From Halovenus amylolytica (GTDB lineage: Archaea > Halobacteriota > Halobacteria > Halobacteriales > Haloarculaceae), in assembly GCA_004015825.1 (NCBI GenBank), contig SAYS01000005.1, positions 62,001 through 126,000 on the forward strand: a stretch of 64,000 nt of DNA, given 5' to 3'. Shown here one piece after another: positions 1 to 64,000 of this stretch. Numbering within the stretch: position 1 is the first letter of the stretch; each line of letters opens with the position of its first letter. Made by a program: the position numbers and the translations under genes. A model generated the notes under the pieces. It saw only the letters and a list, made by a program, of their open reading frames with translations. It did no database searches and was not told the DNA's origin.

Positions 1-785
1 TCGTCGCCGACGCCGGCGCGAACGGCGTCTTTCCGCTCGGAACCAACGGTGAGTTCCCGCTCCTGACCGACGAAGAGCGCCAGCAGGTCGTCGAAACGGT
101 CGCCGACGCGGTCGATGTCCCCGTCATCGCAGGCGTCGGCGCGCCCGCGACACGGACGACAGTGGCACACGCCGAACACGCCGAATCGGTCGGTGCCGAC
201 GGCGTCGTTGCTGTCACACCCTACTACTATCCGCTCGACGACGAAGCAGCAGTCAATCACTACAGCGAGGTCGCCGGCGCGGTCGATATTCCGGTCTATA
301 TCTACCACATCCCCTCGAAGACGGGCAACGAACTCAGCCTCGCTGCACTCGACCGGCTCGCGGAGATCGACGGTATCGCTGGCGTGAAAGACTCCTCGAA
401 GGACGTCCCGTGGCTCGCACAGGCGATCGACCGCAACCCCGAACTGAGCTTTATGATCGGCTCTGACTCGCTTCTGTATCCGGGACTTTCGATCGGCTGT
501 TCCGGCCTCGTAAGCGCCATCGGCAACGTCTTCCCGGAACTGGTCGTCGATCTGTACGAGGCATACGATGCCGGGGAGGAGGAACGCGCCCGGGAACTTC
601 AGTCGAAAGCGTTCGAGATCCGGAACGCCCTCAAACGCGGCCCGTACATGGCTGGTGTCAAAACCGCACTCGAGTTGCGTGATCTCTCCTTCGACGTTGG
701 GACTCTCCGTTCGCCGTTGCGAGGTATGGGAGACGAGGACAAAGCAGCACTCGAAGCCGATCTCGAATCGCTCGGACTACTATAA
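1..785 (+). CDS. DapA-family aldolase/dehydratase, probable 2-keto-3-deoxy sugar acid enzyme (5' end cut by window)
   Basis: The reading frame is open from base 3, and about 260 residues are visible; the family usually has about 290-300, so roughly 35 N-terminal residues lie outside the window. The GTNGEF motif at 39-56 is the GxxGE substrate loop of the DHDPS/NAL (DapA) class I aldolase family. The YHIP motif (tyrosine codon 303-305) and the Schiff-base lysine in GVKDSS (codon 387-389) are both present, so the active site looks intact. Known family members act on 2-keto-3-deoxy sugar acids, pyruvate aldol adducts or dihydrodipicolinate. The gene 60 bases downstream encodes a sugar-acid dehydratase, so I infer that this enzyme processes the 2-keto-3-deoxy acid which that dehydratase makes. 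The exact substrate cannot be read from the sequence. Confidence 0.85.
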   Translation, partial: VADAGANGVFPLGTNGEFPLLTDEERQQVVETVADAVDVPVIAGVGAPATRTTVAHAEHAESVGADGVVAVTPYYYPLDDEAAVNHYSEVAGAVDIPVYIYHIPSKTGNELSLAALDRLAEIDGIAGVKDSSKDVPWLAQAIDRNPELSFMIGSDSLLYPGLSIGCSGLVSAIGNVFPELVVDLYEAYDAGEEERARELQSKAFEIRNALKRGPYMAGVKTALELRDLSFDVGTLRSPLRGMGDEDKAALEADLESLGLL

Positions 786-845
786 CCGAAGAAACAGATC
801 TACTGAATCGGTAGACCTTTTTCGATTGGGAGGGGAACTGTTCGT

Positions 846-2081
846 ATGACGAAGGATTATACGGATCTCCACGATCCGAACGCGGAATACACGATGCGGA
901 ACCTCTCGTCCGACACGATGGGTGTCACGAACGACCGTGGCCCACGGGATGTAGAGATTACGGATATCCAGACGACGATGATCGACGGCAACTTTCCGTG
1001 GACGCTGGTCCGGATCTACACCGACGCAGGCGTCACTGGCACTGGTGAGGCCTACTGGGGAGCAGGCGTCCCGGAACTGATCGAGCGGATGAAACCGTTT
1101 CTCGTCGGGGAGAACCCGCTCGACATCGACCGCCTCTACGAGCATCTGATCCAGAAGATGTCCGGCGAGGGCTCCGTCGAAGGTGTCACCGTCACCGCGA
1201 TCTCGGGGATCGAGGTCGCACTGCACGATCTGGCCGGGAAGATTCTCGACGTGCCGGCATACCAGCTACTGGGCGGGAAGTACCGAGACGAGGTCCGGGT
1301 CTACTGTGACTGTCACACCGAGGAGGAAGCCGACGCAGACGCCTGTGCCGACGAGGCCGAACGTGTCGTCGAGGAACTCGGCTACGATGCGCTCAAATTC
1401 GATCTCGACGTCCCCTCGGGACTCGAAAAGGACCGCGCGAACCGACACCTTCGCCCCGGCGAGATCCGGCACAAAGCCGAGATCGTCGAAAAAGTCACCG
1501 AGCGCGTGAAAGACGTCGCCGACGTCGCCTTCGACTGTCACTGGACGTTCTCGGGTGGCTCCGGAAAACGACTCGCAGCGGCGCTCGAAGAGTACGACGT
1601 CTGGTGGCTCGAAGACCCAGTGCCGCCGGAGAACCTGGAGGTCCAGGAGGAGGTCACCAAATCGACGATCACGCCGATCACGGCCGGCGAGAACCGGTAC
1701 CGAGTGACCGAACACCGGCGACTCATCGAATCGCAGGCGGTCGACATCATCGCACCGGATATGCCAAAAGTCGGCGGGATGCGCGAGACGCGCAAGATCG
1801 CGGACATCGCGAACCAGTACTACCTCCCTGTCGCGATGCACAACGTCTCCTCGCCGGTGGCGACGATGGCGAGCGCACACGTCGGGGCCGCAATCTCGAA
1901 CTCGCTGGCCGTCGAATACCACAGCTACGAGCTCGGCTGGTGGGAGGATCTCGTCGAGGAAGATGTTATCGTGAATGGCTCGATCACGATCCCCGAAGAG
2001 CCGGGACTCGGCATCACGCTCGATATGGACGCGGTCGAAGAGCACAAGGTCGACGGCGAGACCGTGTTCGACGAGGCCTGA
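846..2081 (+). CDS. Enolase-superfamily sugar acid dehydratase (mandelate racemase/muconate lactonizing enzyme type)
   Basis: This 411-residue protein has the N-terminal capping domain (about 35-150) and the C-terminal barrel of the enolase superfamily. The three metal ligands are visible as D230 in FDCHW, E256 in WLEDP and E282 in AGENRY. K184 (LKFDLD) and H332 (MHNVSSP) sit where the acid/base residues of gluconate, galactonate, xylonate or arabinoate dehydratases are found. The expected reaction is syn or anti removal of water from an aldonic acid to give a 2-keto-3-deoxy acid in the cytoplasm. The upstream aldolase and the adjoining M24-like gene suggest one catabolic operon. The N terminus has about 30 extra residues, and a second ATG at 894 is possible. 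Substrate specificity is not resolved. Confidence 0.88.
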   Translation: MTKDYTDLHDPNAEYTMRNLSSDTMGVTNDRGPRDVEITDIQTTMIDGNFPWTLVRIYTDAGVTGTGEAYWGAGVPELIERMKPFLVGENPLDIDRLYEHLIQKMSGEGSVEGVTVTAISGIEVALHDLAGKILDVPAYQLLGGKYRDEVRVYCDCHTEEEADADACADEAERVVEELGYDALKFDLDVPSGLEKDRANRHLRPGEIRHKAEIVEKVTERVKDVADVAFDCHWTFSGGSGKRLAAALEEYDVWWLEDPVPPENLEVQEEVTKSTITPITAGENRYRVTEHRRLIESQAVDIIAPDMPKVGGMRETRKIADIANQYYLPVAMHNVSSPVATMASAHVGAAISNSLAVEYHSYELGWWEDLVEEDVIVNGSITIPEEPGLGITLDMDAVEEHKVDGETVFDEA

Positions 2082-2082
2082 G

Positions 2083-3171
2083 ATGCATCCGCTGGCGAGC
2101 AGGATCGAGCGACTCGATTCCCTACTTGCGGCCGAGTCGCTGTCAGCCGTCTGGTTTGCAAGGCCGAACTCCTTTGCCTGGCTCACGGGCGGAAACAACG
2201 TCGTGGATCGAACGGCCGATGCTGGTGTCGCCGCGGCGGGCTACGACGGCGAACAGGTGACAGTCATCACGAACAACATCGAACAGAATCGCTTGCAGGA
2301 AGAGGAACTTCCGGAGTCAGTCACTGTCGAGAGCTTCGACTGGTACGAGGGTACGCTGTCGGAAGCAGTCAAAGCGACGAGTCAGACACCAGCCGCGGCG
2401 GATTTCGACGTTACCGGATTCGAGGATATTTCTGGCTCGGAACTGCGCCAGCCACTCCTCGACGCGGATATCGACCAATATCGAGCGCTCGGGGAAACAG
2501 TCGCCGAGGCAGTCGAGTCGGTCTGTCGTTCAGTCACGCCAGAGACGACCGAACGCGAAGCAGCAGCGAGACTTCGTGGTAAACTGGCAGCGCATGGCAT
2601 CGAAACACCGGTCGCGCTTGTCGGCGGGAGCGAGCGTGCGCCGGAGTACCGACATCTGACACCGACCGAGACACCGCTTGATAGATATGCGATCGTAAGT
2701 GTCACCACCCAGCGAGACGGGCTATTCGCCTCCTGTACGCGCACCGTCGCGTTCGATCCGCCGGAGTGGCTCGAAGAGCGCCACAGGGCTGCAACACGCG
2801 TCGAAGCCAGCGCACTCGTAGCCACCCGCGCCGTCGGAAAAGAGGGCGGGCAGGCAGCGTCGATCTTCGAGCAGATTCAGGATGCGTACGAGAGCCTGAG
2901 TTGGTCCGGCGAGTGGCGTAACCATCACCAGGGCGGCGCGGCCGGCTTCGCGGGCCGAGAGTGGATCGCGACCCCCGACTCCGAAGCGCCAGTGCACCTG
3001 CCGATGGCCTACGCCTGGAACCCGACCGTCGAGGGCGCGAAAAGTGAGGATACAGTCCTTGTCACGGAGTCGGGATACGAGACGCTGACCGAGGGTGACT
3101 GGCCGACGGAAACTGTCGAGGCTGTCGGATTCGACGAGCAGTTCGAACGGCCGGCGATCCTGCACCGCTGA
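2083..3171 (+). CDS. M24 (Xaa-Pro peptidase-like) family protein with degenerate metal site
   Basis: A 362-residue protein starting at ATG 2083, one base after the stop of the dehydratase gene, so translation is probably coupled. The start gives a clean N-terminal creatinase-like half (about 1-130) and a pita-bread C-terminal half. The C-terminal part keeps a histidine-rich loop (HHQGG-AGFAGREW) and the SEDTVLVTESG strand that carries the last glutamate ligand of M24 enzymes. The usual two aspartates before TRT are missing (the stretch reads VSVTTQRDGLFASCTRT), and the expected EP before the last strand reads NP. Peptidase activity is therefore doubtful; it may bind a small substrate or act as a noncatalytic partner. 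Location in a sugar-acid operon is unexplained. Confidence 0.75.
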   Translation: MHPLASRIERLDSLLAAESLSAVWFARPNSFAWLTGGNNVVDRTADAGVAAAGYDGEQVTVITNNIEQNRLQEEELPESVTVESFDWYEGTLSEAVKATSQTPAAADFDVTGFEDISGSELRQPLLDADIDQYRALGETVAEAVESVCRSVTPETTEREAAARLRGKLAAHGIETPVALVGGSERAPEYRHLTPTETPLDRYAIVSVTTQRDGLFASCTRTVAFDPPEWLEERHRAATRVEASALVATRAVGKEGGQAASIFEQIQDAYESLSWSGEWRNHHQGGAAGFAGREWIATPDSEAPVHLPMAYAWNPTVEGAKSEDTVLVTESGYETLTEGDWPTETVEAVGFDEQFERPAILHR

Positions 3172-3223
3172 CAGAACCGAGACTCTTAAAAAATTAAAGT
3201 ATCCCGGAGCGGATCAGATTCCT

Positions 3224-3430
3224 ATGCGCTACGAACTTCCGGAGAACTACTGGTCGGTTTCGTGGATATCTGCGTGACTCCAGACGTTCGATTTTCAGAT
3301 CGCTGGTTCTCATTCTCATCTGGATCGCCGTCGTTGAGGCGATTGTACTCCTGCAACCCAATTCGTTGGTAATTGCCTGGCTGGTCGGTTCGGGAATCTG
3401 TGCAACGATCGCTACTCGGAGTTCGCGGGA
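3224..3430 (+). pseudogene. Possible frameshifted small membrane protein remnant
   Basis: From ATG 3224 one frame reads MRYELPENYWSVSW and then stops after 18 codons. The next frame, read on from about 3266, encodes a basic patch followed by two strongly hydrophobic segments (around LVLILIWIAVVEAIVLL and LVIAWLVGSGICATIA) ending near 3410. Joined by one frameshift, these would make a typical small haloarchaeal membrane protein of about 65-70 residues. It runs into the 3' end of folCP on the other strand. It could be a decayed gene, a sequencing error or chance. Confidence 0.3.
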
Positions 3431-5937
3431 TCACGGGCAGTCTCGACGACATCGACGGCCGCCCTGTTCGCGGCCACGTCGTGAACTCGGACGATATCCG
3501 CACCGCGCTCTGCTGCGAGCGTCGTCGCGGCGATTGTCGGTTCGTAGCGCTCGTCTGCACCGCGGTCGACCAGCCCGAACATCGACTTGTGGGAGTGGCC
3601 GACCAGCACTGGACAGTTCAGTCCCCGAAACTCGCCGATCCGATCCAGCAGTTCGAAACTCTCCGCCGACGTTTTCCCGAACCCGAGTCCCGGATCGACG
3701 ATAATCTGTGACCGATCGAGCCCGGCCTTCTCCGCGAGTAATACTCGCTCGGTCAGCGAGTCGATCACATCCTCGACGACATCGTCGTAGTGGATGTCTT
3801 TCTCCGGGACGACTGGAGCGTCGATCGAGTGCATCACGATCACCGGGACGTCGTACTCCGAGGCGACCAGTCGCATCTCGGGATCTTCCAGCCCGGAGAC
3901 GTCGTTGAGGATATCCGCGCCGGCATCCAGCGCGGCGCGTGCGACGTCAGCTTTCCGTGTGTCGACGGAGACGAGCGCGTCGAGATCGTTGATCCGCTCG
4001 ACGACCGGCAGGACGCGGTCTTTCTCGGCCTCGGCCGGGACCGGGTCGGCACCGGGTCTGGTCGACTCACCGCCGACGTCGATGATATCCGCGCCTTCCT
4101 CGACCATCTCTTCGGCGCGAGCGACCGCGTCAGACTGGTCGTCGAACTCGCCGCCGTCGTGGAAACTGTCGGGCGTGACGTTGAGAATCCCCATAACTGC
4201 ACAGCCATCCTCCCAGGGGTATCCGTGACTGGCTGGTACGGTTTCGATCGAGAGTGTCTCCCGAATCTCCGTTGCGAAGGGCGCGAGTCCGTATGGCTGG
4301 CCGTCGAGTTTCCCGGCGAGTCGTTTGAACTGCGCCATCGTTCCCATCAACACGACACCGAGATTCTCCTGGTCCTGATCGTTCAGTCCCGAGACGGCAC
4401 ACTCACCACCCAGGGAGAGCATCTCCTCTTTGAGATACTGGGCCTGGCGAGGCTGGACACGCGTCTTGAGGACGCGGTGGACTGCCTTCCCGCGCATCCG
4501 CCACTGGCCGGCCTCGGTGACGTGTGCATCTTCCAGCGTCTGTTCGGCCTCTGGGATCGACTCGACGCGTTTCTCGATTCTGGGTCGCGACCAGCGCGTG
4601 CGTGCCTCCGCAACAGTGTACAGCGAGCCAGTGACGAGCACGCAGTCTCCGTCGGTCGCATCGGCGAGTGCATCCTTGAGCGCACCGGCCACGTCAGATC
4701 GAGTCTCGACTGTGGCGTCTGTCTCTTCCTCGAACGCTCGCGCGAGCACGTCGTTGTCTTCTGCCCGGTCGATCGCCGGTTCGCAGGCAGTAACGGTATC
4801 TGCCGCGTCGAGGGCACGTGCAATCCCGCGGTGGTCCTTGTCGGCCATCACACCGGCAACGAGATGGAGGTTGTCGTATTCGAAGGAATCCAGCGTCTCG
4901 ATCAGAGACTCACAGCCCCGGGGGTTGTGCGCGCCATCCAGCACGACCAGTGGCTTCTGGTCCATGACCTCGAAGCGGCCGGGCCAGTGGGCGTTCCTGA
5001 GTCCACGAGAGAGCACAGCCTCCGGGAGTCCACCTGTCGAGTCATCGGACAACTCCGCTGGCGGGCTGAGTGGGCCAACAGCGTCGTCCCCGACGATCTG
5101 ATGAGCCAGCGCCGTCGCGACGCCTGCGTTGTGGGCCTGGTGGGCACCCAGCAATGGGAGTTTGGTCTGGACTGACCACGAGTCGCTCTCGATCGAGACG
5201 GTATTCTCCAGCCCTTCTCGACCGCCGTAGGTGACGGTCACGTCGCCGGGGGTCGCCCCTTTTGTCGCATCCGTTCGGGAGACCACGATACTCTCCGAGA
5301 CTGCCGCTTCGATCGCCGCGAGCCCGTCACCTGACGCACCGGTGACGAGCGGGCCATCGGCAGGTGCGACCGCTGCCTTGTCCGCGGCGATGGTTTCCAG
5401 ATCATCACCGAGAATATCTGTATGCTCGAGGGCGACACTCGTGACCGCGCTCGCGATCGGATCGACAGCACTCGTCGCGTCGTGAGTGCCGCCGATCCCG
5501 ACTTCGAGAATCGCGACGTCGACGTCCTGGCGACCGAACTCCCACAGCGCCATCGCAGTCATCGTCTCGAAAAACGTGGGTGCGTCGCCGTCGGCAGCCT
5601 TGTCGGTGATGTACTCCTCGGCCGCCTCGACAAATTCGACGAGTGCCTGTTCGGAGAGTTTCCGGCCGTTGACACGGACGCGTTCGCGGATATCGTCGAG
5701 ATGTGGTGACGTATACAGGCCGACATCGAGTCCGGCAGTCCGGAGCACTGACTCGACCATCCGGGCCGTCGAGCCTTTCCCGTTACTGCCGGTGATCTGC
5801 ACACAGGGCACCCCCTCCTGTGGGTCACCGAGCGCCGCGAGGAACTCTCGTGTCGGTTCGGTCCCCGGACGCGAGCCGAACCGCCGGAGATCGAACAGAT
5901 AGTTGGCCGCCTGATGGAATCTCATGCCTCCTTTCAT
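3412..5937 (-). CDS. folCP: Fused folylpolyglutamate/dihydrofolate synthase - dihydropteroate synthase
   Basis: An 841-residue fusion. Residues 1-450 form a Mur-ligase-type FolC with the P-loop GSNGKGST and the YTSPHL and LEVGIGG motifs; this half adds glutamate to dihydropteroate and folates using ATP. Residues about 580-841 form dihydropteroate synthase (FolP), with MGILNVTPDSF, DVGGESTRPGA and DPGLGFGKT, which joins the pterin pyrophosphate to p-aminobenzoate. A linker of about 120 residues separates the halves. This order of fusion is known from haloarchaea. The start is either ATG 5937 or ATG 5925 (MRFHQAANYLF); a GGAGG lies only one base before the second ATG, too close to decide. It is the last gene of a minus-strand unit with two small upstream genes. 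Confidence 0.95.
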   Translation of the reverse strand: MKGGMRFHQAANYLFDLRRFGSRPGTEPTREFLAALGDPQEGVPCVQITGSNGKGSTARMVESVLRTAGLDVGLYTSPHLDDIRERVRVNGRKLSEQALVEFVEAAEEYITDKAADGDAPTFFETMTAMALWEFGRQDVDVAILEVGIGGTHDATSAVDPIASAVTSVALEHTDILGDDLETIAADKAAVAPADGPLVTGASGDGLAAIEAAVSESIVVSRTDATKGATPGDVTVTYGGREGLENTVSIESDSWSVQTKLPLLGAHQAHNAGVATALAHQIVGDDAVGPLSPPAELSDDSTGGLPEAVLSRGLRNAHWPGRFEVMDQKPLVVLDGAHNPRGCESLIETLDSFEYDNLHLVAGVMADKDHRGIARALDAADTVTACEPAIDRAEDNDVLARAFEEETDATVETRSDVAGALKDALADATDGDCVLVTGSLYTVAEARTRWSRPRIEKRVESIPEAEQTLEDAHVTEAGQWRMRGKAVHRVLKTRVQPRQAQYLKEEMLSLGGECAVSGLNDQDQENLGVVLMGTMAQFKRLAGKLDGQPYGLAPFATEIRETLSIETVPASHGYPWEDGCAVMGILNVTPDSFHDGGEFDDQSDAVARAEEMVEEGADIIDVGGESTRPGADPVPAEAEKDRVLPVVERINDLDALVSVDTRKADVARAALDAGADILNDVSGLEDPEMRLVASEYDVPVIVMHSIDAPVVPEKDIHYDDVVEDVIDSLTERVLLAEKAGLDRSQIIVDPGLGFGKTSAESFELLDRIGEFRGLNCPVLVGHSHKSMFGLVDRGADERYEPTIAATTLAAERGADIVRVHDVAANRAAVDVVETARDPANSE

Positions 5938-5988
5938 CGGTGCCCTCCTCTTGGAACTGACGGTCTGTGCGTTCTCATCAAAATACTC

Positions 5989-6345
5989 CTACAAGTTCTG
6001 CCCCTCGATTTCTGGATCGATCCCCGCTGTCGCGAGATCCTCACGAATGCGTTCACGGAGCGGTGCAGGAACGGTCGCCCGCCCGACCGGGACGGCTGTC
6101 TCGCCGGCCGCTTCTGGGGGTACCTTCCAGTAGAGCACGCACTCACTCGGAGCGTAGTACTCGATGCTGTACCGATCGGTCGCGCCGCTGTAGTGGACAC
6201 GGGCGGCCGAGCCCTCGACCTGCCAGCCGTCCTGGGCAGCCAGTCCGTCCAGTCCAGTCGACATCTCGTCTGTTGATTCCGTGGCAGTATCAGAATCGGG
6301 GACTGCTGGATTGCTCGGCTCCGGTGTGGACTCCTCCTCGCTCAT
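5989..6345 (-). CDS. Conserved haloarchaeal hypothetical protein with acidic N terminus
   Basis: A 118-residue protein when started at the ATG that gives MSEEESTPEPSN; a longer upstream extension is arginine-rich and unlike haloarchaeal protein. Residues 1-35 are acidic and probably disordered. Residues 36-118 look folded, with alternating strands (RVHYSGATDRYSIEYYA, CVLYWKVPP) and a C-terminal helix. I do not recognise the family. It lies between a small cysteine-containing gene and folCP on the same strand with short gaps, so co-transcription with folate synthesis is likely, but no link to folate is shown. Confidence 0.75.
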   Translation of the reverse strand: MSEEESTPEPSNPAVPDSDTATESTDEMSTGLDGLAAQDGWQVEGSAARVHYSGATDRYSIEYYAPSECVLYWKVPPEAAGETAVPVGRATVPAPLRERIREDLATAGIDPEIEGQNL

Positions 6346-6412
6346 ACTGATAGCTACTCGGTGCCGTGGTCTTTTGCGTTCCGGGTCGCAAGCGGCTAGT
6401 CGACCCGCTGGA

Positions 6413-6694
6413 TCACCAGGTTTCGATACAGCCCTCGTGGATATCTTCGACACAACCCTCACAGTCCGGGTGTCCCGCCTCGAAACAGGCTGGGCGGCTG
6501 TCGCTGTCCAGCCTGACGGCACGTCTCTCCGCGTATCGACGGCAGACGATGCGTGCTTTCCCGTTCTCGGTCGGAAGATCCGTCTCGGCACTGACGCGTG
6601 CCTCGGTAAAGGCCTTGCGTGCCTCCTCGTACTGCCGGCCAGCGTCCTGGAGTTTCGTCTTCAGGAATCGCGACAGCCGGTCCGGATCAGTCAT
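6413..6694 (-). CDS. Small haloarchaeal protein with C-terminal cysteine cluster (DUF7091-like)
   Basis: A 93-residue protein starting MTDPDRLSRFLKTKL. The first 45 residues are a charged helix; the last 30 carry C-x(n)-C-x2-C-x(n)-C spacing in FEAGHPDCEGCVEDIHEGCIETW, which suggests a metal or disulfide site. From memory it resembles the haloarchaeal DUF7091 group, but I cannot verify this. It is the first gene of the minus-strand unit leading to folCP. Confidence 0.75.
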   Translation of the reverse strand: MTDPDRLSRFLKTKLQDAGRQYEEARKAFTEARVSAETDLPTENGKARIVCRRYAERRAVRLDSDSRPACFEAGHPDCEGCVEDIHEGCIETW

Positions 6695-6750
6695 ATCCTT
6701 CCTTGGGCTGGCAGCCTGAAATATCTTCCAGGCCTGGCGCGCGACCTCTG

Positions 6751-6860
6751 ATAGTGATTATTGCGGTTATCTTCAGCAGTGGTCCCACAGGCGGTTGTTT
6801 CAGCGATTGTCGACTGATATTCATGCCGGCACGGCGGGAAAGACTCGCAATAATCACTAT
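6751..6860. repeat. 110-bp element bounded by a perfect 15-bp inverted repeat
   Basis: ATAGTGATTATTGCG at 6751-6765 is the exact reverse complement of 6846-6860. The 80-bp interior has no reading frame of note. The repeat lies between the start of the minus-strand 93-residue gene and the promoter of the plus-strand hydrolase gene. It could be a minimal transposon derivative or a regulatory palindrome pair. No clear target duplication flanks it. Confidence 0.6.
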
Positions 6861-6882
6861 GAGACGTCTCGAGCCCGCGAGG

Positions 6883-6891
6883 TTGATATAC
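6883..6891 (+). promoter_or_regulatory. TATA box of the hydrolase gene
   Basis: TTGATATAC lies about 25 bases before ATG 6913, the spacing expected for a leaderless haloarchaeal transcript. This supports ATG 6913 over the in-frame ATG 6859. Confidence 0.45.
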
Positions 6892-6912
6892 ACGCCAGGG
6901 GTAGGCCCGTAC

Positions 6913-7386
6913 ATGCACACGCTGGGGCATATCGGTGGTGCACTGCTCGTGTACACACCGGTCGCCAGCGTGCTCTCTGCCGCGGGTGAGCCGGAGCTTG
7001 GCGCTGTCGGGCTCGTCATTGCAGCAGGGGTCTCGATGCTGCCGGATATCGACGAGCAGCTACCTATCGACCACCGCGGCCCGACACATACTATCTGGTT
7101 CGTACTCGCAATCAGTGTGATCAGTGCCGCCGTGGGTTGGCTGATCGGCAGCCAGATCGGTACGCCGGGTGCTCTGTCTGTGCTATTCGGGACTGCTGTA
7201 GCACTCTCCTTGCTCTCGCATCTGTTCGAGGATAGTTTGACGCCGATGGGGATTCGTCCGTTCGAACCACTCTGGGAGTTCGATCACAGTTTTGGAATCG
7301 TGTTGGCAGCGAACCGCCGCGCGAACGTTGCGCTGTTCGGTGCTGGGATCGTCGCTGTTGGCGTCTGGTATACCGCGACACTATGA
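6913..7386 (+). CDS. Membrane-bound metal-dependent hydrolase, YdjM/DUF457 type
   Basis: A 157-residue membrane protein with about four hydrophobic segments. The first lies at LGHIGGALLVYTPVASVL, then the DIDEQLPIDHRGPTHT motif at about 45-60. H..D.D followed by HRGxTH is the signature of the YdjM/YbcI (DUF457) family of integral membrane proteins annotated as metal-dependent hydrolases. The conserved ECF-like FEDSLTPMGIRPFEP segment follows. The physiological substrate is unknown for this family. It stands alone between mobile-element remnants; its stop codon at 7384-7386 directly abuts a hairpin end of an IS200/IS605-like remnant, so the transposon end may have inserted just behind the gene. 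Confidence 0.85.
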   Translation: MHTLGHIGGALLVYTPVASVLSAAGEPELGAVGLVIAAGVSMLPDIDEQLPIDHRGPTHTIWFVLAISVISAAVGWLIGSQIGTPGALSVLFGTAVALSLLSHLFEDSLTPMGIRPFEPLWEFDHSFGIVLAANRRANVALFGAGIVAVGVWYTATL

Positions 7387-7745
7387 CATCCTCCTCGGCG
7401 TAAACGCCGAGGTTTCCACGCGGTTGGAGTCGGGCGTTCCGACCCTAACGGTGGCAACATTCCCCTCGCGGGTACTCCGGTTTGCACGCAAGCCGTCAGT
7501 CCCGTGAGGGAGTGAGATGCTTGGGTATCTGCTTGGCCCGTGCGGGCGGTGCCATCCGCCTGACTGCGCCTTGCAGCGGAGTCTGACTCGGGCAGGCTCG
7601 CGTTTTTGATATCGGGTGAACGCCAACCCACACCCACTTTTCCCGAGTTATTGTCGTACTGTACGAACCCACCGAGCATAAATCCGGTGGTTTGCGGCAC
7701 CAATCTTACGCGATTCACGCCCGCCGTGAACGGCGAGATTCTCTC
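7387..7745 (-). mobile_element. IS200/IS605-like remnant with hairpin ends, no transposase
   Basis: Two subterminal hairpins bracket about 360 bp. At 7393-7412 an 8-bp stem CCTCGGCG closes a TAAA loop; at 7722-7735 a 5-bp stem CGCCG closes a TGAA loop. Short palindromes near each end, instead of terminal inverted repeats, are typical of IS200/IS605/IS1341 elements, and the CGGCG cores resemble haloarchaeal examples as I remember them. The minus-strand frames between them hold no recognisable TnpA or TnpB domain, only low-complexity translation. It may be an internally deleted, PATE-like derivative. If the TnpB 3' region were retained it could still encode an omega-type guide RNA; that is speculation. 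Confidence 0.5.
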
Positions 7746-7779
7746 GCTGTATCAAGATAGCCGACGATATTTTGCTTAT

Positions 7780-8862
7780 TCAGGTACTCTCGCGTCCGAA
7801 CACACTCTTTAGATCGTTCCTGAACTCGGATAGCTCGGTTACTTGCTTTTCTATATCCGACATATGCTCGCCGACGTCGTGGTCTGGCACTCGGTCGTCG
7901 AGACTCGACAGTTCTTTTTGGAGTCCATCGACGCTCTCTGTCAGCGATTCGATTTCGGAATTAATCGAGCCGAGTTCGCTCTGAATCTGGTCGTTCTCGT
8001 GACGAACTGCATCGATGGCATCATCTTGCTCGCGGAAATCAGATTCCAGCGAGGTTACCGCTTCGTCGAACGAATCCATCCGAGTTTCGAAATCATCGAT
8101 CAGTTCCTGTGCCGAGCCGTTGTCGTCGAGGAACTCCTCGAGTGCATTTTTGTAGGCTCTGAAATCGGACAGATCCGCCTGCAGCTGTCGGATCCGGGCG
8201 TCGGTGCTACTCGATTCGCCGGCCAGCTCGAGCTCTTCTCTCAGAAATGCGCGACTTTCCGCCGAACCGGCGCCCTGTTCGAACTCCCTGGCGAGTTGGT
8301 CGACCAGCGACGCTTCGTTTTGTTCCTGTCCACCAGTTTCCCCACTATCTGGCTGCTCTAGCGGTATCTCTTGCAGCGAGCTACCCTCGTCGTCGGCGTC
8401 AATTACTGTATTCAGCGAAGCAACGGACTGATCGTCGGCGCCGTTTTCCCTGCTATTGCTGGAACTTGCTGATCTCAGGAAGTCCCCCGAGAGGTCCGCG
8501 ATGGTGTCGATAGAGTTTACCTCGAATTCGTCAGGTTCTGAAACGACCGTCTCTGGGTCGTACGACTGCTCCGGGCGCAATGCGTAGGCTGTCTCGTATT
8601 CATCGGCTGGTCCGAGTGTGCATTCGAGAACGAGTTCCGTCTCCCCGAGCGTCCACTCGTCTCGCCCGTTGGCCTTTGGAAACCCGATGTGACCCGGATC
8701 GAGATCGTCGGCAATCGGTTCGACGAGCCGAACCGAAACCGGCTCCGGTCGACTCGACGAGAATTTGTATACGACCGACGGCAGGTTGTGCTCCGTCTCG
8801 TCATAGCGCTTTGTCAGCTCAATTCCGTTCTTTTCGTAGGTGGTTCGTTGATTCATTTTCAT
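7780..8862 (-). CDS. Haloarchaeal coiled-coil protein of unknown function
   Basis: A 360-residue soluble acidic protein. Residues 1-110 look like a beta-rich domain (EKNGIELTKRYDETEHNLPSV and following). Residues 110-195 are low-complexity and acidic. Residues 200-360 are a long coiled coil with heptad-like spacing in LESDFREQDDAIDAVRHEND and SLTESVDGLQKELSSLDDRV. No signal peptide or membrane segment is seen. I do not recognise a named family; similar architectures in haloarchaea appear beside chromosome-segregation or cell-shape genes, but nothing here shows that. It lies alone between an IS remnant and an AT-rich island. The alternative ATG two codons in (MNQRT) is possible. Confidence 0.8.
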   Translation of the reverse strand: MKMNQRTTYEKNGIELTKRYDETEHNLPSVVYKFSSSRPEPVSVRLVEPIADDLDPGHIGFPKANGRDEWTLGETELVLECTLGPADEYETAYALRPEQSYDPETVVSEPDEFEVNSIDTIADLSGDFLRSASSSNSRENGADDQSVASLNTVIDADDEGSSLQEIPLEQPDSGETGGQEQNEASLVDQLAREFEQGAGSAESRAFLREELELAGESSSTDARIRQLQADLSDFRAYKNALEEFLDDNGSAQELIDDFETRMDSFDEAVTSLESDFREQDDAIDAVRHENDQIQSELGSINSEIESLTESVDGLQKELSSLDDRVPDHDVGEHMSDIEKQVTELSEFRNDLKSVFGREST

Positions 8863-9289
8863 CCTCTGTCTAGTGTGTAGGTGGTGGAACTGTTCGGTCC
8901 TCCCCTGTCCGCAACGATTCGATCTGGTGTCCGTACAGATGGTATCGTATTGTTACAACTTCGTCTCGATTGACAGGAGTGGAGTGTGAGTTGTATAATA
9001 ATTAATTTGAATACTATTTTTATTGAGCTAAGTAATACTATCCTAATCATTGGTTATAAAAAGAATACTCTGTTCATAGAGTGGAATAATATAAAACGAT
9101 ATCGCAAATTTGGTTAAACAGTTTCTATGTTGTTCAAAAATATAATTACAAAACCAGCATACGTAGATCGTATTATAGTACCTACCATCAGAATAGTTAC
9201 TATAATATGGAGACAGCCACGTTGCTGTTGGAACATCCCCCGACAATCGAGAGGTTCACCGAGTTCCACTTTCACCCCGCGTGGGGAAC
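8863..9289. other. AT-rich intergenic island, no gene seen
   Basis: About 430 bases without a credible reading frame. The part from about 8985 to 9215 is far richer in A and T than the rest of the window, with several TATA-like runs (for example near 9010, 9050 and 9150). No ORB-type origin repeats or cdc6/orc1 gene are present nearby. It probably contains the promoter of the minus-strand coiled-coil gene and separates it from the rpa operon. Confidence 0.6.
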
Positions 9290-9300
9290 TTTTTATATGA
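9290..9300 (+). promoter_or_regulatory. TATA box of the rpa-rpap operon
   Basis: TTTTTATATGA is the best TATA box in this region. A start of transcription about 25 bases on would fall almost on ATG 9319, which opens a 15-codon upstream frame, and 60 bases before the rpa start codon. Confidence 0.6.
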
Positions 9301-9318
9301 CGGGGAACCAACCATCGT

Positions 9319-9366
9319 ATGTCTCCCATTGAAAACCACGTGGAGACAGTGAAAGCACATGACTGA
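9319..9366 (+). CDS. Short upstream ORF overlapping the rpa start
   Basis: ATG 9319 reads MSPIENHVETVKAHD and stops at 9364-9366, so it overlaps the rpa ATG at 9359 in another frame. Its ATG sits where a leaderless transcript from the TATA box at 9290 should begin. It could couple or limit translation of rpa. It may also be fortuitous. Confidence 0.35.
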   Translation: MSPIENHVETVKAHD

Positions 9367-10297
9367 GAGCGATTTGCGTACACAGGCGACAGAGATACAC
9401 GAACAGTTTTCCGACCAGCTAGAGGTTACAGTCGAGGAGATCGAAGAGCGACTGGAGACGCTGGTCAACGAGTACAAGGTCCCCACGAACGAGGCCAGAC
9501 GGAGCGTCATCAACACCTACCTCGACGAGGCGGGGATGGACCGGGACGATCTCGGCGGTGGCGGCGGCAACGAGCACGTCGACATCGCAGAGATCGACAG
9601 TCCCGAAGAGTGGGTCGACATCACCGCAAAGGTCGTCGATCTCTGGGACGCAACCAGCGATGCAGTCGCGCAGGTCGGACTGCTCGGTGACGAGACCGGG
9701 ACGATCAAGTTCACAAAGTGGTCGAAATCCGATCTGCCGAGTCTCGAAGAGGGGGCGGTCTACAACCTCCGCAACGTCGTCACCGACGAGTACCAGGGCC
9801 GGTTTTCGGTCAAACTCAACCGGACGACGACGATCGAAGAGCTGGACGAGGATATCGAAGTCGGCGAGGACGACGTCGAAATCGAGGGCGCACTCGTCGA
9901 TATCCAGTCTGACTCCGGACTGATCAAGCGGTGTCCAGAGGAAGACTGTACGCGCGTGCTCCAGAACGGGCGCTGTTCCGAACACGGCGAGGTCGAGGGC
10001 GAGTTCGATCTCCGGATCAAGGCCGTCGTCGACGACGGTGCAGACGTCTACGAGGTCATCTTCGACAAGGAGACGACCGAGGAGCTGACCGGAATCGACC
10101 TGGAGGAAGCCCAGGAGATGGCGATGGACGCGCTGGATACGTCCGTCGTCGCCGACGAGATGACCGACAAGATCCTCGGCCAGTACTACAGCGTGACGGG
10201 CCCGACCTTCGGGCGGTACGTGCTGGCAAACGAGGTCGAACAGCTGCGTGAACCGGCCGATCCAGAGGCAGTCCTGATCAAAGCGAGGTCGATCTAG
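9359..10297 (+). CDS. rpa3: Replication protein A, single-stranded DNA-binding (RPA3-type)
   Basis: A 312-residue RPA. Residues 1-60 are helical, residues about 75-160 form one OB fold (WVDITAKVVDLWDATS to FSVKLNRTT), and a second domain from about 170 contains a zinc finger with C192, C197, C206 and H209. The C-terminal part (220-312) is the conserved RPA3 tail. It coats single-stranded DNA in replication and repair. In Haloferax the three-OB RPA1 is longer, whereas RPA3 is about this length and is followed by its own associated protein, as here. The partner gene begins at the very next base after the stop, so the two are certainly one operon. Confidence 0.93.
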   Translation: MTESDLRTQATEIHEQFSDQLEVTVEEIEERLETLVNEYKVPTNEARRSVINTYLDEAGMDRDDLGGGGGNEHVDIAEIDSPEEWVDITAKVVDLWDATSDAVAQVGLLGDETGTIKFTKWSKSDLPSLEEGAVYNLRNVVTDEYQGRFSVKLNRTTTIEELDEDIEVGEDDVEIEGALVDIQSDSGLIKRCPEEDCTRVLQNGRCSEHGEVEGEFDLRIKAVVDDGADVYEVIFDKETTEELTGIDLEEAQEMAMDALDTSVVADEMTDKILGQYYSVTGPTFGRYVLANEVEQLREPADPEAVLIKARSI

Positions 10298-10891
10298 ATG
10301 TCGAGTGTTCCAACCCGCGAGGTCGCCAAGCGCGTCTTCGCACGCGAGTTCAACGATGCAACGTACACGTTCAAAGAGAGCGACGACGACCGGGCTCCGG
10401 TGTACGTCCTCCTGCCGACCGGCGAGAGCGCCAACCGCATCTTCGTCGTCGGCACACTCACCGAGACGCAGGATGTCGGTGAAGACTCAGAGTACTGGCA
10501 GGGCCGGATCGTCGACCCGAACGGTGATACGTACTTCACCTACGCCGGCCAGTACCAGCCGGAGGCGGCCTCGATGCTGCGGGAGCTCGAACCGCCAGCC
10601 TACGTAGCTGTCGTCGGGAAGCCACGGACTTACGAGACCGACGAAGGGGACGTGAACGTCTCCATCAGACCCGAATCGATCACCGAGGTCGGCGAGGCAG
10701 TCCGCGACCGCTGGGTCGTCGAGACCGCCGAACGGACACTCGACCGGATCCAGACCTTCGAAGAGTCCGAACACGACGAGTACGTCCAGATGGCGAGAGA
10801 CGAGTACGACCTGCCGACCGAGAACTACCGACGGGCCGCCGTCGAGGCACTCGAAAGCCTCGAAGAGGAAACGGCCGAGCCAGCGCCGTAG
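10298..10891 (+). CDS. rpap3: RPA-associated protein (COG3390 family)
   Basis: A 197-residue protein whose ATG directly follows the rpa stop codon. The opening MSSVPTREVAKRVFAREFN and the OB-like middle (DRAPVYVLLPTGESANRIFVVGTL to YVAVVGKPRTY) match the COG3390 RPA-associated proteins, which in Haloferax co-purify with and genetically depend on the neighbouring RPA. The C-terminal 60 residues are acidic and helical. The third gene of some rpa operons (a phosphoesterase) is absent; an RHH-type gene with its own promoter follows. Confidence 0.92.
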   Translation: MSSVPTREVAKRVFAREFNDATYTFKESDDDRAPVYVLLPTGESANRIFVVGTLTETQDVGEDSEYWQGRIVDPNGDTYFTYAGQYQPEAASMLRELEPPAYVAVVGKPRTYETDEGDVNVSIRPESITEVGEAVRDRWVVETAERTLDRIQTFEESEHDEYVQMARDEYDLPTENYRRAAVEALESLEEETAEPAP

Positions 10892-10962
10892 CTGCCGATA
10901 CAGGCGAACCACCATTTCTTTCAACTCATTCAGTTCAGAGATCAAATAACTGTCTGACGAAC

Positions 10963-10998
10963 ATTTTAATAGAGAGGGTGGCATAGCTTCGCATAGCT
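10963..10998 (+). promoter_or_regulatory. Promoter and putative operator of the RHH gene
   Basis: The TATA-like ATTTTAATAG at about 10963-10972 is followed by GCATAGCT at 10981-10988 and again at 10991-10998, a direct repeat with 10-bp period that ends in the start codon. The second copy forms the palindrome CATAGCTATG with the ATG. One DNA turn between copies suits a ribbon-helix-helix dimer pair, so autoregulation is plausible. Confidence 0.45.
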
Positions 10999-11436
10999 AT
11001 GGGCAACAAAAACAAGACGATCTCCTTTCGCGTGAGCCAGGAGAAATTCGAGACCCTGCGCGATATCGCGGAGGAGCGGGATATCTCGTTGTCTGCCGTT
11101 TTCCGGGATTACGTGGACATGCTCGTTGCCCACGACGGCCAGGTCGAGGTCGCGCCGGAACACGAGATCAGCGATTCGAGTACAGAGAGTTCGACGTCGA
11201 GTTTCCCGCCGAAGGTGGAGGTCCCCAAGAGTTTCGTCCGGGAGCACGAACGGCTCGAACTCGAAGCCGAACATCTGCGCGAGCAACTCGAAGAGCACAA
11301 ACGCTACGTGACGAAACTGCGCCAGGAACTCGACGAGCACGATCAGGAAGATGTCGTCCACCTCGACGAACTCGACGGCGAGAAAGAGGACGACTCACCC
11401 TATCGGATCGGCGATTTCGACGACTCGAAATTCTAA
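10999..11436 (+). CDS. Ribbon-helix-helix DNA-binding protein with C-terminal coiled coil
   Basis: A 145-residue protein. Residues 5-50 fit a ribbon-helix-helix fold: the strand KTISFRVSQ, helix EKFETLRDIAEERD and helix SLSAVFRDYVDML. Residues 55-75 are a serine-rich linker, and 80-120 form a charged coiled coil (ERLELEAEHLREQLEEHK). The same layout occurs in haloarchaeal regulators such as the longer partner of CdrS, but there is no ftsZ gene here and I would not call it CdrL. It probably represses its own promoter through the GCATAGCT repeats just upstream. It converges on the DUF5783 gene with a 4-bp gap. Confidence 0.8.
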   Translation: MGNKNKTISFRVSQEKFETLRDIAEERDISLSAVFRDYVDMLVAHDGQVEVAPEHEISDSSTESSTSSFPPKVEVPKSFVREHERLELEAEHLREQLEEHKRYVTKLRQELDEHDQEDVVHLDELDGEKEDDSPYRIGDFDDSKF

Positions 11437-11440
11437 CGCT

Positions 11441-11761
11441 CTATTCTGTTTCGAAGCCAAAGACGCGCTGGAGTTCGATCTCTACCTGTTCGACGAACGC
11501 CTGAAGTAGCTCGTCGAACTCGGCTTCTGAGACGTGGACATCGACACGCGAGTAGGGATCGTCGGGGAGTTCGACACGGAACTGGCCGTCACCCTCGTAG
11601 ATCGGTTCGCTCTCGCTCAACACCTGGTGGTCGATCGCTCTGAGGACCGTCGAATCACAGCGTCCGTGGAGATGTTCGAACGCCGCCGAGTAGGCCTCTT
11701 CGAGTTCCTCGAAGTAGTGGACGTACTTCTCTTCGAATTTTTCCTCGTCAAAGTCGGTCAT
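11441..11761 (-). CDS. DUF5783 family protein
   Basis: A 106-residue acidic protein beginning MTDFDEEKFEEKYVHYFEEL. The opening and the LSESEPIYEGDGQFRVELP core match what I remember of DUF5783, a small haloarchaeal family without known function. The C-terminal 30 residues form an amphipathic helix. It converges on the RHH gene. Confidence 0.85.
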   Translation of the reverse strand: MTDFDEEKFEEKYVHYFEELEEAYSAAFEHLHGRCDSTVLRAIDHQVLSESEPIYEGDGQFRVELPDDPYSRVDVHVSEAEFDELLQAFVEQVEIELQRVFGFETE

Positions 11762-11845
11762 ACGTACTGGATGTGCTGAAGGCGAAAAACGCTGGCTGTC
11801 TAGAAGTGAGTGTGGTTCGGTCAGTGCTTACCACCGAGATTGTAT

Positions 11846-12064
11846 ACAGCAAGAAAGCGCCCGGCCCCTTTCAGTCCTACCCGATGTAGTTTTTCAGGCC
11901 GGGCGGGACTGAAAGGGGCGCGGCTGTCGGCGAACCCCGACGACGCAAGCACGCGACCAACGGGAGCGCGCGTGGTTCGAAAGACGCTTTCGTCATCCTG
12001 AAAATCTTCGATTTTCTGAGACAGCGAGTCGCGGGAGTCGACAGCCTCGGGGCTTTCTTGCTGT
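11846..12064. repeat. 219-bp element bounded by perfect 13-bp inverted repeats, with internal hairpins
   Basis: ACAGCAAGAAAGC at 11846-11858 is exactly reverse-complemented at 12052-12064. Inside, GCCCCTTTCAGTCC at 11864-11877 pairs with 11906-11919 to give a 14-bp stem with a 28-base loop, and GAAAATC-TTC-GATTTTC near 11999-12015 makes another hairpin. No reading frame looks coding. The terminal repeats suggest a MITE; the internal stems suggest a structured transcript. No clear target duplication was found. Confidence 0.55.
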
Positions 12065-12135
12065 TTGAACTCACAATTGTAGAACATTCCCTCATAACAA
12101 ACACATCTCCCAGAATCCTCGACTCGCATAGAAAG

Positions 12136-12145
12136 CACTTTAGCC
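12136..12145 (+). promoter_or_regulatory. Probable TATA box of purL
   Basis: CACTTTAGCC lies about 27 bases before ATG 12168, consistent with a leaderless purL transcript. Confidence 0.35.
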
Positions 12146-12167
12146 GGCGTCGGGCAAGGGGTCGGTA

Positions 12168-14303
12168 ATGAGTCTGGCCGATTCGGATCACGAACTCGTC
12201 GTCGAGGAACTCGGCCGCGAGCCCTCTCCGGCTGAAGTGGCGCTTTTCGAAAATCTCTGGAGCGAACACTGCGCGTACCGCTCCTCCCGACCCCTGCTTT
12301 CCGCCTTCGAATCAGAAGGCGACCAGGTCGTCATCGGACCCGGTGACGACGCCGCTGTGGTCGCGCTCCCTGATTGCGAGAGCTACATCACACTGGGGAT
12401 TGAGAGTCACAACCACCCATCCTACGTCGACCCGTTCGACGGCGCAGCGACTGGCGTCGGCGGGATCGTCCGCGATACGCTCTCGATGGGAGCCTATCCG
12501 ATTGCACTCGCAGATTCGCTGTATTTCGGTGATTTCGAACGGGAACACTCACAGTATCTCTTCGAGGGTGTCGTCGAGGGAATCAGCCACTACGGCAACT
12601 GTATCGGCGTCCCAACGGTGACTGGCTCCGTGGCGTTTCACGACGGCTACGAGGGGAACCCGCTGGTCAACGTCGCCTGTATCGGCCTGATCGACGATCC
12701 GGATCGGCTGGTGACCGCGGAGGCCCAGCAGCCGGGCAACAAACTCGTCCTCTTTGGCAGCGCGACCGGCCGCGACGGACTCGGCGGGGCGTCCTTCGCG
12801 AGCGAGGATCTCGGTGAGGACGCCGAAGTGGAAGATCGGCCAGCGGTACAGGTCGGCGACCCCTACTCCGAGAAACTCCTCATCGAGGCCAGCGAGCAAC
12901 TGATCGACGGCGACCTCGTCGAATCGGCCCGGGATCTCGGCGCGGCCGGACTCGGCGGTGCATCCAGTGAACTGGTCGCCAAGGGCGGTCTCGGGGCGAA
13001 CATCCGCCTCGAAGACGTCCACCAGCGCGAACCGAACATGAACGCCCTGGAGATTCTCCTCTCGGAATCACAGGAACGGATGTGTTACGAGGTTCGCCCG
13101 GAGAACGTCGAGGAGGTCGAAGCAATCGCAGAGCGGTACGACCTCGGTGCGTCTGTCATCGGCGAGGTCACTGACGGAAACTACGTCTGTACGTTCGAGG
13201 GAGAGACAGTCGTCGACGTCGACGCGGAGTTCCTCGGTGAGGGTGCACCGATGAACGATCTGGCGACAGAACCACAGCCAGCAGTCGAGCAGGAGATTCC
13301 AGACGTGGCACTTTCCGAGGCGATCGAGACCGTCCTCTCCAGTCCGAACACGGCCTCGAAACGCTGGGTCTACCGCCAGTACGACCACGAAGTTCAGCTC
13401 CGGACTGCCGTCCGGCCGGGCGACGACTCGGCGCTGCTCGCAGTCCGAGAAGCCGGCGTCGGACTCGCGTTCAGTTCCGGTGCCGATCCGAACTGGACAG
13501 ACGTCGCACCCTACGAGGGTTCACGCGCAGTCGCACTCGAAAACGCGACGAACCTCGCTGCAAAGGGAGCGAGACCGCTCGCGGCTGTCGACTGTCTCAA
13601 CGGCGGCAACCCAGAGAAGCCAGACGTTTACGGCGGCTTTTCGGACGCCGTCAGTGGGCTCGCGGATATGTGTGCCACGCTCGATATCCCGGTCGTCGGT
13701 GGAAACGTCTCGCTGTACAACGACTCCCCGAGCGGGCCGATCCCACCGACACCGACGCTCGCTGTCGTTGGCACGAAAGACAGCTACGACGCACCGACGC
13801 TCTCACTCGAAGGGGAGGGTGAACTGCTGGTCATCGGCGATCTCGCACTCGCCGGCGAGACAGACCCACTGCTCGGCGGCTCGGAGTTTCTCTCCGCCTT
13901 CGACGGCAGCGATCAGTTCCCAGAACTGCCATCGGAGCCGGGCGCACTGATCGACGCTGTCGCGACCGTCGCGGATCTGGCGGGAACACTCGCGACCCAC
14001 GACGTGAGCCACGGCGGATTGGCAGTTACGCTCGCGGAGATGGTGACCGACGATGCCGGCGCAACGATCACACTCGACGGCGACGCACGGTCGCTGCTGC
14101 AGGAACAGCCCGGTCGGATCGTCGTCGAGACGACTGAGCCAGAGGCCGTGACGGAAGCGCTCGATGGCATCGCACCGGTCACAGAGATCGGCACGGCGGA
14201 CAGTTCAGGAACACTGACAATCTCCGCGGAATCCGACGCTGTAGAGCTCACTGCCGAAAAAATAGCCGAGTACCGGAACGTGATTCCGGAGACGCTGGAG
14301 TAG
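12168..14303 (+). CDS. purL: Phosphoribosylformylglycinamidine synthase subunit PurL
   Basis: A 711-residue small-type PurL. It converts formylglycinamide ribotide to the amidine with ATP, using ammonia delivered by the PurQ/PurS partners, in the fourth step of purine synthesis. The family signatures are clear: [15 protein letters not shown] near residue 30, GIESHNHPS followed by [16 protein letters not shown] near 75-100, and two repeated AIRS-type halves (the second from about 390) with GGNVSLYND and [13 protein letters not shown]. The length matches archaeal PurL. purQ and purS are not in the window, so the gene stands alone behind a repeat element. Start chosen at [11 protein letters not shown], supported by the TATA spacing. 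Confidence 0.95.
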
Positions 14304-14346
14304 TCGTTTTCAGGAGAGCTATCAGTCAGGACAGTTGGACCCGCGG

Positions 14347-14354
14347 ATTTATAA
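14347..14354 (+). promoter_or_regulatory. TATA box of the PH-like/coiled-coil gene
   Basis: ATTTATAA is about 28 bases before ATG 14378 but only 19 before ATG 14369, so it favours the second ATG as a leaderless start. Confidence 0.5.
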
Positions 14355-14377
14355 CCACTGGCGGGAACATGCCGAGC

Positions 14378-15382
14378 ATGGAGATACCGGATCGGATCGC
14401 ACAGCAACTAGAGGGTGAAACGATACAGTCGGCCGTCAATCTCGGCGACGAGGATCTGATCTGTTTCACCCCGACGCGGACGATACTGTACAACGGGGAA
14501 GGGCTTCTGAGCGACGAATCGACCGAGATTTTCACCCACGATGTCGAGCGACTGAACGTCTCCGAGGGGCGCCGGAAGACGAAGTTTTCACTCGAATACG
14601 TCGACTCCGTCGAGAGTTTCAGCGTGAGCAAAAAGCGCGGTGAACAGGTCCTCCAGCGGCTGCTGACCGGGATTCTGGGTACCAAAGAAGTCATTGCCGA
14701 GGAGGAGACGGTCGCTGGCGTCTTCCGGTTCAGTGAACTCACACTAGTCATCACCGACCAGCGACTCGTCAGACACATCGGCTCGTACGTCTGGGACCCC
14801 GATTTCGAGGAGTATCCGTTCTCGTCGGTCACCGGCCTGGAGTTCGAGGAAGGCAGCGTTGCGACCTCTGCGGTCATCTCTGTCGACGGACGACCAGAAC
14901 GGATCAAGGCCCCGAGTGATCAGGCCCAGACGTTCCGGCGGACACTGACGAAAGCACTCTTTGCCTACCACGAAGTGTCCTCGCTCGAAGAACTCAACGA
15001 TGCGGTCCGTGACGAATCCGAGACGGCAGAACCAGACGACGATATTGGGCTGGGGCTCGACGACAGCATTTCGCCGCTCGTGAGTAACGACGAAGACGAG
15101 GAAGAGCCCTCTCGGACAGAGTCAGAGGAATCGACAGAGACAGTCAGTGACGATAGCCCCCGGTTGATAACCAACAGTAGTGAGACAGAGACCGCTGCCG
15201 ACGAGAAAGCCGAGGACCCGACCAGAACGAACCAGCAATCGGGGATCGATCCCGAGGAGTTCGAAGCGATGCAGGAACAGGTCGCGACGTTGACCGAGGC
15301 TGTCGAGCGACAGAACGAACAGCTAGAGAGTCAGCGCGAAACTATCGAAACGCTCATCGAAGAACTTCGCAAACAGGTCTGA
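14378..15382 (+). CDS. Haloarchaeal PH-like domain protein with acidic linker and coiled coil (DUF7115-like)
   Basis: A 334-residue protein starting MEIPDRIAQQL (an ATG nine bases upstream is also in frame). Residues 1-95 and 100-205 look like two tandem bacterial PH-type domains, each with a YNGEGLL/VITDQRLV type strand pattern. Residues 210-285 are acidic, serine- and threonine-rich and probably disordered. Residues 285-334 form a coiled coil (EEFEAMQEQVATLTEAVERQ). I think it corresponds to DUF7115, whose role is unknown. The layout suggests a scaffold that binds a membrane or partner through PH-like domains and oligomerises by the tail. Confidence 0.8.
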   Translation: MEIPDRIAQQLEGETIQSAVNLGDEDLICFTPTRTILYNGEGLLSDESTEIFTHDVERLNVSEGRRKTKFSLEYVDSVESFSVSKKRGEQVLQRLLTGILGTKEVIAEEETVAGVFRFSELTLVITDQRLVRHIGSYVWDPDFEEYPFSSVTGLEFEEGSVATSAVISVDGRPERIKAPSDQAQTFRRTLTKALFAYHEVSSLEELNDAVRDESETAEPDDDIGLGLDDSISPLVSNDEDEEEPSRTESEESTETVSDDSPRLITNSSETETAADEKAEDPTRTNQQSGIDPEEFEAMQEQVATLTEAVERQNEQLESQRETIETLIEELRKQV

Positions 15383-15410
15383 TACTGGTTGTCGATTGTT
15401 GATTGCGCCC

Positions 15411-15818
15411 CTAATCATCCCGTCCGGTGACTTTTCGAATACACGACGAGCCGAAGGGACCGTGTTCTGCCGAATCGAAGACGATGAAGTGACCAGTCGA
15501 GAGCGAGGCGTTGCAGCGCCGGCAAGTAAAGTCACCCTCTCGCTTGACAACGTCAGCTTCGAGGCTGACAAACTCCCCAGAGCGGGTGTGGACGACGCCA
15601 TCCTCGCGATCGATAATCCCGCGCATATCGGCTGTATCGAGTATCTCCCGGGTGATCGCCGGATCTGTTGTTACCGTCTCGATCCGGTCGAGTGTCTCCG
15701 CGAGTGACAGCGAGTCGTCTTCGAGATGCGCGAGCAGTTCGACCCCGAGTTCGATCCGCTGTTCGACGGTGGGGTCAGCGTCGGTCGTCACACCAGACCA
15801 AACGGACTCGGACCACAA
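15411..15818 (-). CDS. DUF5830 family protein, zinc-ribbon-like
   Basis: A 135-residue protein. The first 80 residues are helical (LAETLDRIETVTTDPAITREILD). The last 40 hold CRRCNASLSTGHFIVFDSAEHGPFGSSCIRKVTGR, a one-and-a-half CxxC zinc-binding segment. Text and length agree with DUF5830 as I know it from haloarchaea. It may bind RNA or DNA, but no function is established. Confidence 0.82.
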   Translation of the reverse strand: MWSESVWSGVTTDADPTVEQRIELGVELLAHLEDDSLSLAETLDRIETVTTDPAITREILDTADMRGIIDREDGVVHTRSGEFVSLEADVVKREGDFTCRRCNASLSTGHFIVFDSAEHGPFGSSCIRKVTGRDD

Positions 15819-15851
15819 AGCGTTTGATGCCCCGAGACGGTCTACAGGATA

Positions 15852-16508
15852 ATGAGGGCCGCAACCCGACGACAGGTCATCGGTATCGGCGGCCTGCTCA
15901 CCATCGCAGGGGTTGCGGCGCTGCTGTTCTCACCGCGTGCGCTGCTCGAATCGCTGGAGGCACTCGCTGCTCGCCCGCTGCTTTTCGCTCCCGCACTCGT
16001 CGGACTCTACCTGCTGCGCCCGTTTTTGTTGTGGCCGGTCACGTCTATCGCCGTGTTGCTCGGCTACCTGTATGGCCCGGCAGCAGGACTGGGACTCGCA
16101 CTCGCCGGTGCCGCCCTGACCGCGATGCCGCCGTATCTACTCGGACGATACGTCCAGAGCGATTTCGGACTGTTCGGCTACGTCGGCTCGACAGGCGACC
16201 AGTTCTTCGACACGGTCGGGCACACCCGGGGCGTCATCGCAGCACGATTCTCCCCGATTCCTGGCGATCCGATCTCGTACACGTCGGGGCTGTCCGGCGT
16301 TCCGATCGCCCCGTTTCTCACTGGGACAGTGCTCGGCGAGGTTCCGTGGGCGTTCGTCGCTGTCATTGGGGGCGCCTCGATGCGAACGCTTCGTCTCTCG
16401 GCATTTTCGGTGACTCCCGAGTTACTCGTTGCGCTCGCTGGCCTGTCGGCGCTGATTCTCGCCGGCCCACTGTACCGTCGGGTCGCGAGTGAGTCGACCG
16501 AACTGTAG
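15852..16508 (+). CDS. VTT domain (TVP38/TMEM64, DedA-like) membrane protein
   Basis: A 218-residue membrane protein with about six hydrophobic segments. The VTT core runs from about 60 to 180, with FLLWPVTSIAVLLGYLYGPAAGLGLALAG and RFSPIPGDPISYTSGLSGVPIAPFL, which matches the G-x-L-y-G-p and F/R-x3-P-G-x2-n-Y/S-x2-G-l signatures of the family. Relatives in bacteria and eukaryotes act as lipid scramblases or proton-coupled transporters. The gene is divergent from the DUF5830 gene with only 33 bases between the starts, so the two promoters must overlap. Confidence 0.88.
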   Translation: MRAATRRQVIGIGGLLTIAGVAALLFSPRALLESLEALAARPLLFAPALVGLYLLRPFLLWPVTSIAVLLGYLYGPAAGLGLALAGAALTAMPPYLLGRYVQSDFGLFGYVGSTGDQFFDTVGHTRGVIAARFSPIPGDPISYTSGLSGVPIAPFLTGTVLGEVPWAFVAVIGGASMRTLRLSAFSVTPELLVALAGLSALILAGPLYRRVASESTEL

Positions 16509-16525
16509 CGCCCCTTCTCAAGAAA

Positions 16526-16645
16526 TCAGTAGAACGTGTCAGAACAGTCGTAGACCACACCGTGCTGTGGGCAGACGTACTTGCAGTGCCGGTGGTACAT
16601 CGGCTCGCCACAGCTCGGACAGGGACGGCCGCCATCGTCTGTCAC
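16526..16645 (-). CDS. 39-residue HVO_2753-type zinc finger protein
   Basis: A tiny gene opening with GTG at 16645; a TGA lies three codons upstream, so GTG is the only possible start. The product carries CPSCGEPMYHRHCKYVCPQHG, four cysteine/histidine metal pairs that could bind two zinc ions. The core is nearly identical to my memory of the Haloferax HVO_2753 small zinc-finger protein, which is involved in motility and biofilm formation. This copy is shorter at the N terminus. It lies just upstream of nothing else on its strand and converges on the VTT gene. Confidence 0.85.
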   Translation of the reverse strand: MTDDGGRPCPSCGEPMYHRHCKYVCPQHGVVYDCSDTFY

Positions 16646-16701
16646 AGTAGTTCATCGTAGGAAGACACGGAGTATGATTGTTCTGGTTCCGACGGTTTCG
16701 T

Positions 16702-19371
16702 TCAGGAGTCGTCGAGTTGCTCCTGCCAGTTCTGGACTTTCGAGAGCAACTCGATCGGCGGCGTCTCGTTGATATTCAGGTCGGCAATCGAGTCAAGCAC
16801 CGCTTGCGTTTCCTCGCCAATCGCCGGCACCTCCTCCGGAGACTCCGTCTGTGCCCCTGCGCCGCCATCCGTCGTGGCGGCCCGATCGGGCGATGTCCCA
16901 GCCTCGGCCGTGAACTCCCCGCTGCCGAGATCGAACACAGCCTGGACTGGTTCACTGCTGTCCCCGCGTGCCTCGATCGCTTTCTCCTCGCGGAGTCTGT
17001 CGAGGACGTCTCGGGAGCGGTCGACAACTGGCTCGGGGACGCCCGCCAGGTCGGCAACGTGTATCCCGTAACTCCGATCCGTCGGCCCATCTCTGACCGT
17101 CCGGAGGAAGGTCACCTCGCCGTCGGACTCGTCGGCAGCCACGTGGACGTTGGCCACCCTGTTGAGGTGGTCCCCGAGCGCGGTCAGTTCGTGGTAATGG
17201 GTTGCAAACAGCGTTTTCGCCCGGACAGTGTTATGCAGATACTCCGTTGCAGCCCAGGCGATCGAGATACCGTCGTAGGTCGCGGTCCCCCGACCTACTT
17301 CGTCGAGAATAACGAGCGAATCCTCCGTCGCCGAGTGGAGAATGTTGGAGAGTTCCTGCATCTCGACCATGAACGTCGACCGGCCCTGTGCGAGTTCGTC
17401 GAGTGCGCCCACCCGTGTATAGATGCCGTCGACGACGCCGATCTCCGCCGACCGCGCGGGGACGAAGCTCCCGATCTGAGCCAGCAACGTGATCAGCGCG
17501 GCCTGGCGCATGTACGTCGATTTCCCGCTCATATTCGGCCCCGTGACGATCAGAAACTGCCGCTCGGGGTCGAGATGGAGATCGTTCGGGACGAACTCGG
17601 TGGTCTGCTCGACGACCGGGTGCCGACCGGCCTCGATATCGATGGTGCGATCCTCGCGGAGCGTCGGCCGTGTCCAGTCGTTCCGGACGGCGTGTGACGC
17701 CAGACTCGCGAGGGCGTCCGTCTCCGCGAGTACGCGACCGGCCGACTGGAGAAGTTCGGCGTTCGCTGCGACGCGGTCGCGCAACTGCTCGAACAGTTCC
17801 CGCTCTAGCTCGTGGCGTTGTTCCTCCAGGCGGAGAATCTCTCGCTCGCGTTCTTCGAGTTCGTCGATCGTGTACCGCGTACTGTTTTTGAGTGATTTTA
17901 TCTGGTCGTAGTGGTCTGGGACCTCGCCAGTTTCGCTGTTGCCGACCTGGATGTAGTAGCCGTCGGTCCGGTTACGGTCGACGGTCAGGTGAGTAATCCC
18001 GTGTTTCTGTTTTTCCCGGTCGTCGAGTGACGCGATCCAGGAGAGGGCCTCGTCGTGAGCCTCGATGATCTCGTCCAGTTCGTCGTCGTATCCCGTGGCG
18101 ATGAGGCCACCCTCGCTGATCGTTCCCGGTGGCTCGTCGACGAGCGCCGCGTCGAGTTCCTGTTGCAGGTCGGCGACGCGATCACTGTCCGGTCGGCCGA
18201 GAATGCCTGGCAGTGACGAATCTGCAAGCTGCTCGGTTCCAGTGACGAGTTCCTCGACATCCGGAAGCACCGCGAGCGTTTCCGCGCCGGCCCGGAGATC
18301 CCTTGCGTCGGCAGTGCCCGATGCCGCCCGCGACGCGAGTCGTTCGAGATCCGCACAGCCGTCGAGGTGTTCCTGCAGGCGTTCGCGTGCAATTGCAGCG
18401 GCGGCGAGTGCCTCGACAGCGCTGTGGCGACGTGAGAGTTCCTCGACGGACCGGCGCGGTCGCTGCAACCACTCACCGAGCAATCGACGGCCGGCACTCG
18501 TCTCCGTATGGTCGATCGTCGCGAGCACAGTCCCGGATCGGTCGCCCTGCATCGTCTCGGTCAGTTCGAGGTTACGCTGTGTCGTCGCATCCAGTTCGAC
18601 GTGATCCTCGGAGCCGTGTGCCTGGAGTCGTGTCATCGACGCCAGCACGCCAGCCCCGGTCTCTTCGACGTAGGAGAGGATCGCTCCGGCAGCCTGGATC
18701 GCCCCCTCGTCGTCGAGACCCACACTGTCGGCCGTCTCCTCGCCAAACTGCTCGCGAACAGTGTGTCGTGCTCGACCAGGTGCGAACGCCTCGGTGGTGT
18801 GCAGTGTGAAGGTCGCGTCGAGTCGATCCCGGAGCCGGTCGAGAAGGTCCTCGTCAGTGCGGAGGTCGGGACCGGGGAGTACCTCGACCGGCCGGAAGCG
18901 ATACAGTTCGGTCAGCAGTCGATCCGCGGAATCGGCACCGTCGACGCTCGCGACGTGGAACCTGCCTGTCGTTACGTCGGCGAATGCGAGTCCGTACCCG
19001 TCGTCCGTCGAGACGATGGCAGCGAGATACTGTGCCTCGCCGTCTGTCCGTTCGAGCAGGGTTCCGGGTGTGACCACGCGCGTGATCTCCCGTGCGTGCC
19101 CATCACCGGATTCATGTTGATCCGCGACGGCGACGCGGTAGCCACGTTCGACGAGCGCGGTGAGATACGGCGTCAGATCGGCGACCGGAACACCGGCCAT
19201 CGGATAGGAGGAGCCGTGTGAGGATTTCTCCGAGACCTTCAGATCGAGCTCCTCGGCGACGAGCTGGGCGTCGTCGTCGAAGAACTCGTAGAAGTCTCCG
19301 ACCTGCATCGCGAGAATGTCCGCGTCAGTGTCGGCTTTGAGATCGAAGAACTCGCCGACGATACCTGTCAT
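16702..19371 (-). CDS. mutS: DNA mismatch repair ATPase MutS
   Basis: An 889-residue MutS1-type protein. The N-terminal mismatch-recognition domain has the GDFYEFF motif (Phe-x-Glu wedge) near residue 28, so it should detect mismatches, unlike MutS2/MutS5 groups. The connector, lever and clamp domains follow. The ATPase domain has Walker A GPNMSGKST near residue 613 and Walker B LVILDEVGRGT near 690. The C terminus (about 775-889) is an acidic linker and a short helix for dimer or tetramer formation. mutL is not adjacent in the window. Loss of MutS in haloarchaea has little effect on mutation rate in reported work, with NucS/EndoMS as an alternative system. Confidence 0.95.
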   Translation of the reverse strand: MTGIVGEFFDLKADTDADILAMQVGDFYEFFDDDAQLVAEELDLKVSEKSSHGSSYPMAGVPVADLTPYLTALVERGYRVAVADQHESGDGHAREITRVVTPGTLLERTDGEAQYLAAIVSTDDGYGLAFADVTTGRFHVASVDGADSADRLLTELYRFRPVEVLPGPDLRTDEDLLDRLRDRLDATFTLHTTEAFAPGRARHTVREQFGEETADSVGLDDEGAIQAAGAILSYVEETGAGVLASMTRLQAHGSEDHVELDATTQRNLELTETMQGDRSGTVLATIDHTETSAGRRLLGEWLQRPRRSVEELSRRHSAVEALAAAAIARERLQEHLDGCADLERLASRAASGTADARDLRAGAETLAVLPDVEELVTGTEQLADSSLPGILGRPDSDRVADLQQELDAALVDEPPGTISEGGLIATGYDDELDEIIEAHDEALSWIASLDDREKQKHGITHLTVDRNRTDGYYIQVGNSETGEVPDHYDQIKSLKNSTRYTIDELEEREREILRLEEQRHELERELFEQLRDRVAANAELLQSAGRVLAETDALASLASHAVRNDWTRPTLREDRTIDIEAGRHPVVEQTTEFVPNDLHLDPERQFLIVTGPNMSGKSTYMRQAALITLLAQIGSFVPARSAEIGVVDGIYTRVGALDELAQGRSTFMVEMQELSNILHSATEDSLVILDEVGRGTATYDGISIAWAATEYLHNTVRAKTLFATHYHELTALGDHLNRVANVHVAADESDGEVTFLRTVRDGPTDRSYGIHVADLAGVPEPVVDRSRDVLDRLREEKAIEARGDSSEPVQAVFDLGSGEFTAEAGTSPDRAATTDGGAGAQTESPEEVPAIGEETQAVLDSIADLNINETPPIELLSKVQNWQEQLDDS

Positions 19372-19442
19372 ACAACCTCTTGTGTGCGTCTTCGATTAAA
19401 ACGTCACGGGTCGGCGCTGCCGGGCGAAAAACTCTCGATCGG

Positions 19443-20504
19443 TCAGTCGTCAGCACTCGGGGCAGGTGGTTCGATATCGATCTCGCCAGCGTCGAGTTCT
19501 GCCTCGATCTCGCGGGCTGCTTTGACCATGTTCTCCATCTTCCCGTAGGCGACCTCGCGGGGGAGGAGTTTCACGCCGCAGTCCGGACTGACTGTCAGTC
19601 GCTCCGGCGGCACGATCTCCAGTGCTTTCTTGATGTTCTCCTTGATCTCTTCGACGGTTTCGATCTCGCGGGCGTGGATATCCACGACACCCATCGCGAG
19701 ATCCTTGCTGAACGTTGGCTCTTTGAAGACGTCGAGCTGTTCGTAGCCACCGTTACAGAGTTCGATGTCGAACTCGTGGACAGGGTACTCCAGAATTTCC
19801 GGGTAGATCCGGGAGTAATCGCCGTAACAGACGTGGAGCCCGAGTCGCACCTCTTCGGGGATATCCGCGACGATCCGGTCGAGACACTCGCCGACGATGG
19901 CGTGGTCGTCCGGCGTCGTCGCGAGCGCTGGCTCGTCGATCTGGATGTAGCGTGCGCCTGCATCGACGAGGGCTTCGATCTCCTCGTTGACCAGTTCCGC
20001 GAGTTCGTAGGCGAGTTCTGCTTCGTCGTCGTAGACCTCGTTAAAGGACCACTTCGCGAGCGTGTACGGGCCGGTGATCGGGACTTTGACTGGCTGGGTG
20101 GCAACATCGGAGGTAAACTCGTACTCCGAGACGAGCCATTCCTCCTCGTACTCGACCTCGTCGACGACGCTCGGTTTGTCGAAGTAGTTGTGACCCCAGA
20201 CCTTGACGGGGCCGTTGAACTCGTAGCCGTCGATGCGGTGGGCGAAGTACTCGACCATCTCGTTGCGTCGCATCTCGCCATCACAGACAACGTCGAGTCC
20301 GCAGCGTTCGTGTTCCTGCGTGATCAGTCGGGCCGCGTCGTCTTTTGCCTCCTCGAAGTCCTCGGCATCGAACTTGCTGTCCTCGTCCTCGAAGAGGTCC
20401 CGCGCGCGGTGGAGCCACTTCGGTTTCGGGTACGAGCCGACGACTGTCGTCAGAAGGAAGTGTTCGTTCTCGTGATCGTCCGGTCTGAATTGTTCACGCG
20501 TCAT
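19443..20504 (-). CDS. metE: Cobalamin-independent methionine synthase, catalytic (MetE C-terminal) type
   Basis: A 353-residue protein starting at ATG 20504, which overlaps the stop of the upstream paralogue in an ATGA. It matches the C-terminal catalytic half of MetE: VVGSYPKP at the start, IQIDEPAL near 190, and zinc ligands in LHVCYGDY (His and Cys), plus the final Cys in SPDCGVKLL. The reaction is methyl transfer from a folate or other methyl donor to homocysteine. The archaeal enzymes lack the N-terminal domain of bacterial MetE; the methyl donor in haloarchaea is uncertain. A longer reading upstream is arginine-rich and belongs to the neighbour. Confidence 0.92.
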   Translation of the reverse strand: MTREQFRPDDHENEHFLLTTVVGSYPKPKWLHRARDLFEDEDSKFDAEDFEEAKDDAARLITQEHERCGLDVVCDGEMRRNEMVEYFAHRIDGYEFNGPVKVWGHNYFDKPSVVDEVEYEEEWLVSEYEFTSDVATQPVKVPITGPYTLAKWSFNEVYDDEAELAYELAELVNEEIEALVDAGARYIQIDEPALATTPDDHAIVGECLDRIVADIPEEVRLGLHVCYGDYSRIYPEILEYPVHEFDIELCNGGYEQLDVFKEPTFSKDLAMGVVDIHAREIETVEEIKENIKKALEIVPPERLTVSPDCGVKLLPREVAYGKMENMVKAAREIEAELDAGEIDIEPPAPSADD

Positions 20505-21496
20505 GCTTTCACCTCCGCTTTCTGGACCGCACCAAGCGCTTCCAGTTTCTCCTCGAAACGGTTGACTGGGAGGTAAAACGTCTCCGTGTTTGTCGTCGCG
20601 TAGATCCGCTCGTAGTCGTTTTGCTGGGTCTGTTCGCTGAACCACTCGACACGCTCGGTGATCGTCTCCGGCGACTCGACGAGTGTGTTCTGTCCGTCGA
20701 CGACGCCGAGTGCGACATCGTCCGGCGTGCCGTACTCCTGTGCGTTGTAGACGTTCTCGTCGTGGTTGGAGACGAGGTCGAAACCGAGCGCGTCGATATC
20801 TGCATCCATCACGTGTGCGTAGACCTTCTCCTCCAGTGCACCCCAGTACGGGTAGGCGACGACGTCTGCGTCGATCGCGTTCGCAACGGTATCGAGTGCC
20901 TCGCTGGCTCGCTCGTCTTCACCCTCCTCGGGTGCGTTCTCGACGAGCGACGGTTCGAGCAAGAACAGCGTCTCGACAGCCGGGAGCTGGTCTGCCTCTT
21001 CGGCCAGGAAGTCGGCGATTGCAGCGAGGAACTCCTCACTGTCGTCGTAGTACTCGTCGGTCGCGAGATCCGCGAGCGAGTACGGACCAGGCAGCACTGC
21101 CTGCAGACCGTCGTCGACCTGCTCGGCCCCAGCGGAGAGTTCGGCTGCGACGTCGCCGGTCGCGGAGAGTTCGTCGTTGACGACTGGCTCCCGGTAGAAG
21201 TTGTTGTTGTCGTAGTAGCGGACGATCCCCCGCGTTTCGACGTCGTCGTGGACGACCAGTGGGTGGGCGATCATGTCGTCCCAGCGGCCCTGGCCCTCGA
21301 CGATCCGATCGAGACTGGCTGCCTTTTGTGCGTCGATAAATTCAGTTCGAACCTCCTCGTAGGCCGACTGGATCTCCGGCCCTTCGTCACCGCTGATCAG
21401 GTCTTCCTTCTGGTTTCCTTTCAGGGTTTTCAGGTCCTCTTTCGCCCAGTCGGGCAGAGGATACAGTCCTGGCGTCGTCGAAACGATTTCCGTCAT
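20501..21496 (-). CDS. MetE-like paralogue without the zinc ligands
   Basis: A 331-residue protein starting MTEIVSTTPGLYPLPDWAK. It shares the TIM-barrel pattern of MetE (LPGPYSLADLATDEYYDD, LGVVDGQNTLVESPETI), yet the HxC and final Cys positions are replaced (for example SNHDENVYNAQEY), so it probably cannot bind the catalytic zinc. It overlaps the catalytic gene by 4 bp and is upstream of it. I infer a folate-binding or structural partner that restores the two-domain arrangement of full-length MetE as separate chains. Confidence 0.85.
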   Translation of the reverse strand: MTEIVSTTPGLYPLPDWAKEDLKTLKGNQKEDLISGDEGPEIQSAYEEVRTEFIDAQKAASLDRIVEGQGRWDDMIAHPLVVHDDVETRGIVRYYDNNNFYREPVVNDELSATGDVAAELSAGAEQVDDGLQAVLPGPYSLADLATDEYYDDSEEFLAAIADFLAEEADQLPAVETLFLLEPSLVENAPEEGEDERASEALDTVANAIDADVVAYPYWGALEEKVYAHVMDADIDALGFDLVSNHDENVYNAQEYGTPDDVALGVVDGQNTLVESPETITERVEWFSEQTQQNDYERIYATTNTETFYLPVNRFEEKLEALGAVQKAEVKA

Positions 21497-21580
21497 TGGA
21501 GCGATCTATGCCATGACGGGCTTTAATATTTTCTTTTCCGATATGCCCTGTAGTTATTCCACAGGCAGTATCCGAGCGCC

Positions 21581-22222
21581 TTACCGCGACTCGGGGGTAA
21601 ACCGGACCACGAGGAGTTTTTCGAAGGGGTGGGATTCTTCGGCGACAATCGTACTCTCTAGCCCTCTCTCGATAGCAAACTCCCGGACTTCTCCCGGACC
21701 AGTCAACGTCGAGATCAACAGGTACGCGCGCCCACGCTCCCGAAGGACGCGACCGACACCATCGAGGAAGGGGTCGACGACAGCGCGGCCGTCCTCACCG
21801 CCCGAGAGTGCCCGTTCCATCCAGTCGTCCCACTCCTGCTCTGGCGGCGTCGGTAGATAGGGCGGGTTACAAAGTACGACGTCGAACGTATCCGGTCTGA
21901 ACGGCTCGAACATATCACCGCGGACGACCGGTACACCGACATCGGCGGCCTGTCGGCAGGCGTCCGGATTGATATCGACGCCGACCATCCGAAGACCAGT
22001 TTCAGTTTCGAGTCGGTCGGCAACGTAGCCGGAACCGGTCCCGACGTCGAGGCCTCTGGCGTGAGAGTCCAGTTCGATAGCTCCCGACTGGAGTTCCTCG
22101 ACGACAGTCTCCGCGAGCAGGCGCGAGTCCTCTGCTGGCTGGTAGACAGTCTCGACGTCGCGCTGGGCTGTGAGTTCGGGCTGGCTTTTCGGCTCCCCAT
22201 CCCCGGTGTCGCCGTCGGTCAT
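21581..22222 (-). CDS. HemK2/MTQ2-type protein-(glutamine-N5) methyltransferase
   Basis: A 213-residue class I SAM methyltransferase. The SAM loop is LDVGTGSGYVAD near residue 60 and the catalytic NPPYLPT near 118. A short length with no N-terminal PrmC domain is typical of archaeal/eukaryotic HemK2, which methylates the GGQ glutamine of release factor aRF1. It starts by ATGA overlap with ksgA, and the ksgA-hemK order is common in archaea. Confidence 0.9.
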   Translation of the reverse strand: MTDGDTGDGEPKSQPELTAQRDVETVYQPAEDSRLLAETVVEELQSGAIELDSHARGLDVGTGSGYVADRLETETGLRMVGVDINPDACRQAADVGVPVVRGDMFEPFRPDTFDVVLCNPPYLPTPPEQEWDDWMERALSGGEDGRAVVDPFLDGVGRVLRERGRAYLLISTLTGPGEVREFAIERGLESTIVAEESHPFEKLLVVRFTPESR

Positions 22223-23076
22223 GCAGTCGGCTCTCCCGGTGAGCCCACTTCCCAGGCGAGTGTCGCGAGCTGTGCGAAGTCGGCTGGCGTCAGATTGCCG
22301 GCACGCTTGTCGATCAGCTCTTCGTCTGCGGCCGCGACGACGGCATCACCATCCTCCAGTCCGGAGATGTGGACCGTGTTTCGGATCGCATTTCGCATCG
22401 TCTTCCGGCGCTGTGTGAACACCGCCCGGAGGAAGCGCATGAAAAACTCGTCGTCGGGCACGCTGTACTCGGGTTTGCGCGGGATCGCCCTGATGACGGC
22501 ACTGTCGACGGCCGGCTGGGGATCGAACGCCTCCGGCGGAATGCCTTCGACGATCTCGATGTCGGCATAGTGACCAGCCGTCACCGAGAGTCGGCCGTAC
22601 TCGTCGGTACCCGGATGGGCAGCCATCCGCTCGGCGAACTCACGCTGGAAGGTGAGTACGAGCGGTTGGCCGTGTGGAAAGAGTCGGAATGCAATCTCGC
22701 TGGAGATTCCGTAGGGAAGATTCGAAATCGACGCGGTGAAATCTGGGAGTGGAACCTCCAGTGCATCACCCTCGATCACCGTAAGATCCCCAGCATCGAT
22801 GGCGTCGGCAAACTCCTCGCGGAGGAACGTGGCCAGATCGGGATCACGCTCTACGACGGAGACGTGGTCGCCGACGGCGAGGAGTCGGTCTGTCAGCGCG
22901 CCGTTGCCCGCACCGATTTCGAGAATGTGTGCCGTGTCCATCCCCACGTCGGTCGCGTAGCTGGGGAGTCGATCCAGGACGCGGTCGTCGACGAGGAAAT
23001 GCTGGTCGCGGTTCGGATCGCCCGCGACACCAGCACGAGCGCGCAACCGGTCCGGATCACGAAACTGCTCTGTCAT
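22219..23076 (-). CDS. ksgA: 16S rRNA dimethyladenosine transferase KsgA/Dim1
   Basis: A 285-residue Rossmann-fold methyltransferase that dimethylates two adjacent adenines in helix 45 of 16S rRNA. The DQHFLVDDRV entry motif, ILEIGAGNGALT (SAM motif I) near 50, and ISNLPYGIS (NLPY catalytic motif) near 115 are all present, followed by the C-terminal helical domain with FTQRRKTMRNAI. The start MTEQFRDP is chosen; an ATG three codons upstream is possible. The gene lies between DUF655 and hemK in a minus-strand operon. Confidence 0.94.
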   Translation of the reverse strand: MTEQFRDPDRLRARAGVAGDPNRDQHFLVDDRVLDRLPSYATDVGMDTAHILEIGAGNGALTDRLLAVGDHVSVVERDPDLATFLREEFADAIDAGDLTVIEGDALEVPLPDFTASISNLPYGISSEIAFRLFPHGQPLVLTFQREFAERMAAHPGTDEYGRLSVTAGHYADIEIVEGIPPEAFDPQPAVDSAVIRAIPRKPEYSVPDDEFFMRFLRAVFTQRRKTMRNAIRNTVHISGLEDGDAVVAAADEELIDKRAGNLTPADFAQLATLAWEVGSPGEPTA

Positions 23077-23143
23077 TGTGGGCACTACGCGGGCCGTCTC
23101 ATTTCTGTCTACTCATTTCACCCTGGTCCGGCGATCACTCCAC

Positions 23144-23725
23144 TCACTCCTGTTCGTCCTGTCGCACGAAGATGCGGTATTTGAGATCCTCCTCGCGGAG
23201 TTCTTCCATTATCCGGTCGACGAGTGTTTCCTTGGGGTTGTGGAGACCGCCGATGCGGGATTCGAGATCTTCGAAGCTCTCGAAGGGTTGGCGTTTGCGC
23301 TCGTCCAGGATGTTGTTCCGGAGTTTCTTCCCGATCCCGGGGAGCAGATTCAGCTGGTGGAGCCGGAGCGTGATCGGCTGGGCGTCGTTGTAGAAGTCGA
23401 CGAACCGCTGTTGCTGTTCATCGACGATATCCTCGATCACGTACGCCAGTTCCGACTGGGCACCGCCCGGCAGCTCGTCGTACTCGATTTCGCTGTATCT
23501 CGTCACGAAATCGCCGCTGGCGACGTCGATGCGGTCACCGATCGAGACGTTGGCGTCGGACTCCGCAATAAATTCGTAGAGGGCAAAATCGTCGTAATCG
23601 AGCACGTATCCGAGTGGATCTTTCTCGTACTGGGGCCGGTCGTCCGATGTGCGACCGTGTGGCAGGAAATCTAACACGACACCTGTGGCCTCACCAGTAT
23701 CGTCGGCGGGTTCGCCATCACTCAT
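23144..23725 (-). CDS. DUF655 family protein with helix-hairpin-helix
   Basis: A 193-residue archaeal DUF655 protein. An OB-like N-terminal part (VVLDFLPHGRTSDD to SIGDRIDV) is followed by a helix-hairpin-helix segment, LNLLPGIGKKLRNNILDERK, near 125-145. It presumably binds nucleic acid; the family is almost always linked to ksgA in archaea, so a role in rRNA processing is inferred. In many archaea rpl21e and rpoF precede it; here an independent TATA box lies about 27 bases before its ATG and L7Ae lies divergently, so that linkage is broken. Confidence 0.9.
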   Translation of the reverse strand: MSDGEPADDTGEATGVVLDFLPHGRTSDDRPQYEKDPLGYVLDYDDFALYEFIAESDANVSIGDRIDVASGDFVTRYSEIEYDELPGGAQSELAYVIEDIVDEQQQRFVDFYNDAQPITLRLHQLNLLPGIGKKLRNNILDERKRQPFESFEDLESRIGGLHNPKETLVDRIMEELREEDLKYRIFVRQDEQE

Positions 23726-23747
23726 GTCAGTTTCCTACGGCGAGGGC

Positions 23748-23757
23748 TTACTTAAAC
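23748..23757 (-). promoter_or_regulatory. TATA box of the DUF655-ksgA-hemK operon
   Basis: On the minus strand CGTTTAAGTA sits about 27 bases before ATG 23725, consistent with a leaderless transcript of the operon. Confidence 0.5.
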
Positions 23758-23810
23758 GTGCGCAGACCAGGCCGTGCCGAGCCGTCGCATACAATCACTG
23801 CTTCGAAACC

Positions 23811-23955
23811 GCTTTAAGGTACGCTGGACCAGTTGTGTGTACAGCCTGTGCGGGGTTGATGACGCTCCCAGCTCGCGATGCCGGCATCCGTCGGCAGTAT
23901 AGGACACGCGGAGAGCGGGGGAGTGTGAGCCCACGCCCAGGAGGTGAACACAACC
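23811..23955 (+). promoter_or_regulatory. Promoter and long structured leader of rpl7ae
   Basis: The TATA box CTTTAAGG at about 23811 predicts a start near 23836, leaving a leader of about 120 bases, unusual in an organism with mainly leaderless genes. The leader ends with a strong ribosome-binding site, AGGAGGTGA at 23939-23947, 11 bases from the ATG. It can fold into a long hairpin (CTCCC with GGGAG, GCTC with GAGC, TGCCG with CGGCA). TTGATGA on the 5' arm and GTGTGAG on the 3' arm resemble box C and D halves of a kink-turn, the L7Ae binding site. Confidence 0.55.
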
Positions 23956-24318
23956 ATGCCAGTATATGCTGACTTTGACGTCCCTGCAGATCTCGAGGAC
24001 GACGCACTCGATGCACTCGAGGTAGCGCGGGACACAGGAACGGTAAAGAAAGGAACGAACGAAACAACAAAAGCTGTCGAGCGAGGGAACGCGGAACTCG
24101 TTTATGTCGCAGAAGACGTCCAGCCCGAGGAGATCGTGATGCATCTGCCGGAGCTGGCAGACGAGAAATCGGTGCCGTATCTCTTCGTCGCCACGCAGGA
24201 CGATCTCGGCCACTCCGCCGGTCTGGAGGTCGGCAGCGCCGCGGCAGCGATCACCGACACCGGTGACGCCGAGGGCGATATCGAGGATATCGTCGAGAAA
24301 CTCGAGGAGCTCAACTGA
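23956..24318 (+). CDS. rpl7ae: Ribosomal protein L7Ae
   Basis: A 120-residue kink-turn-binding protein. The [23 protein letters not shown] and [18 protein letters not shown] segments are the L7Ae/L30e core, including the loop that discriminates K-turns. It is part of the 50S subunit, of box C/D and H/ACA guide complexes and of archaeal RNase P. ATG 23956 is chosen since a Shine-Dalgarno sequence precedes it and haloarchaeal homologues begin [10 protein letters not shown]. It heads the operon with rps28e, rpl24e and ndk. Autoregulation through the leader is likely. Confidence 0.97.
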
Positions 24319-24329
24319 GGTGAGTACGT

Positions 24330-24557
24330 ATGAGCGCAGAGGAATCTGAAGACGGCGGTTCCACGCCCGCAGAGGTCATCGAACTCGTGGGCCGGACAGG
24401 GATGCACGGCGAGGCCATGCAGGTCAAATGCCGCATCCGCGAGGGGTCGAACAAGGGCCGGATCATCACCCGGAACGTGCTCGGTCCCGTCCGCGAGGGC
24501 GATGTACTCCAGTTGCGCGAAACAGCCCGCGAAGCCGACACCATCGGAGGACAATAA
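24330..24557 (+). CDS. rps28e: Ribosomal protein S28e
   Basis: A 75-residue small-subunit protein with the S1-like fold. The core [21 protein letters not shown] and the C-terminal [22 protein letters not shown] are diagnostic. The ATG follows GAGGTGAG at a usual distance, 11 bases after the rpl7ae stop. Its TAA overlaps the rpl24e ATG by one base (TAATG), so translation is coupled. Confidence 0.97.
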
Positions 24558-24976
24558 TGGTCCAGAAACGAACCTGCGATTACACCGGTGAGGATATCGA
24601 GCCCGGAACCGGAACGATGTTCGTCCGAACTGACGGGAGCATCCTCTGGTTCAAGGACTCGAAAGCGAAGAAAAACTACATGATGGGCCGGGAAGCCCGT
24701 GACCTCGAATGGATCGGCTACGAAGAGACCGAGGAAGCTGAAGAGAGTCCATCCGAGGAAGAAGAAAGCCCGGCTGACACCGAAGAAGCGTCTGAACAAG
24801 CAGATGCCGAAGCTGTCGAGGCTGAAGACGAAGAAGTAGACACCGAGTCCGAGGCAGCCGAAGACGAGGAGGAGACGGCTGAAGAGGAAGATGCTGATGC
24901 AGACGCAGTCAAAACTGACGGCGACGTCGACGAGGACGACGACGCGACCGAAGAAGAGACAGAAGCACAAGCATGA
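24557..24976 (+). CDS. rpl24e: Ribosomal protein L24e with long acidic tail and missing zinc cysteines
   Basis: A 139-residue protein; residues 1-55 are the L24e domain ([21 protein letters not shown] and GREARDLEW). Haloarcula-type L24e has four zinc cysteines; here only C7 remains, the second being threonine and the last two replaced in [10 protein letters not shown]. Residues 57-139 are an acidic Glu/Asp/Ala-rich tail, longer than usual, and likely disordered. The domain should still sit in the 50S subunit. It overlaps rps28e by 1 bp and ndk by 4 bp. Confidence 0.95.
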
Positions 24977-25437
24977 GCCAGAACGAACGGACCTTCGTGA
25001 TGATCAAGCCCGATGCCGTCCAGCGTGGGCTGATCGGCCAGATCATCTCCAGGTTCGAGGACCGTGGCTTTACGCTCGTCGGCGCGAAGTTCATGCAGAT
25101 CGACGACGAGCTCGCCCGCGAACATTACGCCGAACACGAGGACAAACCCTTCTTCGAGGATCTCGTGAGCTTCATCACCGCCGGTCCGGTGATGGCGATG
25201 GTCTGGGAAGGCAAAGACGTCACCCGGCAGGTCCGAAACATGATGGGTGCGACCGATCCCGCCGAAGCCGACATCGGGACGATCCGCGGCGATTTCGGCC
25301 TGGATCTGAGCCGGAACGTCATCCACGGCTCCGACCACGAGGACCCCGGCGCGAACGAACGGGAGATCGGCCTCTTCTTCGACGAGGACGAACTGACCGA
25401 CTGGGAGCAGATCGACGAAGACTGGCTGTACGAGTAG
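24973..25437 (+). CDS. ndk: Nucleoside diphosphate kinase
   Basis: A 154-residue Ndk. [13 protein letters not shown] at the start, the [21 protein letters not shown] core, and [22 protein letters not shown], which contains the phosphorylated histidine (IHGSD), are complete. It balances NTP pools by transfer of the gamma-phosphate of ATP. It begins within the end of rpl24e (ATGA). Such linkage to L7Ae-S28e-L24e is standard in archaea. Confidence 0.97.
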
Positions 25438-25551
25438 CGCCAGCGGAGCTCACAATCGTTTTCACTTTCTTCGGGTCGTGAGAGACGACATCGATCGACG
25501 ACCAGAGCTAGTAGTACATTTCTACAAACAATTATAAAACGGGCGGGTGTA

Positions 25552-28170
25552 GTGTCAGAGAACACCGGTGAACAGTCGCCGAGTGACTCCAACGAAACAG
25601 ACATGACTGGATCGATCGCGGGCAGGTATGCGGAGTTGATCGCACACAGGAGCAAGACAGTCATCGCGCTCGTCGTGGTGGTCACGGCGCTGGTCACTGC
25701 TGGCGTCGCGGTCACCGAGACAGAAGCGGGTGACGTCGGTCGGTTCGACGTCGATTCGGAGGAGACACGCGCGGCGACGTTCGTTCAGGACAACTACGGT
25801 CAACAGGAGGGAGTCTTCTCGCAGATCGTCGTGAGAGAACGTGGCGGTGACGTGCTAACACTCGAATCGATGCAGCAGAGTCTGGCCCTCCAGCAGGAGA
25901 TACAGAACAGGCCGGAACTGGGGGAGACACTCCAGGGCGAGGGCTTCGTCGGACTCGAAAACGTCGTCGCGACGGCGGCCGTCTTCGAGCGAACTGATGG
26001 CCCGCCGCCGACCGAACAGCCATCACTCAAGGAACAGATCGACGCGCTCGATTCCCTCGACGAGACGGAGTTCGAGGCCTTGCTAACACGTGTTCTCGAT
26101 CCCGAATCGACCGTGCTGGGCGATGGGGACCCCTACCAGTTTCTGCCGAGCAGTTACACGCCGGGAGAGACGACCGCCGAGTCCCGGTTGACGCTTTTGA
26201 TCCAGACCGACGAGAGTTCGGAGAACGCGGATCCACAGGCTGCGTACGATGCCCAGGTGGCGATCGACGAACTCGTCGAAGAACAGTTCGACGATAGCTT
26301 CGTTTTCGGCCAGGGCGTCCGCGACGACGCCTCCTCGCGGGCGACAGGCGACAGTTTCGCCATCATCACTCCGGTTGCGCTGGTACTCATTCTGTTCGTC
26401 CTGGGCATCGCCTACCGCGACGTCCTCGATATTCTCCTGGCGTTCGTCGGTATCGTCGGCGTGATGGCCTGGCTGGGCGGCATCATGGGCTGGCTGGCGA
26501 TTCCGATGAACGTCATTCTCATCGCCGTCCCGTTCTTGCTCATCGGGCTGAGTATCGATTACGCCCTGCATATCGTGATGCGTTACCGGGAGGCACGGAG
26601 CGGCCGGCTGGACGAGCCGGGGAGTAGTGGTGCCGAGAGCCCGGCTCGGGCCATTCGTCCGGCGATGGTCGCCGGACTCGGGAGTGTAATTCTCGCGATT
26701 GCCGCCGCGACGTTCTCGACGGGGGTCGGATTCTTCTCGAATATCGTGAGCCCGCTGCCGGCCATTCGTGACTTCGCTGTCCTCAGTGCGGGTGGCATCC
26801 TCGCGACGTTCGTCATCTTCGGCGTGTTCGTCCCCGCAGCGAAGGTCGAACTGGATTCGCTGATCGAGGAACGGTTCGGACGAAACCGGGCGAAACCGGC
26901 CTTCGGTGTCGGCCGCGGCGTCGCCAATCGGTTGCTGTCCAGTGTCGCCGGGCTGGCCTCGCGCTCGCCAGTCGTCGTCATTGTCGTTGCCCTGTTGCTC
27001 GCGACGGGCGGTGCCTACGGCGCGACGACGATCGACACCGAGTTCAATCAGGCTGATTTCCTGCCCGAGGATCCCCCGGGCTGGACAGAGCAGCTGCCGG
27101 GCCCGCTCGAACCCGGCAGCTATACGATCGCCGACGAGTTCTCCTATTTGAGCAGCAACTTCGGGCTCCAGGGATCCGACGACCGGTCACAGATCCTGAT
27201 ACGTGGGAACGTGACCGACGACGCAGTGTTGCAATCGATCGAAAACGCGACTCGCACAGCAGACGCCCGCTCGATCGCAGTCCGACCCGATGGGCAGGCC
27301 GCAATCGAGGGGCCACAGACGGTACTCCGGGAGGTTGCCCGGGAGAACGAAACACTCGCGGGAGCAATTCAGGAGCGAGATACGACGGGGAACGGCCTGC
27401 CGGACAGCGACGTCACCGCCGTGTACGATCTTCTCTTCGAGATCGACGATGAGGCCGCCTCGGCGGTACTGAGTCGCGAAGACGGCGAGGTAACGTCGGC
27501 ACGGTTGCTCGTCGGTCTCAGAAGCGAGGAGTCTGCCCAGCAGATCGCTGCAGACACGCGAGCGGTCGCAACCAGTATCGAGGCGGGCGCACCGGGTGTT
27601 CGGGCTGTCGCGACTGGCGCTCCCGTCACGGAGGCAGTGCTCCAGGACGCACTGCTCGAAAACCTGATCCAAGCCTTCGCGATCACGCTCGTCGTGATTT
27701 TACTATTCCTGATCCTCCTGTTCTGGCGACAGTACGGACAACCGTCGCTGGGGGTGGTGGTCCTCGCACCGGTGGTCATCGCGCTGACCTGGCTGCTCGG
27801 TGCGATGGCGGTTCTCGGCATTCCGTTCAACAGCGAGACCGCAGTCATCACCAGCCTGGCAATCGGTCTGGGGGTGGACTACAGTATCCACGCTGGCGAG
27901 CGATATATCGCCGAACGCGAACGCCAGGATTCGCTGGAAGACGCACTGGAGGCGTCGGTGACCGGGACGGGCGGGGCACTCCTCGCGAGCGCAGGGACGA
28001 CAGCCGCCGGGTTCGGCGTGCTCGCACTCGCGCTTTCGCCCCCACTCCAGCGGTTCGGCCTGGTGACTGGATCGGCGATCGTACTGGCCTTTTTCGCCAG
28101 CGTGACGCTGTTACCCTGTCTGCTCGTGGTCCATGAACGGCTCACTCACTCGATCGGTCCGAACCGGTAA
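25552..28170 (+). CDS. RND/MMPL superfamily exporter
   Basis: An 872-residue membrane protein with two homologous halves. Each has one N-terminal helix, a large extracellular loop (about 50-245 and 470-695) and a block of five helices (about 260-430 and 705-865). SIDYALHIVMRYREAR and GVDYSIHAGERYIAERER are the paired GxDY motifs typical of the MMPL/HAE3 (hopanoid or lipid transporter) group. Direct export of lipid-like or hydrophobic compounds driven by an ion gradient is inferred. The start is uncertain: GTG 25552 gives a normal acidic N terminus, yet the TATA box ATTATAAAA at 25531-25539 would place transcription start nearer 25560 and favour ATG 25603. Confidence 0.9.
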   Translation: MSENTGEQSPSDSNETDMTGSIAGRYAELIAHRSKTVIALVVVVTALVTAGVAVTETEAGDVGRFDVDSEETRAATFVQDNYGQQEGVFSQIVVRERGGDVLTLESMQQSLALQQEIQNRPELGETLQGEGFVGLENVVATAAVFERTDGPPPTEQPSLKEQIDALDSLDETEFEALLTRVLDPESTVLGDGDPYQFLPSSYTPGETTAESRLTLLIQTDESSENADPQAAYDAQVAIDELVEEQFDDSFVFGQGVRDDASSRATGDSFAIITPVALVLILFVLGIAYRDVLDILLAFVGIVGVMAWLGGIMGWLAIPMNVILIAVPFLLIGLSIDYALHIVMRYREARSGRLDEPGSSGAESPARAIRPAMVAGLGSVILAIAAATFSTGVGFFSNIVSPLPAIRDFAVLSAGGILATFVIFGVFVPAAKVELDSLIEERFGRNRAKPAFGVGRGVANRLLSSVAGLASRSPVVVIVVALLLATGGAYGATTIDTEFNQADFLPEDPPGWTEQLPGPLEPGSYTIADEFSYLSSNFGLQGSDDRSQILIRGNVTDDAVLQSIENATRTADARSIAVRPDGQAAIEGPQTVLREVARENETLAGAIQERDTTGNGLPDSDVTAVYDLLFEIDDEAASAVLSREDGEVTSARLLVGLRSEESAQQIAADTRAVATSIEAGAPGVRAVATGAPVTEAVLQDALLENLIQAFAITLVVILLFLILLFWRQYGQPSLGVVVLAPVVIALTWLLGAMAVLGIPFNSETAVITSLAIGLGVDYSIHAGERYIAERERQDSLEDALEASVTGTGGALLASAGTTAAGFGVLALALSPPLQRFGLVTGSAIVLAFFASVTLLPCLLVVHERLTHSIGPNR

Positions 28171-28523
28171 CCGTCCCAGGACTGGCGGTCGGTCGCACGG
28201 AAACTCGCATCCGGATCGCGCAACTGCTCGACGTACACCGGTCGGACAGTATCGCCAACGTCGACGTCCTGTGTGGTCGAGCCGATCGCCCGGACCGTTC
28301 GATCGTCGACAGCGAACTCGACGACCGCGAGTGTGTTCGGCTCGCGGACTCCAGTCGGCGAGGCAGAAACTGTCGTCCACGTCAGCACTTCCCCCTCCCG
28401 GTCCGAGAGATCGACGGTTCCAGTCTGGGGCTCTCCACACTCCGGACACCGAGTGTGGGCGGGATAGGTGAGGTGTCCGTTTTCGCATTCGTGGGCCTCG
28501 AAGGCGGTCGGTTGCCCGGTCAT
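28146..28523 (-). CDS. DUF35 OB-fold zinc-ribbon protein (thiolase partner)
   Basis: A 125-residue protein with a rubredoxin-like zinc ribbon (HECENGHLTYPAHTRCPECGE) at 10-32 followed by an OB fold. DUF35 proteins form complexes with archaeal thiolase and HMG-CoA synthase, channelling acyl-CoA between sites. The gene starts inside the 3' end of the thiolase gene by ATGA overlap, exactly the arrangement of known pairs. Its own 3' end overlaps the convergent exporter gene by 25 bp. Confidence 0.9.
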   Translation of the reverse strand: MTGQPTAFEAHECENGHLTYPAHTRCPECGEPQTGTVDLSDREGEVLTWTTVSASPTGVREPNTLAVVEFAVDDRTVRAIGSTTQDVDVGDTVRPVYVEQLRDPDASFRATDRQSWDGYRFGPIE

Positions 28524-29671
28524 CGGTCTGCCTCCAGAATCGCGGTCGTGACACAGTTCCCGAAGCCGCCGACGTTGCAGGTCAGCCCGCGCTCTGCGCT
28601 GACCTGTCGCTGTCCGGCCTCGCCGAGCAACTGTCTGTAGATCTCGACGGCCTGTGCGACTCCCGTTGCACCCAGCGGGTGGCCCCGGGCCTTCAGTCCT
28701 CCAGAGGTGTTGACTGGCAGTTCACCTGACGGTGCTGTCCGGCCCTCCGGAGCCCACTGCCACCCCTTCCCACGGTCGGCGAAGCCCAGCGCCTCCAGCT
28801 GGAGTGGTTCGAGCAGCGTGACCATGTCGTGTAACTCGGCGATATCGATATCGGCTGGCTCGCAGTCGGCCATCTCGAAGGCCTGCTTGCCACTCTCCGC
28901 GACTGCACCCATCCAGGTCGGCTCCTCACGTTCGTGGACGACGTGGGTATCGGACGCACCGGCGACGCCCGACAGCCGGACGAACTCGTCGGTGTACTCC
29001 TCAGCGACGGGGACCGGACAGAACAGAAGCGCCGCGCTGCCGTCGGTCACTGGACAGTAGTCGTAGAGTCGGAGTGGGTCGGCGACAACCGGACTCGAAA
29101 GGACATCTTCGGTGTCAATTTCCTTGTGAAACTGTGCGTCGGGGTTGTCCAGAGCGTTCCCGTGATTTTTGACTGCCACCTCGGCGAGACTCTCGCGGGG
29201 TACGTCGAACCGATCCAGATACCGGCGGGCAGTCAGCCCCGCAAAAGAAGGGAGGGTTACTCCGTGGCTGTATTCGACGGGGTGCGTGAGCGAGGCGATG
29301 ATATCCGAGGAGTCGCCCGTACTGCGGTGGGTCATCTTCTCGCCGCCGACCAGCAGCGTCATCTCGCTCGCACCGGAGGCGATCGACTGCCAGGCGGCGT
29401 ACAGCCCGGCCCCACCCGAGGCGGAGGTCTGGCCGACACGCTGTGTGTAGGCCGGCGTGACGCCGATATCTGCTGCGAGCGCGTTCATCACGCCGGTCGT
29501 CCCCTCGAACTCCCCACTCGCCATATTCGAGACGTAGAGGTGATCGACCGTCTCGGTCGAGATTCCGGCGTCGGCGAGACAGTCGACTGTGGCCGTCGCG
29601 AGCAGGTCGTCGAGCCAGGCCGACCGCTGCCCGAACGGTGTCATCGCCGCCCCGATCACTGCAACATCCAT
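28520..29671 (-). CDS. Thiolase-family protein with serine in place of the nucleophilic cysteine
   Basis: A 383-residue archaeal SCP2/thiolase-type protein. MDVAVIGAAMTPFGQR, VGQTSASGGAGLYAA, ELHDMVTLLEP, GGLKARGHPLGATG and CNVGGFGNC mark the family in order. In active archaeal thiolases the first loop reads CASG; here residue 83 is serine (codon TCC), whereas the HDxF-type His, the GHP His and the C-terminal Cys are kept. It may act on CoA thioesters without full thiolytic chemistry, or use the second cysteine. It is paired with a DUF35 protein. The gene has a divergent promoter region shared with an ABC ATPase. Confidence 0.9.
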   Translation of the reverse strand: MDVAVIGAAMTPFGQRSAWLDDLLATATVDCLADAGISTETVDHLYVSNMASGEFEGTTGVMNALAADIGVTPAYTQRVGQTSASGGAGLYAAWQSIASGASEMTLLVGGEKMTHRSTGDSSDIIASLTHPVEYSHGVTLPSFAGLTARRYLDRFDVPRESLAEVAVKNHGNALDNPDAQFHKEIDTEDVLSSPVVADPLRLYDYCPVTDGSAALLFCPVPVAEEYTDEFVRLSGVAGASDTHVVHEREEPTWMGAVAESGKQAFEMADCEPADIDIAELHDMVTLLEPLQLEALGFADRGKGWQWAPEGRTAPSGELPVNTSGGLKARGHPLGATGVAQAVEIYRQLLGEAGQRQVSAERGLTCNVGGFGNCVTTAILEADR

Positions 29672-29750
29672 ACGAAACTCCTCGCGGGCCGGGATTGTGT
29701 CGGTTTCGGTCGTGTGAGTCCAGCAACAACTCCGCCAGCGCAGAAGCGAT

Positions 29751-29774
29751 AGATATTTTTGGCTTGCCTAAAAA
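29751..29774 (+). promoter_or_regulatory. Promoter with DtxR/Idr-like operator before the ABC ATPase
   Basis: A TATA-like AGATATTTTT at 29751-29760 runs into TTTTTGGCTTGCCTAAAAA at 29756-29774, an almost perfect palindrome around GGC-TT-GCC. It resembles the TTTAGGC-N2-GCCTAAA site bound by DtxR-family iron or manganese regulators (Idr, SirR) in haloarchaea, with one mismatch. Binding here would block TBP or TFB. Confidence 0.55.
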
Positions 29775-29788
29775 GATAACTGTAGAAA

Positions 29789-29857
29789 ATGTTCGTCTCG
29801 ACTGCAGTTTCTGATTCGCGTGCCTGTATCGCAGGGGGGGAGCCACTCTACGCATGA
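29789..29857 (+). CDS. Short upstream ORF overlapping the ABC ATPase start
   Basis: ATG 29789 opens a 22-codon frame (MFVSTAVSDSRA...) whose TGA at 29855-29857 overlaps the ATPase ATG at 29854. Its ATG is close to where transcription from the TATA box would begin. It may couple translation to the ABC gene or be accidental. Confidence 0.3.
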   Translation: MFVSTAVSDSRACIAGGEPLYA

Positions 29858-31002
29858 CGATGTCACAATCCGAGCTACAGTCACGAATCGAGACAGAGGA
29901 AACGGAGAGAGCCTGGTCGGGAGAACAGCGCTCAAAGACCGGTGAAACGGTTCTGGAGATCGACGAGTTGACCCGGGAGTACGGACCGGAGACCGCGGTC
30001 GACTCCTTTTCGCTCTCGGTTCAGGAGGGAGAGCTGTTGACACTGCTCGGCCCATCGGGCTGTGGAAAGACGACCATGCTCCGGATGATCGCTGGCCTGG
30101 AACAGCCGACCGACGGCACGATCACGATCGCCGGCGAGTCGGTCTCCGATAGCCAGGCATCCACGGCCCCCGAAAACCGGGACGTCGGGCTCGTATTCCA
30201 GGATTTTGCGCTGTTCCCCCATCTCACGGTTGCCGAGAACATCACCTTCGGGATCAGGGAGTGGGAGACGGACCGGAAAGAACGTCGGCTCGACGAACTG
30301 CTCGCGCTCGTCGGGCTGGAAGACCATCGGGACAAACCGCCCGAGGAACTCTCCGGTGGCCAGCAACAGCGGGTCGCGCTCGCCCGGTCGCTCGCCCCCG
30401 AGCCGGATATTCTCCTGCTCGACGAGCCCTTTTCGAATCTGGACGTTCGGCTGCGCATCGAGATGCGCGAGGAGATCCGGCGGATTCTCAAGGCAGCAGG
30501 CGTGACGGCAATCTCGGTCACCCACGACCAGGAAGAAGCGCTGTCGATCTCGGACCGTGTCGCGATCATGAACGACGGCAAACTCGAACAGGTCGGCCAG
30601 CCAGAGGTCGTCTTCGAGAACCCCGAGTCACGCTTCGTCGCGAGTTTCCTCGGCCGGGCGAGTTTCCTCACCGGCCGTGTCCGCGGTGACACCGTCGAAA
30701 CGAAGCTGGGACAGCTCGGCACCGATCAGCTCAACGGGCCAGTGGCAGCCTACGACGGCGCACAGATCGATCTGCTCGTCCGCCCGGACGATCTGGAAGC
30801 GGTCCCGACGAAGGAGGCGACGGCCGACGGCCACGTCGCCCACCGACAGTACAACGGCCCGAACTTCGTCTACCGTGTGAAACTGACCAACGGCACGACA
30901 GTCCGATGTCTCCACAACCACGTCGAGACGTTCGAACACGACCAGCCCGTCGCCGTCAATATTTCTGCCGATCACGAACTCGCGTGGTATCCGACCGAGT
31001 GA
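29854..31002 (+). CDS. ABC transporter ATP-binding protein, PotA/FbpC/CysA type
   Basis: A 382-residue ATPase. Walker A GPSGCGKTT (66-74), the Q-loop in LVFQDFALFPHLTV, signature LSGGQQQRVAL (166-176), Walker B ILLLDEPFSNLD (187-198) and the H-loop SVTHDQEEAL are all intact. A TOBE-like domain occupies about 265-382. This group energises uptake of iron, spermidine, sulfate or other small anions. No permease or binding protein is next to it, so it may serve subunits encoded elsewhere. A DtxR-like operator at its promoter suggests iron or manganese control and thus Fe(III) import. ATG 29860 is an alternative start. Confidence 0.88.
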   Translation: MTMSQSELQSRIETEETERAWSGEQRSKTGETVLEIDELTREYGPETAVDSFSLSVQEGELLTLLGPSGCGKTTMLRMIAGLEQPTDGTITIAGESVSDSQASTAPENRDVGLVFQDFALFPHLTVAENITFGIREWETDRKERRLDELLALVGLEDHRDKPPEELSGGQQQRVALARSLAPEPDILLLDEPFSNLDVRLRIEMREEIRRILKAAGVTAISVTHDQEEALSISDRVAIMNDGKLEQVGQPEVVFENPESRFVASFLGRASFLTGRVRGDTVETKLGQLGTDQLNGPVAAYDGAQIDLLVRPDDLEAVPTKEATADGHVAHRQYNGPNFVYRVKLTNGTTVRCLHNHVETFEHDQPVAVNISADHELAWYPTE

Positions 31003-31003
31003 G

Positions 31004-32263
31004 TCAGACCTGCTCGATAGCCCGCTGACCGGCCTCGTACCCCGTGAGGATAGCAACGCCATCTGTCGACTGTTCTGCGATCACGTTCGTCGTTTCGAGG
31101 AGCTGTCCCGCCGCGTACAGGTTCGAGTACACTGGCCCGCTGCTCCCGGCTGGCTGGAGCTGATCGTCGGTCTCGACGCCGACACGGACTGCGTCGTGGT
31201 CGCCGAGAAACTCCGCTGCCGTCCAGTCCTGACGACTCGACGGCGCCTGCACCGGACAGTCGAACAGTGGTTCGGTGATCTCACTTCGATTACTGACGAG
31301 GCCACCCGACTGGAGACCACCAGTCGCCAGTACGAACGCAGATGCTTCGAAGGACTCCACTGCCGTCCGGATTGTATCGATCTGCCCATCGGCGGTTTCG
31401 GCTCCCGCGAGCGAGACGTCACGTTCGATCGAGACGCCGGCCGCTTCGAGCGCAGCATCGAGTCGGGCTTCGAGTCGCCGGCCCGGAATACTCGGGGCGC
31501 CGACCGGGATCTCGAACAGCCGAACCCCCAGTGTCGCTTCGAGTTCCGTCCGGATCGCTTCGGCACTCTGTTCACCCAGGACTGCCGGGACGCCGATCCG
31601 TGGTTCGACGTCCAACACTGATCGGAGCGCATCGGCGAGGGAGTCGCGGTACATCTCCTCGCCCGACTCCAGCGACTTGGCGAAGGCGGGAGCGGCCGGC
31701 ACCGAATCGACTGGCACTGCGGTCGTGATCGACGAATCAGTCACGTCGTAGGGGAGCAGCTCGGTCAACCGGTCGGCAGCCAGTTGTGCGTCGAGGTCCG
31801 GAAGGCGGTCGAACCCCACGAGCCGTATCGGCTGACCAGTACTGACGATGCCCGCTGCGATACTCTCCGGATAGCGCGAGGCCGGCTTCGTCGTCCCGAC
31901 AGCAGTCGGGAAGAGCGCGTTCTGGTCGGTGTGGTCGCCAGCGTAGCTCTCGCCAGTCGCGTCGTCGAAAACCGCGAGCGCTTCCTCGATGCGATCCGGG
32001 CCGAGGTTCGCATACCAGTGGTCGGCCGGAAGCTGCTCGATTGCCGACAGCGGCTCCGAGAATGGCTCGTCGCCCTCCGGCAGATAGCCGAGCACGTCGA
32101 TCAGACCCGAATGTGCCCGAAACTGGTCGTCCGACGGGCAAAGCAGGCGAACCGATGCCGATCGGTCCTGCCGAGCAGCGGCGAGAGCTGCTGTGTAGCC
32201 CGCCAGACCGCCGCCGACGACGACGAGGTCGTCCGAGCGTTCATTTTTTGAGTCCTCAGTCAT
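31004..32263 (-). CDS. glpB: Glycerol-3-phosphate dehydrogenase subunit GlpB
   Basis: A 419-residue flavoprotein subunit. The N-terminal DDLVVVGGGLAGYTAALAAAR dinucleotide-binding motif and the C-terminal PVYSNLYAAGQLLETTNV segment fit GlpB of the anaerobic-type GlpABC complex. In haloarchaea this complex oxidises glycerol-3-phosphate to dihydroxyacetone phosphate, feeding electrons to the membrane in glycerol use. The ATG at 32263 overlaps the glpA 3' end by 8 bp. glpC, which usually follows, is absent: the next gene is the convergent ABC ATPase only one base on. Confidence 0.92.
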   Translation of the reverse strand: MTEDSKNERSDDLVVVGGGLAGYTAALAAARQDRSASVRLLCPSDDQFRAHSGLIDVLGYLPEGDEPFSEPLSAIEQLPADHWYANLGPDRIEEALAVFDDATGESYAGDHTDQNALFPTAVGTTKPASRYPESIAAGIVSTGQPIRLVGFDRLPDLDAQLAADRLTELLPYDVTDSSITTAVPVDSVPAAPAFAKSLESGEEMYRDSLADALRSVLDVEPRIGVPAVLGEQSAEAIRTELEATLGVRLFEIPVGAPSIPGRRLEARLDAALEAAGVSIERDVSLAGAETADGQIDTIRTAVESFEASAFVLATGGLQSGGLVSNRSEITEPLFDCPVQAPSSRQDWTAAEFLGDHDAVRVGVETDDQLQPAGSSGPVYSNLYAAGQLLETTNVIAEQSTDGVAILTGYEAGQRAIEQV

Positions 32264-34058
32264 GGACGACCGCCTCACACATCGTCGGTCGCTCACGTTC
32301 GTCCGGTTCGGGGCCAGCGTCGAACGCGTCCAGATCGATCTCTTCGTCGGGCGGTGATCGGCGGTTCAGCACAGCCGCGTGGTAGTCGTAATCGTCGAGT
32401 GCGGCCGCGAGCTGGGTTCCCCAGAGAGTCCCACGCCGGCCCTGCCAGCGACTCGCGAGCAGATACTGGAGTGATTCCTCGACTGTCTCGACGTCGTGGT
32501 CGGGATAGAGCTGGCTGGCGATCCGGTGGCCACAGCGGCCACCCTGACACGCACCCATCGTCGCCCCCGTTCTGATCCGAACGTCCGTGAGATCTGTGCC
32601 ACGTACGTCGTCGCTTTCCAGCGCTGCTTCGACGGCACTCCTGGTGACTGACCGAGTTTCACAGAGCACCGGATCGTGCGTCGCGTCCCCTGCAGCGGCT
32701 TCCGCCGCCGAGCTTGCCGTGTCGACCATCGACCTGCCGCCGCTGGCGCCCGAATTCGGGGTCGGGTCGGGGAGAGGTATCTCGTCAGTCTGACAGTCGC
32801 GATCGATTCCGAACTCCCGGCAGACGCGGTTGACGACCTGTTTGGCCACCAGTCGATGCGTCGTCAGGGTGCCGCCGATCACGCTGAGCATCCCCCACTG
32901 GTCGTCGTATTTCTCGTGGTCGATCATCGTCGCACCGGGCCCGTAGGGATGATCCTTGCTGCTTCTGTGCTGGGTCCACACTCCCGAGTAGGAGCGAAGC
33001 ACTGTCGCGTCTTCGAGATTCTCGACTGGCATCTCGTCGATCGCCTGCTCGACTGCGTCGTCGCCACCCGTGATCGGTCCGAGCACCGCGTTGCCCCAGA
33101 ACTGTGAGAGGGAGAGCGGAAGCTCCGGATCGTACTGCGTGTACGTGTGTGCAGGCTCCTCGTCGAGAACGAGCATCCGACCACGGGTCCGCGACAGCGG
33201 GAGTGTGATTCCTGCTTTCGCTGCGATTCGATCCGCCCACGCGCCCGTCGCGTTGACCACAAAATCGGCGTCGATATCCTCGCTTTCCCCGGACTCTGCG
33301 GAATCGTCTTCGGTCACCCCGGTGAAACTCCGCTGGACTGCACCGGGCATCCCCTCGCGGCCCGATCCATCGTCCTCGTCTGTGTCGACTTCCGATCCGG
33401 TTTCCTCCGCCGGCTGCTCGTCCGCCGCGGTCTCCCCGTCAGGGCCGGCGCTGGGATCTACCTCGACACCGGTGGTCGGTGCAGGGTGGGAGTCGGTCGT
33501 GGGTTCGTACTCGACTGTGACACCGGCGATGCGGCCGTCTTCGAACGTGATATCTTCGACAGTAGCGCCGGTCTCGATCTCCGCGCCGAACTCACGCGCA
33601 CCTGCAGCGTTCGACAGTGTCAGTTTGAACGGATCGACGGCAGCTTCCGGGACACGGATCGCCTGTGTGACGCTTCCGTCCAGTTCCGTCGCGTCGATCT
33701 CCGATCCGGAGAGTTCCTGGAAGGGGATCGAACACGCCTCGCAGGCGGCCATGTAGTCGCCGAACTGGTCGTCACTGTCGGGTTGTTCGGTGATGACGGT
33801 CGCTGTGCTCCGGACGCAGTGGTCGGCAATCTCGCGGAGAAGTTGGCTTTCGGCCTGACAGCGCCGCGCACCGGCCTTGTCGGTGGCCGCGAACCGGGCG
33901 CCGCTGTACAGCATCCCGTGCATCCGTCCGGTCGTGCCCTCGGTCAGCGTGCCCTGCTCGACGAGTGTGACCTCCAGCCCGCGGATCGCGAAATCACGGG
34001 CGATCGCGGTTCCGAGCACGCCGCCGCCGACGATCAGAACGTGTGGCGTATACCCCAT
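32256..34058 (-). CDS. glpA: Glycerol-3-phosphate dehydrogenase subunit GlpA with acidic insertion
   Basis: A 600-residue FAD enzyme. HVLIVGGGVLGTAIARDFA binds FAD; the catalytic domain runs to about 425; a C-terminal BFD-like [2Fe-2S] domain (about 465-530) holds the cysteines in VLCETRSVTR and GACQGGRCGHR. An insertion of about 80 acidic, low-complexity residues at 184-262 interrupts the FAD domain and makes the protein longer than usual (about 570 or fewer). The TATA-like CTTATACTG on the complementary side at about 34089 lies near the expected promoter distance. It catalyses the first step of glycerol-3-phosphate catabolism with GlpB. Confidence 0.93.
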   Translation of the reverse strand: MGYTPHVLIVGGGVLGTAIARDFAIRGLEVTLVEQGTLTEGTTGRMHGMLYSGARFAATDKAGARRCQAESQLLREIADHCVRSTATVITEQPDSDDQFGDYMAACEACSIPFQELSGSEIDATELDGSVTQAIRVPEAAVDPFKLTLSNAAGAREFGAEIETGATVEDITFEDGRIAGVTVEYEPTTDSHPAPTTGVEVDPSAGPDGETAADEQPAEETGSEVDTDEDDGSGREGMPGAVQRSFTGVTEDDSAESGESEDIDADFVVNATGAWADRIAAKAGITLPLSRTRGRMLVLDEEPAHTYTQYDPELPLSLSQFWGNAVLGPITGGDDAVEQAIDEMPVENLEDATVLRSYSGVWTQHRSSKDHPYGPGATMIDHEKYDDQWGMLSVIGGTLTTHRLVAKQVVNRVCREFGIDRDCQTDEIPLPDPTPNSGASGGRSMVDTASSAAEAAAGDATHDPVLCETRSVTRSAVEAALESDDVRGTDLTDVRIRTGATMGACQGGRCGHRIASQLYPDHDVETVEESLQYLLASRWQGRRGTLWGTQLAAALDDYDYHAAVLNRRSPPDEEIDLDAFDAGPEPDERERPTMCEAVVHD

Positions 34059-34154
34059 TCAATCGGTCGTGTCTGCGGGGCGCGGACACTTATACTGTCT
34101 GGAAAATCGCCGGGCGAAGTCGGCGACAGAGTAGTCTTCGACGAAAACAGTCGT

Positions 34155-34676
34155 TCAAGAGTCGAGCAGCCGACCGTTCGGATCGATCTCGCCGTTCCGG
34201 ATACGCGTGCTACTGATGCGTTTCCCGTCCTCCGCGACCACGAAGGGTGCAGTGTGGATCTCGAGTCGGTCCAGCCCACGGTCGATTCGCTCGCCGTTGA
34301 GCTTGTTTGCGCGTCGCTGGGCTTTCGCTTCCGGAGAGACGACGAGCGCGTCGGCGTTGACTTTCGTCAGTGCTGGTCCGTAGGTGTCCTCCAGTCTGAT
34401 GATCTCGTAGGATGCCGTGTAGGGTTCGCTCAACTCGTCGAGTTCACTCTCCAGCGTTGTCCGCCGATCGTGATAGGCATCGAGTGGTGACTCTTTCCCC
34501 TCGACATCGCGGGTTTTTGTGGCGAGTTCGGGAGACGTGAGCCCGACAATTACGTGGCCGTCCCCCGGGCCGTCGTGTGTCGCAGTCTGAAACGCCTTGT
34601 GCAGTAGGGCCCGGTGACCGTTGTGAATCGGTGTGAATGTGCCGCCCAGAATTGCAGTCCGTTGGCTCCCTGTCAC
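34155..34676 (-). CDS. coaD: Phosphopantetheine adenylyltransferase, archaeal type
   Basis: A 173-residue nucleotidyltransferase with GGTFTPIHNGHRALL (T/HxGH motif) near residue 11 and the ISSTRIR (ISSTxxR) motif near the C terminus. It transfers AMP from ATP to 4'-phosphopantetheine to form dephospho-CoA. The sequence belongs to the archaeal/eukaryotic COG1019 group rather than bacterial CoaD. It is transcribed away from the gene on its right with no operon partner visible. Confidence 0.93.
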   Translation of the reverse strand: MTGSQRTAILGGTFTPIHNGHRALLHKAFQTATHDGPGDGHVIVGLTSPELATKTRDVEGKESPLDAYHDRRTTLESELDELSEPYTASYEIIRLEDTYGPALTKVNADALVVSPEAKAQRRANKLNGERIDRGLDRLEIHTAPFVVAEDGKRISSTRIRNGEIDPNGRLLDS

Positions 34677-34767
34677 AGATCCGTGTAGACTGTTCGAACA
34701 CCTATACGTACTGGTATCGATCTACAAACAGTCACAGAGTCGTGAGTATCGGGTCGCCGCTGTCGAA

Positions 34768-35445
34768 TCAGGCCTCCGACAAGAACTGGTAGCCGGTTCC
34801 ATCTGCAGCGATCTCGTCGAGGTCGGCTAGCAACTCCACGTACCGGCGGCCATCCTCGACTGACGTGTCGAGTGCGAGATCGTCCCAGCTACCCATACTG
34901 AAAAGCAGTTCATTTCGTCTGGTCCGGAGATCCTCCATATCTGCAACGAGGTCGTCGTCGATGTCGGTACAGCGCAACAGGAGCTGTTCGCGGTCGGACT
35001 GTGAAAGGGTGAGCATCCACTCCGAGGTGCCGACCTCGTCACGGTGTGCGGGAACGACGAGTTCCTCGTAGAGAATCTGTATGGTGTACCCCTCGACGAG
35101 CAGTTGCGAGAGGTTGTGCAGCCAGACCTGGTAGGTGCCAAGCAGCATAGCGACGACTCTATCTGGCGGATCCGACGTGAATCCCGACAGCGCCTGTTGC
35201 CAGCTCTCCGGTATCGATCCCGAGAACAGTTGCTCGTCCAGGGCTTCGATGCTCCTGTAGAGCTGTGTTACCGCCCGTTTCGTGCCGGCTTCGGGGGTCA
35301 TCTCTGCCCCCGACATCCCCTGGACCGGCAGCGGCGTCATCGGCCAGCCGAACCGCCCGAAGCCGCTCGGATCGAATGGATTCCCGGAGCTATCGAACCC
35401 CTGCAGTGTTCGTCGAAAAAGCTCGTACGGATCTCCGTCAGCCAT
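34768..35445 (-). CDS. Uncharacterised helical protein
   Basis: A 225-residue protein, started at MADGDPYELFRRTLQGF; the 21 residues before this in the longer frame do not look native. Residues 1-60 are glycine- and proline-rich; residues 65-225 are predicted all-helical, with LYRSIEALDEQLFSG, VAMLLGTYQVWLHNLSQLLVEG and RTRRNELLFSMGSWDDL. No membrane segment or motif that I can name. It is bounded by coaD and by a hairpin-rich intergenic segment. Confidence 0.7.
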   Translation of the reverse strand: MADGDPYELFRRTLQGFDSSGNPFDPSGFGRFGWPMTPLPVQGMSGAEMTPEAGTKRAVTQLYRSIEALDEQLFSGSIPESWQQALSGFTSDPPDRVVAMLLGTYQVWLHNLSQLLVEGYTIQILYEELVVPAHRDEVGTSEWMLTLSQSDREQLLLRCTDIDDDLVADMEDLRTRRNELLFSMGSWDDLALDTSVEDGRRYVELLADLDEIAADGTGYQFLSEA

Positions 35446-35527
35446 AGCTAGTGTATGTCTCTCGTGCACATCAGTGTGTTCCCGGAGCGGCACGAAGCGT
35501 TCAAGCACCCAGATACGGTACTAGCAG

Positions 35528-35755
35528 ATGCGTGCCCTAGTCCCCGCGCGAGCGAACCCGCTTGGGTGCGATGACACCGCGGTGAACCCGGGCATGCGAC
35601 ATACGTCTGACCACGTTACGGTCATCAGTCAGCCTAGCGGCTGACCGCCTCGACGGCTATCGCCGTCTCGGCAAAGTTGGCCTTCGGCCAACCGCCCGAC
35701 ACGAGGGTTAGCCGGCTGACCAAGGCACGACGCCGGGAATGATGCCGGTCGTTAG
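35528..35755. ncRNA. Candidate structured noncoding RNA (multi-hairpin intergenic segment)
   Basis: This segment lies in a 455-base gap. A stem formed by 35530-35537 and 35590-35597 encloses two smaller hairpins. Five hairpins follow in a row: TGACC (35608 with 35624), a 7-bp GTCAGCC stem with TAGC loop (35628-35645), GACGGC with TATC loop (35652-35667), a 7-bp GTTGGCC stem (35676-35692) and GGTTAG/CTGACC (35706-35721), then a bulged stem at 35727-35752. I searched by eye for SRP RNA (GGAAG, AGCAG) and RNase P (GAGGAAAGUCC, ACAGAA) signatures on both strands and did not find them. Strand and identity are open. Confidence 0.4.
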
Positions 35756-35868
35756 TGTTTCGGGCGACACCCCATTCATCTCGTCACGCAGACCACATGC
35801 TCCGTATCTGCGAAGTCGCCGTCGACGGTGATTCGCTTTACGTCGACGTCGGAGGCCGAGGTCACGGG

Positions 35869-35879
35869 CCTTTTTATCC
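35869..35879 (+). promoter_or_regulatory. TATA box of the 98-residue protein gene
   Basis: CCTTTTTATCC lies about 25 bases before ATG 35901, fitting a leaderless transcript. Confidence 0.5.
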
Positions 35880-35900
35880 GTCTGTCACGAGTCTCGTGCC

Positions 35901-36197
35901 ATGACCGACGACCCGGAATCCAATCTGGCAGAGTGGAAAGAGACGATGCAGGAAGAACACGAGGAGGCCATCAGGAATCCGGATCCCGACGCCGACCACG
36001 AAATCGAAGGGGTCACGCAGGTCAACTACAGGGTGTACTTCGAGTACGACCCCGGCACCGACTCGCTGGAGCGCACTCGCCGCGAGCAGGTCGACGAACT
36101 CACCGATCCGGAACTGCTCGGGTGTCGCTGCGGTGTGCGTGGGATGACTCCCGAAGAGGCGACCGAACACCTCCGTGTTGCCCGCGAGAAGAGGTGA
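35901..36197 (+). CDS. Small haloarchaeal hypothetical protein
   Basis: A 98-residue acidic protein. Residues 1-30 form a helix; 35-60 contain strands (QVNYRVYFEYDPGTDSL); the C-terminal part has CRCGVRGMTPEEATEHLRVA, with a single CxC. I do not recognise the family. It has its own TATA box and no same-strand neighbour. Confidence 0.75.
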   Translation: MTDDPESNLAEWKETMQEEHEEAIRNPDPDADHEIEGVTQVNYRVYFEYDPGTDSLERTRREQVDELTDPELLGCRCGVRGMTPEEATEHLRVAREKR

Positions 36198-36227
36198 ACT
36201 CCCCGAACAGCGGAAACCTGTGAAACG

Positions 36228-37151
36228 TCAGCGAAGTGCTTCTTCGAGCTTCGGGACGACCTGTTTCTTCCGGGACATCACACCGGGCAGGAATGCCTCT
36301 CGATCCTCGAACGTGGTATCCAGCGCCTCGGCCACCGTTTCGGTGTGATCGCCGGCGACGAAAACACTCGAGTCCTCTTCGAGGAGGTCGGTCACGAGCA
36401 TCACGAACACGTCGTAGGATCGTTCGTCGAGGACTTCGTCCATCGCGTCGATCACGCTATCGCGCTGGTCCAGAACGACGTCCGGGCTGACCGTCTCGAC
36501 CTGTCCGATCCCGACGAGCGTGTCCCCAAACTCGAATTCCTTGAAGTCGCCGAGTACCATCTCCCGCGGGCTCTTTTCTCCGAGTTTGCTCTTCTGGGTG
36601 AGAAGTGTTCTCCCGTACTCTTCGTAGTCGACGTCGGCGATATCGGCCAGTCGCTCGGCGACAACTCGATCCCTGTCGGTGGTCGTCGGTGATCGCAAGA
36701 CGACTGTATCACTAAGCAGGCCACTAATCATGAGTCCGGCAGTCTGGCTGTCGATCTCCTCGCCGGCTTCGTCGAACAGTCCCGTGAGCACTGTGGCTGT
36801 CGAGCCGACTGGTTCGTTCCGGAAGCGGATGGGGTTACTCGTCGTGACGTCGCCGATCCGGTGGTGATCGACAACTTCGACGACAGCCGCCTCCCTGGCG
36901 CCGTCGACTGTCTGACTGTGCTCGTTGTGATCGACCAAAATTAGCTCTTCGTCGGTCGCATCCGCCAGCAGGGAGGGAGGTGCGACGTCCCAGTGATCGA
37001 GGACGAACTCTGTCTCCGGGTTGAGCTCGCCCGCGCGAGCAGGCACCGCGTCGACTCCCTGTCGCTGTTTCAGGCGTGCGTGTGCGAGCGCCGACGTAAT
37101 CGCGTCTGTGTCCGGCTGTTGATGGCCGATGACGTGAATCGACTGTGACAT
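36228..37151 (-). CDS. ppaC: Manganese-dependent inorganic pyrophosphatase (family II)
   Basis: A 307-residue DHH-DHHA2 protein. GHQQPDTDAI at residue 8, LVDHNE near 72, EVVDHHRIGD near 92 and the C-terminal SRKKQVVPKLEEA are the class II pyrophosphatase motifs, which bind two Mn ions and the pyrophosphate. It hydrolyses cytosolic pyrophosphate to drive biosynthesis. The first His of the usual GHxxPDTD is retained. The AT-rich CTAATATAATAG at about 37183 on the opposite side gives the promoter. Confidence 0.93.
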   Translation of the reverse strand: MSQSIHVIGHQQPDTDAITSALAHARLKQRQGVDAVPARAGELNPETEFVLDHWDVAPPSLLADATDEELILVDHNEHSQTVDGAREAAVVEVVDHHRIGDVTTSNPIRFRNEPVGSTATVLTGLFDEAGEEIDSQTAGLMISGLLSDTVVLRSPTTTDRDRVVAERLADIADVDYEEYGRTLLTQKSKLGEKSPREMVLGDFKEFEFGDTLVGIGQVETVSPDVVLDQRDSVIDAMDEVLDERSYDVFVMLVTDLLEEDSSVFVAGDHTETVAEALDTTFEDREAFLPGVMSRKKQVVPKLEEALR

Positions 37152-37270
37152 AGGTTCACTAGCGTCCTACAGTGGGATGCCTAATATAATAGTGCCGAGT
37201 GTTCGGGTATTTGCCGTGTGTGCACAGTAACACACTGTAGTACAGTCCTGTTATGCCAGAGAGAGGAGCA

Positions 37271-37717
37271 TTATCTCGGCTCGTAAACCGTTATTTTCCC
37301 GCCGGCTCGGAGTTCTTCGACCTCCGCGATTCGGTCGTCTTCGAGCAGTTCGGTTAGTAACTCCTGGGCCTCGAACACCTCGAAGGGGCAATCCCGGATA
37401 CATTTCGATTTCGACGGATTTCTGCCCTCTTTTTCGGCGTAGCTCTCGATCCAGTCGTACAGTTCGTCGGTATCGTCTGTGACACTGTCGGCAGGATCCG
37501 GGTCGACCGAAGAGGCCGTTCGTTCGATCGTTTCGACATCCGTACCACAGCGATTACAGATGAAGGTGACAGCGACTTCGGTCTGTGACTCCGCCGTCGT
37601 CACTGCCACACTGGTGTTGTACCCGTCAGCAGCAGTACAACTCGGGCACTCCTCGGCCGCAGGTTCGAACGCAAACGAGTGGTCGTTGACTGTCAGCTGA
37701 ACGTCTCCGGAAACCAT
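37271..37717 (-). CDS. Uncharacterised zinc-ribbon protein
   Basis: A 148-residue protein. Two CxxC knuckles (CPSC at about 24 and CNRC at about 54) form a zinc ribbon, followed by an acidic linker and a small helical domain (KCIRDCPFEVFEAQELLTELLEDDRIAEVEE) that resembles a winged helix. A nucleic-acid-binding role is inferred, with no named family. Confidence 0.75.
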   Translation of the reverse strand: MVSGDVQLTVNDHSFAFEPAAEECPSCTAADGYNTSVAVTTAESQTEVAVTFICNRCGTDVETIERTASSVDPDPADSVTDDTDELYDWIESYAEKEGRNPSKSKCIRDCPFEVFEAQELLTELLEDDRIAEVEELRAGGKITVYEPR

Positions 37718-37858
37718 GGTAGATGTATCGCATCGGTCGTGCTATTTAGTAGCTCCGACAATGCAGGGCGAACCTGGCCGGATAAATGAGTTCATCATAT
37801 TCCAGTTTTATTTTAGTTAGATATGTTCTACTGTAAATAATCCGAATAGTATGCAAAA

Positions 37859-37866
37859 CTTAAAAC
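37859..37866 (+). promoter_or_regulatory. TATA box of the TFB-like gene
   Basis: ACTTAAAA lies about 27 bases before ATG 37890, a textbook position for a leaderless transcript. An AT-rich stretch from about 37790 precedes it. Confidence 0.55.
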
Positions 37867-37889
37867 AGTGACGCGCGAATTGTGCTACC

Positions 37890-39614
37890 ATGTCGAGAAC
37901 GTCAGAGGACAGTGTAGATCGTCGGCTGGTCGAGGTTGCGGAAAAACTCCAGGTCGCCAACGATACACTACAGATTACACAGGTACGGTTGAATCAGCTA
38001 AGCAACGAGCCGGATGTCGACGAGGACAATCTCGACGGCGTCGCCGCGACAGCGCTGGCACTCTCCTGTCGTGAGGACGGACTCCCCGTCAGCGAACACG
38101 ACATCGAGAAAGCGTGGTCGGAGACGCTCGATTCCGCGGACAACGAGGTCACTATCTCCCACCAGCAACTCGAAGCTGTCGGCAGCTATCTCGATATCGA
38201 CGAAGTACCGCCACACCCAAACGCCCTCGTCAAAGGGTTCGGTGAGGCTGTCGAGATGCCGGAGAACATGATCAACGTCGCCCATCGGCTGCTGTACGAC
38301 TGCTTCGAGATGAACCCGTCCGTCATCGCGAGCGGGACGTCGCCGGCAGCAACTGCGGGCGCAGTCCTCTCACTTGCGGCCTCGGTAAACGACAGGGAGC
38401 AGAGTTACGGACAGGACGCACTCGGGAAGGTCTCCGGGACCAACGAGGTAACGATCCGGAACCGTCGAGAGGTGCTCGAAGACCTCCTCGGAGAGGACCG
38501 CCTGCAGGACGACCGGTATCGCGTCGGACCAGATGCGCCCGCGACGGACACGACGGAGCAGTCGACAGCTGCCGACGGTGCCGGCACGACAGAGCCACCA
38601 ACCGAGCAGACTGGTTCGAGGACGGAAACAGCGGAGTCAGGCGAGGAGTCACAGGGGACAGCAGAAACGGAAGGAAGCGAGTTCCTCGAAACGGTCAGGT
38701 CGATGTATCCGGACGAACTCCCGACGACAGAGAGCGTCGCCGAAGCCCACGACGCCAGTACAGACGCCGTCAGCGCAGCACTTGCCGAGCTGTCGACCAG
38801 CGGGACGATCCAGCAAAAACGCGCCGGATCGGTCACGGTCTGGGTTCCAGCCGAACAGGACGCCGTCGAAGCCGACCTGACTGTCGACGCCGTCGAGACG
38901 GAGGTCGACGCGCTCGTCGAAGACCTCGACATCGGCGCCTCGACCCGACTGCTCGCACGCGGGATGGTAAGTGATGCAGTCGACAACGTAGGTGTCGAGG
39001 ATGCCGCCGAACTGGCCGGTGCAGTGATCGTCGCGGCGGCACGGATGGAAGATCTCGACACAGATACGGTCGAGGTCGCCGAACTACGGGAGTTCGAACC
39101 ACGTGTCATCACGCAGCGGCTCGACACCTTGGAAGAGACAGTCGACGTCGAGATCCCACGCCGTGATGCAGACGAGATCATCGGCGAAGTTGCCGACGAA
39201 CTCGGACTCTCGGAGGCCCTTCGGGAGGAGAGTCTCACCTCGCTGGAGCGATACGATGGGGACGAAGAGTACACGCCTGCCGAACTCGGTGCTGGCGCGG
39301 TCATGTTCGCCGCCACGGTCAATGCAACAGAACTCGACGTCGGTGCGGTCTCAGCTATCAGCGGTGCAGATCCAGATCACATCACCGATGCGATGAACAG
39401 CGTGGTCGTCTCACTGTGTCTGGGACTCGTCCGCGGCGATATCGCGTACGAGGACTGTTCGTGGACGACAGAGCTGCTCGAATCCGAACTGTCACCCGAG
39501 ATCGGTGACTCCTACACCGGACGTGTCATCGCACTTACGAAGACCTACACTGCTGGTCGAGAAGCACGGTACGTCGACGACGGGACGCTCGACATCGTTC
39601 TCGGCGAGGAGTAG
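37890..39614 (+). CDS. TFB-like protein with four cyclin-like segments and a central winged helix
   Basis: A 574-residue protein. Residues about 10-105 and 108-203 match the two cyclin folds of TFB/TFIIB: GVAATALALSCREDGLPVSE in the first and TSPAATAGAVLSLAASVND with NEVTIRNRREVL in the second. There is no N-terminal zinc ribbon or B-finger. A disordered acidic linker (204-262) leads to a winged-helix segment (262-320, SVAEAHDASTDAVSAALAEL). The C-terminal 330-415 and 423-510 again look cyclin-like (YTPAELGAGAVMFAATVNAT, SGADPDHITDAMN). Without the ribbon it should not recruit RNA polymerase in the standard way, so it may compete with TFBs or act as a scaffold or regulator. It converges on the P450 gene. 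Confidence 0.8.
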   Translation: MSRTSEDSVDRRLVEVAEKLQVANDTLQITQVRLNQLSNEPDVDEDNLDGVAATALALSCREDGLPVSEHDIEKAWSETLDSADNEVTISHQQLEAVGSYLDIDEVPPHPNALVKGFGEAVEMPENMINVAHRLLYDCFEMNPSVIASGTSPAATAGAVLSLAASVNDREQSYGQDALGKVSGTNEVTIRNRREVLEDLLGEDRLQDDRYRVGPDAPATDTTEQSTAADGAGTTEPPTEQTGSRTETAESGEESQGTAETEGSEFLETVRSMYPDELPTTESVAEAHDASTDAVSAALAELSTSGTIQQKRAGSVTVWVPAEQDAVEADLTVDAVETEVDALVEDLDIGASTRLLARGMVSDAVDNVGVEDAAELAGAVIVAAARMEDLDTDTVEVAELREFEPRVITQRLDTLEETVDVEIPRRDADEIIGEVADELGLSEALREESLTSLERYDGDEEYTPAELGAGAVMFAATVNATELDVGAVSAISGADPDHITDAMNSVVVSLCLGLVRGDIAYEDCSWTTELLESELSPEIGDSYTGRVIALTKTYTAGREARYVDDGTLDIVLGEE

Positions 39615-39615
39615 T

Positions 39616-40989
39616 CTAGCTATCTAATTTTTCGCCGTCCCGGGATTCGATCTGCATGTCGATCGGATCGATCGGCCGGGTCGTGATACTAACGGCGAGA
39701 TCGACCGCTGGATCTGACTGCAACCGGAGACGGTACCGGTGTGCGAGCGTGGCGAGAATGAGTTTCGCCTCGACCATCGCGAACTGCTGGCCGATACACC
39801 GTCGGGGACCACCACCGAACGGGAAGTACGCGAACTGTGGGCGATCACGCTCTGTTGCGAACCGTTCCGGACAGAACCGTTCGGGCTCGTCCCAGAACCG
39901 GTCGTCACGGTGGATCGTCCACTGTGAGGGTGCAATCGTCACACCCTCCGGGATGGCGTAGCCGCCGAGTTCGACCGGTTCCGTCGTTTCCCGAGGAATC
40001 TGTGGGACCGGTGGATAGAGCCGCATCGACTCCTCGATGACCTGTTCCGTGTATTCGAGGTCGGAGAGATCGTCGAAGGTTGCCGGGCCACCGTCGAGAA
40101 CGTCGTCGACTTCTGCGTGGAGTTTCTGTTCGACCTCTGGATGCTGGGAAAGGAGATACCAGGTGAACGTAAGCGCGGTCGCCGTCGTCTCGTGGCCAGC
40201 GAACAGAAACGTCATTAGCTCGTCCCGGATGAGTTTCTCAGACATGCCGTCGCCGTCCTCGTCGGTACTCGTGAGTAACCGCGAGAGCAGGTCGTCGTGT
40301 TGCTCGGCCTCACCACGGCGGGCCTCGACGAACGTCTCGATGACTGACTCCATCTCACGGATCCCCTGCTTGTACCGACGCCACATCGGAATCGGGACCC
40401 ATTTCGGAACCATCCGGGCGATGGGCTGTTTTCTCGGCTGCCCTGGCTCCTGTAACCCCTTGACGGTCTCGCGGATCTGCTGGCCCTCGTAGTCGATATC
40501 GCTGCCGAAGATAGATTCGACGAGAATCCGCAGTGTCAGTGCCTTCATCTCGTCTTCGATGTTGACGGTCGGTTCGCCGGTCCACTCGCCGGCCGACTGT
40601 TCGACGGCCGAGACCATCGTCTCGGTGTAGTCTGCGATCTGATCCATGTAGAAAACCGGCTGGATCCGCTGGCGCTGGCGTTCCCAGAGCGCACCCTCGC
40701 TCAGGACGAGTCCCTGGCCCAGAAGATCCCCGAGATCCTCTTTCGACTGTGCAGCCTTGGCGAATCGCTCCCGATCAGTCAGGATTTCTTCCACGAGATC
40801 GGGGTGGTTGACCTGGTAGAGAGTTCCGAACCCGAGCAGTCGGAGCCGAACGATATCACCGTCTTCCGCGGCCGCTTCGAACAGCCCACCCTGTTTCCTG
40901 ACGAGCTGGTAGGTGTTTCCGATTATCGGATGCCCATCGTGGGACGGCGGCTCCGCTGCGTATTCCGGTGGTGTCTCCATCTCGGACAT
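39616..40989 (-). CDS. Cytochrome P450 (CYP174-like)
   Basis: A 457-residue soluble P450. The I-helix AGHETTATALTFTWYL, the ExxR motif in VIEESMRLYPPVP and the heme ligand loop FPFGGGPRRCIGQQFA (Cys thiolate) are intact. No N-terminal membrane anchor is present. It inserts oxygen into an unknown substrate, with a ferredoxin as likely electron donor. Haloarchaeal CYP174 proteins have this architecture; their substrate is unknown. A terpenoid or carotenoid substrate is a guess supported only by the terpene-synthase-like gene 5 kb away. Start at MSEMETPP or the internal ATG (METPPEYAA). Confidence 0.92.
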   Translation of the reverse strand: MSEMETPPEYAAEPPSHDGHPIIGNTYQLVRKQGGLFEAAAEDGDIVRLRLLGFGTLYQVNHPDLVEEILTDRERFAKAAQSKEDLGDLLGQGLVLSEGALWERQRQRIQPVFYMDQIADYTETMVSAVEQSAGEWTGEPTVNIEDEMKALTLRILVESIFGSDIDYEGQQIRETVKGLQEPGQPRKQPIARMVPKWVPIPMWRRYKQGIREMESVIETFVEARRGEAEQHDDLLSRLLTSTDEDGDGMSEKLIRDELMTFLFAGHETTATALTFTWYLLSQHPEVEQKLHAEVDDVLDGGPATFDDLSDLEYTEQVIEESMRLYPPVPQIPRETTEPVELGGYAIPEGVTIAPSQWTIHRDDRFWDEPERFCPERFATERDRPQFAYFPFGGGPRRCIGQQFAMVEAKLILATLAHRYRLRLQSDPAVDLAVSITTRPIDPIDMQIESRDGEKLDS

Positions 40990-41079
40990 ACCCGTCAGTT
41001 CTCAACTCGCGAAAATAAGTATTGAGTGCCAGTTGCAGGGACTGAAACGAGCGGTCGTCGCGGTCGCCGTCCCGGCAGA

Positions 41080-42267
41080 TTACTGATTTGTCGAGATCAC
41101 TTCGACGACTGCACGGTCGTCGAGCACCGTGTCGGCACCGACCTGTCGGTCGCTCCGGCAGTCGATCCCGTGGAGAAAGCCCTCACCGATGTCGGAGTGG
41201 AGCTGATAGGCGAACTCCTCGGCTGTCGCACCCTCGGGAAGCAAGAAGCAGTCGCGGAAGGGGCCCTTCGACCAGGTGCCCGAGGCCGAACCAGGGAAGA
41301 CGGCCTTCAGCCCCAGCACGTCGAAAACGGCCGCTTCGAGTGCCTGCTGGACGCCAGTGCCGTCGAACTCGCCGACGAACTCCCGGATCTGTTCGAGCCC
41401 GGCTTCCTTCTCTGCGGGGAGATCGGCTGTTATCTCGAAGGAACTCTCGCCCGGCGTGTACTCGATGACGTCCTGTTCGGCACCGTTTTTGAGTGCTTTC
41501 TCCGCGTGGGCTGAGACGGGGACGAAGGTGAGATGCTCGTAGGCTGGATCAGTCGCGATCTCCTCCCAGTTGTCCTGTGCAGCGGCGGTATCCATCTTGT
41601 TGGCCGCGATGACCATCGGTTTCGTCCGCTTGCGAACGTCGCGAGCGAGTCGTTCATTCTCATCGTCGTCCCAGGAGAGCGGCGCGACGTCGAGGTCGGC
41701 GGCCAGGATGACCTGCTTGATCTCGGCCGGCGAGATTCCAAAGGCAGAGAGCTGTTCGGCGAGAATATCCTCCGGATCGGGATCCGAGAGCTGTTTGCTC
41801 TCGAATCGCTGGACCCCCTTTTCGAGGATATCGAGATACCACGCGTCGAGTTCTTCTTCGAGGAAGTCGATATCCGCTCGCGGATCGTGACCCTCCGTCT
41901 GTTCACCTTCGATATCTGTCTTGCCGGAGAAATCGACGACGTGGACGAGGACGTCGGTCTCGTTGAGATCGGTGAGAAACTGATTGCCGAGGCCACGGCC
42001 CTCGTGTGCACCCGGAACCAGTCCGGCGATATCCACGAGTTTGACCGGCACGAAGCGGGTGCCATTCTGACACATCCCGACGGAGGGCTGGCAGGATTCG
42101 TCGAACTCCGGGGCTGCACACGGTGTCCGGACGTAGGCTTCCCCGATGCTCGGGTCGATCGTGGTAAACGGGTAGGCACCTTCGGGAACGTCGTTCATCG
42201 TCGCTGCGTTGAACAGTGTCGACTTGCCAACCGATGGCTTGCCGACGAGGCCGATCCGATAACTCAT
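41080..42267 (-). CDS. ychF: YchF/OLA1-family GTP-binding ATPase
   Basis: A 395-residue Obg-HflX-superfamily protein. GKPSVGKST (G1) at 9, LVDIAGLVPGAHEGRGLG (G3) near 78, and a TGS domain at about 310-395 are clear. The G4 motif reads ANKMD. YchF/OLA1 proteins bind ATP or GTP and associate with ribosomes. The downstream neighbour on the strand is P450, 90 bp on, with no sign of coupling. Confidence 0.92.
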   Translation of the reverse strand: MSYRIGLVGKPSVGKSTLFNAATMNDVPEGAYPFTTIDPSIGEAYVRTPCAAPEFDESCQPSVGMCQNGTRFVPVKLVDIAGLVPGAHEGRGLGNQFLTDLNETDVLVHVVDFSGKTDIEGEQTEGHDPRADIDFLEEELDAWYLDILEKGVQRFESKQLSDPDPEDILAEQLSAFGISPAEIKQVILAADLDVAPLSWDDDENERLARDVRKRTKPMVIAANKMDTAAAQDNWEEIATDPAYEHLTFVPVSAHAEKALKNGAEQDVIEYTPGESSFEITADLPAEKEAGLEQIREFVGEFDGTGVQQALEAAVFDVLGLKAVFPGSASGTWSKGPFRDCFLLPEGATAEEFAYQLHSDIGEGFLHGIDCRSDRQVGADTVLDDRAVVEVISTNQ

Positions 42268-42452
42268 TGTCGGGAGAATGGGCCTGGCACTGAAAGCGAT
42301 TTCTACCGCAGCACGCGTGTGTGGTGTGTTTTCAGGGGACTGGTTCGTGGCTGTATCGGCTGGGACAGTTCGTCGAGAATAGTGTCATTTATCATCAGAG
42401 ATTCACCACGGCAGCAGCCACTCCCACGTTGGTTGACCCAATCGAGTCGTGC

Positions 42453-42710
42453 TTATGCACTGACCAGCCCGGGACAACTCGCCCGCACCTCGCCGCCATC
42501 AGTGACGGTGACATAACAGCCCTCGATACGAAACGAGACCGATAGCTCGATCGAATCGTTGCCGCTAGATTGTGCTGCGAGCCGACTCAGTGCCTGTGTA
42601 TCGATCACGTCTCCAATGCGTTCGTTGATCTCATCCCGTTCGATATCCCGTTCCTCGGCGATTGCGGTGACGATATTCCAGCACAGGGTTTCCGCGTTGT
42701 TGTCTGCCAT
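42453..42710 (-). CDS. HalOD1 output domain protein
   Basis: An 85-residue stand-alone HalOD1 domain. LCWNIVTAIAEERDIERDEIN and LSVSFRIEGCYVTVTDGGEVRA match the haloarchaeal output domain often found at the ends of response regulators. It is next to a large PAS-GAF-HTH regulator on the same strand, suggesting one signalling unit. A TATA-like AGCTATACT lies about 26 bases upstream. The ATG one codon earlier is possible. Confidence 0.88.
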   Translation of the reverse strand: MADNNAETLCWNIVTAIAEERDIERDEINERIGDVIDTQALSRLAAQSSGNDSIELSVSFRIEGCYVTVTDGGEVRASCPGLVSA

Positions 42711-42864
42711 CATCCTGTTTGTACAGTACAGCTATACTGGCATGGCCGTTACCAGAACGCCAGTAGTATGTCAACGAATCGTATACAACATGTATAGAAT
42801 GACCCGGTCGTGACTGCAGACACACGACGCTAACCGGCGAGAGTACAGCAGGTCCGAAAGATCG

Positions 42865-45363
42865 CTACTCGTCGAAAAGGAGTGAAAACAGTTTCCGCTC
42901 CGTCGTTCGCAGATGACGGTTGAAGGTTGGCTGTGTAATACCGAGCGATTCGGCGACCTCCTCACCAGTACTGGCCCGGGGCCACTCGAAGTAGCCACTG
43001 AGATACGCTGTCCGGAGCGCCTCGTGTTGCCGGTCGGTGAGTGTCTCCGAAACGGACCCCGGAAGTTCACCTGGCCCGCCCCTGCCCGATACCCGCTCCG
43101 TGCGTGTTCGGAGTTCGACGTTTGCGTACCGCGTTTCGAGTGCCTCGATCACCTGTCTGACGTCTGCAGATCGTGGCAGAACGGCAGTTAGTTCGATGCC
43201 ATCGGCGTCGGCGCGGAGCCGTTCGACATCTGCACTGTAATCGGCGAGGCGGTCGATGACGGTCCGATCTGTCACTGTCACAGCCGAGCGCGGATCGTCA
43301 GCGTCACCGAGTGCTCGGACAGCCTCGACGGAGAGTACGGCCTCTGTCAGTCCAGTCGGATCAGCGTCAGCGGTGAGATACAGAATCGATCCGTCGCCAT
43401 CGCCTGGAACGACCCCTTCGATTTCGATCGGCTCCCCGAGTGCAGTCGCGATACGTGAGGAGAGCGTCTCTGGATCCACAATCTGCAGCCCCAGTTCGAC
43501 CTGTGACTCGCTTTGCAGCGAGCGTTTCGTTTCGAGACTGTTGATCGCGTTCCCGATCGTCTCACCGAGATCGTCGAGGAGTTCACCGAGGATGTCGTCG
43601 AATGCTCTGGGTTGATTCGCGTACACGGATAACACACCGTAGGAGAGATCGTTGTACTGGATCGGGACACTCGCAATCGACTGGAACCCACGCACGAGTG
43701 CGCGCTCACGCCAGTCCGATTCGTGGAGGCCAGCAGAAACGTTGGAGACGATAGCCTGTGAGCCGGACCCGAGGACGCGCAGCGTTGGCTCGGCGTTCTC
43801 CCCAGTCGGAGTCTCTCTGGGATCAGTACCGATCACCGACAGCTCGTCGAGATAGCCATCACTATCGCCGGCCAGGGCAACTGTGTTCAGGCCCCCGTCA
43901 CTCCGGTAGGTTTCACCGAACCAGGCGAAGGAAATCCTGTCAGAACCAGCCAGATGGTCGCAGACTGCCGCCGCAATGTCACCCAGTGAGTCAGCTTCGA
44001 CCAGCGCCCCGTTGATCTGTCGGAGCAGGTCGTTGAACTCCCGGGCCCGTTCGAGCTGGGTGTTCTGCTCGGCGAGCGCCTCACGACGCCGGGAGAGTTC
44101 GGCCTCGCGCTCGACCCGACCCAGCGCAGCGACCGCATTTGCGGCGAGGAGTTCTACGGATTCCGTGGCGCTGTTCGGGGAGGTATGGGCGCCGAACTCG
44201 ATCTGCAACAATCCATACTCCTCCAGGGATGCAAACAGTGTATCCTCGGCTGTCGAGCCGTCGTCGTCACGCTGGATCACTCGACCAGTCGGTTGCGTAC
44301 CGGAGTCGTCGATCTGTTGATTGTCGGAATCGGGTAGCTCGCCGTCCCCCTTGCTGACGACAGCTGTCCCTGTTGCGAAGGCCTCCCACTCGTCTGTCCC
44401 AGGGCCGGCGGGCGCGGACTCCGTGCCCACAGCAGCCACGGGAACGAGTCGGGAGTGTTCCGTGTCGAAACTGTATGCAACGACCGTGGCATCGGGCCAG
44501 ACAGTCTGGGCGACGTCGACGATCGTTTCGGCGACTGTCTCCGTATCCTCCGCTCGGAGTAACGTTCGAGCCGATTTGTTCAGCGCGCCGAGCGTGTGCT
44601 CGTGTTGGCGACGCTCCCGGATATCCCGAAACACACCGACACGCCGTCGATCCCCGTTTGCGAACTCGACTGTCGAGAACCGTGTCTCGATCGGGATCGA
44701 CTCACCGGACGCGCTCTGAATCGACGACTCGATCAACCCCACGTCGGAGTCACGTAGCTGTTCGATGATTTCAGTCGCCATCGAGAGCGTCTCGTCACCT
44801 GCCAGCTTCGAGGCGTGCGAGCCGACGAGTTCGTCCCGGCTGTAGCCCGTGATATCCGCGACTGCGTCGTTGATCGAGGTGATGACGAACGCCTCGTCGA
44901 GCGTGTACACGCCGTCTTCGAGTGTATCCAGTGTCTGTCGTGTTCGCTTCAGTTCGCGTGCGAGCCCGGTGTACTCCGTCACGTCCCATAGCTGGAGAAC
45001 AGCCACATCCCCGATCGGCAGTGCACGGACCACGAGTCGTTCGTCCGGTTTACCAGTGAGTTCGTGGTCGACCGGCTCCCCGGTCTCGAAGGCCTCTCTG
45101 GTGGTGGCTGTTATCTGGTCGACGATGTCGCTGTGAAGCACCGCCTGCTCGTGGTCCGGACGGTCCACGACGAGCTCGGAAAGTCGTCCAGTAATCCCGG
45201 AAGCCCCGATTACGGTAAGCGACGAATCGACGACGAGAAACCCGGTCGTTCCGGGCCGAAAGTTATCTGCAATCTCACCATCTAGCTCGAACGCTTCTGT
45301 CAGCGAGCCCCCGTCCTCGGCTTCCGATCCCGGCGACTCATTCTGACGAGACTCCTCTGACAC
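42865..45363 (-). CDS. Bat-like sensor-regulator: PAS-PAS-GAF-GAF-HTH-10
   Basis: An 832-residue protein starting at GTG 45363, supported by a TATA box (GAATAAAGT as read on plus) about 28 bases upstream. In order: a PAS-like domain (about 40-130), a second PAS (YTLDEAFVITSINDAVADITGYSRDELVG, about 150-250), GAF (about 260-420), a short coiled coil, another GAF (440-605), the bacterio-opsin-activator middle domain (615-770) and the C-terminal HTH_10 (LTDRQHEALRTAYLSGYFEWPRAST, 775-832). Bat in Halobacterium activates bop, brp and crtB1 under low oxygen and light. This protein has no histidine kinase domain and is thus a one-component sensor. It is divergent from the terpene-synthase-like gene. 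Confidence 0.9.
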   Translation of the reverse strand: MSEESRQNESPGSEAEDGGSLTEAFELDGEIADNFRPGTTGFLVVDSSLTVIGASGITGRLSELVVDRPDHEQAVLHSDIVDQITATTREAFETGEPVDHELTGKPDERLVVRALPIGDVAVLQLWDVTEYTGLARELKRTRQTLDTLEDGVYTLDEAFVITSINDAVADITGYSRDELVGSHASKLAGDETLSMATEIIEQLRDSDVGLIESSIQSASGESIPIETRFSTVEFANGDRRRVGVFRDIRERRQHEHTLGALNKSARTLLRAEDTETVAETIVDVAQTVWPDATVVAYSFDTEHSRLVPVAAVGTESAPAGPGTDEWEAFATGTAVVSKGDGELPDSDNQQIDDSGTQPTGRVIQRDDDGSTAEDTLFASLEEYGLLQIEFGAHTSPNSATESVELLAANAVAALGRVEREAELSRRREALAEQNTQLERAREFNDLLRQINGALVEADSLGDIAAAVCDHLAGSDRISFAWFGETYRSDGGLNTVALAGDSDGYLDELSVIGTDPRETPTGENAEPTLRVLGSGSQAIVSNVSAGLHESDWRERALVRGFQSIASVPIQYNDLSYGVLSVYANQPRAFDDILGELLDDLGETIGNAINSLETKRSLQSESQVELGLQIVDPETLSSRIATALGEPIEIEGVVPGDGDGSILYLTADADPTGLTEAVLSVEAVRALGDADDPRSAVTVTDRTVIDRLADYSADVERLRADADGIELTAVLPRSADVRQVIEALETRYANVELRTRTERVSGRGGPGELPGSVSETLTDRQHEALRTAYLSGYFEWPRASTGEEVAESLGITQPTFNRHLRTTERKLFSLLFDE

Positions 45364-45685
45364 ACCCCGGTATTCTCGTTGCAACTGAATAAAGTTCTCT
45401 CTACGTACACGAATCAGTGATAGTACTAGATCTCTATATATCACGGTGACAGGACAGGTGGTGATCTTCAACAGTACGACTCGACAGACACTGTTTCCAA
45501 CGTGACTCTACTAGCATCCCCGTAGTTAGTAGGACAGACTTATCGCCGATAGTATCTCTAATCGCCATACTGCAGATGTTCAATAATATTACCATATTGG
45601 ACATGAAATTCACGCAACCATACTTTTTATCACGGAATGAAATACGAACAAAAGTATTAAGAGTGGTAAGAGTTGACTAATCTCT
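45364..45685. other. Divergent promoter region between the Bat-like regulator and the terpene-synthase-like gene
   Basis: A 322-base gap, AT-rich from about 45490 to 45665, without a gene. AGTATTAAG at about 45653 is 28 bases before ATG 45686, and GAATAAAGT at 45388-45396 serves the minus-strand regulator. Further TATA-like runs near 45440 and 45621 exist. It is the natural place for Bat-type binding sites, though I did not identify a repeat. Confidence 0.6.
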
Positions 45686-46693
45686 ATGGCACACAGGCTG
45701 GGTCACACCGTTACGCCACACGGGACCGAAATCACGGCCGGTACTGCTGCGGAGTATGCACAGTCGATCAAGACAGTAACCCTTCCGGGATCAGTCGAGC
45801 GGATCGCAGACGAGTACGACGATGTCGTGGGTGACCGCGATCGGTTCCTCTGGAAGTGGATTCATAATCTGTTCGACGAGTTCACACTCTCGTCGGTTGC
45901 CACGGACAGAGCAGATCTGGTCCGGAACCAGAAGACCCTGCTGACGATTTTCATCACGACACTCGACGACCTGGCCGAGTTAGACGGTGATAGCGAGACG
46001 TTCGACCGGGCGCGGCGGATCCCGTTCCGCGCACCCGGAGAGACCGTGAGTGGCGAGGGCGACAACGTGGAGATCGTCGACTTTCTCGTCGATCTCTGGG
46101 ACGGCATCGAAGCGGAACTCGAAACGGCACCGCGGTACGAGGAGTTCGCGAGGATCTTCGAGTACGATTTCAGACAGACAGTCAACGCGATGGATTACTC
46201 CGGGTTGCTGAACGACAACCCGGTGGCGGCAAATCGGGCGGAAGCCGAACGGTACGACGCCTACAACATGGCAGTCTTCCCGTACGCGTGCGTGGACCTG
46301 ATGTACTCGCCGACGTTCAACGCCCGCGAACTCGGCACACTCCGGAGCCTGCTCTGTGAACTCCAGCAGATGGCACGCATCGGCAACTGGATCACAACCT
46401 GGGAACGCGAACTGGCCGAAGGCGACGTCAGTTCCGGAATCGCCGTCTGTGCACTCAAGCGGGGCGTCATCACACCCGCGGAAGTCACGGACCCCAATCA
46501 GGCGACTGTCGACCGGCTGGTCGACCGCATCAAATCACACGGGATCGAAGCCGAGTTCATGCGGGAGTGGGAGATCCGGTCGCGAGCAGTGCGCAAACGA
46601 ACCGGCGAACTCGACAGCGTCGACGCCGAAGCGATGGTCGATGGCTTCGAGACTGTCATGGACCACCACCTGACCAGTGACGGCTTCAAGTAG
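45686..46693 (+). CDS. Class I terpene synthase-like protein
   Basis: A 335-residue all-helical soluble protein, the usual length of bacterial class I terpene synthases. The aspartate-rich motif appears as D94-D95-L-A-E98 in FITTLDDLAELDG. The NSE triad appears as N234-x3-T238-x3-E242 in RIGNWITTWERELAEGD. An arginine, R189, lies 45 residues upstream of the triad, where the diphosphate-sensing arginine is expected. I do not see a clear C-terminal RY pair. If active it would ionise a polyprenyl diphosphate with three Mg ions and form a terpene hydrocarbon or alcohol. A leaderless promoter precedes it, and a Bat-like regulator is divergent. Its convergent neighbour is of unknown function. Confidence 0.65.
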   Translation: MAHRLGHTVTPHGTEITAGTAAEYAQSIKTVTLPGSVERIADEYDDVVGDRDRFLWKWIHNLFDEFTLSSVATDRADLVRNQKTLLTIFITTLDDLAELDGDSETFDRARRIPFRAPGETVSGEGDNVEIVDFLVDLWDGIEAELETAPRYEEFARIFEYDFRQTVNAMDYSGLLNDNPVAANRAEAERYDAYNMAVFPYACVDLMYSPTFNARELGTLRSLLCELQQMARIGNWITTWERELAEGDVSSGIAVCALKRGVITPAEVTDPNQATVDRLVDRIKSHGIEAEFMREWEIRSRAVRKRTGELDSVDAEAMVDGFETVMDHHLTSDGFK

Positions 46694-47293
46694 TCAGGTC
46701 GAGTACTGTTTCAGCTTCGACTCGGAGACGATCTCGTGGATCTTGCGGGCCGCCGGTTTCGAGACGAGATGGACGAGATAGAGCAGCCACTGGTCGTCTC
46801 GACGGTACCGCGGTTCGATCTGGTACTCGATTCCGTCCTCCCCTCCTGCGGCGGCGTCGAACAGCGACCGAACCGACTGGACACCGCGCTGGGCATTGTA
46901 ATTTCGCTTACTTACGTGTCCAACCGGGTGCCGGATCCAGTTATCCTCGACGTGGGCGTAGACGTCGACTCCATTCCGATCTCGGAGTTCGTGTAACACG
47001 ACGTGGAGTTGCTCGTCGGCGAACGTGGAGTCACGGTACACCCACGAGCCGTCCGAAATGTTCCCGTCGAACCGTATCTTCAGCGATGAAACCGGTGTTC
47101 GTTGAAACCCCATCCGCGGGAGTCTGCGTTCGAGTTTCTCCTGTGTTTCGGACACTGTCGCGACGTACTCGTCTTCGGTCGTTTGACTCAACGCGTACAC
47201 GTCGGTAGCAGATTTGAATAGCCTGTGAAAGTACGGCCAGACGAACCCTCGGATACTGTTGAGACCCTCGCTTGCAGCGGACATTATATTCAC
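46694..47293 (-). CDS. Uncharacterised haloarchaeal protein
   Basis: A 199-residue protein (MNIMSAASEGLNSI; the ATG three codons in is equally possible). An N-terminal helix is followed by an alpha/beta core with WVYRDSTFADEQLHVVLHE and VDVYAHVEDNWIRHPVGHVSK, then helices to the end. No motif that I can name. The stop meets the stop of the terpene-synthase-like gene with no gap, so transcription is convergent. Confidence 0.72.
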   Translation of the reverse strand: MNIMSAASEGLNSIRGFVWPYFHRLFKSATDVYALSQTTEDEYVATVSETQEKLERRLPRMGFQRTPVSSLKIRFDGNISDGSWVYRDSTFADEQLHVVLHELRDRNGVDVYAHVEDNWIRHPVGHVSKRNYNAQRGVQSVRSLFDAAAGGEDGIEYQIEPRYRRDDQWLLYLVHLVSKPAARKIHEIVSESKLKQYST

Positions 47294-47529
47294 TCAGTGA
47301 TGGATAGGAATATGTACTTCGACTATTCAAAAAAAATAGTATCTATCGCACTGAAAGTGAATACCGTCTTCGCCGTTCGGAGTCGATCACGACACCAGCG
47401 CCAGTCCGATAGAAGCAGTTACTGATCCGCGGACTGCTCGGTTCGACATCTGCGGAGCGGTCTACACTCACCGAGGGCGAAATCAGCAGTTGTTCCGAAC
47501 GGTTCCTCCGGCTGGTCGCCGACAGGCTG

Positions 47530-47763
47530 TTATAAGACAAATGAGACTATCGCCAGGACGACGAAGATGATCACGAGCCACTTGGCAATACTCATACTGA
47601 TACCTGCGACGCCACTTGCCCCGAGCACTGCAGCGACAAGTGCAAGTACCAGGAATAGGATCGCCAGTCCGATCAAATCCCCGCCGAACTGCTGCAGCGG
47701 TGCAAGCTCCAGTATCGTCGCTGCAGTACTCTGTCCGGCCATGGCGAACTGTGTGAATGCCAT
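47530..47763 (-). CDS. DUF1328 family small membrane protein
   Basis: A 77-residue protein with two membrane helices ([17 protein letters not shown] and [19 protein letters not shown]) separated by ASGVAGIS, the pattern of DUF1328. Function unknown; bacterial relatives are stress-induced. It stands alone, with about 240 empty bases on each side. Confidence 0.85.
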
Positions 47764-48030
47764 ACCACCACACGGGGCTACGCGTGCATAGTTACCTGCT
47801 ACATATTATTTAGCCCACACGGTAAGTTCGTGATATCGATCTTGGTTTATAAACTATTTAAAATAGATAAAAAATGATTCGGCAACGAGCAGTGTCTGGA
47901 CCAATCGGGACCCATCGCCGTCAGTACGCCCGGAGAAGTGGGAGACCATTCCCGTTCAGCAGCATTCGTCTGTGATACTCGGGCCGGAGCGTTGAAATAT
48001 GCCGACCTTACCAGTAGATATGTAGGTAGT

Positions 48031-48450
48031 ATGGGCCCAATCGAGGTTGTCATCGCTGTGGCGATTCTCTCTGCAACGATCGGGGTAGGAATAACGATCC
48101 ACGAACTCTCACACGCGGCAGTGCTCAGATTTCTCGGTGTCCCGTACGAGATCCGATGGCTCCCGGAAACAGAGGAGGGTCGGTTTCACAGTGCAGTAAC
48201 AGCCTCCTGGGCGACCGTTACTCCACAGCAGATCCCAGATGACGTGTCTTCGTACGGCATTCGACTCGCCGCGATTGCACCGCTGGCGCTCACACTGCCC
48301 GTCGTGCTGGGTGCTGCGGGCATTCTCCCGAACCCACTGGCGTCGGGCGACGCGTACGGAGCCGCTGTGACGATCGCCTGGCTCGGCTGTGCGCTTCCGA
48401 GCCCACAGGATTTCTCCGTATTCTGGTACGCAGACCGAGCGCTCGCCTGA
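48031..48450 (+). CDS. Putative membrane zinc metalloprotease, DUF3267/M50-like
   Basis: A 139-residue membrane protein starting MGPIEVVIAVAIL. The HELSHAAVLRFLG motif at about 25-37 supplies the two zinc histidines and the glutamate of a zincin. About four hydrophobic segments follow, including SYGIRLAAIAPLALTLPVVLG. The small size is like DUF3267 proteins. I see no site-2 protease NxxPxxxLDG motif; the C-terminal LPSPQDFSVFW could supply the third ligand (Asp). Substrate unknown. Confidence 0.75.
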   Translation: MGPIEVVIAVAILSATIGVGITIHELSHAAVLRFLGVPYEIRWLPETEEGRFHSAVTASWATVTPQQIPDDVSSYGIRLAAIAPLALTLPVVLGAAGILPNPLASGDAYGAAVTIAWLGCALPSPQDFSVFWYADRALA

Positions 48451-48556
48451 CCGCTCGCCGCGGACCCAGCGCCGCTACAGCAGTCACCCCGGACCCAGCG
48501 ACGTTCAGTCGGGTTCCTCCGAAGTCGTTAAGAAACTCTCCCCCGAAACGAGAGGT

Positions 48557-48811
48557 ATGCAAAAGCTCATCATCCGCGGCGATCCCGGCATCCGGAAAGG
48601 AGCAGTCATCGAGTACGATGGCTCGGAGTACGTCTGTTTCGGGATCAACAAACAGTTCGAGTGGAACGGCCCCGAAGAGATGCAGCTCTGGTGTACCATC
48701 GGCGACGCAGACGAGAAAGAAACCTACGAGCGGCGTGAGTACATCCCGATGCATCTCGACGTCGACTCGGCCGACGCCGAGGAGATTACGGTCGTCGAAG
48801 CTGCGGCCTGA
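48557..48811 (+). CDS. Small conserved haloarchaeal protein (HAH_0734-like)
   Basis: An 84-residue protein, MQKLIIRGDPGIRKGAVIEYD. It has a compact beta-rich core with CFGINKQFEWNGPEEMQLWCTI. I believe it corresponds to the HAH_0734 family, of unknown function. A TATA-like CGTTAAGAAAC at about 48527 is 26 bases upstream, and the next gene follows after 44 bp. Confidence 0.78.
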   Translation: MQKLIIRGDPGIRKGAVIEYDGSEYVCFGINKQFEWNGPEEMQLWCTIGDADEKETYERREYIPMHLDVDSADAEEITVVEAAA

Positions 48812-48824
48812 CCGCAGGTAACGT

Positions 48825-48835
48825 CTTTTTTATTT
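48825..48835 (+). promoter_or_regulatory. TATA box of sppA
   Basis: TTTTTTATTTT lies about 25 bases before ATG 48856, indicating a separate leaderless transcript for sppA. Confidence 0.45.
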
Positions 48836-48855
48836 TTCGCGGCCGACACACAAGC

Positions 48856-49848
48856 ATGGGTACATTCAATAACATCCTCCGGGCTCTCGTCTTCAGTCTG
48901 GTCGCCGCCGTCGGCGTTGTCGCCGGCTGGCTCCTGTTTTTCGAACTCCCGGAATCGTTAGTCGAGTTGTTCGGCATCGTTTTCGTGGTCCTGTTGCTCC
49001 CGGTCGTACTGCGGGCGGCGAGCGCGGTTGCAGCCTCGGTTGCACCCGAATACAACGTCGCCGAGGTCGCGGTCAAAGGACAGATCAAGCGCAACAAGAG
49101 CGGCTCGATCGGCTCGCCGCCTATCGGTGCCGGTGCGGACGACATCGTCGAGCAGATCGACCGTGCTGATGCGGACAGCAACGCAGAGGCACTCCTCGTC
49201 CGGCTCAACACACCCGGTGGTGAGATCGTCCCGAGCGAGGATATCAAACTCGCAGCGGAGCGATTCGACGGCCCGACAATCGCCTACACGACTGATACCT
49301 GTGCGAGTGGTGGCTACGAGATCGCGAGCGGCTGTGACGAAATCTGGGCCAGAGAGGGCTCTATCGTCGGCTCGATCGGTGTCATCGGCTCGCGGGTGAC
49401 GGCAGGGGAACTGGCCGACAGACTCGGGCTGGAGTACGAACAGCTGACTGCCGGCAAATACAAAGACGCCGGCGTCCCGCTGAAGGACCTCGAAGAGCAC
49501 GAGCGCGAGTATCTCCAGGGAATTATCGACGACTACTACGACCAGTTCGTCTCGAACGTCGCAAAGCGGCGCGAACTCGGCCGCGAGGAGATCGAAGCCA
49601 CAGAAGCCCGCGTCTATCTCGGCACGGAAGCCGCGGAGAACGGTCTGGTCGACGAACTCGGCACGCGCGAAGACGTCGAACAGCGGGTCGAAGAGCAGAT
49701 CGGACAGGACGTCACAGTCCGGGAGTTCGAACCCGAACAGGGGATCGCCCAGCGGCTCAGTCTCGGTGCGCAACGGCTGGCCTACGCATTCGGGTCCGGC
49801 ATCGCAGGCACAGTCACCGGTGAGAACAGCCGGTTCAAGTTCCGATGA
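48856..49848 (+). CDS. sppA: Signal peptide peptidase SppA (S49 serine protease)
   Basis: A 330-residue membrane-bound S49 peptidase. Two N-terminal hydrophobic helices lie at about 9-30 and 36-56. LLVRLNTPGGE, the serine nucleophile in DTCASGGYEIASGCDEI (about 155) and the general-base lysine in AGKYKDAG (about 206) form the catalytic dyad. It degrades cleaved signal peptides and other membrane-associated peptides, with the active site outside. A typical archaeal single-repeat length. Confidence 0.93.
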   Translation: MGTFNNILRALVFSLVAAVGVVAGWLLFFELPESLVELFGIVFVVLLLPVVLRAASAVAASVAPEYNVAEVAVKGQIKRNKSGSIGSPPIGAGADDIVEQIDRADADSNAEALLVRLNTPGGEIVPSEDIKLAAERFDGPTIAYTTDTCASGGYEIASGCDEIWAREGSIVGSIGVIGSRVTAGELADRLGLEYEQLTAGKYKDAGVPLKDLEEHEREYLQGIIDDYYDQFVSNVAKRRELGREEIEATEARVYLGTEAAENGLVDELGTREDVEQRVEEQIGQDVTVREFEPEQGIAQRLSLGAQRLAYAFGSGIAGTVTGENSRFKFR

Positions 49849-49921
49849 CGATAAATTAGGGGCAGCAGCCGGTCTGGTTCCAACCGACGGTCTAATAATT
49901 CTCCACGTCATTCCGTCAGGT

Positions 49922-50107
49922 ATGGTAACTATCAACCCCCCAACGGAGCGGAGCTGCGAGCGGTGCGGACGGGAGGATATGTGGGACGCCGAAAAACAGA
50001 CGTTCGTCGCGAAAACGGACAACGGTGCCTCTGAACGGGGTAATCCGCACTGCCTCCACGAGTGGGACATCAACGGCAAATACAATCCACTCCAGCCAGA
50101 ATCCTGA
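49922..50107 (+). CDS. HEWD family small zinc protein
   Basis: A 61-residue protein, MVTINPPTERSCERCGREDMW, with CxxC, and further on a conserved CLHEWDINGKYNP that gives the HEWD name used for haloarchaeal proteins. It likely binds one zinc ion; function unknown. It ends 7 bases before cutA and is probably co-transcribed with it. Confidence 0.8.
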   Translation: MVTINPPTERSCERCGREDMWDAEKQTFVAKTDNGASERGNPHCLHEWDINGKYNPLQPES

Positions 50108-50114
50108 CGGAGAG

Positions 50115-50435
50115 ATGCCGACTGTTTTTATCACCGCACCGCCCGACGCTGCCGACGCACTCGCAACGACACTGGTCGAAGAACGTCTGGCGGCCTGTGT
50201 CAACCGGGTGACCTGTGACTCGGTGTATCGCTGGGACGGAGAGATCCACGACGACGAGGAGGTCATTCTACTCGCCAAGACCACGGCGGACCGGTACGAG
50301 GATCTCCGGGATCGAGTCGAACAGCTCCACCCCTACGACGTGCCGTGTATCGAACGGTTCGACGAAGACGATATTCTCCCAGCGTTCGCCGACTGGCGGG
50401 CGGATGCTACCTCAAATCGGAAAAAGTACGACTGA
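50115..50435 (+). CDS. cutA: Divalent cation tolerance protein CutA
   Basis: A 106-residue CutA1. MPTVFITAPPDAADALATTLVEERLAACVN and the HPYDVPCIERF segment are the family marks. It forms trimers like the PII fold; the link to copper tolerance in bacteria is weak. The ATG follows GGAGAG in the short gap after the HEWD gene. Confidence 0.93.
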   Translation: MPTVFITAPPDAADALATTLVEERLAACVNRVTCDSVYRWDGEIHDDEEVILLAKTTADRYEDLRDRVEQLHPYDVPCIERFDEDDILPAFADWRADATSNRKKYD

Positions 50436-50436
50436 T

Positions 50437-51492
50437 CTAGAGACCTGGATACGGGACCGGTCCAGCCTCGAAGACACCACCTGTCACGAGCGCAGCGAGC
50501 AGGAGGCTGGTGACGAGAATCGAGACGAAGGCGGGGTCGAAATGCGTGTCAGCGTGAGCGTACAGCACTCGCTGGGCGAGTTCTCCGATCAGCGCTGCGA
50601 GGAGGCCAAACACTCCTGCAACGACCAGCCCGACGACAGGCTCGGCATCGACAGCGAGTGCGGCGATACTCGCGGGCAGCGCCATGTGGTGTGTCACCGG
50701 CAGTGAGAATGCACCGAGGGAGAGAAAGAGGAGACTCGCCAGTGTGATCCCGAAGGCGAGAAAGACGCTACCAGTCGCGAGTGCAATGTATCCCGCACCG
50801 ATCCCGACAGCGACGCCGAGGACGGCGACGTTTTGCCACTCGTAGTGGTCGGGTAGCCACGGCTCGACGACGTGGCGGCCGCCGGTCCCCTGTGCGGTCT
50901 CGTTGTCCGCGTCGCCCCAGTACTGACTGTCCTCGAACGGCGACATATCGAGCACTGACCGGTCCAGATCCCGGAGCCGTCCAAGCAGCGGATAGCCGAG
51001 CGCGAGTCGGTGGACCAGGGCCGAGAGAACGACAGCCAGGGCGATCGGATCGAGTGGCAGTTCGAGTCCAGCAGCGACCCTGGCGACGAGAACACTGAAC
51101 AGTCCGAACGCGCCACCGACGAGCAGGACGGGTGGTGTGCTCGGCAGCGGTTTCGCGATCTGTTTCGCCTGGTGGTACCGGAAACTGGTATCGAACGTCT
51201 CCTTCCGGCCCGCGTAGGCAGCAGCCGCGACGCCACCGGCGAAGGCGACGTGTGGACCAAACACCGGTCCGAGGCCGACAGCGCCAGTGATCCCCGTGCT
51301 TTCGAGCGGTGCTGCAGCGACCTCGAAGACACCCAGAGAGCCCGAGTTCCCCGGAAAGCCGCCAGCCGCCTCGCCGACGACGATGGTGATCCCTGCCAGA
51401 CTGAGCGCTGGAAGCGCGCCGATCGCGGCACCGATCATCCCGCCAGCCACGCCAGCGAGGACGACACCGACGGTCAGTTCCGAGAAGACCAT
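50437..51492 (-). CDS. Polytopic haloarchaeal membrane protein
   Basis: A 351-residue integral membrane protein with about eight to nine helices. Many glycine- and alanine-rich segments occur (GVVLAGVAGGMIGAAIGALPAL, GLGPVFGPHVAFAGGVAAAAYAG). The central loop at about 170-215 is acidic (DMSPFEDSQYWGDADNE). No transport motif that I recognise. It converges on cutA with 1 base between stops. Confidence 0.78.
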   Translation of the reverse strand: MVFSELTVGVVLAGVAGGMIGAAIGALPALSLAGITIVVGEAAGGFPGNSGSLGVFEVAAAPLESTGITGAVGLGPVFGPHVAFAGGVAAAAYAGRKETFDTSFRYHQAKQIAKPLPSTPPVLLVGGAFGLFSVLVARVAAGLELPLDPIALAVVLSALVHRLALGYPLLGRLRDLDRSVLDMSPFEDSQYWGDADNETAQGTGGRHVVEPWLPDHYEWQNVAVLGVAVGIGAGYIALATGSVFLAFGITLASLLFLSLGAFSLPVTHHMALPASIAALAVDAEPVVGLVVAGVFGLLAALIGELAQRVLYAHADTHFDPAFVSILVTSLLLAALVTGGVFEAGPVPYPGL

Positions 51493-51658
51493 TGTGATGC
51501 AAGCAGCCGCGTTGTCCGTCGGATTTCAACTATGCTCTGCGTTCTATCCCGTTGCACCTGTCGCATTATACCCTTCTTGTGTCCAGGTGGCTCATAGTTG
51601 TGACGCTGCGATTTCGGGCAATGAGAATGCGGGCAGAGAGGCCGGCGGAAAAATAGGG

Positions 51659-52240
51659 TTACTCGTCGTCTTCTTCGACGACTTCGGGATCACGCATCGC
51701 CGTCTGGAGACTGTCGATTCCGTTGACCCATTCGGCGACGAGTCCGAATTCGAGATCGTCCGCCATCCCGATATCCAGCTCGGCACCGTCGATCACGAGC
51801 GTGCCAGCCTGGACACAGTAGCCGAGCGCTGCATCGAGATCCTCGTTGGCTTCCGCCTCTGCTGCGGCCTCGATGTACTCGTCGATTGAGCCCTCGTCCG
51901 CTGGACCGCCGACGACGAACTCTTCGGCAGCGTAGAAGACACACATCAGAGACGTCTGGACGCCGTCGATTAGCATCCCTTTTTCTTCGTTGTCGAACTC
52001 GACTTCCGAGAGGACGACCTCCTGCATATCTTCGAGTTCGCCGAGTGCACGCTCTTCGTCGAGGACGCCGTCGTCGAAGTCAGTGATGATTTTTGCGACT
52101 GCGATTGCAGTATCGTCCTGCAGATTCAACAGCAGTCGTGCCGAGTCTTCTTCTTCAGGATCGATCTCTTCCTCCCGGAGTCGGCCGATCCAGTTTTGCC
52201 AGCGTTCGTCAGTGTAGTATTCCCCTGGCTCGTTGCTCAT
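51659..52240 (-). CDS. DUF2150 family protein
   Basis: A 193-residue very acidic protein starting MSNEPGEYYTDERWQNWIGRL. The ARLLLNLQDDTAIAVAKIITDF and LIDGVQTSLMCVFYAAEEFV helices fit DUF2150, an archaeal family without known role. The C terminus ends in a run of acidic residues. An ATG two codons upstream is also in frame. It has no close same-strand partner. Confidence 0.87.
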   Translation of the reverse strand: MSNEPGEYYTDERWQNWIGRLREEEIDPEEEDSARLLLNLQDDTAIAVAKIITDFDDGVLDEERALGELEDMQEVVLSEVEFDNEEKGMLIDGVQTSLMCVFYAAEEFVVGGPADEGSIDEYIEAAAEAEANEDLDAALGYCVQAGTLVIDGAELDIGMADDLEFGLVAEWVNGIDSLQTAMRDPEVVEEDDE

Positions 52241-52300
52241 ACACATCGGTACGTCCCTCTTGGGTTATTACTTTCGACCCGTCGGTTCTCGCCGAAACAG

Positions 52301-53353
52301 TCAGGCCGCGTCGTCCTCGTCGAAAAAGCCCTCGACGTCGTCCAGTTCGAGCACGAAATCCGGATCGAACGCCGACGCTGGTGTCTGGTAGCCGATCGGG
52401 ACCTCCCCTGTCTCGTCCAGGCGAGCCACCGCTGTCGTCGCGGCATCGACGGTGAGGGCGTACGGCTCCGGCGTCCGGAGGCGGGTCGTGACTGTTCGCT
52501 CACCGTCGCTCGCTTCGCCCCAGATCAGCGCCCGTCCGTGTTCGCGCTGCTGTTCCGATGGACCACTGGCGACTGTCCGGGCAGCCCACTGGAGACCTTC
52601 CTTGATCGGTCCGACATCGAGCAGCGACGTTGCGGGCGCACTCAGTCGGAGCGCGCGTGCGACAGAGTTGGACATCGGCGCGTACACCTCGATATTTTCA
52701 ATGCCAGTCGTGTAGTACGCCGTCGAGACATCACCCCATGGGATCCGAACGGCGTTGCGGGGCCCCTCACCGAAGTCGATCGTCCGGCGACTGGAGGCAA
52801 CGGGAACTTCGACCAGTTGGCCATCGCGTCGGATTTTCCCGCTACCGTCTGCCAGCTCGAGCGCCGAGGCGGCCGTCCCGCCCGAGATCGTACCGAGCGC
52901 ATCGAATCCGAGCCGAAGCTCGGTTGCCTCGGGGTGTCTCTCGTGGAGATGTCCGGCCACACAGTCGGTCGGAACCACATCGAAGCCGATACCCGGGAGG
53001 AGCATGCAGCCGGCCTTTTCGGCCTCGCGGTCACGCTCGGCGAGCTCCTCGAAGACGGGGAACTCGCCGGTGATGTCGAGGTAGTGGGTGCCCGTTTCCA
53101 GACAGGCATCCACGAGCGGGCCGTAGGTTTTGACGAAGGGGCCGGCGCAGTTGAGCAGGATATCGATATCGTCGAGATGGTCGACAGCGTCGGCGACTTC
53201 GAACACCCGGGTGTCGGCACCCAGCATCGCACCCAGCCCGCGGGTTTTGGTCCCGTTGCGGCCAGCCAGGACGACATCGAGGTCGCGGTCGACTGTTTCC
53301 CGCGCGATCAACTCTCCGGTGTAGCCGTACGCCCCGTAGATGAGGATGCTCAT
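52301..53353 (-). CDS. Saccharopine dehydrogenase-like/trans-acting enoyl reductase family oxidoreductase
   Basis: A 350-residue protein. The Rossmann start ILIYGAYGYTGELIARETV (GxxGxxG) binds NAD(P). LLNCAGPFVKTYGPLVDACLETGTHYLDITGE is the diagnostic segment shared by saccharopine-dehydrogenase-like proteins and mycobacterial trans-acting enoyl reductases. Lysine metabolism is unlikely; lipid-related reduction or an unknown substrate is more probable. No operon partner is seen. Confidence 0.87.
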   Translation of the reverse strand: MSILIYGAYGYTGELIARETVDRDLDVVLAGRNGTKTRGLGAMLGADTRVFEVADAVDHLDDIDILLNCAGPFVKTYGPLVDACLETGTHYLDITGEFPVFEELAERDREAEKAGCMLLPGIGFDVVPTDCVAGHLHERHPEATELRLGFDALGTISGGTAASALELADGSGKIRRDGQLVEVPVASSRRTIDFGEGPRNAVRIPWGDVSTAYYTTGIENIEVYAPMSNSVARALRLSAPATSLLDVGPIKEGLQWAARTVASGPSEQQREHGRALIWGEASDGERTVTTRLRTPEPYALTVDAATTAVARLDETGEVPIGYQTPASAFDPDFVLELDDVEGFFDEDDAA

Positions 53354-53405
53354 AGCTGTGGTATGCAGCTATACTGTCATTAATGGATCGTATTCTGGTG
53401 GACTG

Positions 53406-53873
53406 TCACTCGACAACATCCGCGACTGTCGCCTCGGAACACACTACGAGCGTCTCGGGTGCGATCGGGAAGACAGCGTTCGGGGACCCTGCCGCAGCCC
53501 AGACCGTCTCGAACTCCGTGAGCGTCTCGTCGAGATAGACGGGGACAGACTCGTCGTGACAGAACGGCGGAATGCCACCGATCTCGTAGCCGAGCGTCGC
53601 CTCGATTTCGTCAGGGTCGGCCATTCGCGCGGTGTGAACACCCCGAAGCGTCGCGAGTTTTCGCGTATCGACGGTATTCGCGCCGCTCGTGACGACGACG
53701 AGTAACTGATCGGCCATAAATACGAGTGAACTCGCTATCTGGGCCGTGTCACAGCCGATGGCGTCGGCAGCGTCGGCGGCCGTCTCCGTTCCCGCTGGAA
53801 ACTCCTCGATCGAAAGATCGAGATCGTGGGTTCGTTTCGCCCGGTCTTCGAACTGTCTGGTACCCTCGTCCAT
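53406..53873 (-). CDS. YbaK/ProX-type aminoacyl-tRNA deacylase
   Basis: A 155-residue protein of the YbaK/EbsC family, with EEFPAGTETAADAADAIGCDTAQIASSLVF, VVTSGANTVDTRKLATLRG and GYEIGGIPPFCHD. These match the editing domain that removes mischarged amino acids from tRNA. The usual lysine in KTLVF is replaced by serine (SSLVF), so deacylation may be altered. It ends two bases after the stop-proximal HalX gene start is left behind on the same strand, so they may share a transcript. Confidence 0.87.
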   Translation of the reverse strand: MDEGTRQFEDRAKRTHDLDLSIEEFPAGTETAADAADAIGCDTAQIASSLVFMADQLLVVVTSGANTVDTRKLATLRGVHTARMADPDEIEATLGYEIGGIPPFCHDESVPVYLDETLTEFETVWAAAGSPNAVFPIAPETLVVCSEATVADVVE

Positions 53874-53875
53874 AG

Positions 53876-54433
53876 TTATAGATACAGATCGACCTGTTCG
53901 ATATTCAGTGTGTCCTCCATCTCCTGAATCTCCGCCTCTAGCTGCTCGATATCTGCTTCGAGACGCTGGTATTTCTCACTCTCTGCGAGTTCTCGTCCGG
54001 AGAGTTCGACTTCCAGTACGTTCCGTTTGAGTTTCAGCGAACTCAGTTCCTGCATCTGCTCGTTGTACTCCGAGATCGTCAACGCCCGTTCGACAACCGC
54101 GATCAACTGATCCCTGTCGACTGGTTTGACGACGTAGTCGTCGAGATCCATATCAGCGATCTCGAAATCCGGATCGACAGCTGTGAGCATGACGACCCGA
54201 CAGTCGAGCCCCCGTTTGCGGATCTCCGTTAACACTTCGTCACCGGTCATCCCCGGCATTCGACGGTCGAGCAACACGACGTCGGTCTCCTCGTCGACGG
54301 TCTGAAGGGCTGTTTCACCGCTGAGCGCGATCTCCGTCTCGTAATCACCGCTCAGTCGGAGGTCGTACGTGTTGGCGACTCGCTCTTCGTCGTCCACTAT
54401 CAGGACCTGCGGGAGATCCGTCGCAGATGTCAC
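53876..54433 (-). CDS. HalX response regulator
   Basis: A 185-residue protein. Residues 8-120 are a receiver: VLIVDDEERVANTY with the acidic pair, VVLLDRRMPGMTGDEV with the phosphoacceptor Asp, and DDYVVKPVDRDQL with the conserved Lys. Residues 120-185 are the HalX domain, helical and coiled (LSSLKLKRNVLEVELSGRELAE). The cognate kinase is not adjacent. The ybaK-like gene follows within 3 bases, so both are likely one transcript. Confidence 0.92.
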   Translation of the reverse strand: MTSATDLPQVLIVDDEERVANTYDLRLSGDYETEIALSGETALQTVDEETDVVLLDRRMPGMTGDEVLTEIRKRGLDCRVVMLTAVDPDFEIADMDLDDYVVKPVDRDQLIAVVERALTISEYNEQMQELSSLKLKRNVLEVELSGRELAESEKYQRLEADIEQLEAEIQEMEDTLNIEQVDLYL

Positions 54434-54582
54434 ACGTACACCTCAGCATCGGGTCCAATTATAATCATACGGTTTCAGGCCGGCACAGGACAGTGATCTG
54501 ATAGTATCCTCCTGAGTGATAATCTGACTGATTCCATACGTAAGATAGATAATTAGTCTATATTACAGCTATTCGAATCACA

Positions 54583-54588
54583 TTTATT
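54583..54588 (+). promoter_or_regulatory. TATA box of the pilin-like gene
   Basis: TTTATT is 25-30 bases before ATG 54613, so the ATG rather than GTG 54592 is the likely leaderless start. Confidence 0.5.
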
Positions 54589-54612
54589 TGCGTGTCTGCT
54601 ACTCGAACACAG

Positions 54613-55134
54613 ATGGGTATAACAGCTGCATCCCGGTCCCGCGCAGTATCCGAACTGCTCGGAGTCGTCGTTCTCATCGGGATGACGCTTCTCGTAACAG
54701 TCGCACTCGGAGCAGGCGTGATGCTTATCTCACAGCAAGAAGCAGATCAGACAGCGGACATCGGGTTCACACATCTCGGTGACCGGCTAGTTATCAACTA
54801 CAACGACGGGACGGATCGGCCGGCCGGCAGGCTCTACGTCGACGGACCGGAGAACAACGTCTCCTGGGCGGAGCTCTCCGACGACCTCGGCCCGGAGGGG
54901 ATGGTCGAGCAAGGCGCCTTCCTCGAAGTCGGGCCAGAAACCGCCTACGGCTCGGGGGTCAGTGAAGAGGCGACGTTCGATATCGTCTACTTCACGGGGT
55001 CAGGGGAGCGGTTCGTCCTCGCAACCTGGAACGAAGTCGACGAGGAGGCCGACACCCCTACCGGCCCGGACGGACCCGGAGGACCCGATGGTCCGGACGG
55101 TCCAGGAGGACCGGAGGAACCTGAGAGTCCGTGA
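54613..55134 (+). CDS. Type IV pilin-like protein with collagen-like C-terminal tail
   Basis: A 173-residue secreted-type protein. MGITAASRSRAVSELLGVV includes the short positive leader and the hydrophobic helix VVVLIGMTLLVTVALGAGVMLI of archaeal pilins (class III signal; cleavage presumably by PibD/FlaK before the helix). A beta-rich head follows (about 45-145). The last 25 residues are Gly-Pro/Asp triplet repeats (GPDGPGGPDGPDGPGGPEEP), a collagen-like tail, unusual for a pilin. It may be a pilus minor subunit or surface adhesin. It has its own promoter and ends just before rtcB on the other strand. Confidence 0.85.
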   Translation: MGITAASRSRAVSELLGVVVLIGMTLLVTVALGAGVMLISQQEADQTADIGFTHLGDRLVINYNDGTDRPAGRLYVDGPENNVSWAELSDDLGPEGMVEQGAFLEVGPETAYGSGVSEEATFDIVYFTGSGERFVLATWNEVDEEADTPTGPDGPGGPDGPDGPGGPEEPESP

Positions 55135-55166
55135 GGCTGTGACACAGGTCGGTGGAACTGGGCTGT

Positions 55167-56624
55167 TCAACCCTTGATGTTACAGACTGGATACGTGCGG
55201 GCGACACGGTCACCGATCCCGAGTGCGTCGGAAACTCCCACGACCTCGTCGACGTCCTTGTAGACGCCAGGGGCTTCCTCGGCGACAGTCGCGCCGCTTT
55301 CTGCTTTGACGTAGATGTGGTCCTGTTCTCTCAGGTCGTCCATCACGTCCTCGCCCCAGAACTCGTTTTTCGCCTGTGTACGTGACATGAGCCGCCCCGC
55401 GCCGTGGGCTGTCGAGCCGAAGGTCTCCGACAGGGAGTTCTCCCCACCGCGCAGGACGTAACTGCCCGCGCCCATACTCCCGGGGATGATGATCGGCTGT
55501 CCGACGTCACGGTAGACCGGTGGCAGTTCGGGACGGCCTGCGGGGAACGCCCGCGTCGCGCCCTTCCGGTGGACGAACACCTCCTTGTCTGTGCCGTCGA
55601 TGTCGTGAGTCTCCTTCTTTGCGATGTTGTGTGCCACGTCGTAGAGCAGTTCCATCCCCATCTCCTCGTGGTGTCGGTCGAAGACGTCGGCGAAAACCTC
55701 GCGAGTCTGGTGCATGATGAGCTGGCGGTTCACCCACGCGAAGTTGATCGCGGCACACATCGCACCGTAGTAATCCTCGGCCAACTGTGAGCCGGCGGGT
55801 GCAGCGGCGAGTTCCTTGTCGGGAAGCTGGTTCAACAGTCCCTGATGGGTCTGCTCGATCTCGCGAAGGTAGTCCGTACAGACCTGATGGCCCAGTCCGC
55901 GGGAGCCACAGTGAATCAGCACGACGATCTGGTCTTCTTCGAGGCCGAACTCTGTCGCGACGCCCTCGCGGAAGATATCGGTCACGCGCTGGACTTCGAG
56001 GAAGTGGTTCCCGCTGCCGAGGCTGCCGACCTGGTTTCGCCCGCGGTCTTTGGCCTTCTGGGAGACTTTCGACGGGTCGGCCTCCGGACGGAATCCCTCG
56101 TCCTCGCAGTGTGCGAGATCCGACTCGATCCCGTGGCCGTTCTCGACGGCCCACTCGACGCCACGGCGGAGAATCTCGTCGACCGGGGCGTCCTGGATGA
56201 CGCCGCCGCCACCGAGTCCCGTCGGGACGGCATCGAAGAGGGCGTTTACCAGTTCTTCCTCGTGGCCCTGGAGATCGCTGTACGTGAGATCCGTTTTCAG
56301 CATTCGCACGCCACAGTTGATGTCGTAGCCCACAGCTCCAGGGCTGATACAGCCGTTTTCGGCGTTGATCGCTGCAACCCCGCCGACCGGGAAGCCGTAG
56401 CCCTGGTGTCCGTCGGGCATGCAGACGGCGTACTTCTCGATACCGGGGAGGTGGGTCGTGTTTTTCAACTGCTCCAGCGTCTTGTCCTGTTTGATCTCCT
56501 CCAGTAGTGTCTCGCTGGCGAGCACGCGGGCCGGGACGCGCATCTGGCCCTCCTGTGGGATCTCCCAGACGTACTCGCGTACCTGTTCGAGTGTAACCTC
56601 GCCAGCGTCGAACGTTTTGGTCAT
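55167..56624 (-). CDS. rtcB: RNA-splicing ligase RtcB
   Basis: A 485-residue RtcB that joins 2',3'-cyclic phosphate and 5'-OH ends of tRNA exons with GTP and Mn. The metal-site segments GVRMLKTDL, GSLGSGNHFLEVQ and LIHCGSRGLGHQVCTDY, and the guanylylated histidine in FGSTAHGAGR (near 405), are intact. ATG 56624 (MTKTFDAGEVTLEQVR) is preferred to the longer frame that adds a nine-residue alien start. No archease gene is adjacent. Confidence 0.94.
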   Translation of the reverse strand: MTKTFDAGEVTLEQVREYVWEIPQEGQMRVPARVLASETLLEEIKQDKTLEQLKNTTHLPGIEKYAVCMPDGHQGYGFPVGGVAAINAENGCISPGAVGYDINCGVRMLKTDLTYSDLQGHEEELVNALFDAVPTGLGGGGVIQDAPVDEILRRGVEWAVENGHGIESDLAHCEDEGFRPEADPSKVSQKAKDRGRNQVGSLGSGNHFLEVQRVTDIFREGVATEFGLEEDQIVVLIHCGSRGLGHQVCTDYLREIEQTHQGLLNQLPDKELAAAPAGSQLAEDYYGAMCAAINFAWVNRQLIMHQTREVFADVFDRHHEEMGMELLYDVAHNIAKKETHDIDGTDKEVFVHRKGATRAFPAGRPELPPVYRDVGQPIIIPGSMGAGSYVLRGGENSLSETFGSTAHGAGRLMSRTQAKNEFWGEDVMDDLREQDHIYVKAESGATVAEEAPGVYKDVDEVVGVSDALGIGDRVARTYPVCNIKG

Positions 56625-56707
56625 GCCTGTTACTCCACCGGGCGCAGGCAAGAAAGGTTCGGAGCGACCGGCCGAGCAGCGGGCCGACGGATCGGGGAGT
56701 GCGCCAC

Positions 56708-56716
56708 AGTTATTGG
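56708..56716 (+). promoter_or_regulatory. TATA box of nnr
   Basis: AGTTATTGG is about 27 bases before ATG 56739, in favour of this start over GTG 56733. Confidence 0.4.
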
Positions 56717-56738
56717 AGAGACAGTCGAAGATGTGGAT

Positions 56739-58172
56739 ATGATTACAGGATCCGAAATGGCGGTCGTCGACGAGAACACCGCCGCCCTCGGCGTGTCACA
56801 GAAACAGTTGATGGAATCCAGTGGCAACGCGGTCGCCGAGACGGTCCGAGCGGTCGCCGACCAGGGTGACTCGATCACGATCATCGCCGGTCGGGGGAAC
56901 AACGGTGGCGACGCCTTCGTCGCTGCTCGCTTTCTCGAGGAGTTCGACGTGCAGGTCTTTCTGCTCGGTCGGGCAGATGCGATCGGAACCGAAATCGCCC
57001 GTGAAAACTGGGATGCACTCGAACTTGCAGACTGCGAGCGTCACGAGATCACCGACTCGACAGCACTCGACCGGGGCGAGTCGGAACTCGTCGTCGACGC
57101 GATGCTCGGGACCGGGATCAGCGGTCGACTCCGCGAACCAGCGGCGACAGCAGCCGAGATAATCAACGATGCAGACGCGACTGTCGTCTCTGTCGACGTC
57201 CCCTCGGGGATGAACGGGGAGACGGGGGAGTGTCCGCCCGGCACTGTCGACCCGGACCACATCGTCACCTTCCACGAGGCAAAACCGGGACTCGACGACC
57301 TCGATGCCGAGGTGACGGTCGCGGATATCGGCATCCCGGACGCTGCAGAGGCGTTCGTCGAACGCGGTGATCTGCAGCGCATTACACGACGGCCGGACAG
57401 CCACAAGGGGGATCACGGCGAGGTGCTCGTCATCGGTGGTGGTCCCTACACCGGGGCGCCAGCGCTCGCCGCCCAGGCCGCACTCCGGGCAGGGGCCGAT
57501 CTGGTTCGTGTCACCTGCCCCACCTCCGTCGCCCACGAGGTCCAGGGTTACAGCGAGAATCTGATCCTCCGGCCGGTCGAGGGCCGGGAGCTGATCCCCG
57601 GCCACGTCGGCCAGGTCATGGAGTTTGCCGCCCAGCACGACACGCTGGTGATCGGTCCGGGCCTGGGCGCGAACGAGGCGACGCTCGAAGCCGCTGAGGC
57701 AATCTTGAAAGGGTTCGACGGCACTGCCGTCGTCGACGCGGATCCACTCCAGATCGTGCCAGGGCTGGAAACAGAGGCGACGCTGATCTGTACGCCCCAC
57801 CAGGGCGAACTGGTGAAGATGGGTGGCCCGGAACACGATGACTGGCGCGAGCGCAAAGCGGCGGTCGCCGACTTTGCGGGAGAACTGGGGCACACACTGC
57901 TCGTCAAGGGGATGTACGATATTCTCTCGAACGGGGAGCGAACGCGAGTGAACCGGACCGGGAATCCGGGAATGACCGTCGGCGGAACCGGCGATATCCT
58001 CGCTGGTGTCACCGGAGCGCTCGCCGCCGTGCAGGAGCCGATCCACGCAGCCGGACTCGGAGCCTACGTGACGGGCCGGGCTGGCGATATCGTCGCCGAC
58101 GAGCGAGGCCACGGGCTGGTCGCGACGGATCTCATCGACGCGATCCCGGCTGCGATGCGCCGGGAATCGTAA
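56739..58172 (+). CDS. nnr: Bifunctional NAD(P)H-hydrate epimerase/dehydratase
   Basis: A 477-residue fusion. Residues 1-215 form the YjeF N-terminal epimerase (GRGNNGGDAFVAAR, VDAMLGTGISG). Residues about 225-477 form the ATP- or ADP-dependent dehydratase (LVIGPGLGANEATLEAAE, GNPGMTVGGTGDILAGVTGAL). The enzyme repairs NAD(P)HX to NAD(P)H. The fusion is common in archaea and bacteria. The promoter is separated from rtcB, which is divergent. Confidence 0.94.
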   Translation: MITGSEMAVVDENTAALGVSQKQLMESSGNAVAETVRAVADQGDSITIIAGRGNNGGDAFVAARFLEEFDVQVFLLGRADAIGTEIARENWDALELADCERHEITDSTALDRGESELVVDAMLGTGISGRLREPAATAAEIINDADATVVSVDVPSGMNGETGECPPGTVDPDHIVTFHEAKPGLDDLDAEVTVADIGIPDAAEAFVERGDLQRITRRPDSHKGDHGEVLVIGGGPYTGAPALAAQAALRAGADLVRVTCPTSVAHEVQGYSENLILRPVEGRELIPGHVGQVMEFAAQHDTLVIGPGLGANEATLEAAEAILKGFDGTAVVDADPLQIVPGLETEATLICTPHQGELVKMGGPEHDDWRERKAAVADFAGELGHTLLVKGMYDILSNGERTRVNRTGNPGMTVGGTGDILAGVTGALAAVQEPIHAAGLGAYVTGRAGDIVADERGHGLVATDLIDAIPAAMRRES

Positions 58173-58192
58173 TCGAAGGACTGCTCCGACGA

Positions 58193-58201
58193 GCTTAATC
58201 G
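58193..58201 (+). promoter_or_regulatory. TATA box of lhr
   Basis: GCTTAATCG is about 27 bases before ATG 58224, which fits a leaderless mRNA. Confidence 0.4.
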
Positions 58202-58223
58202 GCAGAAGACCAACTAATGGGTG

Positions 58224-61067
58224 ATGAGCGATGGCGAGTTGCGCCACGGGGCAGCTGCGTTCGCGAACCTCGGCAACGAACTCCGCGAGGCCCTCTCCGA
58301 ACGCGGATTCGACGCACCGACGGAGCCACAGCGCCGCGCGTTGCCCGCGCTCTCCGCCGGGAAGAACGTCCTCGCCATCGCACCAACGGGCAGCGGCAAG
58401 ACCGAGACCGCAATGTTGCCCGTTTTCGACGCCCTCGTCGGGGAGGAACGGTTCGGGATCGGCGCGCTCTACATTACACCGCTACGGGCGCTGAACCGCG
58501 ACATGCGCGAGCGCCTGGAGTGGTGGGGCGAGACGCTCGACCTCGATATCGATGTCCGCCACGGCGATACGACCGACTACCAGCGCCAGAAACAGGCCAA
58601 CGATCCGCCGGACGTGCTCGTGACCACACCCGAGACGCTGCAGGCGATGCTCACGGGCAAGAAGCTTCGAGTCGCGCTCGAAGACGTCGAGCACGTCGTC
58701 GTCGACGAGATCCACGAACTCGCAGTGTCGAAACGTGGGGCACAGCTCGCGATCGGTCTCGAACGACTCCGGGAACTCGCAGGCCCATTCCAGCGGATCG
58801 GTCTCTCCGCGACGGTCCACGACCCCGAGGAGATCGGCCGGCTGCTGACCGGTGATCGACCGTTCGAGGTCGCCGAAGTGGCTGTCGGCAGCGCACTCGA
58901 TGTGACTGTTCGCTCCCCGACACTCGAAGAGACGGATCGGCAGATCGCACAGGAGCTGGTGACCGAGCCCGAGATTGCGAGTCACGTCCGGGTCATCGAC
59001 GAGATTGTCTCCGAAAACGACGCGACGCTAGTGTTCGTCAACACCCGACAGACGGCGGAAGCACTCGGCTCCCGGCTCAAGGAGTACGGTACCGACGTCG
59101 GTGTCCACCACGGCTCGCTCGCCAAGGAGTCCCGTATCGAGATCGAGTCGGATTTCAAGCAGGGTGAACTCGACGCTTTGCTCTGTACGTCCTCGATGGA
59201 GCTGGGAATCGACGTGGGCCACGTCGACCACGTCGTCCAGTACAACAGCCCGCGGCAGGTCGCACGCCTGCTCCAGCGGATCGGCCGGGCTGGCCACCGC
59301 GAGGGCAGCATTTCTGAGGGGACGATCGTCGCCAGCCATCCCGACGACGTGCTGGAGTCGATGGTGATCGCCCGCCGCGCGAAGGGGGGTGACGTCGAGC
59401 CGGCAGCCCTCCACTACGGCAGTCTCGACACGGTCGCAAACCAGATCGCGGGACTCGTCATGGACGACGGCGAGATACAGGCTGCCAGAGCGTACGAAAT
59501 CGTCACCAGAGCCTACCCCTTCCAGGATCTCGAACGGGAGCAGTTCAAACAGATTATCCGGGAACTCGCGGACAATCGGGTGCTCTGGCTCGAAGAGGAC
59601 GAGGACCGACTGGAGAAACGCCGTGGGACCTGGCAGTACTTCTACCGAAATCTCTCGATGATTCCAGACGAGGCGACCTACGACGTGGAGGATGTCGCCA
59701 GCGGGAAACAGGTCGGAACACTCGACGAACGGTTCGTCGTCAACTTCGCCGAACCCGGCGAAATATTCATCCAGCGCGGCGAGATGTGGCGGATCACCGA
59801 ACTCGACGACGAAGAGGAGGTCGTCACAGTCTCGCCGATCGAAGACCCAGCAGGTGAGGTGCCATCCTGGAGCGGGCAGGAGATCCCGGTCCCCAGAGAG
59901 GTGGCACAGGGTGTCGGTGAACTCCGCGACGTGGCGGGCCACCAACTGGACTCTGGTGCGGACTCCGAGGCAGTCGCTCGTGACCTCCAACGGCGGTACG
60001 ACTTCGAGACCGAGACGATCGTTGCCGGACTTGAGCAACTCGAAGACCACGCGACGACCGGTCACCCCCTCGCGACTGCCGATCGGATTCTCGTCGAGTT
60101 CAGTGCCGGATCGATCGTCGTCAACGCCTGTTTCGGACACAAGATAAACGAGACGCTCGGCCGCGTCCTCGCGGCCCTGCTCGGGCAACAGACCGGCTCC
60201 AGTGTCGGAATGGAGATCGATCCCTACCGGATCGAACTCGACGTGCCCCACGGGATCGCTGCGACCGACGTCGTCCAGGTACTCGAAGAAACAGATCCCG
60301 ACCACGTGCGTGGACTGATCGAACTCAGTCTGAAAAACGCAGACGCGCTCAAGTTCAAACTCGCACAGGTCGCGACGACTTTCGGCGCGCTCAAGCGGTG
60401 GCAGGGCTCTGGAAGCGCTCGCTTTGGAAAGCGTCGTCTGCTCGAAGCACTGGCGGAGACACCGATCTACGAGGAAGCGCTCCGGGAGCTGATTCACGAG
60501 GAACTCTCGATCGGGGGTACGAGCGACGTACTGGAAGCAATCCAGTCCGAGGAGATCGACATCGAGACTGTCGGCGAACATACGCCACTTGGAACTGGCG
60601 GCAGAGGGTCGGGCACGGAGCTTTTGACGCCGGAAAACGCCGACGCGAGCGTGATCAAGACGGTCAAAGAGCGCTTACAGAACGACCGGGTGATCCTGTT
60701 CTGTCTGCACTGTCAGGACTGGCAACGGACGAAAGCGGTCAACCGGGTCGACGACCAGCCTGCCTGTCCGAACTGCGAGTCGACCCAGGTTGCCGCGCTC
60801 AATCCCTGGGACGAGGAGACGATCACAGCAGTACGAGCCGAACAGAAGGACGACGAACAGGAGAAACGTACAGAGCGTGCCTACCAGGCCGCGAGTCTCG
60901 TCCAGAGCCACGGCAAGCGGGCAGTGATCGCACTCGCTGCACGGGGTGTGGGGCCGCACAACGCTGCCAGGATTATAAACAAACTGCGGGAGAACGAAGA
61001 CGAGTTCTACCGAGATATTCTCACGCGTGAACGTGAGTACGCCAGGACGCGGTCGTTCTGGGAGTAG
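58224..61067 (+). CDS. lhr: Lhr-type superfamily 2 helicase
   Basis: A 947-residue large helicase. AIAPTGSGKTETAMLPVFDAL (Walker A) at about 50, VVVDEIHELAVSKRGAQLAIGLERL (DEIH box), LSATVHDP (motif III), then LVFVNTRQTAEALGSRL and QRIGRAGHREGS (motif VI) span the two RecA cores to about 390. The Lhr winged-helix and core domains follow to about 800, and a C-terminal cysteine site lies at FCLHCQDWQRT...CPNCES (about 830-860), with basic helical end. It corresponds to the archaeal Lhr2-like group, active on DNA forks or in RNA contexts. The length is typical. Confidence 0.93.
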   Translation: MSDGELRHGAAAFANLGNELREALSERGFDAPTEPQRRALPALSAGKNVLAIAPTGSGKTETAMLPVFDALVGEERFGIGALYITPLRALNRDMRERLEWWGETLDLDIDVRHGDTTDYQRQKQANDPPDVLVTTPETLQAMLTGKKLRVALEDVEHVVVDEIHELAVSKRGAQLAIGLERLRELAGPFQRIGLSATVHDPEEIGRLLTGDRPFEVAEVAVGSALDVTVRSPTLEETDRQIAQELVTEPEIASHVRVIDEIVSENDATLVFVNTRQTAEALGSRLKEYGTDVGVHHGSLAKESRIEIESDFKQGELDALLCTSSMELGIDVGHVDHVVQYNSPRQVARLLQRIGRAGHREGSISEGTIVASHPDDVLESMVIARRAKGGDVEPAALHYGSLDTVANQIAGLVMDDGEIQAARAYEIVTRAYPFQDLEREQFKQIIRELADNRVLWLEEDEDRLEKRRGTWQYFYRNLSMIPDEATYDVEDVASGKQVGTLDERFVVNFAEPGEIFIQRGEMWRITELDDEEEVVTVSPIEDPAGEVPSWSGQEIPVPREVAQGVGELRDVAGHQLDSGADSEAVARDLQRRYDFETETIVAGLEQLEDHATTGHPLATADRILVEFSAGSIVVNACFGHKINETLGRVLAALLGQQTGSSVGMEIDPYRIELDVPHGIAATDVVQVLEETDPDHVRGLIELSLKNADALKFKLAQVATTFGALKRWQGSGSARFGKRRLLEALAETPIYEEALRELIHEELSIGGTSDVLEAIQSEEIDIETVGEHTPLGTGGRGSGTELLTPENADASVIKTVKERLQNDRVILFCLHCQDWQRTKAVNRVDDQPACPNCESTQVAALNPWDEETITAVRAEQKDDEQEKRTERAYQAASLVQSHGKRAVIALAARGVGPHNAARIINKLRENEDEFYRDILTREREYARTRSFWE

Positions 61068-61091
61068 TCGGTGGCGAGGGAGTTGGGGCTC

Positions 61092-61697
61092 CTACTCGAC
61101 TGAGAATGTCAGCCGCTGGCTGTCGCCGAAGATCGTCAGCTTTTGAATTACTTCGGCAACTTCGACACCGGACGGGAGCTGTTCGACCAGGGTCACGACT
61201 CGCGCACGCCGGTCCGGCTCGATCTCGACCTGTCGGATGTGACAGCCTGGCCCGAGTTGTGAGGGATCGACCGAGAGCTTGGAGGGCTGGTAGGTGTAGT
61301 CGTCGGTCCCGATGAATCGTGTTCGGGAGGGACGCCACTTGATCGAATGTCGTCCGGTGTTTTCCAGATCGAACGTCGCAATCGAACGGGTTTCCTCTGG
61401 GTCGTGACCGAGGCCGAGCTGGTGATCGTAGACGTACTCGTGGATGTCGACCCGGGGAACACCGACCAGTGTCGCAGTGATCGACTCCGAGTCGACTGTC
61501 ACCGAGCGACCAGCGTCGGCGAGATCGGCGACCGTCCCTGCTCCAGAGCCTGATGTACCTGAACCGCGGGATCTGGCAGGTGAATCTCGTTCTCCGGACC
61601 TCAACGAGGGGTCCTCCGCCGAGCGAGCCTGTGACCGATCCAGGTTGTACTCGGAACTGTGATACCGTTCGATATCACTCCCATCCTCGTCTCTCAT
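61092..61697 (-). CDS. Uncharacterised haloarchaeal beta-rich protein
   Basis: A 201-residue protein started at MRDEDGSDIERYHSSEYNL. The first 60 residues are polar and disordered; the rest is beta-rich (ESITATLVGVPRVDIHEYVYD, RSIATFDLENTGRHSIKWRPSRTRFIGTD), resembling an immunoglobulin-like or DUF4352-like domain without a signal peptide. It converges on lhr. A second minus-strand gene begins upstream, making a likely pair. Confidence 0.7.
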   Translation of the reverse strand: MRDEDGSDIERYHSSEYNLDRSQARSAEDPSLRSGERDSPARSRGSGTSGSGAGTVADLADAGRSVTVDSESITATLVGVPRVDIHEYVYDHQLGLGHDPEETRSIATFDLENTGRHSIKWRPSRTRFIGTDDYTYQPSKLSVDPSQLGPGCHIRQVEIEPDRRARVVTLVEQLPSGVEVAEVIQKLTIFGDSQRLTFSVE

Positions 61698-61767
61698 CGA
61701 GTGAACCTTCACACGAGCAGTATGAATAGCCTTCGGTGGGTGTAGCGCGTCGGGAACAGCCACCCGG

Positions 61768-62214
61768 TTATCCAGGTTTGCTGACGGTGATCTCGGGATG
61801 GTCTGAACGGACAGTGAACTCGCCGTTGCTCGGTGGCCGAACACCCAGCTCGATGGTTCCCCGCTGCTGGGTTCTCCGGAATGAAACTGGGACGTCCGCC
61901 TCTGGCGTATCGCCGATACTCAGTGTGACCTCGTGGGAGTCCGGCCCTGTCTCGAAGGTTTGCGGGCCATCTACGAGAGGCAACGATCGCTCGGAGACGA
62001 TCACTGTCGACTCAGGGATCGGTTCCCCCTCTGCGGAAACCACAGCAACCGTCACGTCCTGCATCGTGGTCTCCGAATCGAGAACGACCTGGTGGCGCTC
62101 GGGTTCGACTGTAACTGCAGTTTGCTGGGTTTCTTCGACTGTATCGAGCATCGGGACGAGGAGGCTCATCGCTGCTGCGCCGACAGTGACGGCAACGACG
62201 AGTCTGATCGGCAT
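61768..62214 (-). CDS. Membrane-anchored haloarchaeal surface protein
   Basis: A 148-residue protein started at ATG 62214 (MPIRLVVAVTVGAAAMSLLV), giving a single N-terminal membrane helix; the longer frame upstream is serine-rich and antisense-like. The outer part is beta-rich (VTVAVVSAEGEPIPESTVIVSE), like a carboxypeptidase-regulatory or DUF7382-like domain. It may be co-transcribed with the gene at 61092-61697. It is divergent from the pilus-like cluster. Confidence 0.65.
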   Translation of the reverse strand: MPIRLVVAVTVGAAAMSLLVPMLDTVEETQQTAVTVEPERHQVVLDSETTMQDVTVAVVSAEGEPIPESTVIVSERSLPLVDGPQTFETGPDSHEVTLSIGDTPEADVPVSFRRTQQRGTIELGVRPPSNGEFTVRSDHPEITVSKPG

Positions 62215-62312
62215 CCCCTCGACGGCCCGGCTATCGCTACGGATCGAATTGCGACGCACGGGGAGAATGGTTCCGTCTCTGTATTTGAATGTTCGTGCAG
62301 GGGTCGACGAAT

Positions 62313-62320
62313 GTTTATAT
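62313..62320 (+). promoter_or_regulatory. TATA box of the DUF7311-like gene
   Basis: GTTTATAT is about 28 bases before GTG 62345, supporting GTG as a leaderless start. Confidence 0.55.
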
Positions 62321-62344
62321 CCGATCGGGCGAGCAGAGCAGCCA

Positions 62345-62815
62345 GTGATCCGATACGTACTGGCGATCTCACTGGCGGTCACAGTGCTGGGCATGACCGC
62401 AACTGCGCTCGACCAGGCCGCGGCGGCCAACGCCGAGCGGTCGATCGAAGCCGAAATAGCGACCGTCGAAGCGGCTGCGACGGAATTGCTCGAAGACGAA
62501 ACGCCGACACCGTCGGCGGCTGGGCCACAGCGAACAGTTGAAATCGACATTCCAGAAGCGTCCGACACTGTCGCCGGAACAGAGCAATTCGTGTTCGAGC
62601 CAGCGACAGCGGCGGATGCAACGCGAGTGCGATACAGGGTCGGAAATCGTGCCGAAAAACAGCGTACGCTAGATTTCTTGCTCCGTCACCCGGAGACAGA
62701 ACAGTTCGATCTGAGCAATCACCGGGGAACAGTACACCTCCGGTTGACACTGAAAACGGACGAAACCGGCGAGCGATACGTCGAAATAACCCTTCTCGAA
62801 GAGCCCGACGTTTAA
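62345..62815 (+). CDS. Pilus-cluster protein, DUF7311-like
   Basis: A 156-residue protein beginning with GTG, IRYVLAISLAVTVLGMTATALDQAAAANAERSIE. One N-terminal helix is followed by an alpha/beta domain with TLDFLLRHPETEQFDLSNHRG. It is the first of at least three plus-strand genes in a row with single N-terminal helices, and looks like the haloarchaeal type IV/Tad-related cluster that includes DUF7311, DUF7285 and DUF7284 proteins. These family numbers are from memory and should be checked. Confidence 0.75.
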   Translation: MIRYVLAISLAVTVLGMTATALDQAAAANAERSIEAEIATVEAAATELLEDETPTPSAAGPQRTVEIDIPEASDTVAGTEQFVFEPATAADATRVRYRVGNRAEKQRTLDFLLRHPETEQFDLSNHRGTVHLRLTLKTDETGERYVEITLLEEPDV

Positions 62816-62845
62816 GTGCGATAATGGAACCAGATTGCCTATCCC

Positions 62846-63319
62846 ATGGTAACGCATCCCCGGAGATCGTGTGGTTGCTGGATCAGTCCCGATCGGGGCC
62901 AGACCGAACCGCTAGCTGCGCTGGTCTCGGTCGCTGCAGTCTGTTTTGCGGTCAGCCTCTACGCCGGAACTGTGGCCGATATTCTCCCGAAAACGGGAAG
63001 CGACCGGGCTGTCGGTGAGCCGGCAGCAGACAGCATCTGGCAGGAGATAAGCGAGGAGGAGATCTACGACAGCAGGACAGATATCGAATCGGCGCTCCCC
63101 TCGTCGTCACTGCCCCAGGGATATCGTGTGGCTGTCGAGGTGACAGTCGTCGATGGTCCCTCGATGGCGACTGTCGGGAGCGGCCGGTTCGACGAAACCG
63201 GGACGGTCGCAGCGACGGAGCCACCAGAAGGGGCCGAGGTGATCGAACGACCGGTATCGGTCCGACTCCCGTCGGGTGAGATTCGGCCAGGTCGCCTCAC
63301 TGTGGAGGTGTGGAAATGA
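62846..63319 (+). CDS. Pilin-like protein, DUF7285-like
   Basis: A 157-residue protein. SPDRGQTEPLAALVSVAAVCFAVSLYAG at 14-41 is a pseudopilin-type entry (G/Q before a hydrophobic helix), as in TadE-like proteins. The outer domain has EVTVVDGPSMATVGSGRF. It begins 31 bp after the previous gene and ends in an ATGA overlap with the next, so these are one operon. Confidence 0.75.
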   Translation: MVTHPRRSCGCWISPDRGQTEPLAALVSVAAVCFAVSLYAGTVADILPKTGSDRAVGEPAADSIWQEISEEEIYDSRTDIESALPSSSLPQGYRVAVEVTVVDGPSMATVGSGRFDETGTVAATEPPEGAEVIERPVSVRLPSGEIRPGRLTVEVWK

Positions 63320-64000
63320 GCGATCCGCTACCGCGAGAGCAAATCGGCGAGCGAGCGGTCAATACGGTCGTCGATGTCTCACTGGCGTTGCTGTTCGTCG
63401 GGGTAGCAGTAACGACGCTGACGACGGTGCCGTTACAGAACGAGGGGGAATACGATCCACACCAGGCGGAGTATACGGCAGAGACGCTCGGCTCGTCGAC
63501 GATCAACGTCACCTACTCCGCCGTCGCTGCCGATAGCGCCACCGGCGACCAGATAGACGAGGATACCGAGGGACTGCGCCGGGAAACACACGGATCGATC
63601 GCGAGTCTGGCCGGGAGTGTCGCCGTCGCGAAGGGTCGGTTCGACACTGGGCCAGTGCTGACGAACACCGGAAGCGCCTTCGAGAAGGCCCTCGACGAAC
63701 GAGTGCAGACGGCACTGGTCGAGTCGAGTTTCGAGACCAACGTTACTGCGGTCTGGAAACCGTTCGACAGTGCTTCGATCAGAGGAACAACAGCTGTGGG
63801 ACAGTCACCACCCGACACCGGAGCCGTATCGACGGCGTCGATGACCGTCCCCAGTACTGTGGAGTCGGTCCGCGAAGACGCAATCGAGGCTGTCGAGCAC
63901 GGTGGCAGGTACGAAGCTATTGCAGAGCTGCTGGCCGGGGCAGTAATCGAGGGATATCTTCCCGAACTCGAATCGAAACGTGCACTCGAACGAAGCGGCC
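63316..64000 (+). CDS. Pilus-cluster membrane protein, DUF7284-like (3' end cut by window)
   Basis: An open frame from ATG 63316 (MSDPLPREQIGERAVNTVVDVSL) to the end of the window, 228 codons without a stop. A membrane helix VVDVSLALLFVGVAVTTLTTV near 19-39 is followed by a soluble domain rich in Ser/Thr and acidic residues. It overlaps the previous gene by ATGA. The frame continues beyond the window. The family name is from memory. Confidence 0.75.
   Translation, partial: MSDPLPREQIGERAVNTVVDVSLALLFVGVAVTTLTTVPLQNEGEYDPHQAEYTAETLGSSTINVTYSAVAADSATGDQIDEDTEGLRRETHGSIASLAGSVAVAKGRFDTGPVLTNTGSAFEKALDERVQTALVESSFETNVTAVWKPFDSASIRGTTAVGQSPPDTGAVSTASMTVPSTVESVREDAIEAVEHGGRYEAIAELLAGAVIEGYLPELESKRALERSG

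Follow-up and report, generated by a model that had tools for sequence, protein, structure and literature searches.

A widespread subfamily of probable class I terpene synthases in archaea and bacteria, several branches of which are encoded beside sensory genes

The gene at positions 45686..46693 (+ strand) of the window, which is the whole 64,000-nucleotide stretch of Halovenus amylolytica DNA analysed here, begins with ATG and encodes a protein of 335 amino acids that very probably belongs to a new and widespread subfamily of class I terpene synthases. What is new is the subfamily as a whole, which is found with intact catalytic motifs across archaeal classes and in a bacterial phylum where small genomes predominate. 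A larger finding is that several branches of the family have sensory genes as neighbours. The evidence is computational, and consists of the predicted fold, the conservation of the motifs and the linkage of genes. We consider it likely that this archaeal and bacterial subfamily consists of catalytically competent, Mg-dependent class I terpene synthases, with expression often under sensory control.

Two motifs had been pointed out in this open reading frame by a sequence-only reading, and both are confirmed and conserved across the family rows described below. These are DDLAE (residues 94-98, 45965..45979, +), a metal motif of the DDxx(D/E) type, and NWITTWERE (residues 234-242, 46385..46411, +), which holds R241 and an NSE/DTE-type triad of N234, T238 and E242. 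Arg189 (46250..46252, +), proposed in the same reading as the diphosphate sensor, lies in helix 184-195 of the predicted structure, 45 residues ahead of N234 in the window protein. The earlier failure to find a clear RY pair also stands, as RY occurs only at 150 and 189 and nowhere near the C-terminus. To gauge chance occurrence of the motifs, 246 non-family proteins of 250-450 amino acids from the fetched loci were used as a background. DDxx[DE] followed 110-170 residues on by [ND]xxx[ST]xxxE is found in 50 of 54 family proteins and 3 of the 246 non-family proteins, and none of the latter (0/246) has the same pair with a triad starting in N. Among 20,000 shuffles of the window protein, the pair appears in 2.3%, and the version with the N-initial triad in 0.6%. 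Given these chance frequencies, the motif pattern alone is suggestive only.

The fold was predicted with AlphaFold2, from 15 homologues in a first model (pLDDT 83.9, pTM 0.84) and from 67 sequences in a second (pLDDT 92.7, pTM 0.91). DSSP agrees on both models with the original description of the protein as all-helical, the exceptions being two bridges, each of one residue, in the second model's disordered N-terminus. In that model, DDLAE ends helix 73-98, and the triad sits on helix 213-244, after a helix break at 196. Structural searches, which the sequence-only reading had called for, return the class I terpenoid synthase alpha bundle. In a VIA-align comparison of the second model, every one of the 50 entries listed from the 1000 best chains is a terpene synthase that has a class I domain, aligned over 266-292 residues at Z 20.6-22.1, rmsd 2.9-4.2 and 9-14% identity; the entries listed for the first model have Z of 20.5-22.3. 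These rows are tied, and are therefore uninformative on substrate. Foldseek, sorted by E-value, mixes terpene synthases with FPP synthases (best E 4e-5 and 1.5e-4), with TM-scores of just 0.43-0.62 among the matches listed for the second model. The window protein combines the predicted class I terpenoid synthase alpha fold with DDxx(D/E) and an NSE/DTE triad.

Sequence profiles point the same way at lower scores. The proposed search with terpene synthase profiles did match Pfam PF19086 (Terpene_syn_C_2), but at 17 bits, under the curated cut-off of 23.7. Family-wide, matches to PF19086 reach E<=0.01 in 41 of 67 members, the strongest at 2.2e-6. Four bacterial relatives were scanned with Pfam; three have no match and one matches PF19086 at 18.4 bits, below cut-off. 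The window protein has no NCBIfam match at E<=10, and a PDB search with its single sequence returned none. The 67-row profile has five weak matches in the PDB (E 0.24-1.7), all of which are terpene synthases, and the triads are in register in the four alignments shown (three of them to near-identical chains), for example with Sat1646.

Conservation was assessed in an alignment of 67 rows, 20-70% identical to the window protein. An 85% identity cut reduced 103 open frames to 64 rows, of which 60 were used (L015, which is frameshifted, L025, L057 and L088 were left out), and 7 of the 11 rows of L103-L113 were added (L104, L106, L108 and L112 were omitted as near copies). Two fused members, L013 and L097, were cut down to their synthase part, and L114 (motifs lost), L115, L116 and L117 (fragments) and L011 (cut by a contig end) stand outside the alignment. 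The alignment is limited to members with a fetched locus. L014 is its one bacterial row.

Nine residues, R51, W58, D95, D204, N234, T238, W239, E242 and D247, are found in 67/67 rows. Position 94 is Asp in 63 rows and Asn in 4, and position 98 is Glu or Asp in 64, the other three being Lys in rows where DDSCD is split by an alignment gap. R241 (66/67), R220 and R231 (63/67 each) and W235 (62/67) are close to invariant, and the usual triad context is N-W-x-x-T-W-x-R-E. A wider set of nine rows, 21-33% identical to the window protein and spanning haloarchaea, other archaea and five bacterial loci, retains D94, D95, N234, T238, R241, E242 and D247 in 9/9, while R51, W58, D204, R220, R231 and W239 vary. 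R241 is thus the only one of the conserved basic residues R51, R220, R231 and R241 that is invariant in the nine-row set. The motif residues are conserved in homologues in both sets, and together with the predicted fold this conservation in distant homologues supports the original proposal of a terpene cyclase or a descendant of one. One element of that proposal is not supported: position 189 is Arg in just 23/67 rows, although in 9 of 10 within the window's clade, and so Arg189 is rejected as a family-wide sensor. L114 has neither catalytic motif, and because it has lost both, members of the family can be said to decay. L114:7698-8480 and L115-L117 are decayed or fragmentary members from one archaeal family (f15).

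A homologue search of genome contigs confirmed 15 loci, and profile searches extended the family widely. Members were detected in 46 of the 146 genomes sampled from the window's taxonomic family, 120 of 391 from its class (about a third) and 38 of 392 from the phylum; of these last, 17 lie outside the window's class, some of them with fragments only. The non-halobacterial archaea that carry it appear to be methanogens. Among bacteria, the phylum that includes G763, the metagenome-assembled genome (MAG) behind locus L014, has the family in 5 of the 379 genomes sampled, and in 4 of 286 in another sample. This MAG is 0.7 Mb, its contig has 30% GC and most genomes listed for its phylum are 0.5-1.1 Mb; the phylum is presumably Patescibacteria-like. 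The NCBI label Lysobacteraceae on the L014 contig looks wrong. One scan of viral contigs gave a single pattern match, and none was confirmed as a relative.

Terpene cyclases of this type had been called rarely described in archaea. The literature searched agrees, but the genes themselves are common, as the counts for the window's class attest. A literature search, taken outside preprints and most subscription journals, turned up no class I terpene synthase described from archaea, which is a weak negative; in the same literature the phrase "archaeal terpene synthase" is absent, and nothing was found on the pairing of synthase and kinase in archaea. The terpene clusters counted in archaeal surveys are, we presume, mostly phytoene and squalene synthases. 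Such clusters are counted in antiSMASH surveys of archaea, as seen in the parts of those papers covered here (PMC12144867, PMC8600319).

In the tree, the nearest relatives of the window gene come from Halorubrum, Halobellus and the genomes of f4 and f7, which are other genera and families, suggesting, from gene phylogeny, spread by horizontal transfer. The gene is found in 5 of 18 genomes of the window's genus, and is therefore accessory. Six plasmid copies are annotated "hypothetical protein", one of which also overlaps an HTH protein, and in one genome two synthase copies lie in tandem (L076:7326-9708).

In the window, the gene next to the synthase is divergent from it and encodes a PAS-GAF-BAT-HTH_10 regulator of the bacterio-opsin-activator type (42865..45471, - strand, up to 868 amino acids; Pfam BAT 87.8 bits, HTH_10 68.4). 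It is followed on its own strand by an 86-residue HalOD1 protein (42453..42713, -; PF18545, 54.4 bits). The region between regulator and synthase (45472..45685) presumably holds the promoters of both, and an alignment of eight upstream regions, gene start included, has 27 invariant columns. A bop-type UAS upstream of the synthase was rejected: the intergenic region does not match the pattern taken to represent it, and the window as a whole holds 26 matches against 32.75 expected. In the Halorubrum loci L001-L003, the regulators next to the synthase homologues share 60-61% identity with that of the window, whereas paralogues from the window's genome that match it over a long stretch reach at most 37%. 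Thus, as judged from these identities, regulator and synthase have probably travelled together as a pair.

A cytochrome P450 (39616..40989, -; PF00067, 303.9 bits) lies 4.7 kb from the synthase and is one of two found in the genome. It may be a tailoring enzyme. Its best NCBIfam matches are to models of terpene-oxidising enzymes, albaflavenone monooxygenase and pentalenene oxygenase, at 293 and 264 bits, far below the respective cut-offs of 700 and 800. A P450 is found within five called genes of the synthase in four loci (the window, L070, L071 and L094), and is absent within five genes in the closest relatives, L001-L011, so that it is a weak cluster link only. Beside it, positions 37890-39614 (+) encode a protein of 574 amino acids with a TFIIB repeat (36.7 bits) and a long, unassigned remainder.

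Members of the BAT-type regulator cluster and of the HalOD1 cluster, to which the two window proteins belong, are found within 6 kb of the synthase in 21 and 19 of 53 haloarchaeal loci, respectively, counts that include close relatives. The nearest regulator is divergent in 15 of the 21 loci, upstream on the same strand in 5 and downstream in 1; among the same-strand upstream cases, that of L091 is split, and that of L101 is 4 kb off and merely 29% identical. Regulator identity was checked with Pfam in five loci (the window, L081, L087, L089 and L100). Outside the window's wider clade, most haloarchaeal loci have neither BAT regulator nor HalOD1, and many haloarchaeal loci have no adjoining sensor. 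Other sensory genes do adjoin the synthase in places, with PAS/HATPase kinases in L013 and L086 and FilR1-type regulators in L012 and L083. Neighbours scanned with Pfam and found non-sensory are both called genes ahead of the L101 synthase (no match) and one beside that of L074 (T2SSE). Gene order is also shared around a neighbour of metallo-beta-lactamase fold (cluster c10, 7 loci), but this was set aside as probably plain synteny.

Two of 105 open frames, both haloarchaeal, are fusions of the synthase to a receiver domain in a single open frame: REC-TS in L013:7506-8918, from a MAG, and REC-HalX-TS in L097:6763-8277. Archaeal response regulators similarly couple REC or REC-HalX to a domain at the C-terminus, and have HalOD1 as a partner (PMC5847659). 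However, no terpene synthase output domain appears among them in the parts of this two-component census covered here, and the stem "terpen" is absent from its main text.

Enrichment of sensory genes was assessed over 32 representative loci, in which 126 called genes at one or two places from the synthase were compared with 107 called genes at five or six places. The near genes include 9 matches to PAS_9, 6 to HalOD1, 5 to BAT and 5 to HATPase_c. Among the far genes, none of these four is in the nine families with at least two matches (25 of 111 families are listed), and PAS_9 has at most one. If the far genes held zero or one match, Fisher p would be 0.003 or 0.018 for PAS_9, 0.024 or 0.09 for HalOD1, and 0.045 or 0.15 for BAT and for HATPase_c, values that are rough because gene calling was crude and the representatives are still related.

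In other lineages, sensor kinases are among the neighbours of the synthase. Among 12 non-halobacterial archaeal loci, which form a few related groups and are not independent cases, a histidine kinase adjoins the synthase in 7. All five of L109-L113 have a same-strand PAS histidine kinase as the first called gene upstream, and both L103 and L104 have one as the first gene downstream; by eye, no kinase is seen in the translations of the nearest called genes in L105-L108 and L114 (0/5). In the bacterial loci L014, L124, L125, L126 and L128, a same-strand histidine kinase lies within 20 bases of the synthase in 5/5, though that of L014 is split over several frames and that of L124 is cut by the contig end. 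A 7TM sensor region scores over cut-off in kinases of L014, L124, L126 and L125 (here in a second, farther kinase), and under cut-off in L128. These neighbours suggest that the terpene is either made on cue or itself sensed.

Genes of isoprenoid supply accompany the bacterial synthases. A polyprenyl synthetase is present in four of the five loci (L014, L124, L125 and L128, on the opposite strand in the last), and L125 also has an IPP isomerase (NF002995, 157 bits against a cut-off of 127). In L125:4632-11955, where all genes are on one strand, two kinases enclose the polyprenyl synthetase, the IPP isomerase and the terpene synthase, in that order. Genes resembling SAM methyltransferases are seen near the synthase in L014:186-1025, L109:6096-6902, L126:2324-3124 and, by eye, L114:6832-7572, that of L014 giving a weak match (63.9 bits against a cut-off of 400) to a model of geranyl diphosphate C-methyltransferase.

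Bacterial class I terpene synthases such as Sat1646 (7e4n/7e4o), the biformene synthase LrdC (6oh8) and T-muurolol synthase (9hqm) share with the window family the alpha-bundle fold (VIA-align Z 21-22), DDxx(D/E), and an N-x3-T/S-x3-E/D triad with Arg ahead of the acid. The window protein differs in its low identity to them (9-14%) and its score below the PF19086 cut-off, and the family in its variable sensor Arg and frequent link to sensory proteins. Many bacterial synthases have Asp after the triad Asn, as does Sat1646, whereas the window family has Trp (62/67). Trans-isoprenyl diphosphate synthases (PF00348) have a related fold, and it is their FPP synthases that Foldseek mixes with terpene synthases. 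That the gene is a divergent paralogue of a GGPP or FPP synthase is nevertheless very improbable, and was rejected: where those enzymes have a second DDxxD, the window family has an NSE/DTE-type triad (NxxxTxxxE in 67/67), no FPP synthase is among the best 50 VIA-align entries listed, PF00348 is not among the Pfam matches listed for the synthase of the window, and its genome carries three other genes that do belong to PF00348. That these three lie on contigs other than that of the synthase counts against the terpene synthase reading. Squalene and phytoene synthases carry two DxxxD motifs. They were also rejected, since the window protein has DDxxE and NxxxTxxxE, and they are not among its three Pfam matches listed at E<=10, a listing that passes through filters dropping most weak matches. 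The non-canonical class IB-IF terpene synthases, like the window family, combine a class I fold with a sequence that standard annotation fails to recognise, but are described, in the part of the source covered, without known active site motifs (PMC11234867); they were rejected because DDxx(D/E) and the N/T/E triad are both present and kept in the window family.

A further alternative is that the same metal chemistry serves an enzyme on isoprenyl diphosphates that is not a cyclase, for example a prenyltransferase, diphosphatase or former of linear alcohols. The unusual NW..TW.RE triad context and the unconserved sensor Arg are compatible with this, and certain terpene cyclases can be made to act as aromatic prenyltransferases, according to the part of the source covered (PMC7414894). 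However, the best 50 VIA-align entries listed are all terpene synthases and the triad is in register with that of a cyclase, and we regard a non-cyclase as improbable. We attach equally little probability to recruitment of the fold as a non-catalytic signalling domain that binds an isoprenyl diphosphate or terpene and informs its kinase, REC or BAT partners. It would accommodate the REC-TS and REC-HalX-TS fusions, the adjoining kinases and BAT regulators, and L114, which lacks the motifs. On the other hand, pure ligand binding does not obviously need the metal-binding residues that are kept over 67 rows, and the prenyl synthetases and IPP isomerase in the same loci as bacterial members favour turnover over a dead fold.

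Catalysis by a terpene synthase, its substrate and product, and the direction of control are what we infer from these data. The enzyme would use D94/D95-xx-E98 and N234/T238/E242 to hold metal ions, bind an isoprenyl diphosphate through these ions, ionise it and release a cyclised or rearranged terpene. Since R189 varies, the candidate contacts to the diphosphate are R241 and, less certainly, R51, R220 and R231. Archaea produce GGPP in bulk, and for this reason GGPP is our guess for the substrate, with FPP or GFPP as possible others. In the window, expression of the synthase would be controlled by the divergent PAS-GAF-BAT-HTH_10 regulator with the HalOD1 protein, and elsewhere by PAS or 7TM histidine kinases or a fused REC domain; in some relatives, sensory control may perhaps extend to activity.

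More tentatively, and with less than even probability, the loci may encode a terpenoid signalling module, in which the synthase is the enzyme that makes or executes a signal and is paired with a cognate sensor: a 7TM or PAS histidine kinase, a BAT regulator with HalOD1, or a fused REC domain. The bacterial loci would then have their own supply of prenyl diphosphate, and in a variant of the same reading the REC fusions would be terpene synthases switched by phosphorylation. If true, this would be a terpene analogue of the synthase and receptor pairs of quorum sensing, common to haloarchaea, to further members of the Halobacteriota and to bacteria with small genomes.

According to the part covered of a 2023 paper (PMC10105419), halocin and bacterioruberin were the only secondary metabolites with a confident link to an archaeal gene cluster. 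Because so few archaeal clusters are linked to metabolites, the synthase family is a testable source of archaeal terpenes. Its repeated pairing with sensor kinases, REC domains, BAT regulators and HalOD1 proteins suggests that terpene chemistry and cell signalling are connected in a way that is little known, and raises the question of whether terpenes act as archaeal signals or terpene making is under sensory control.
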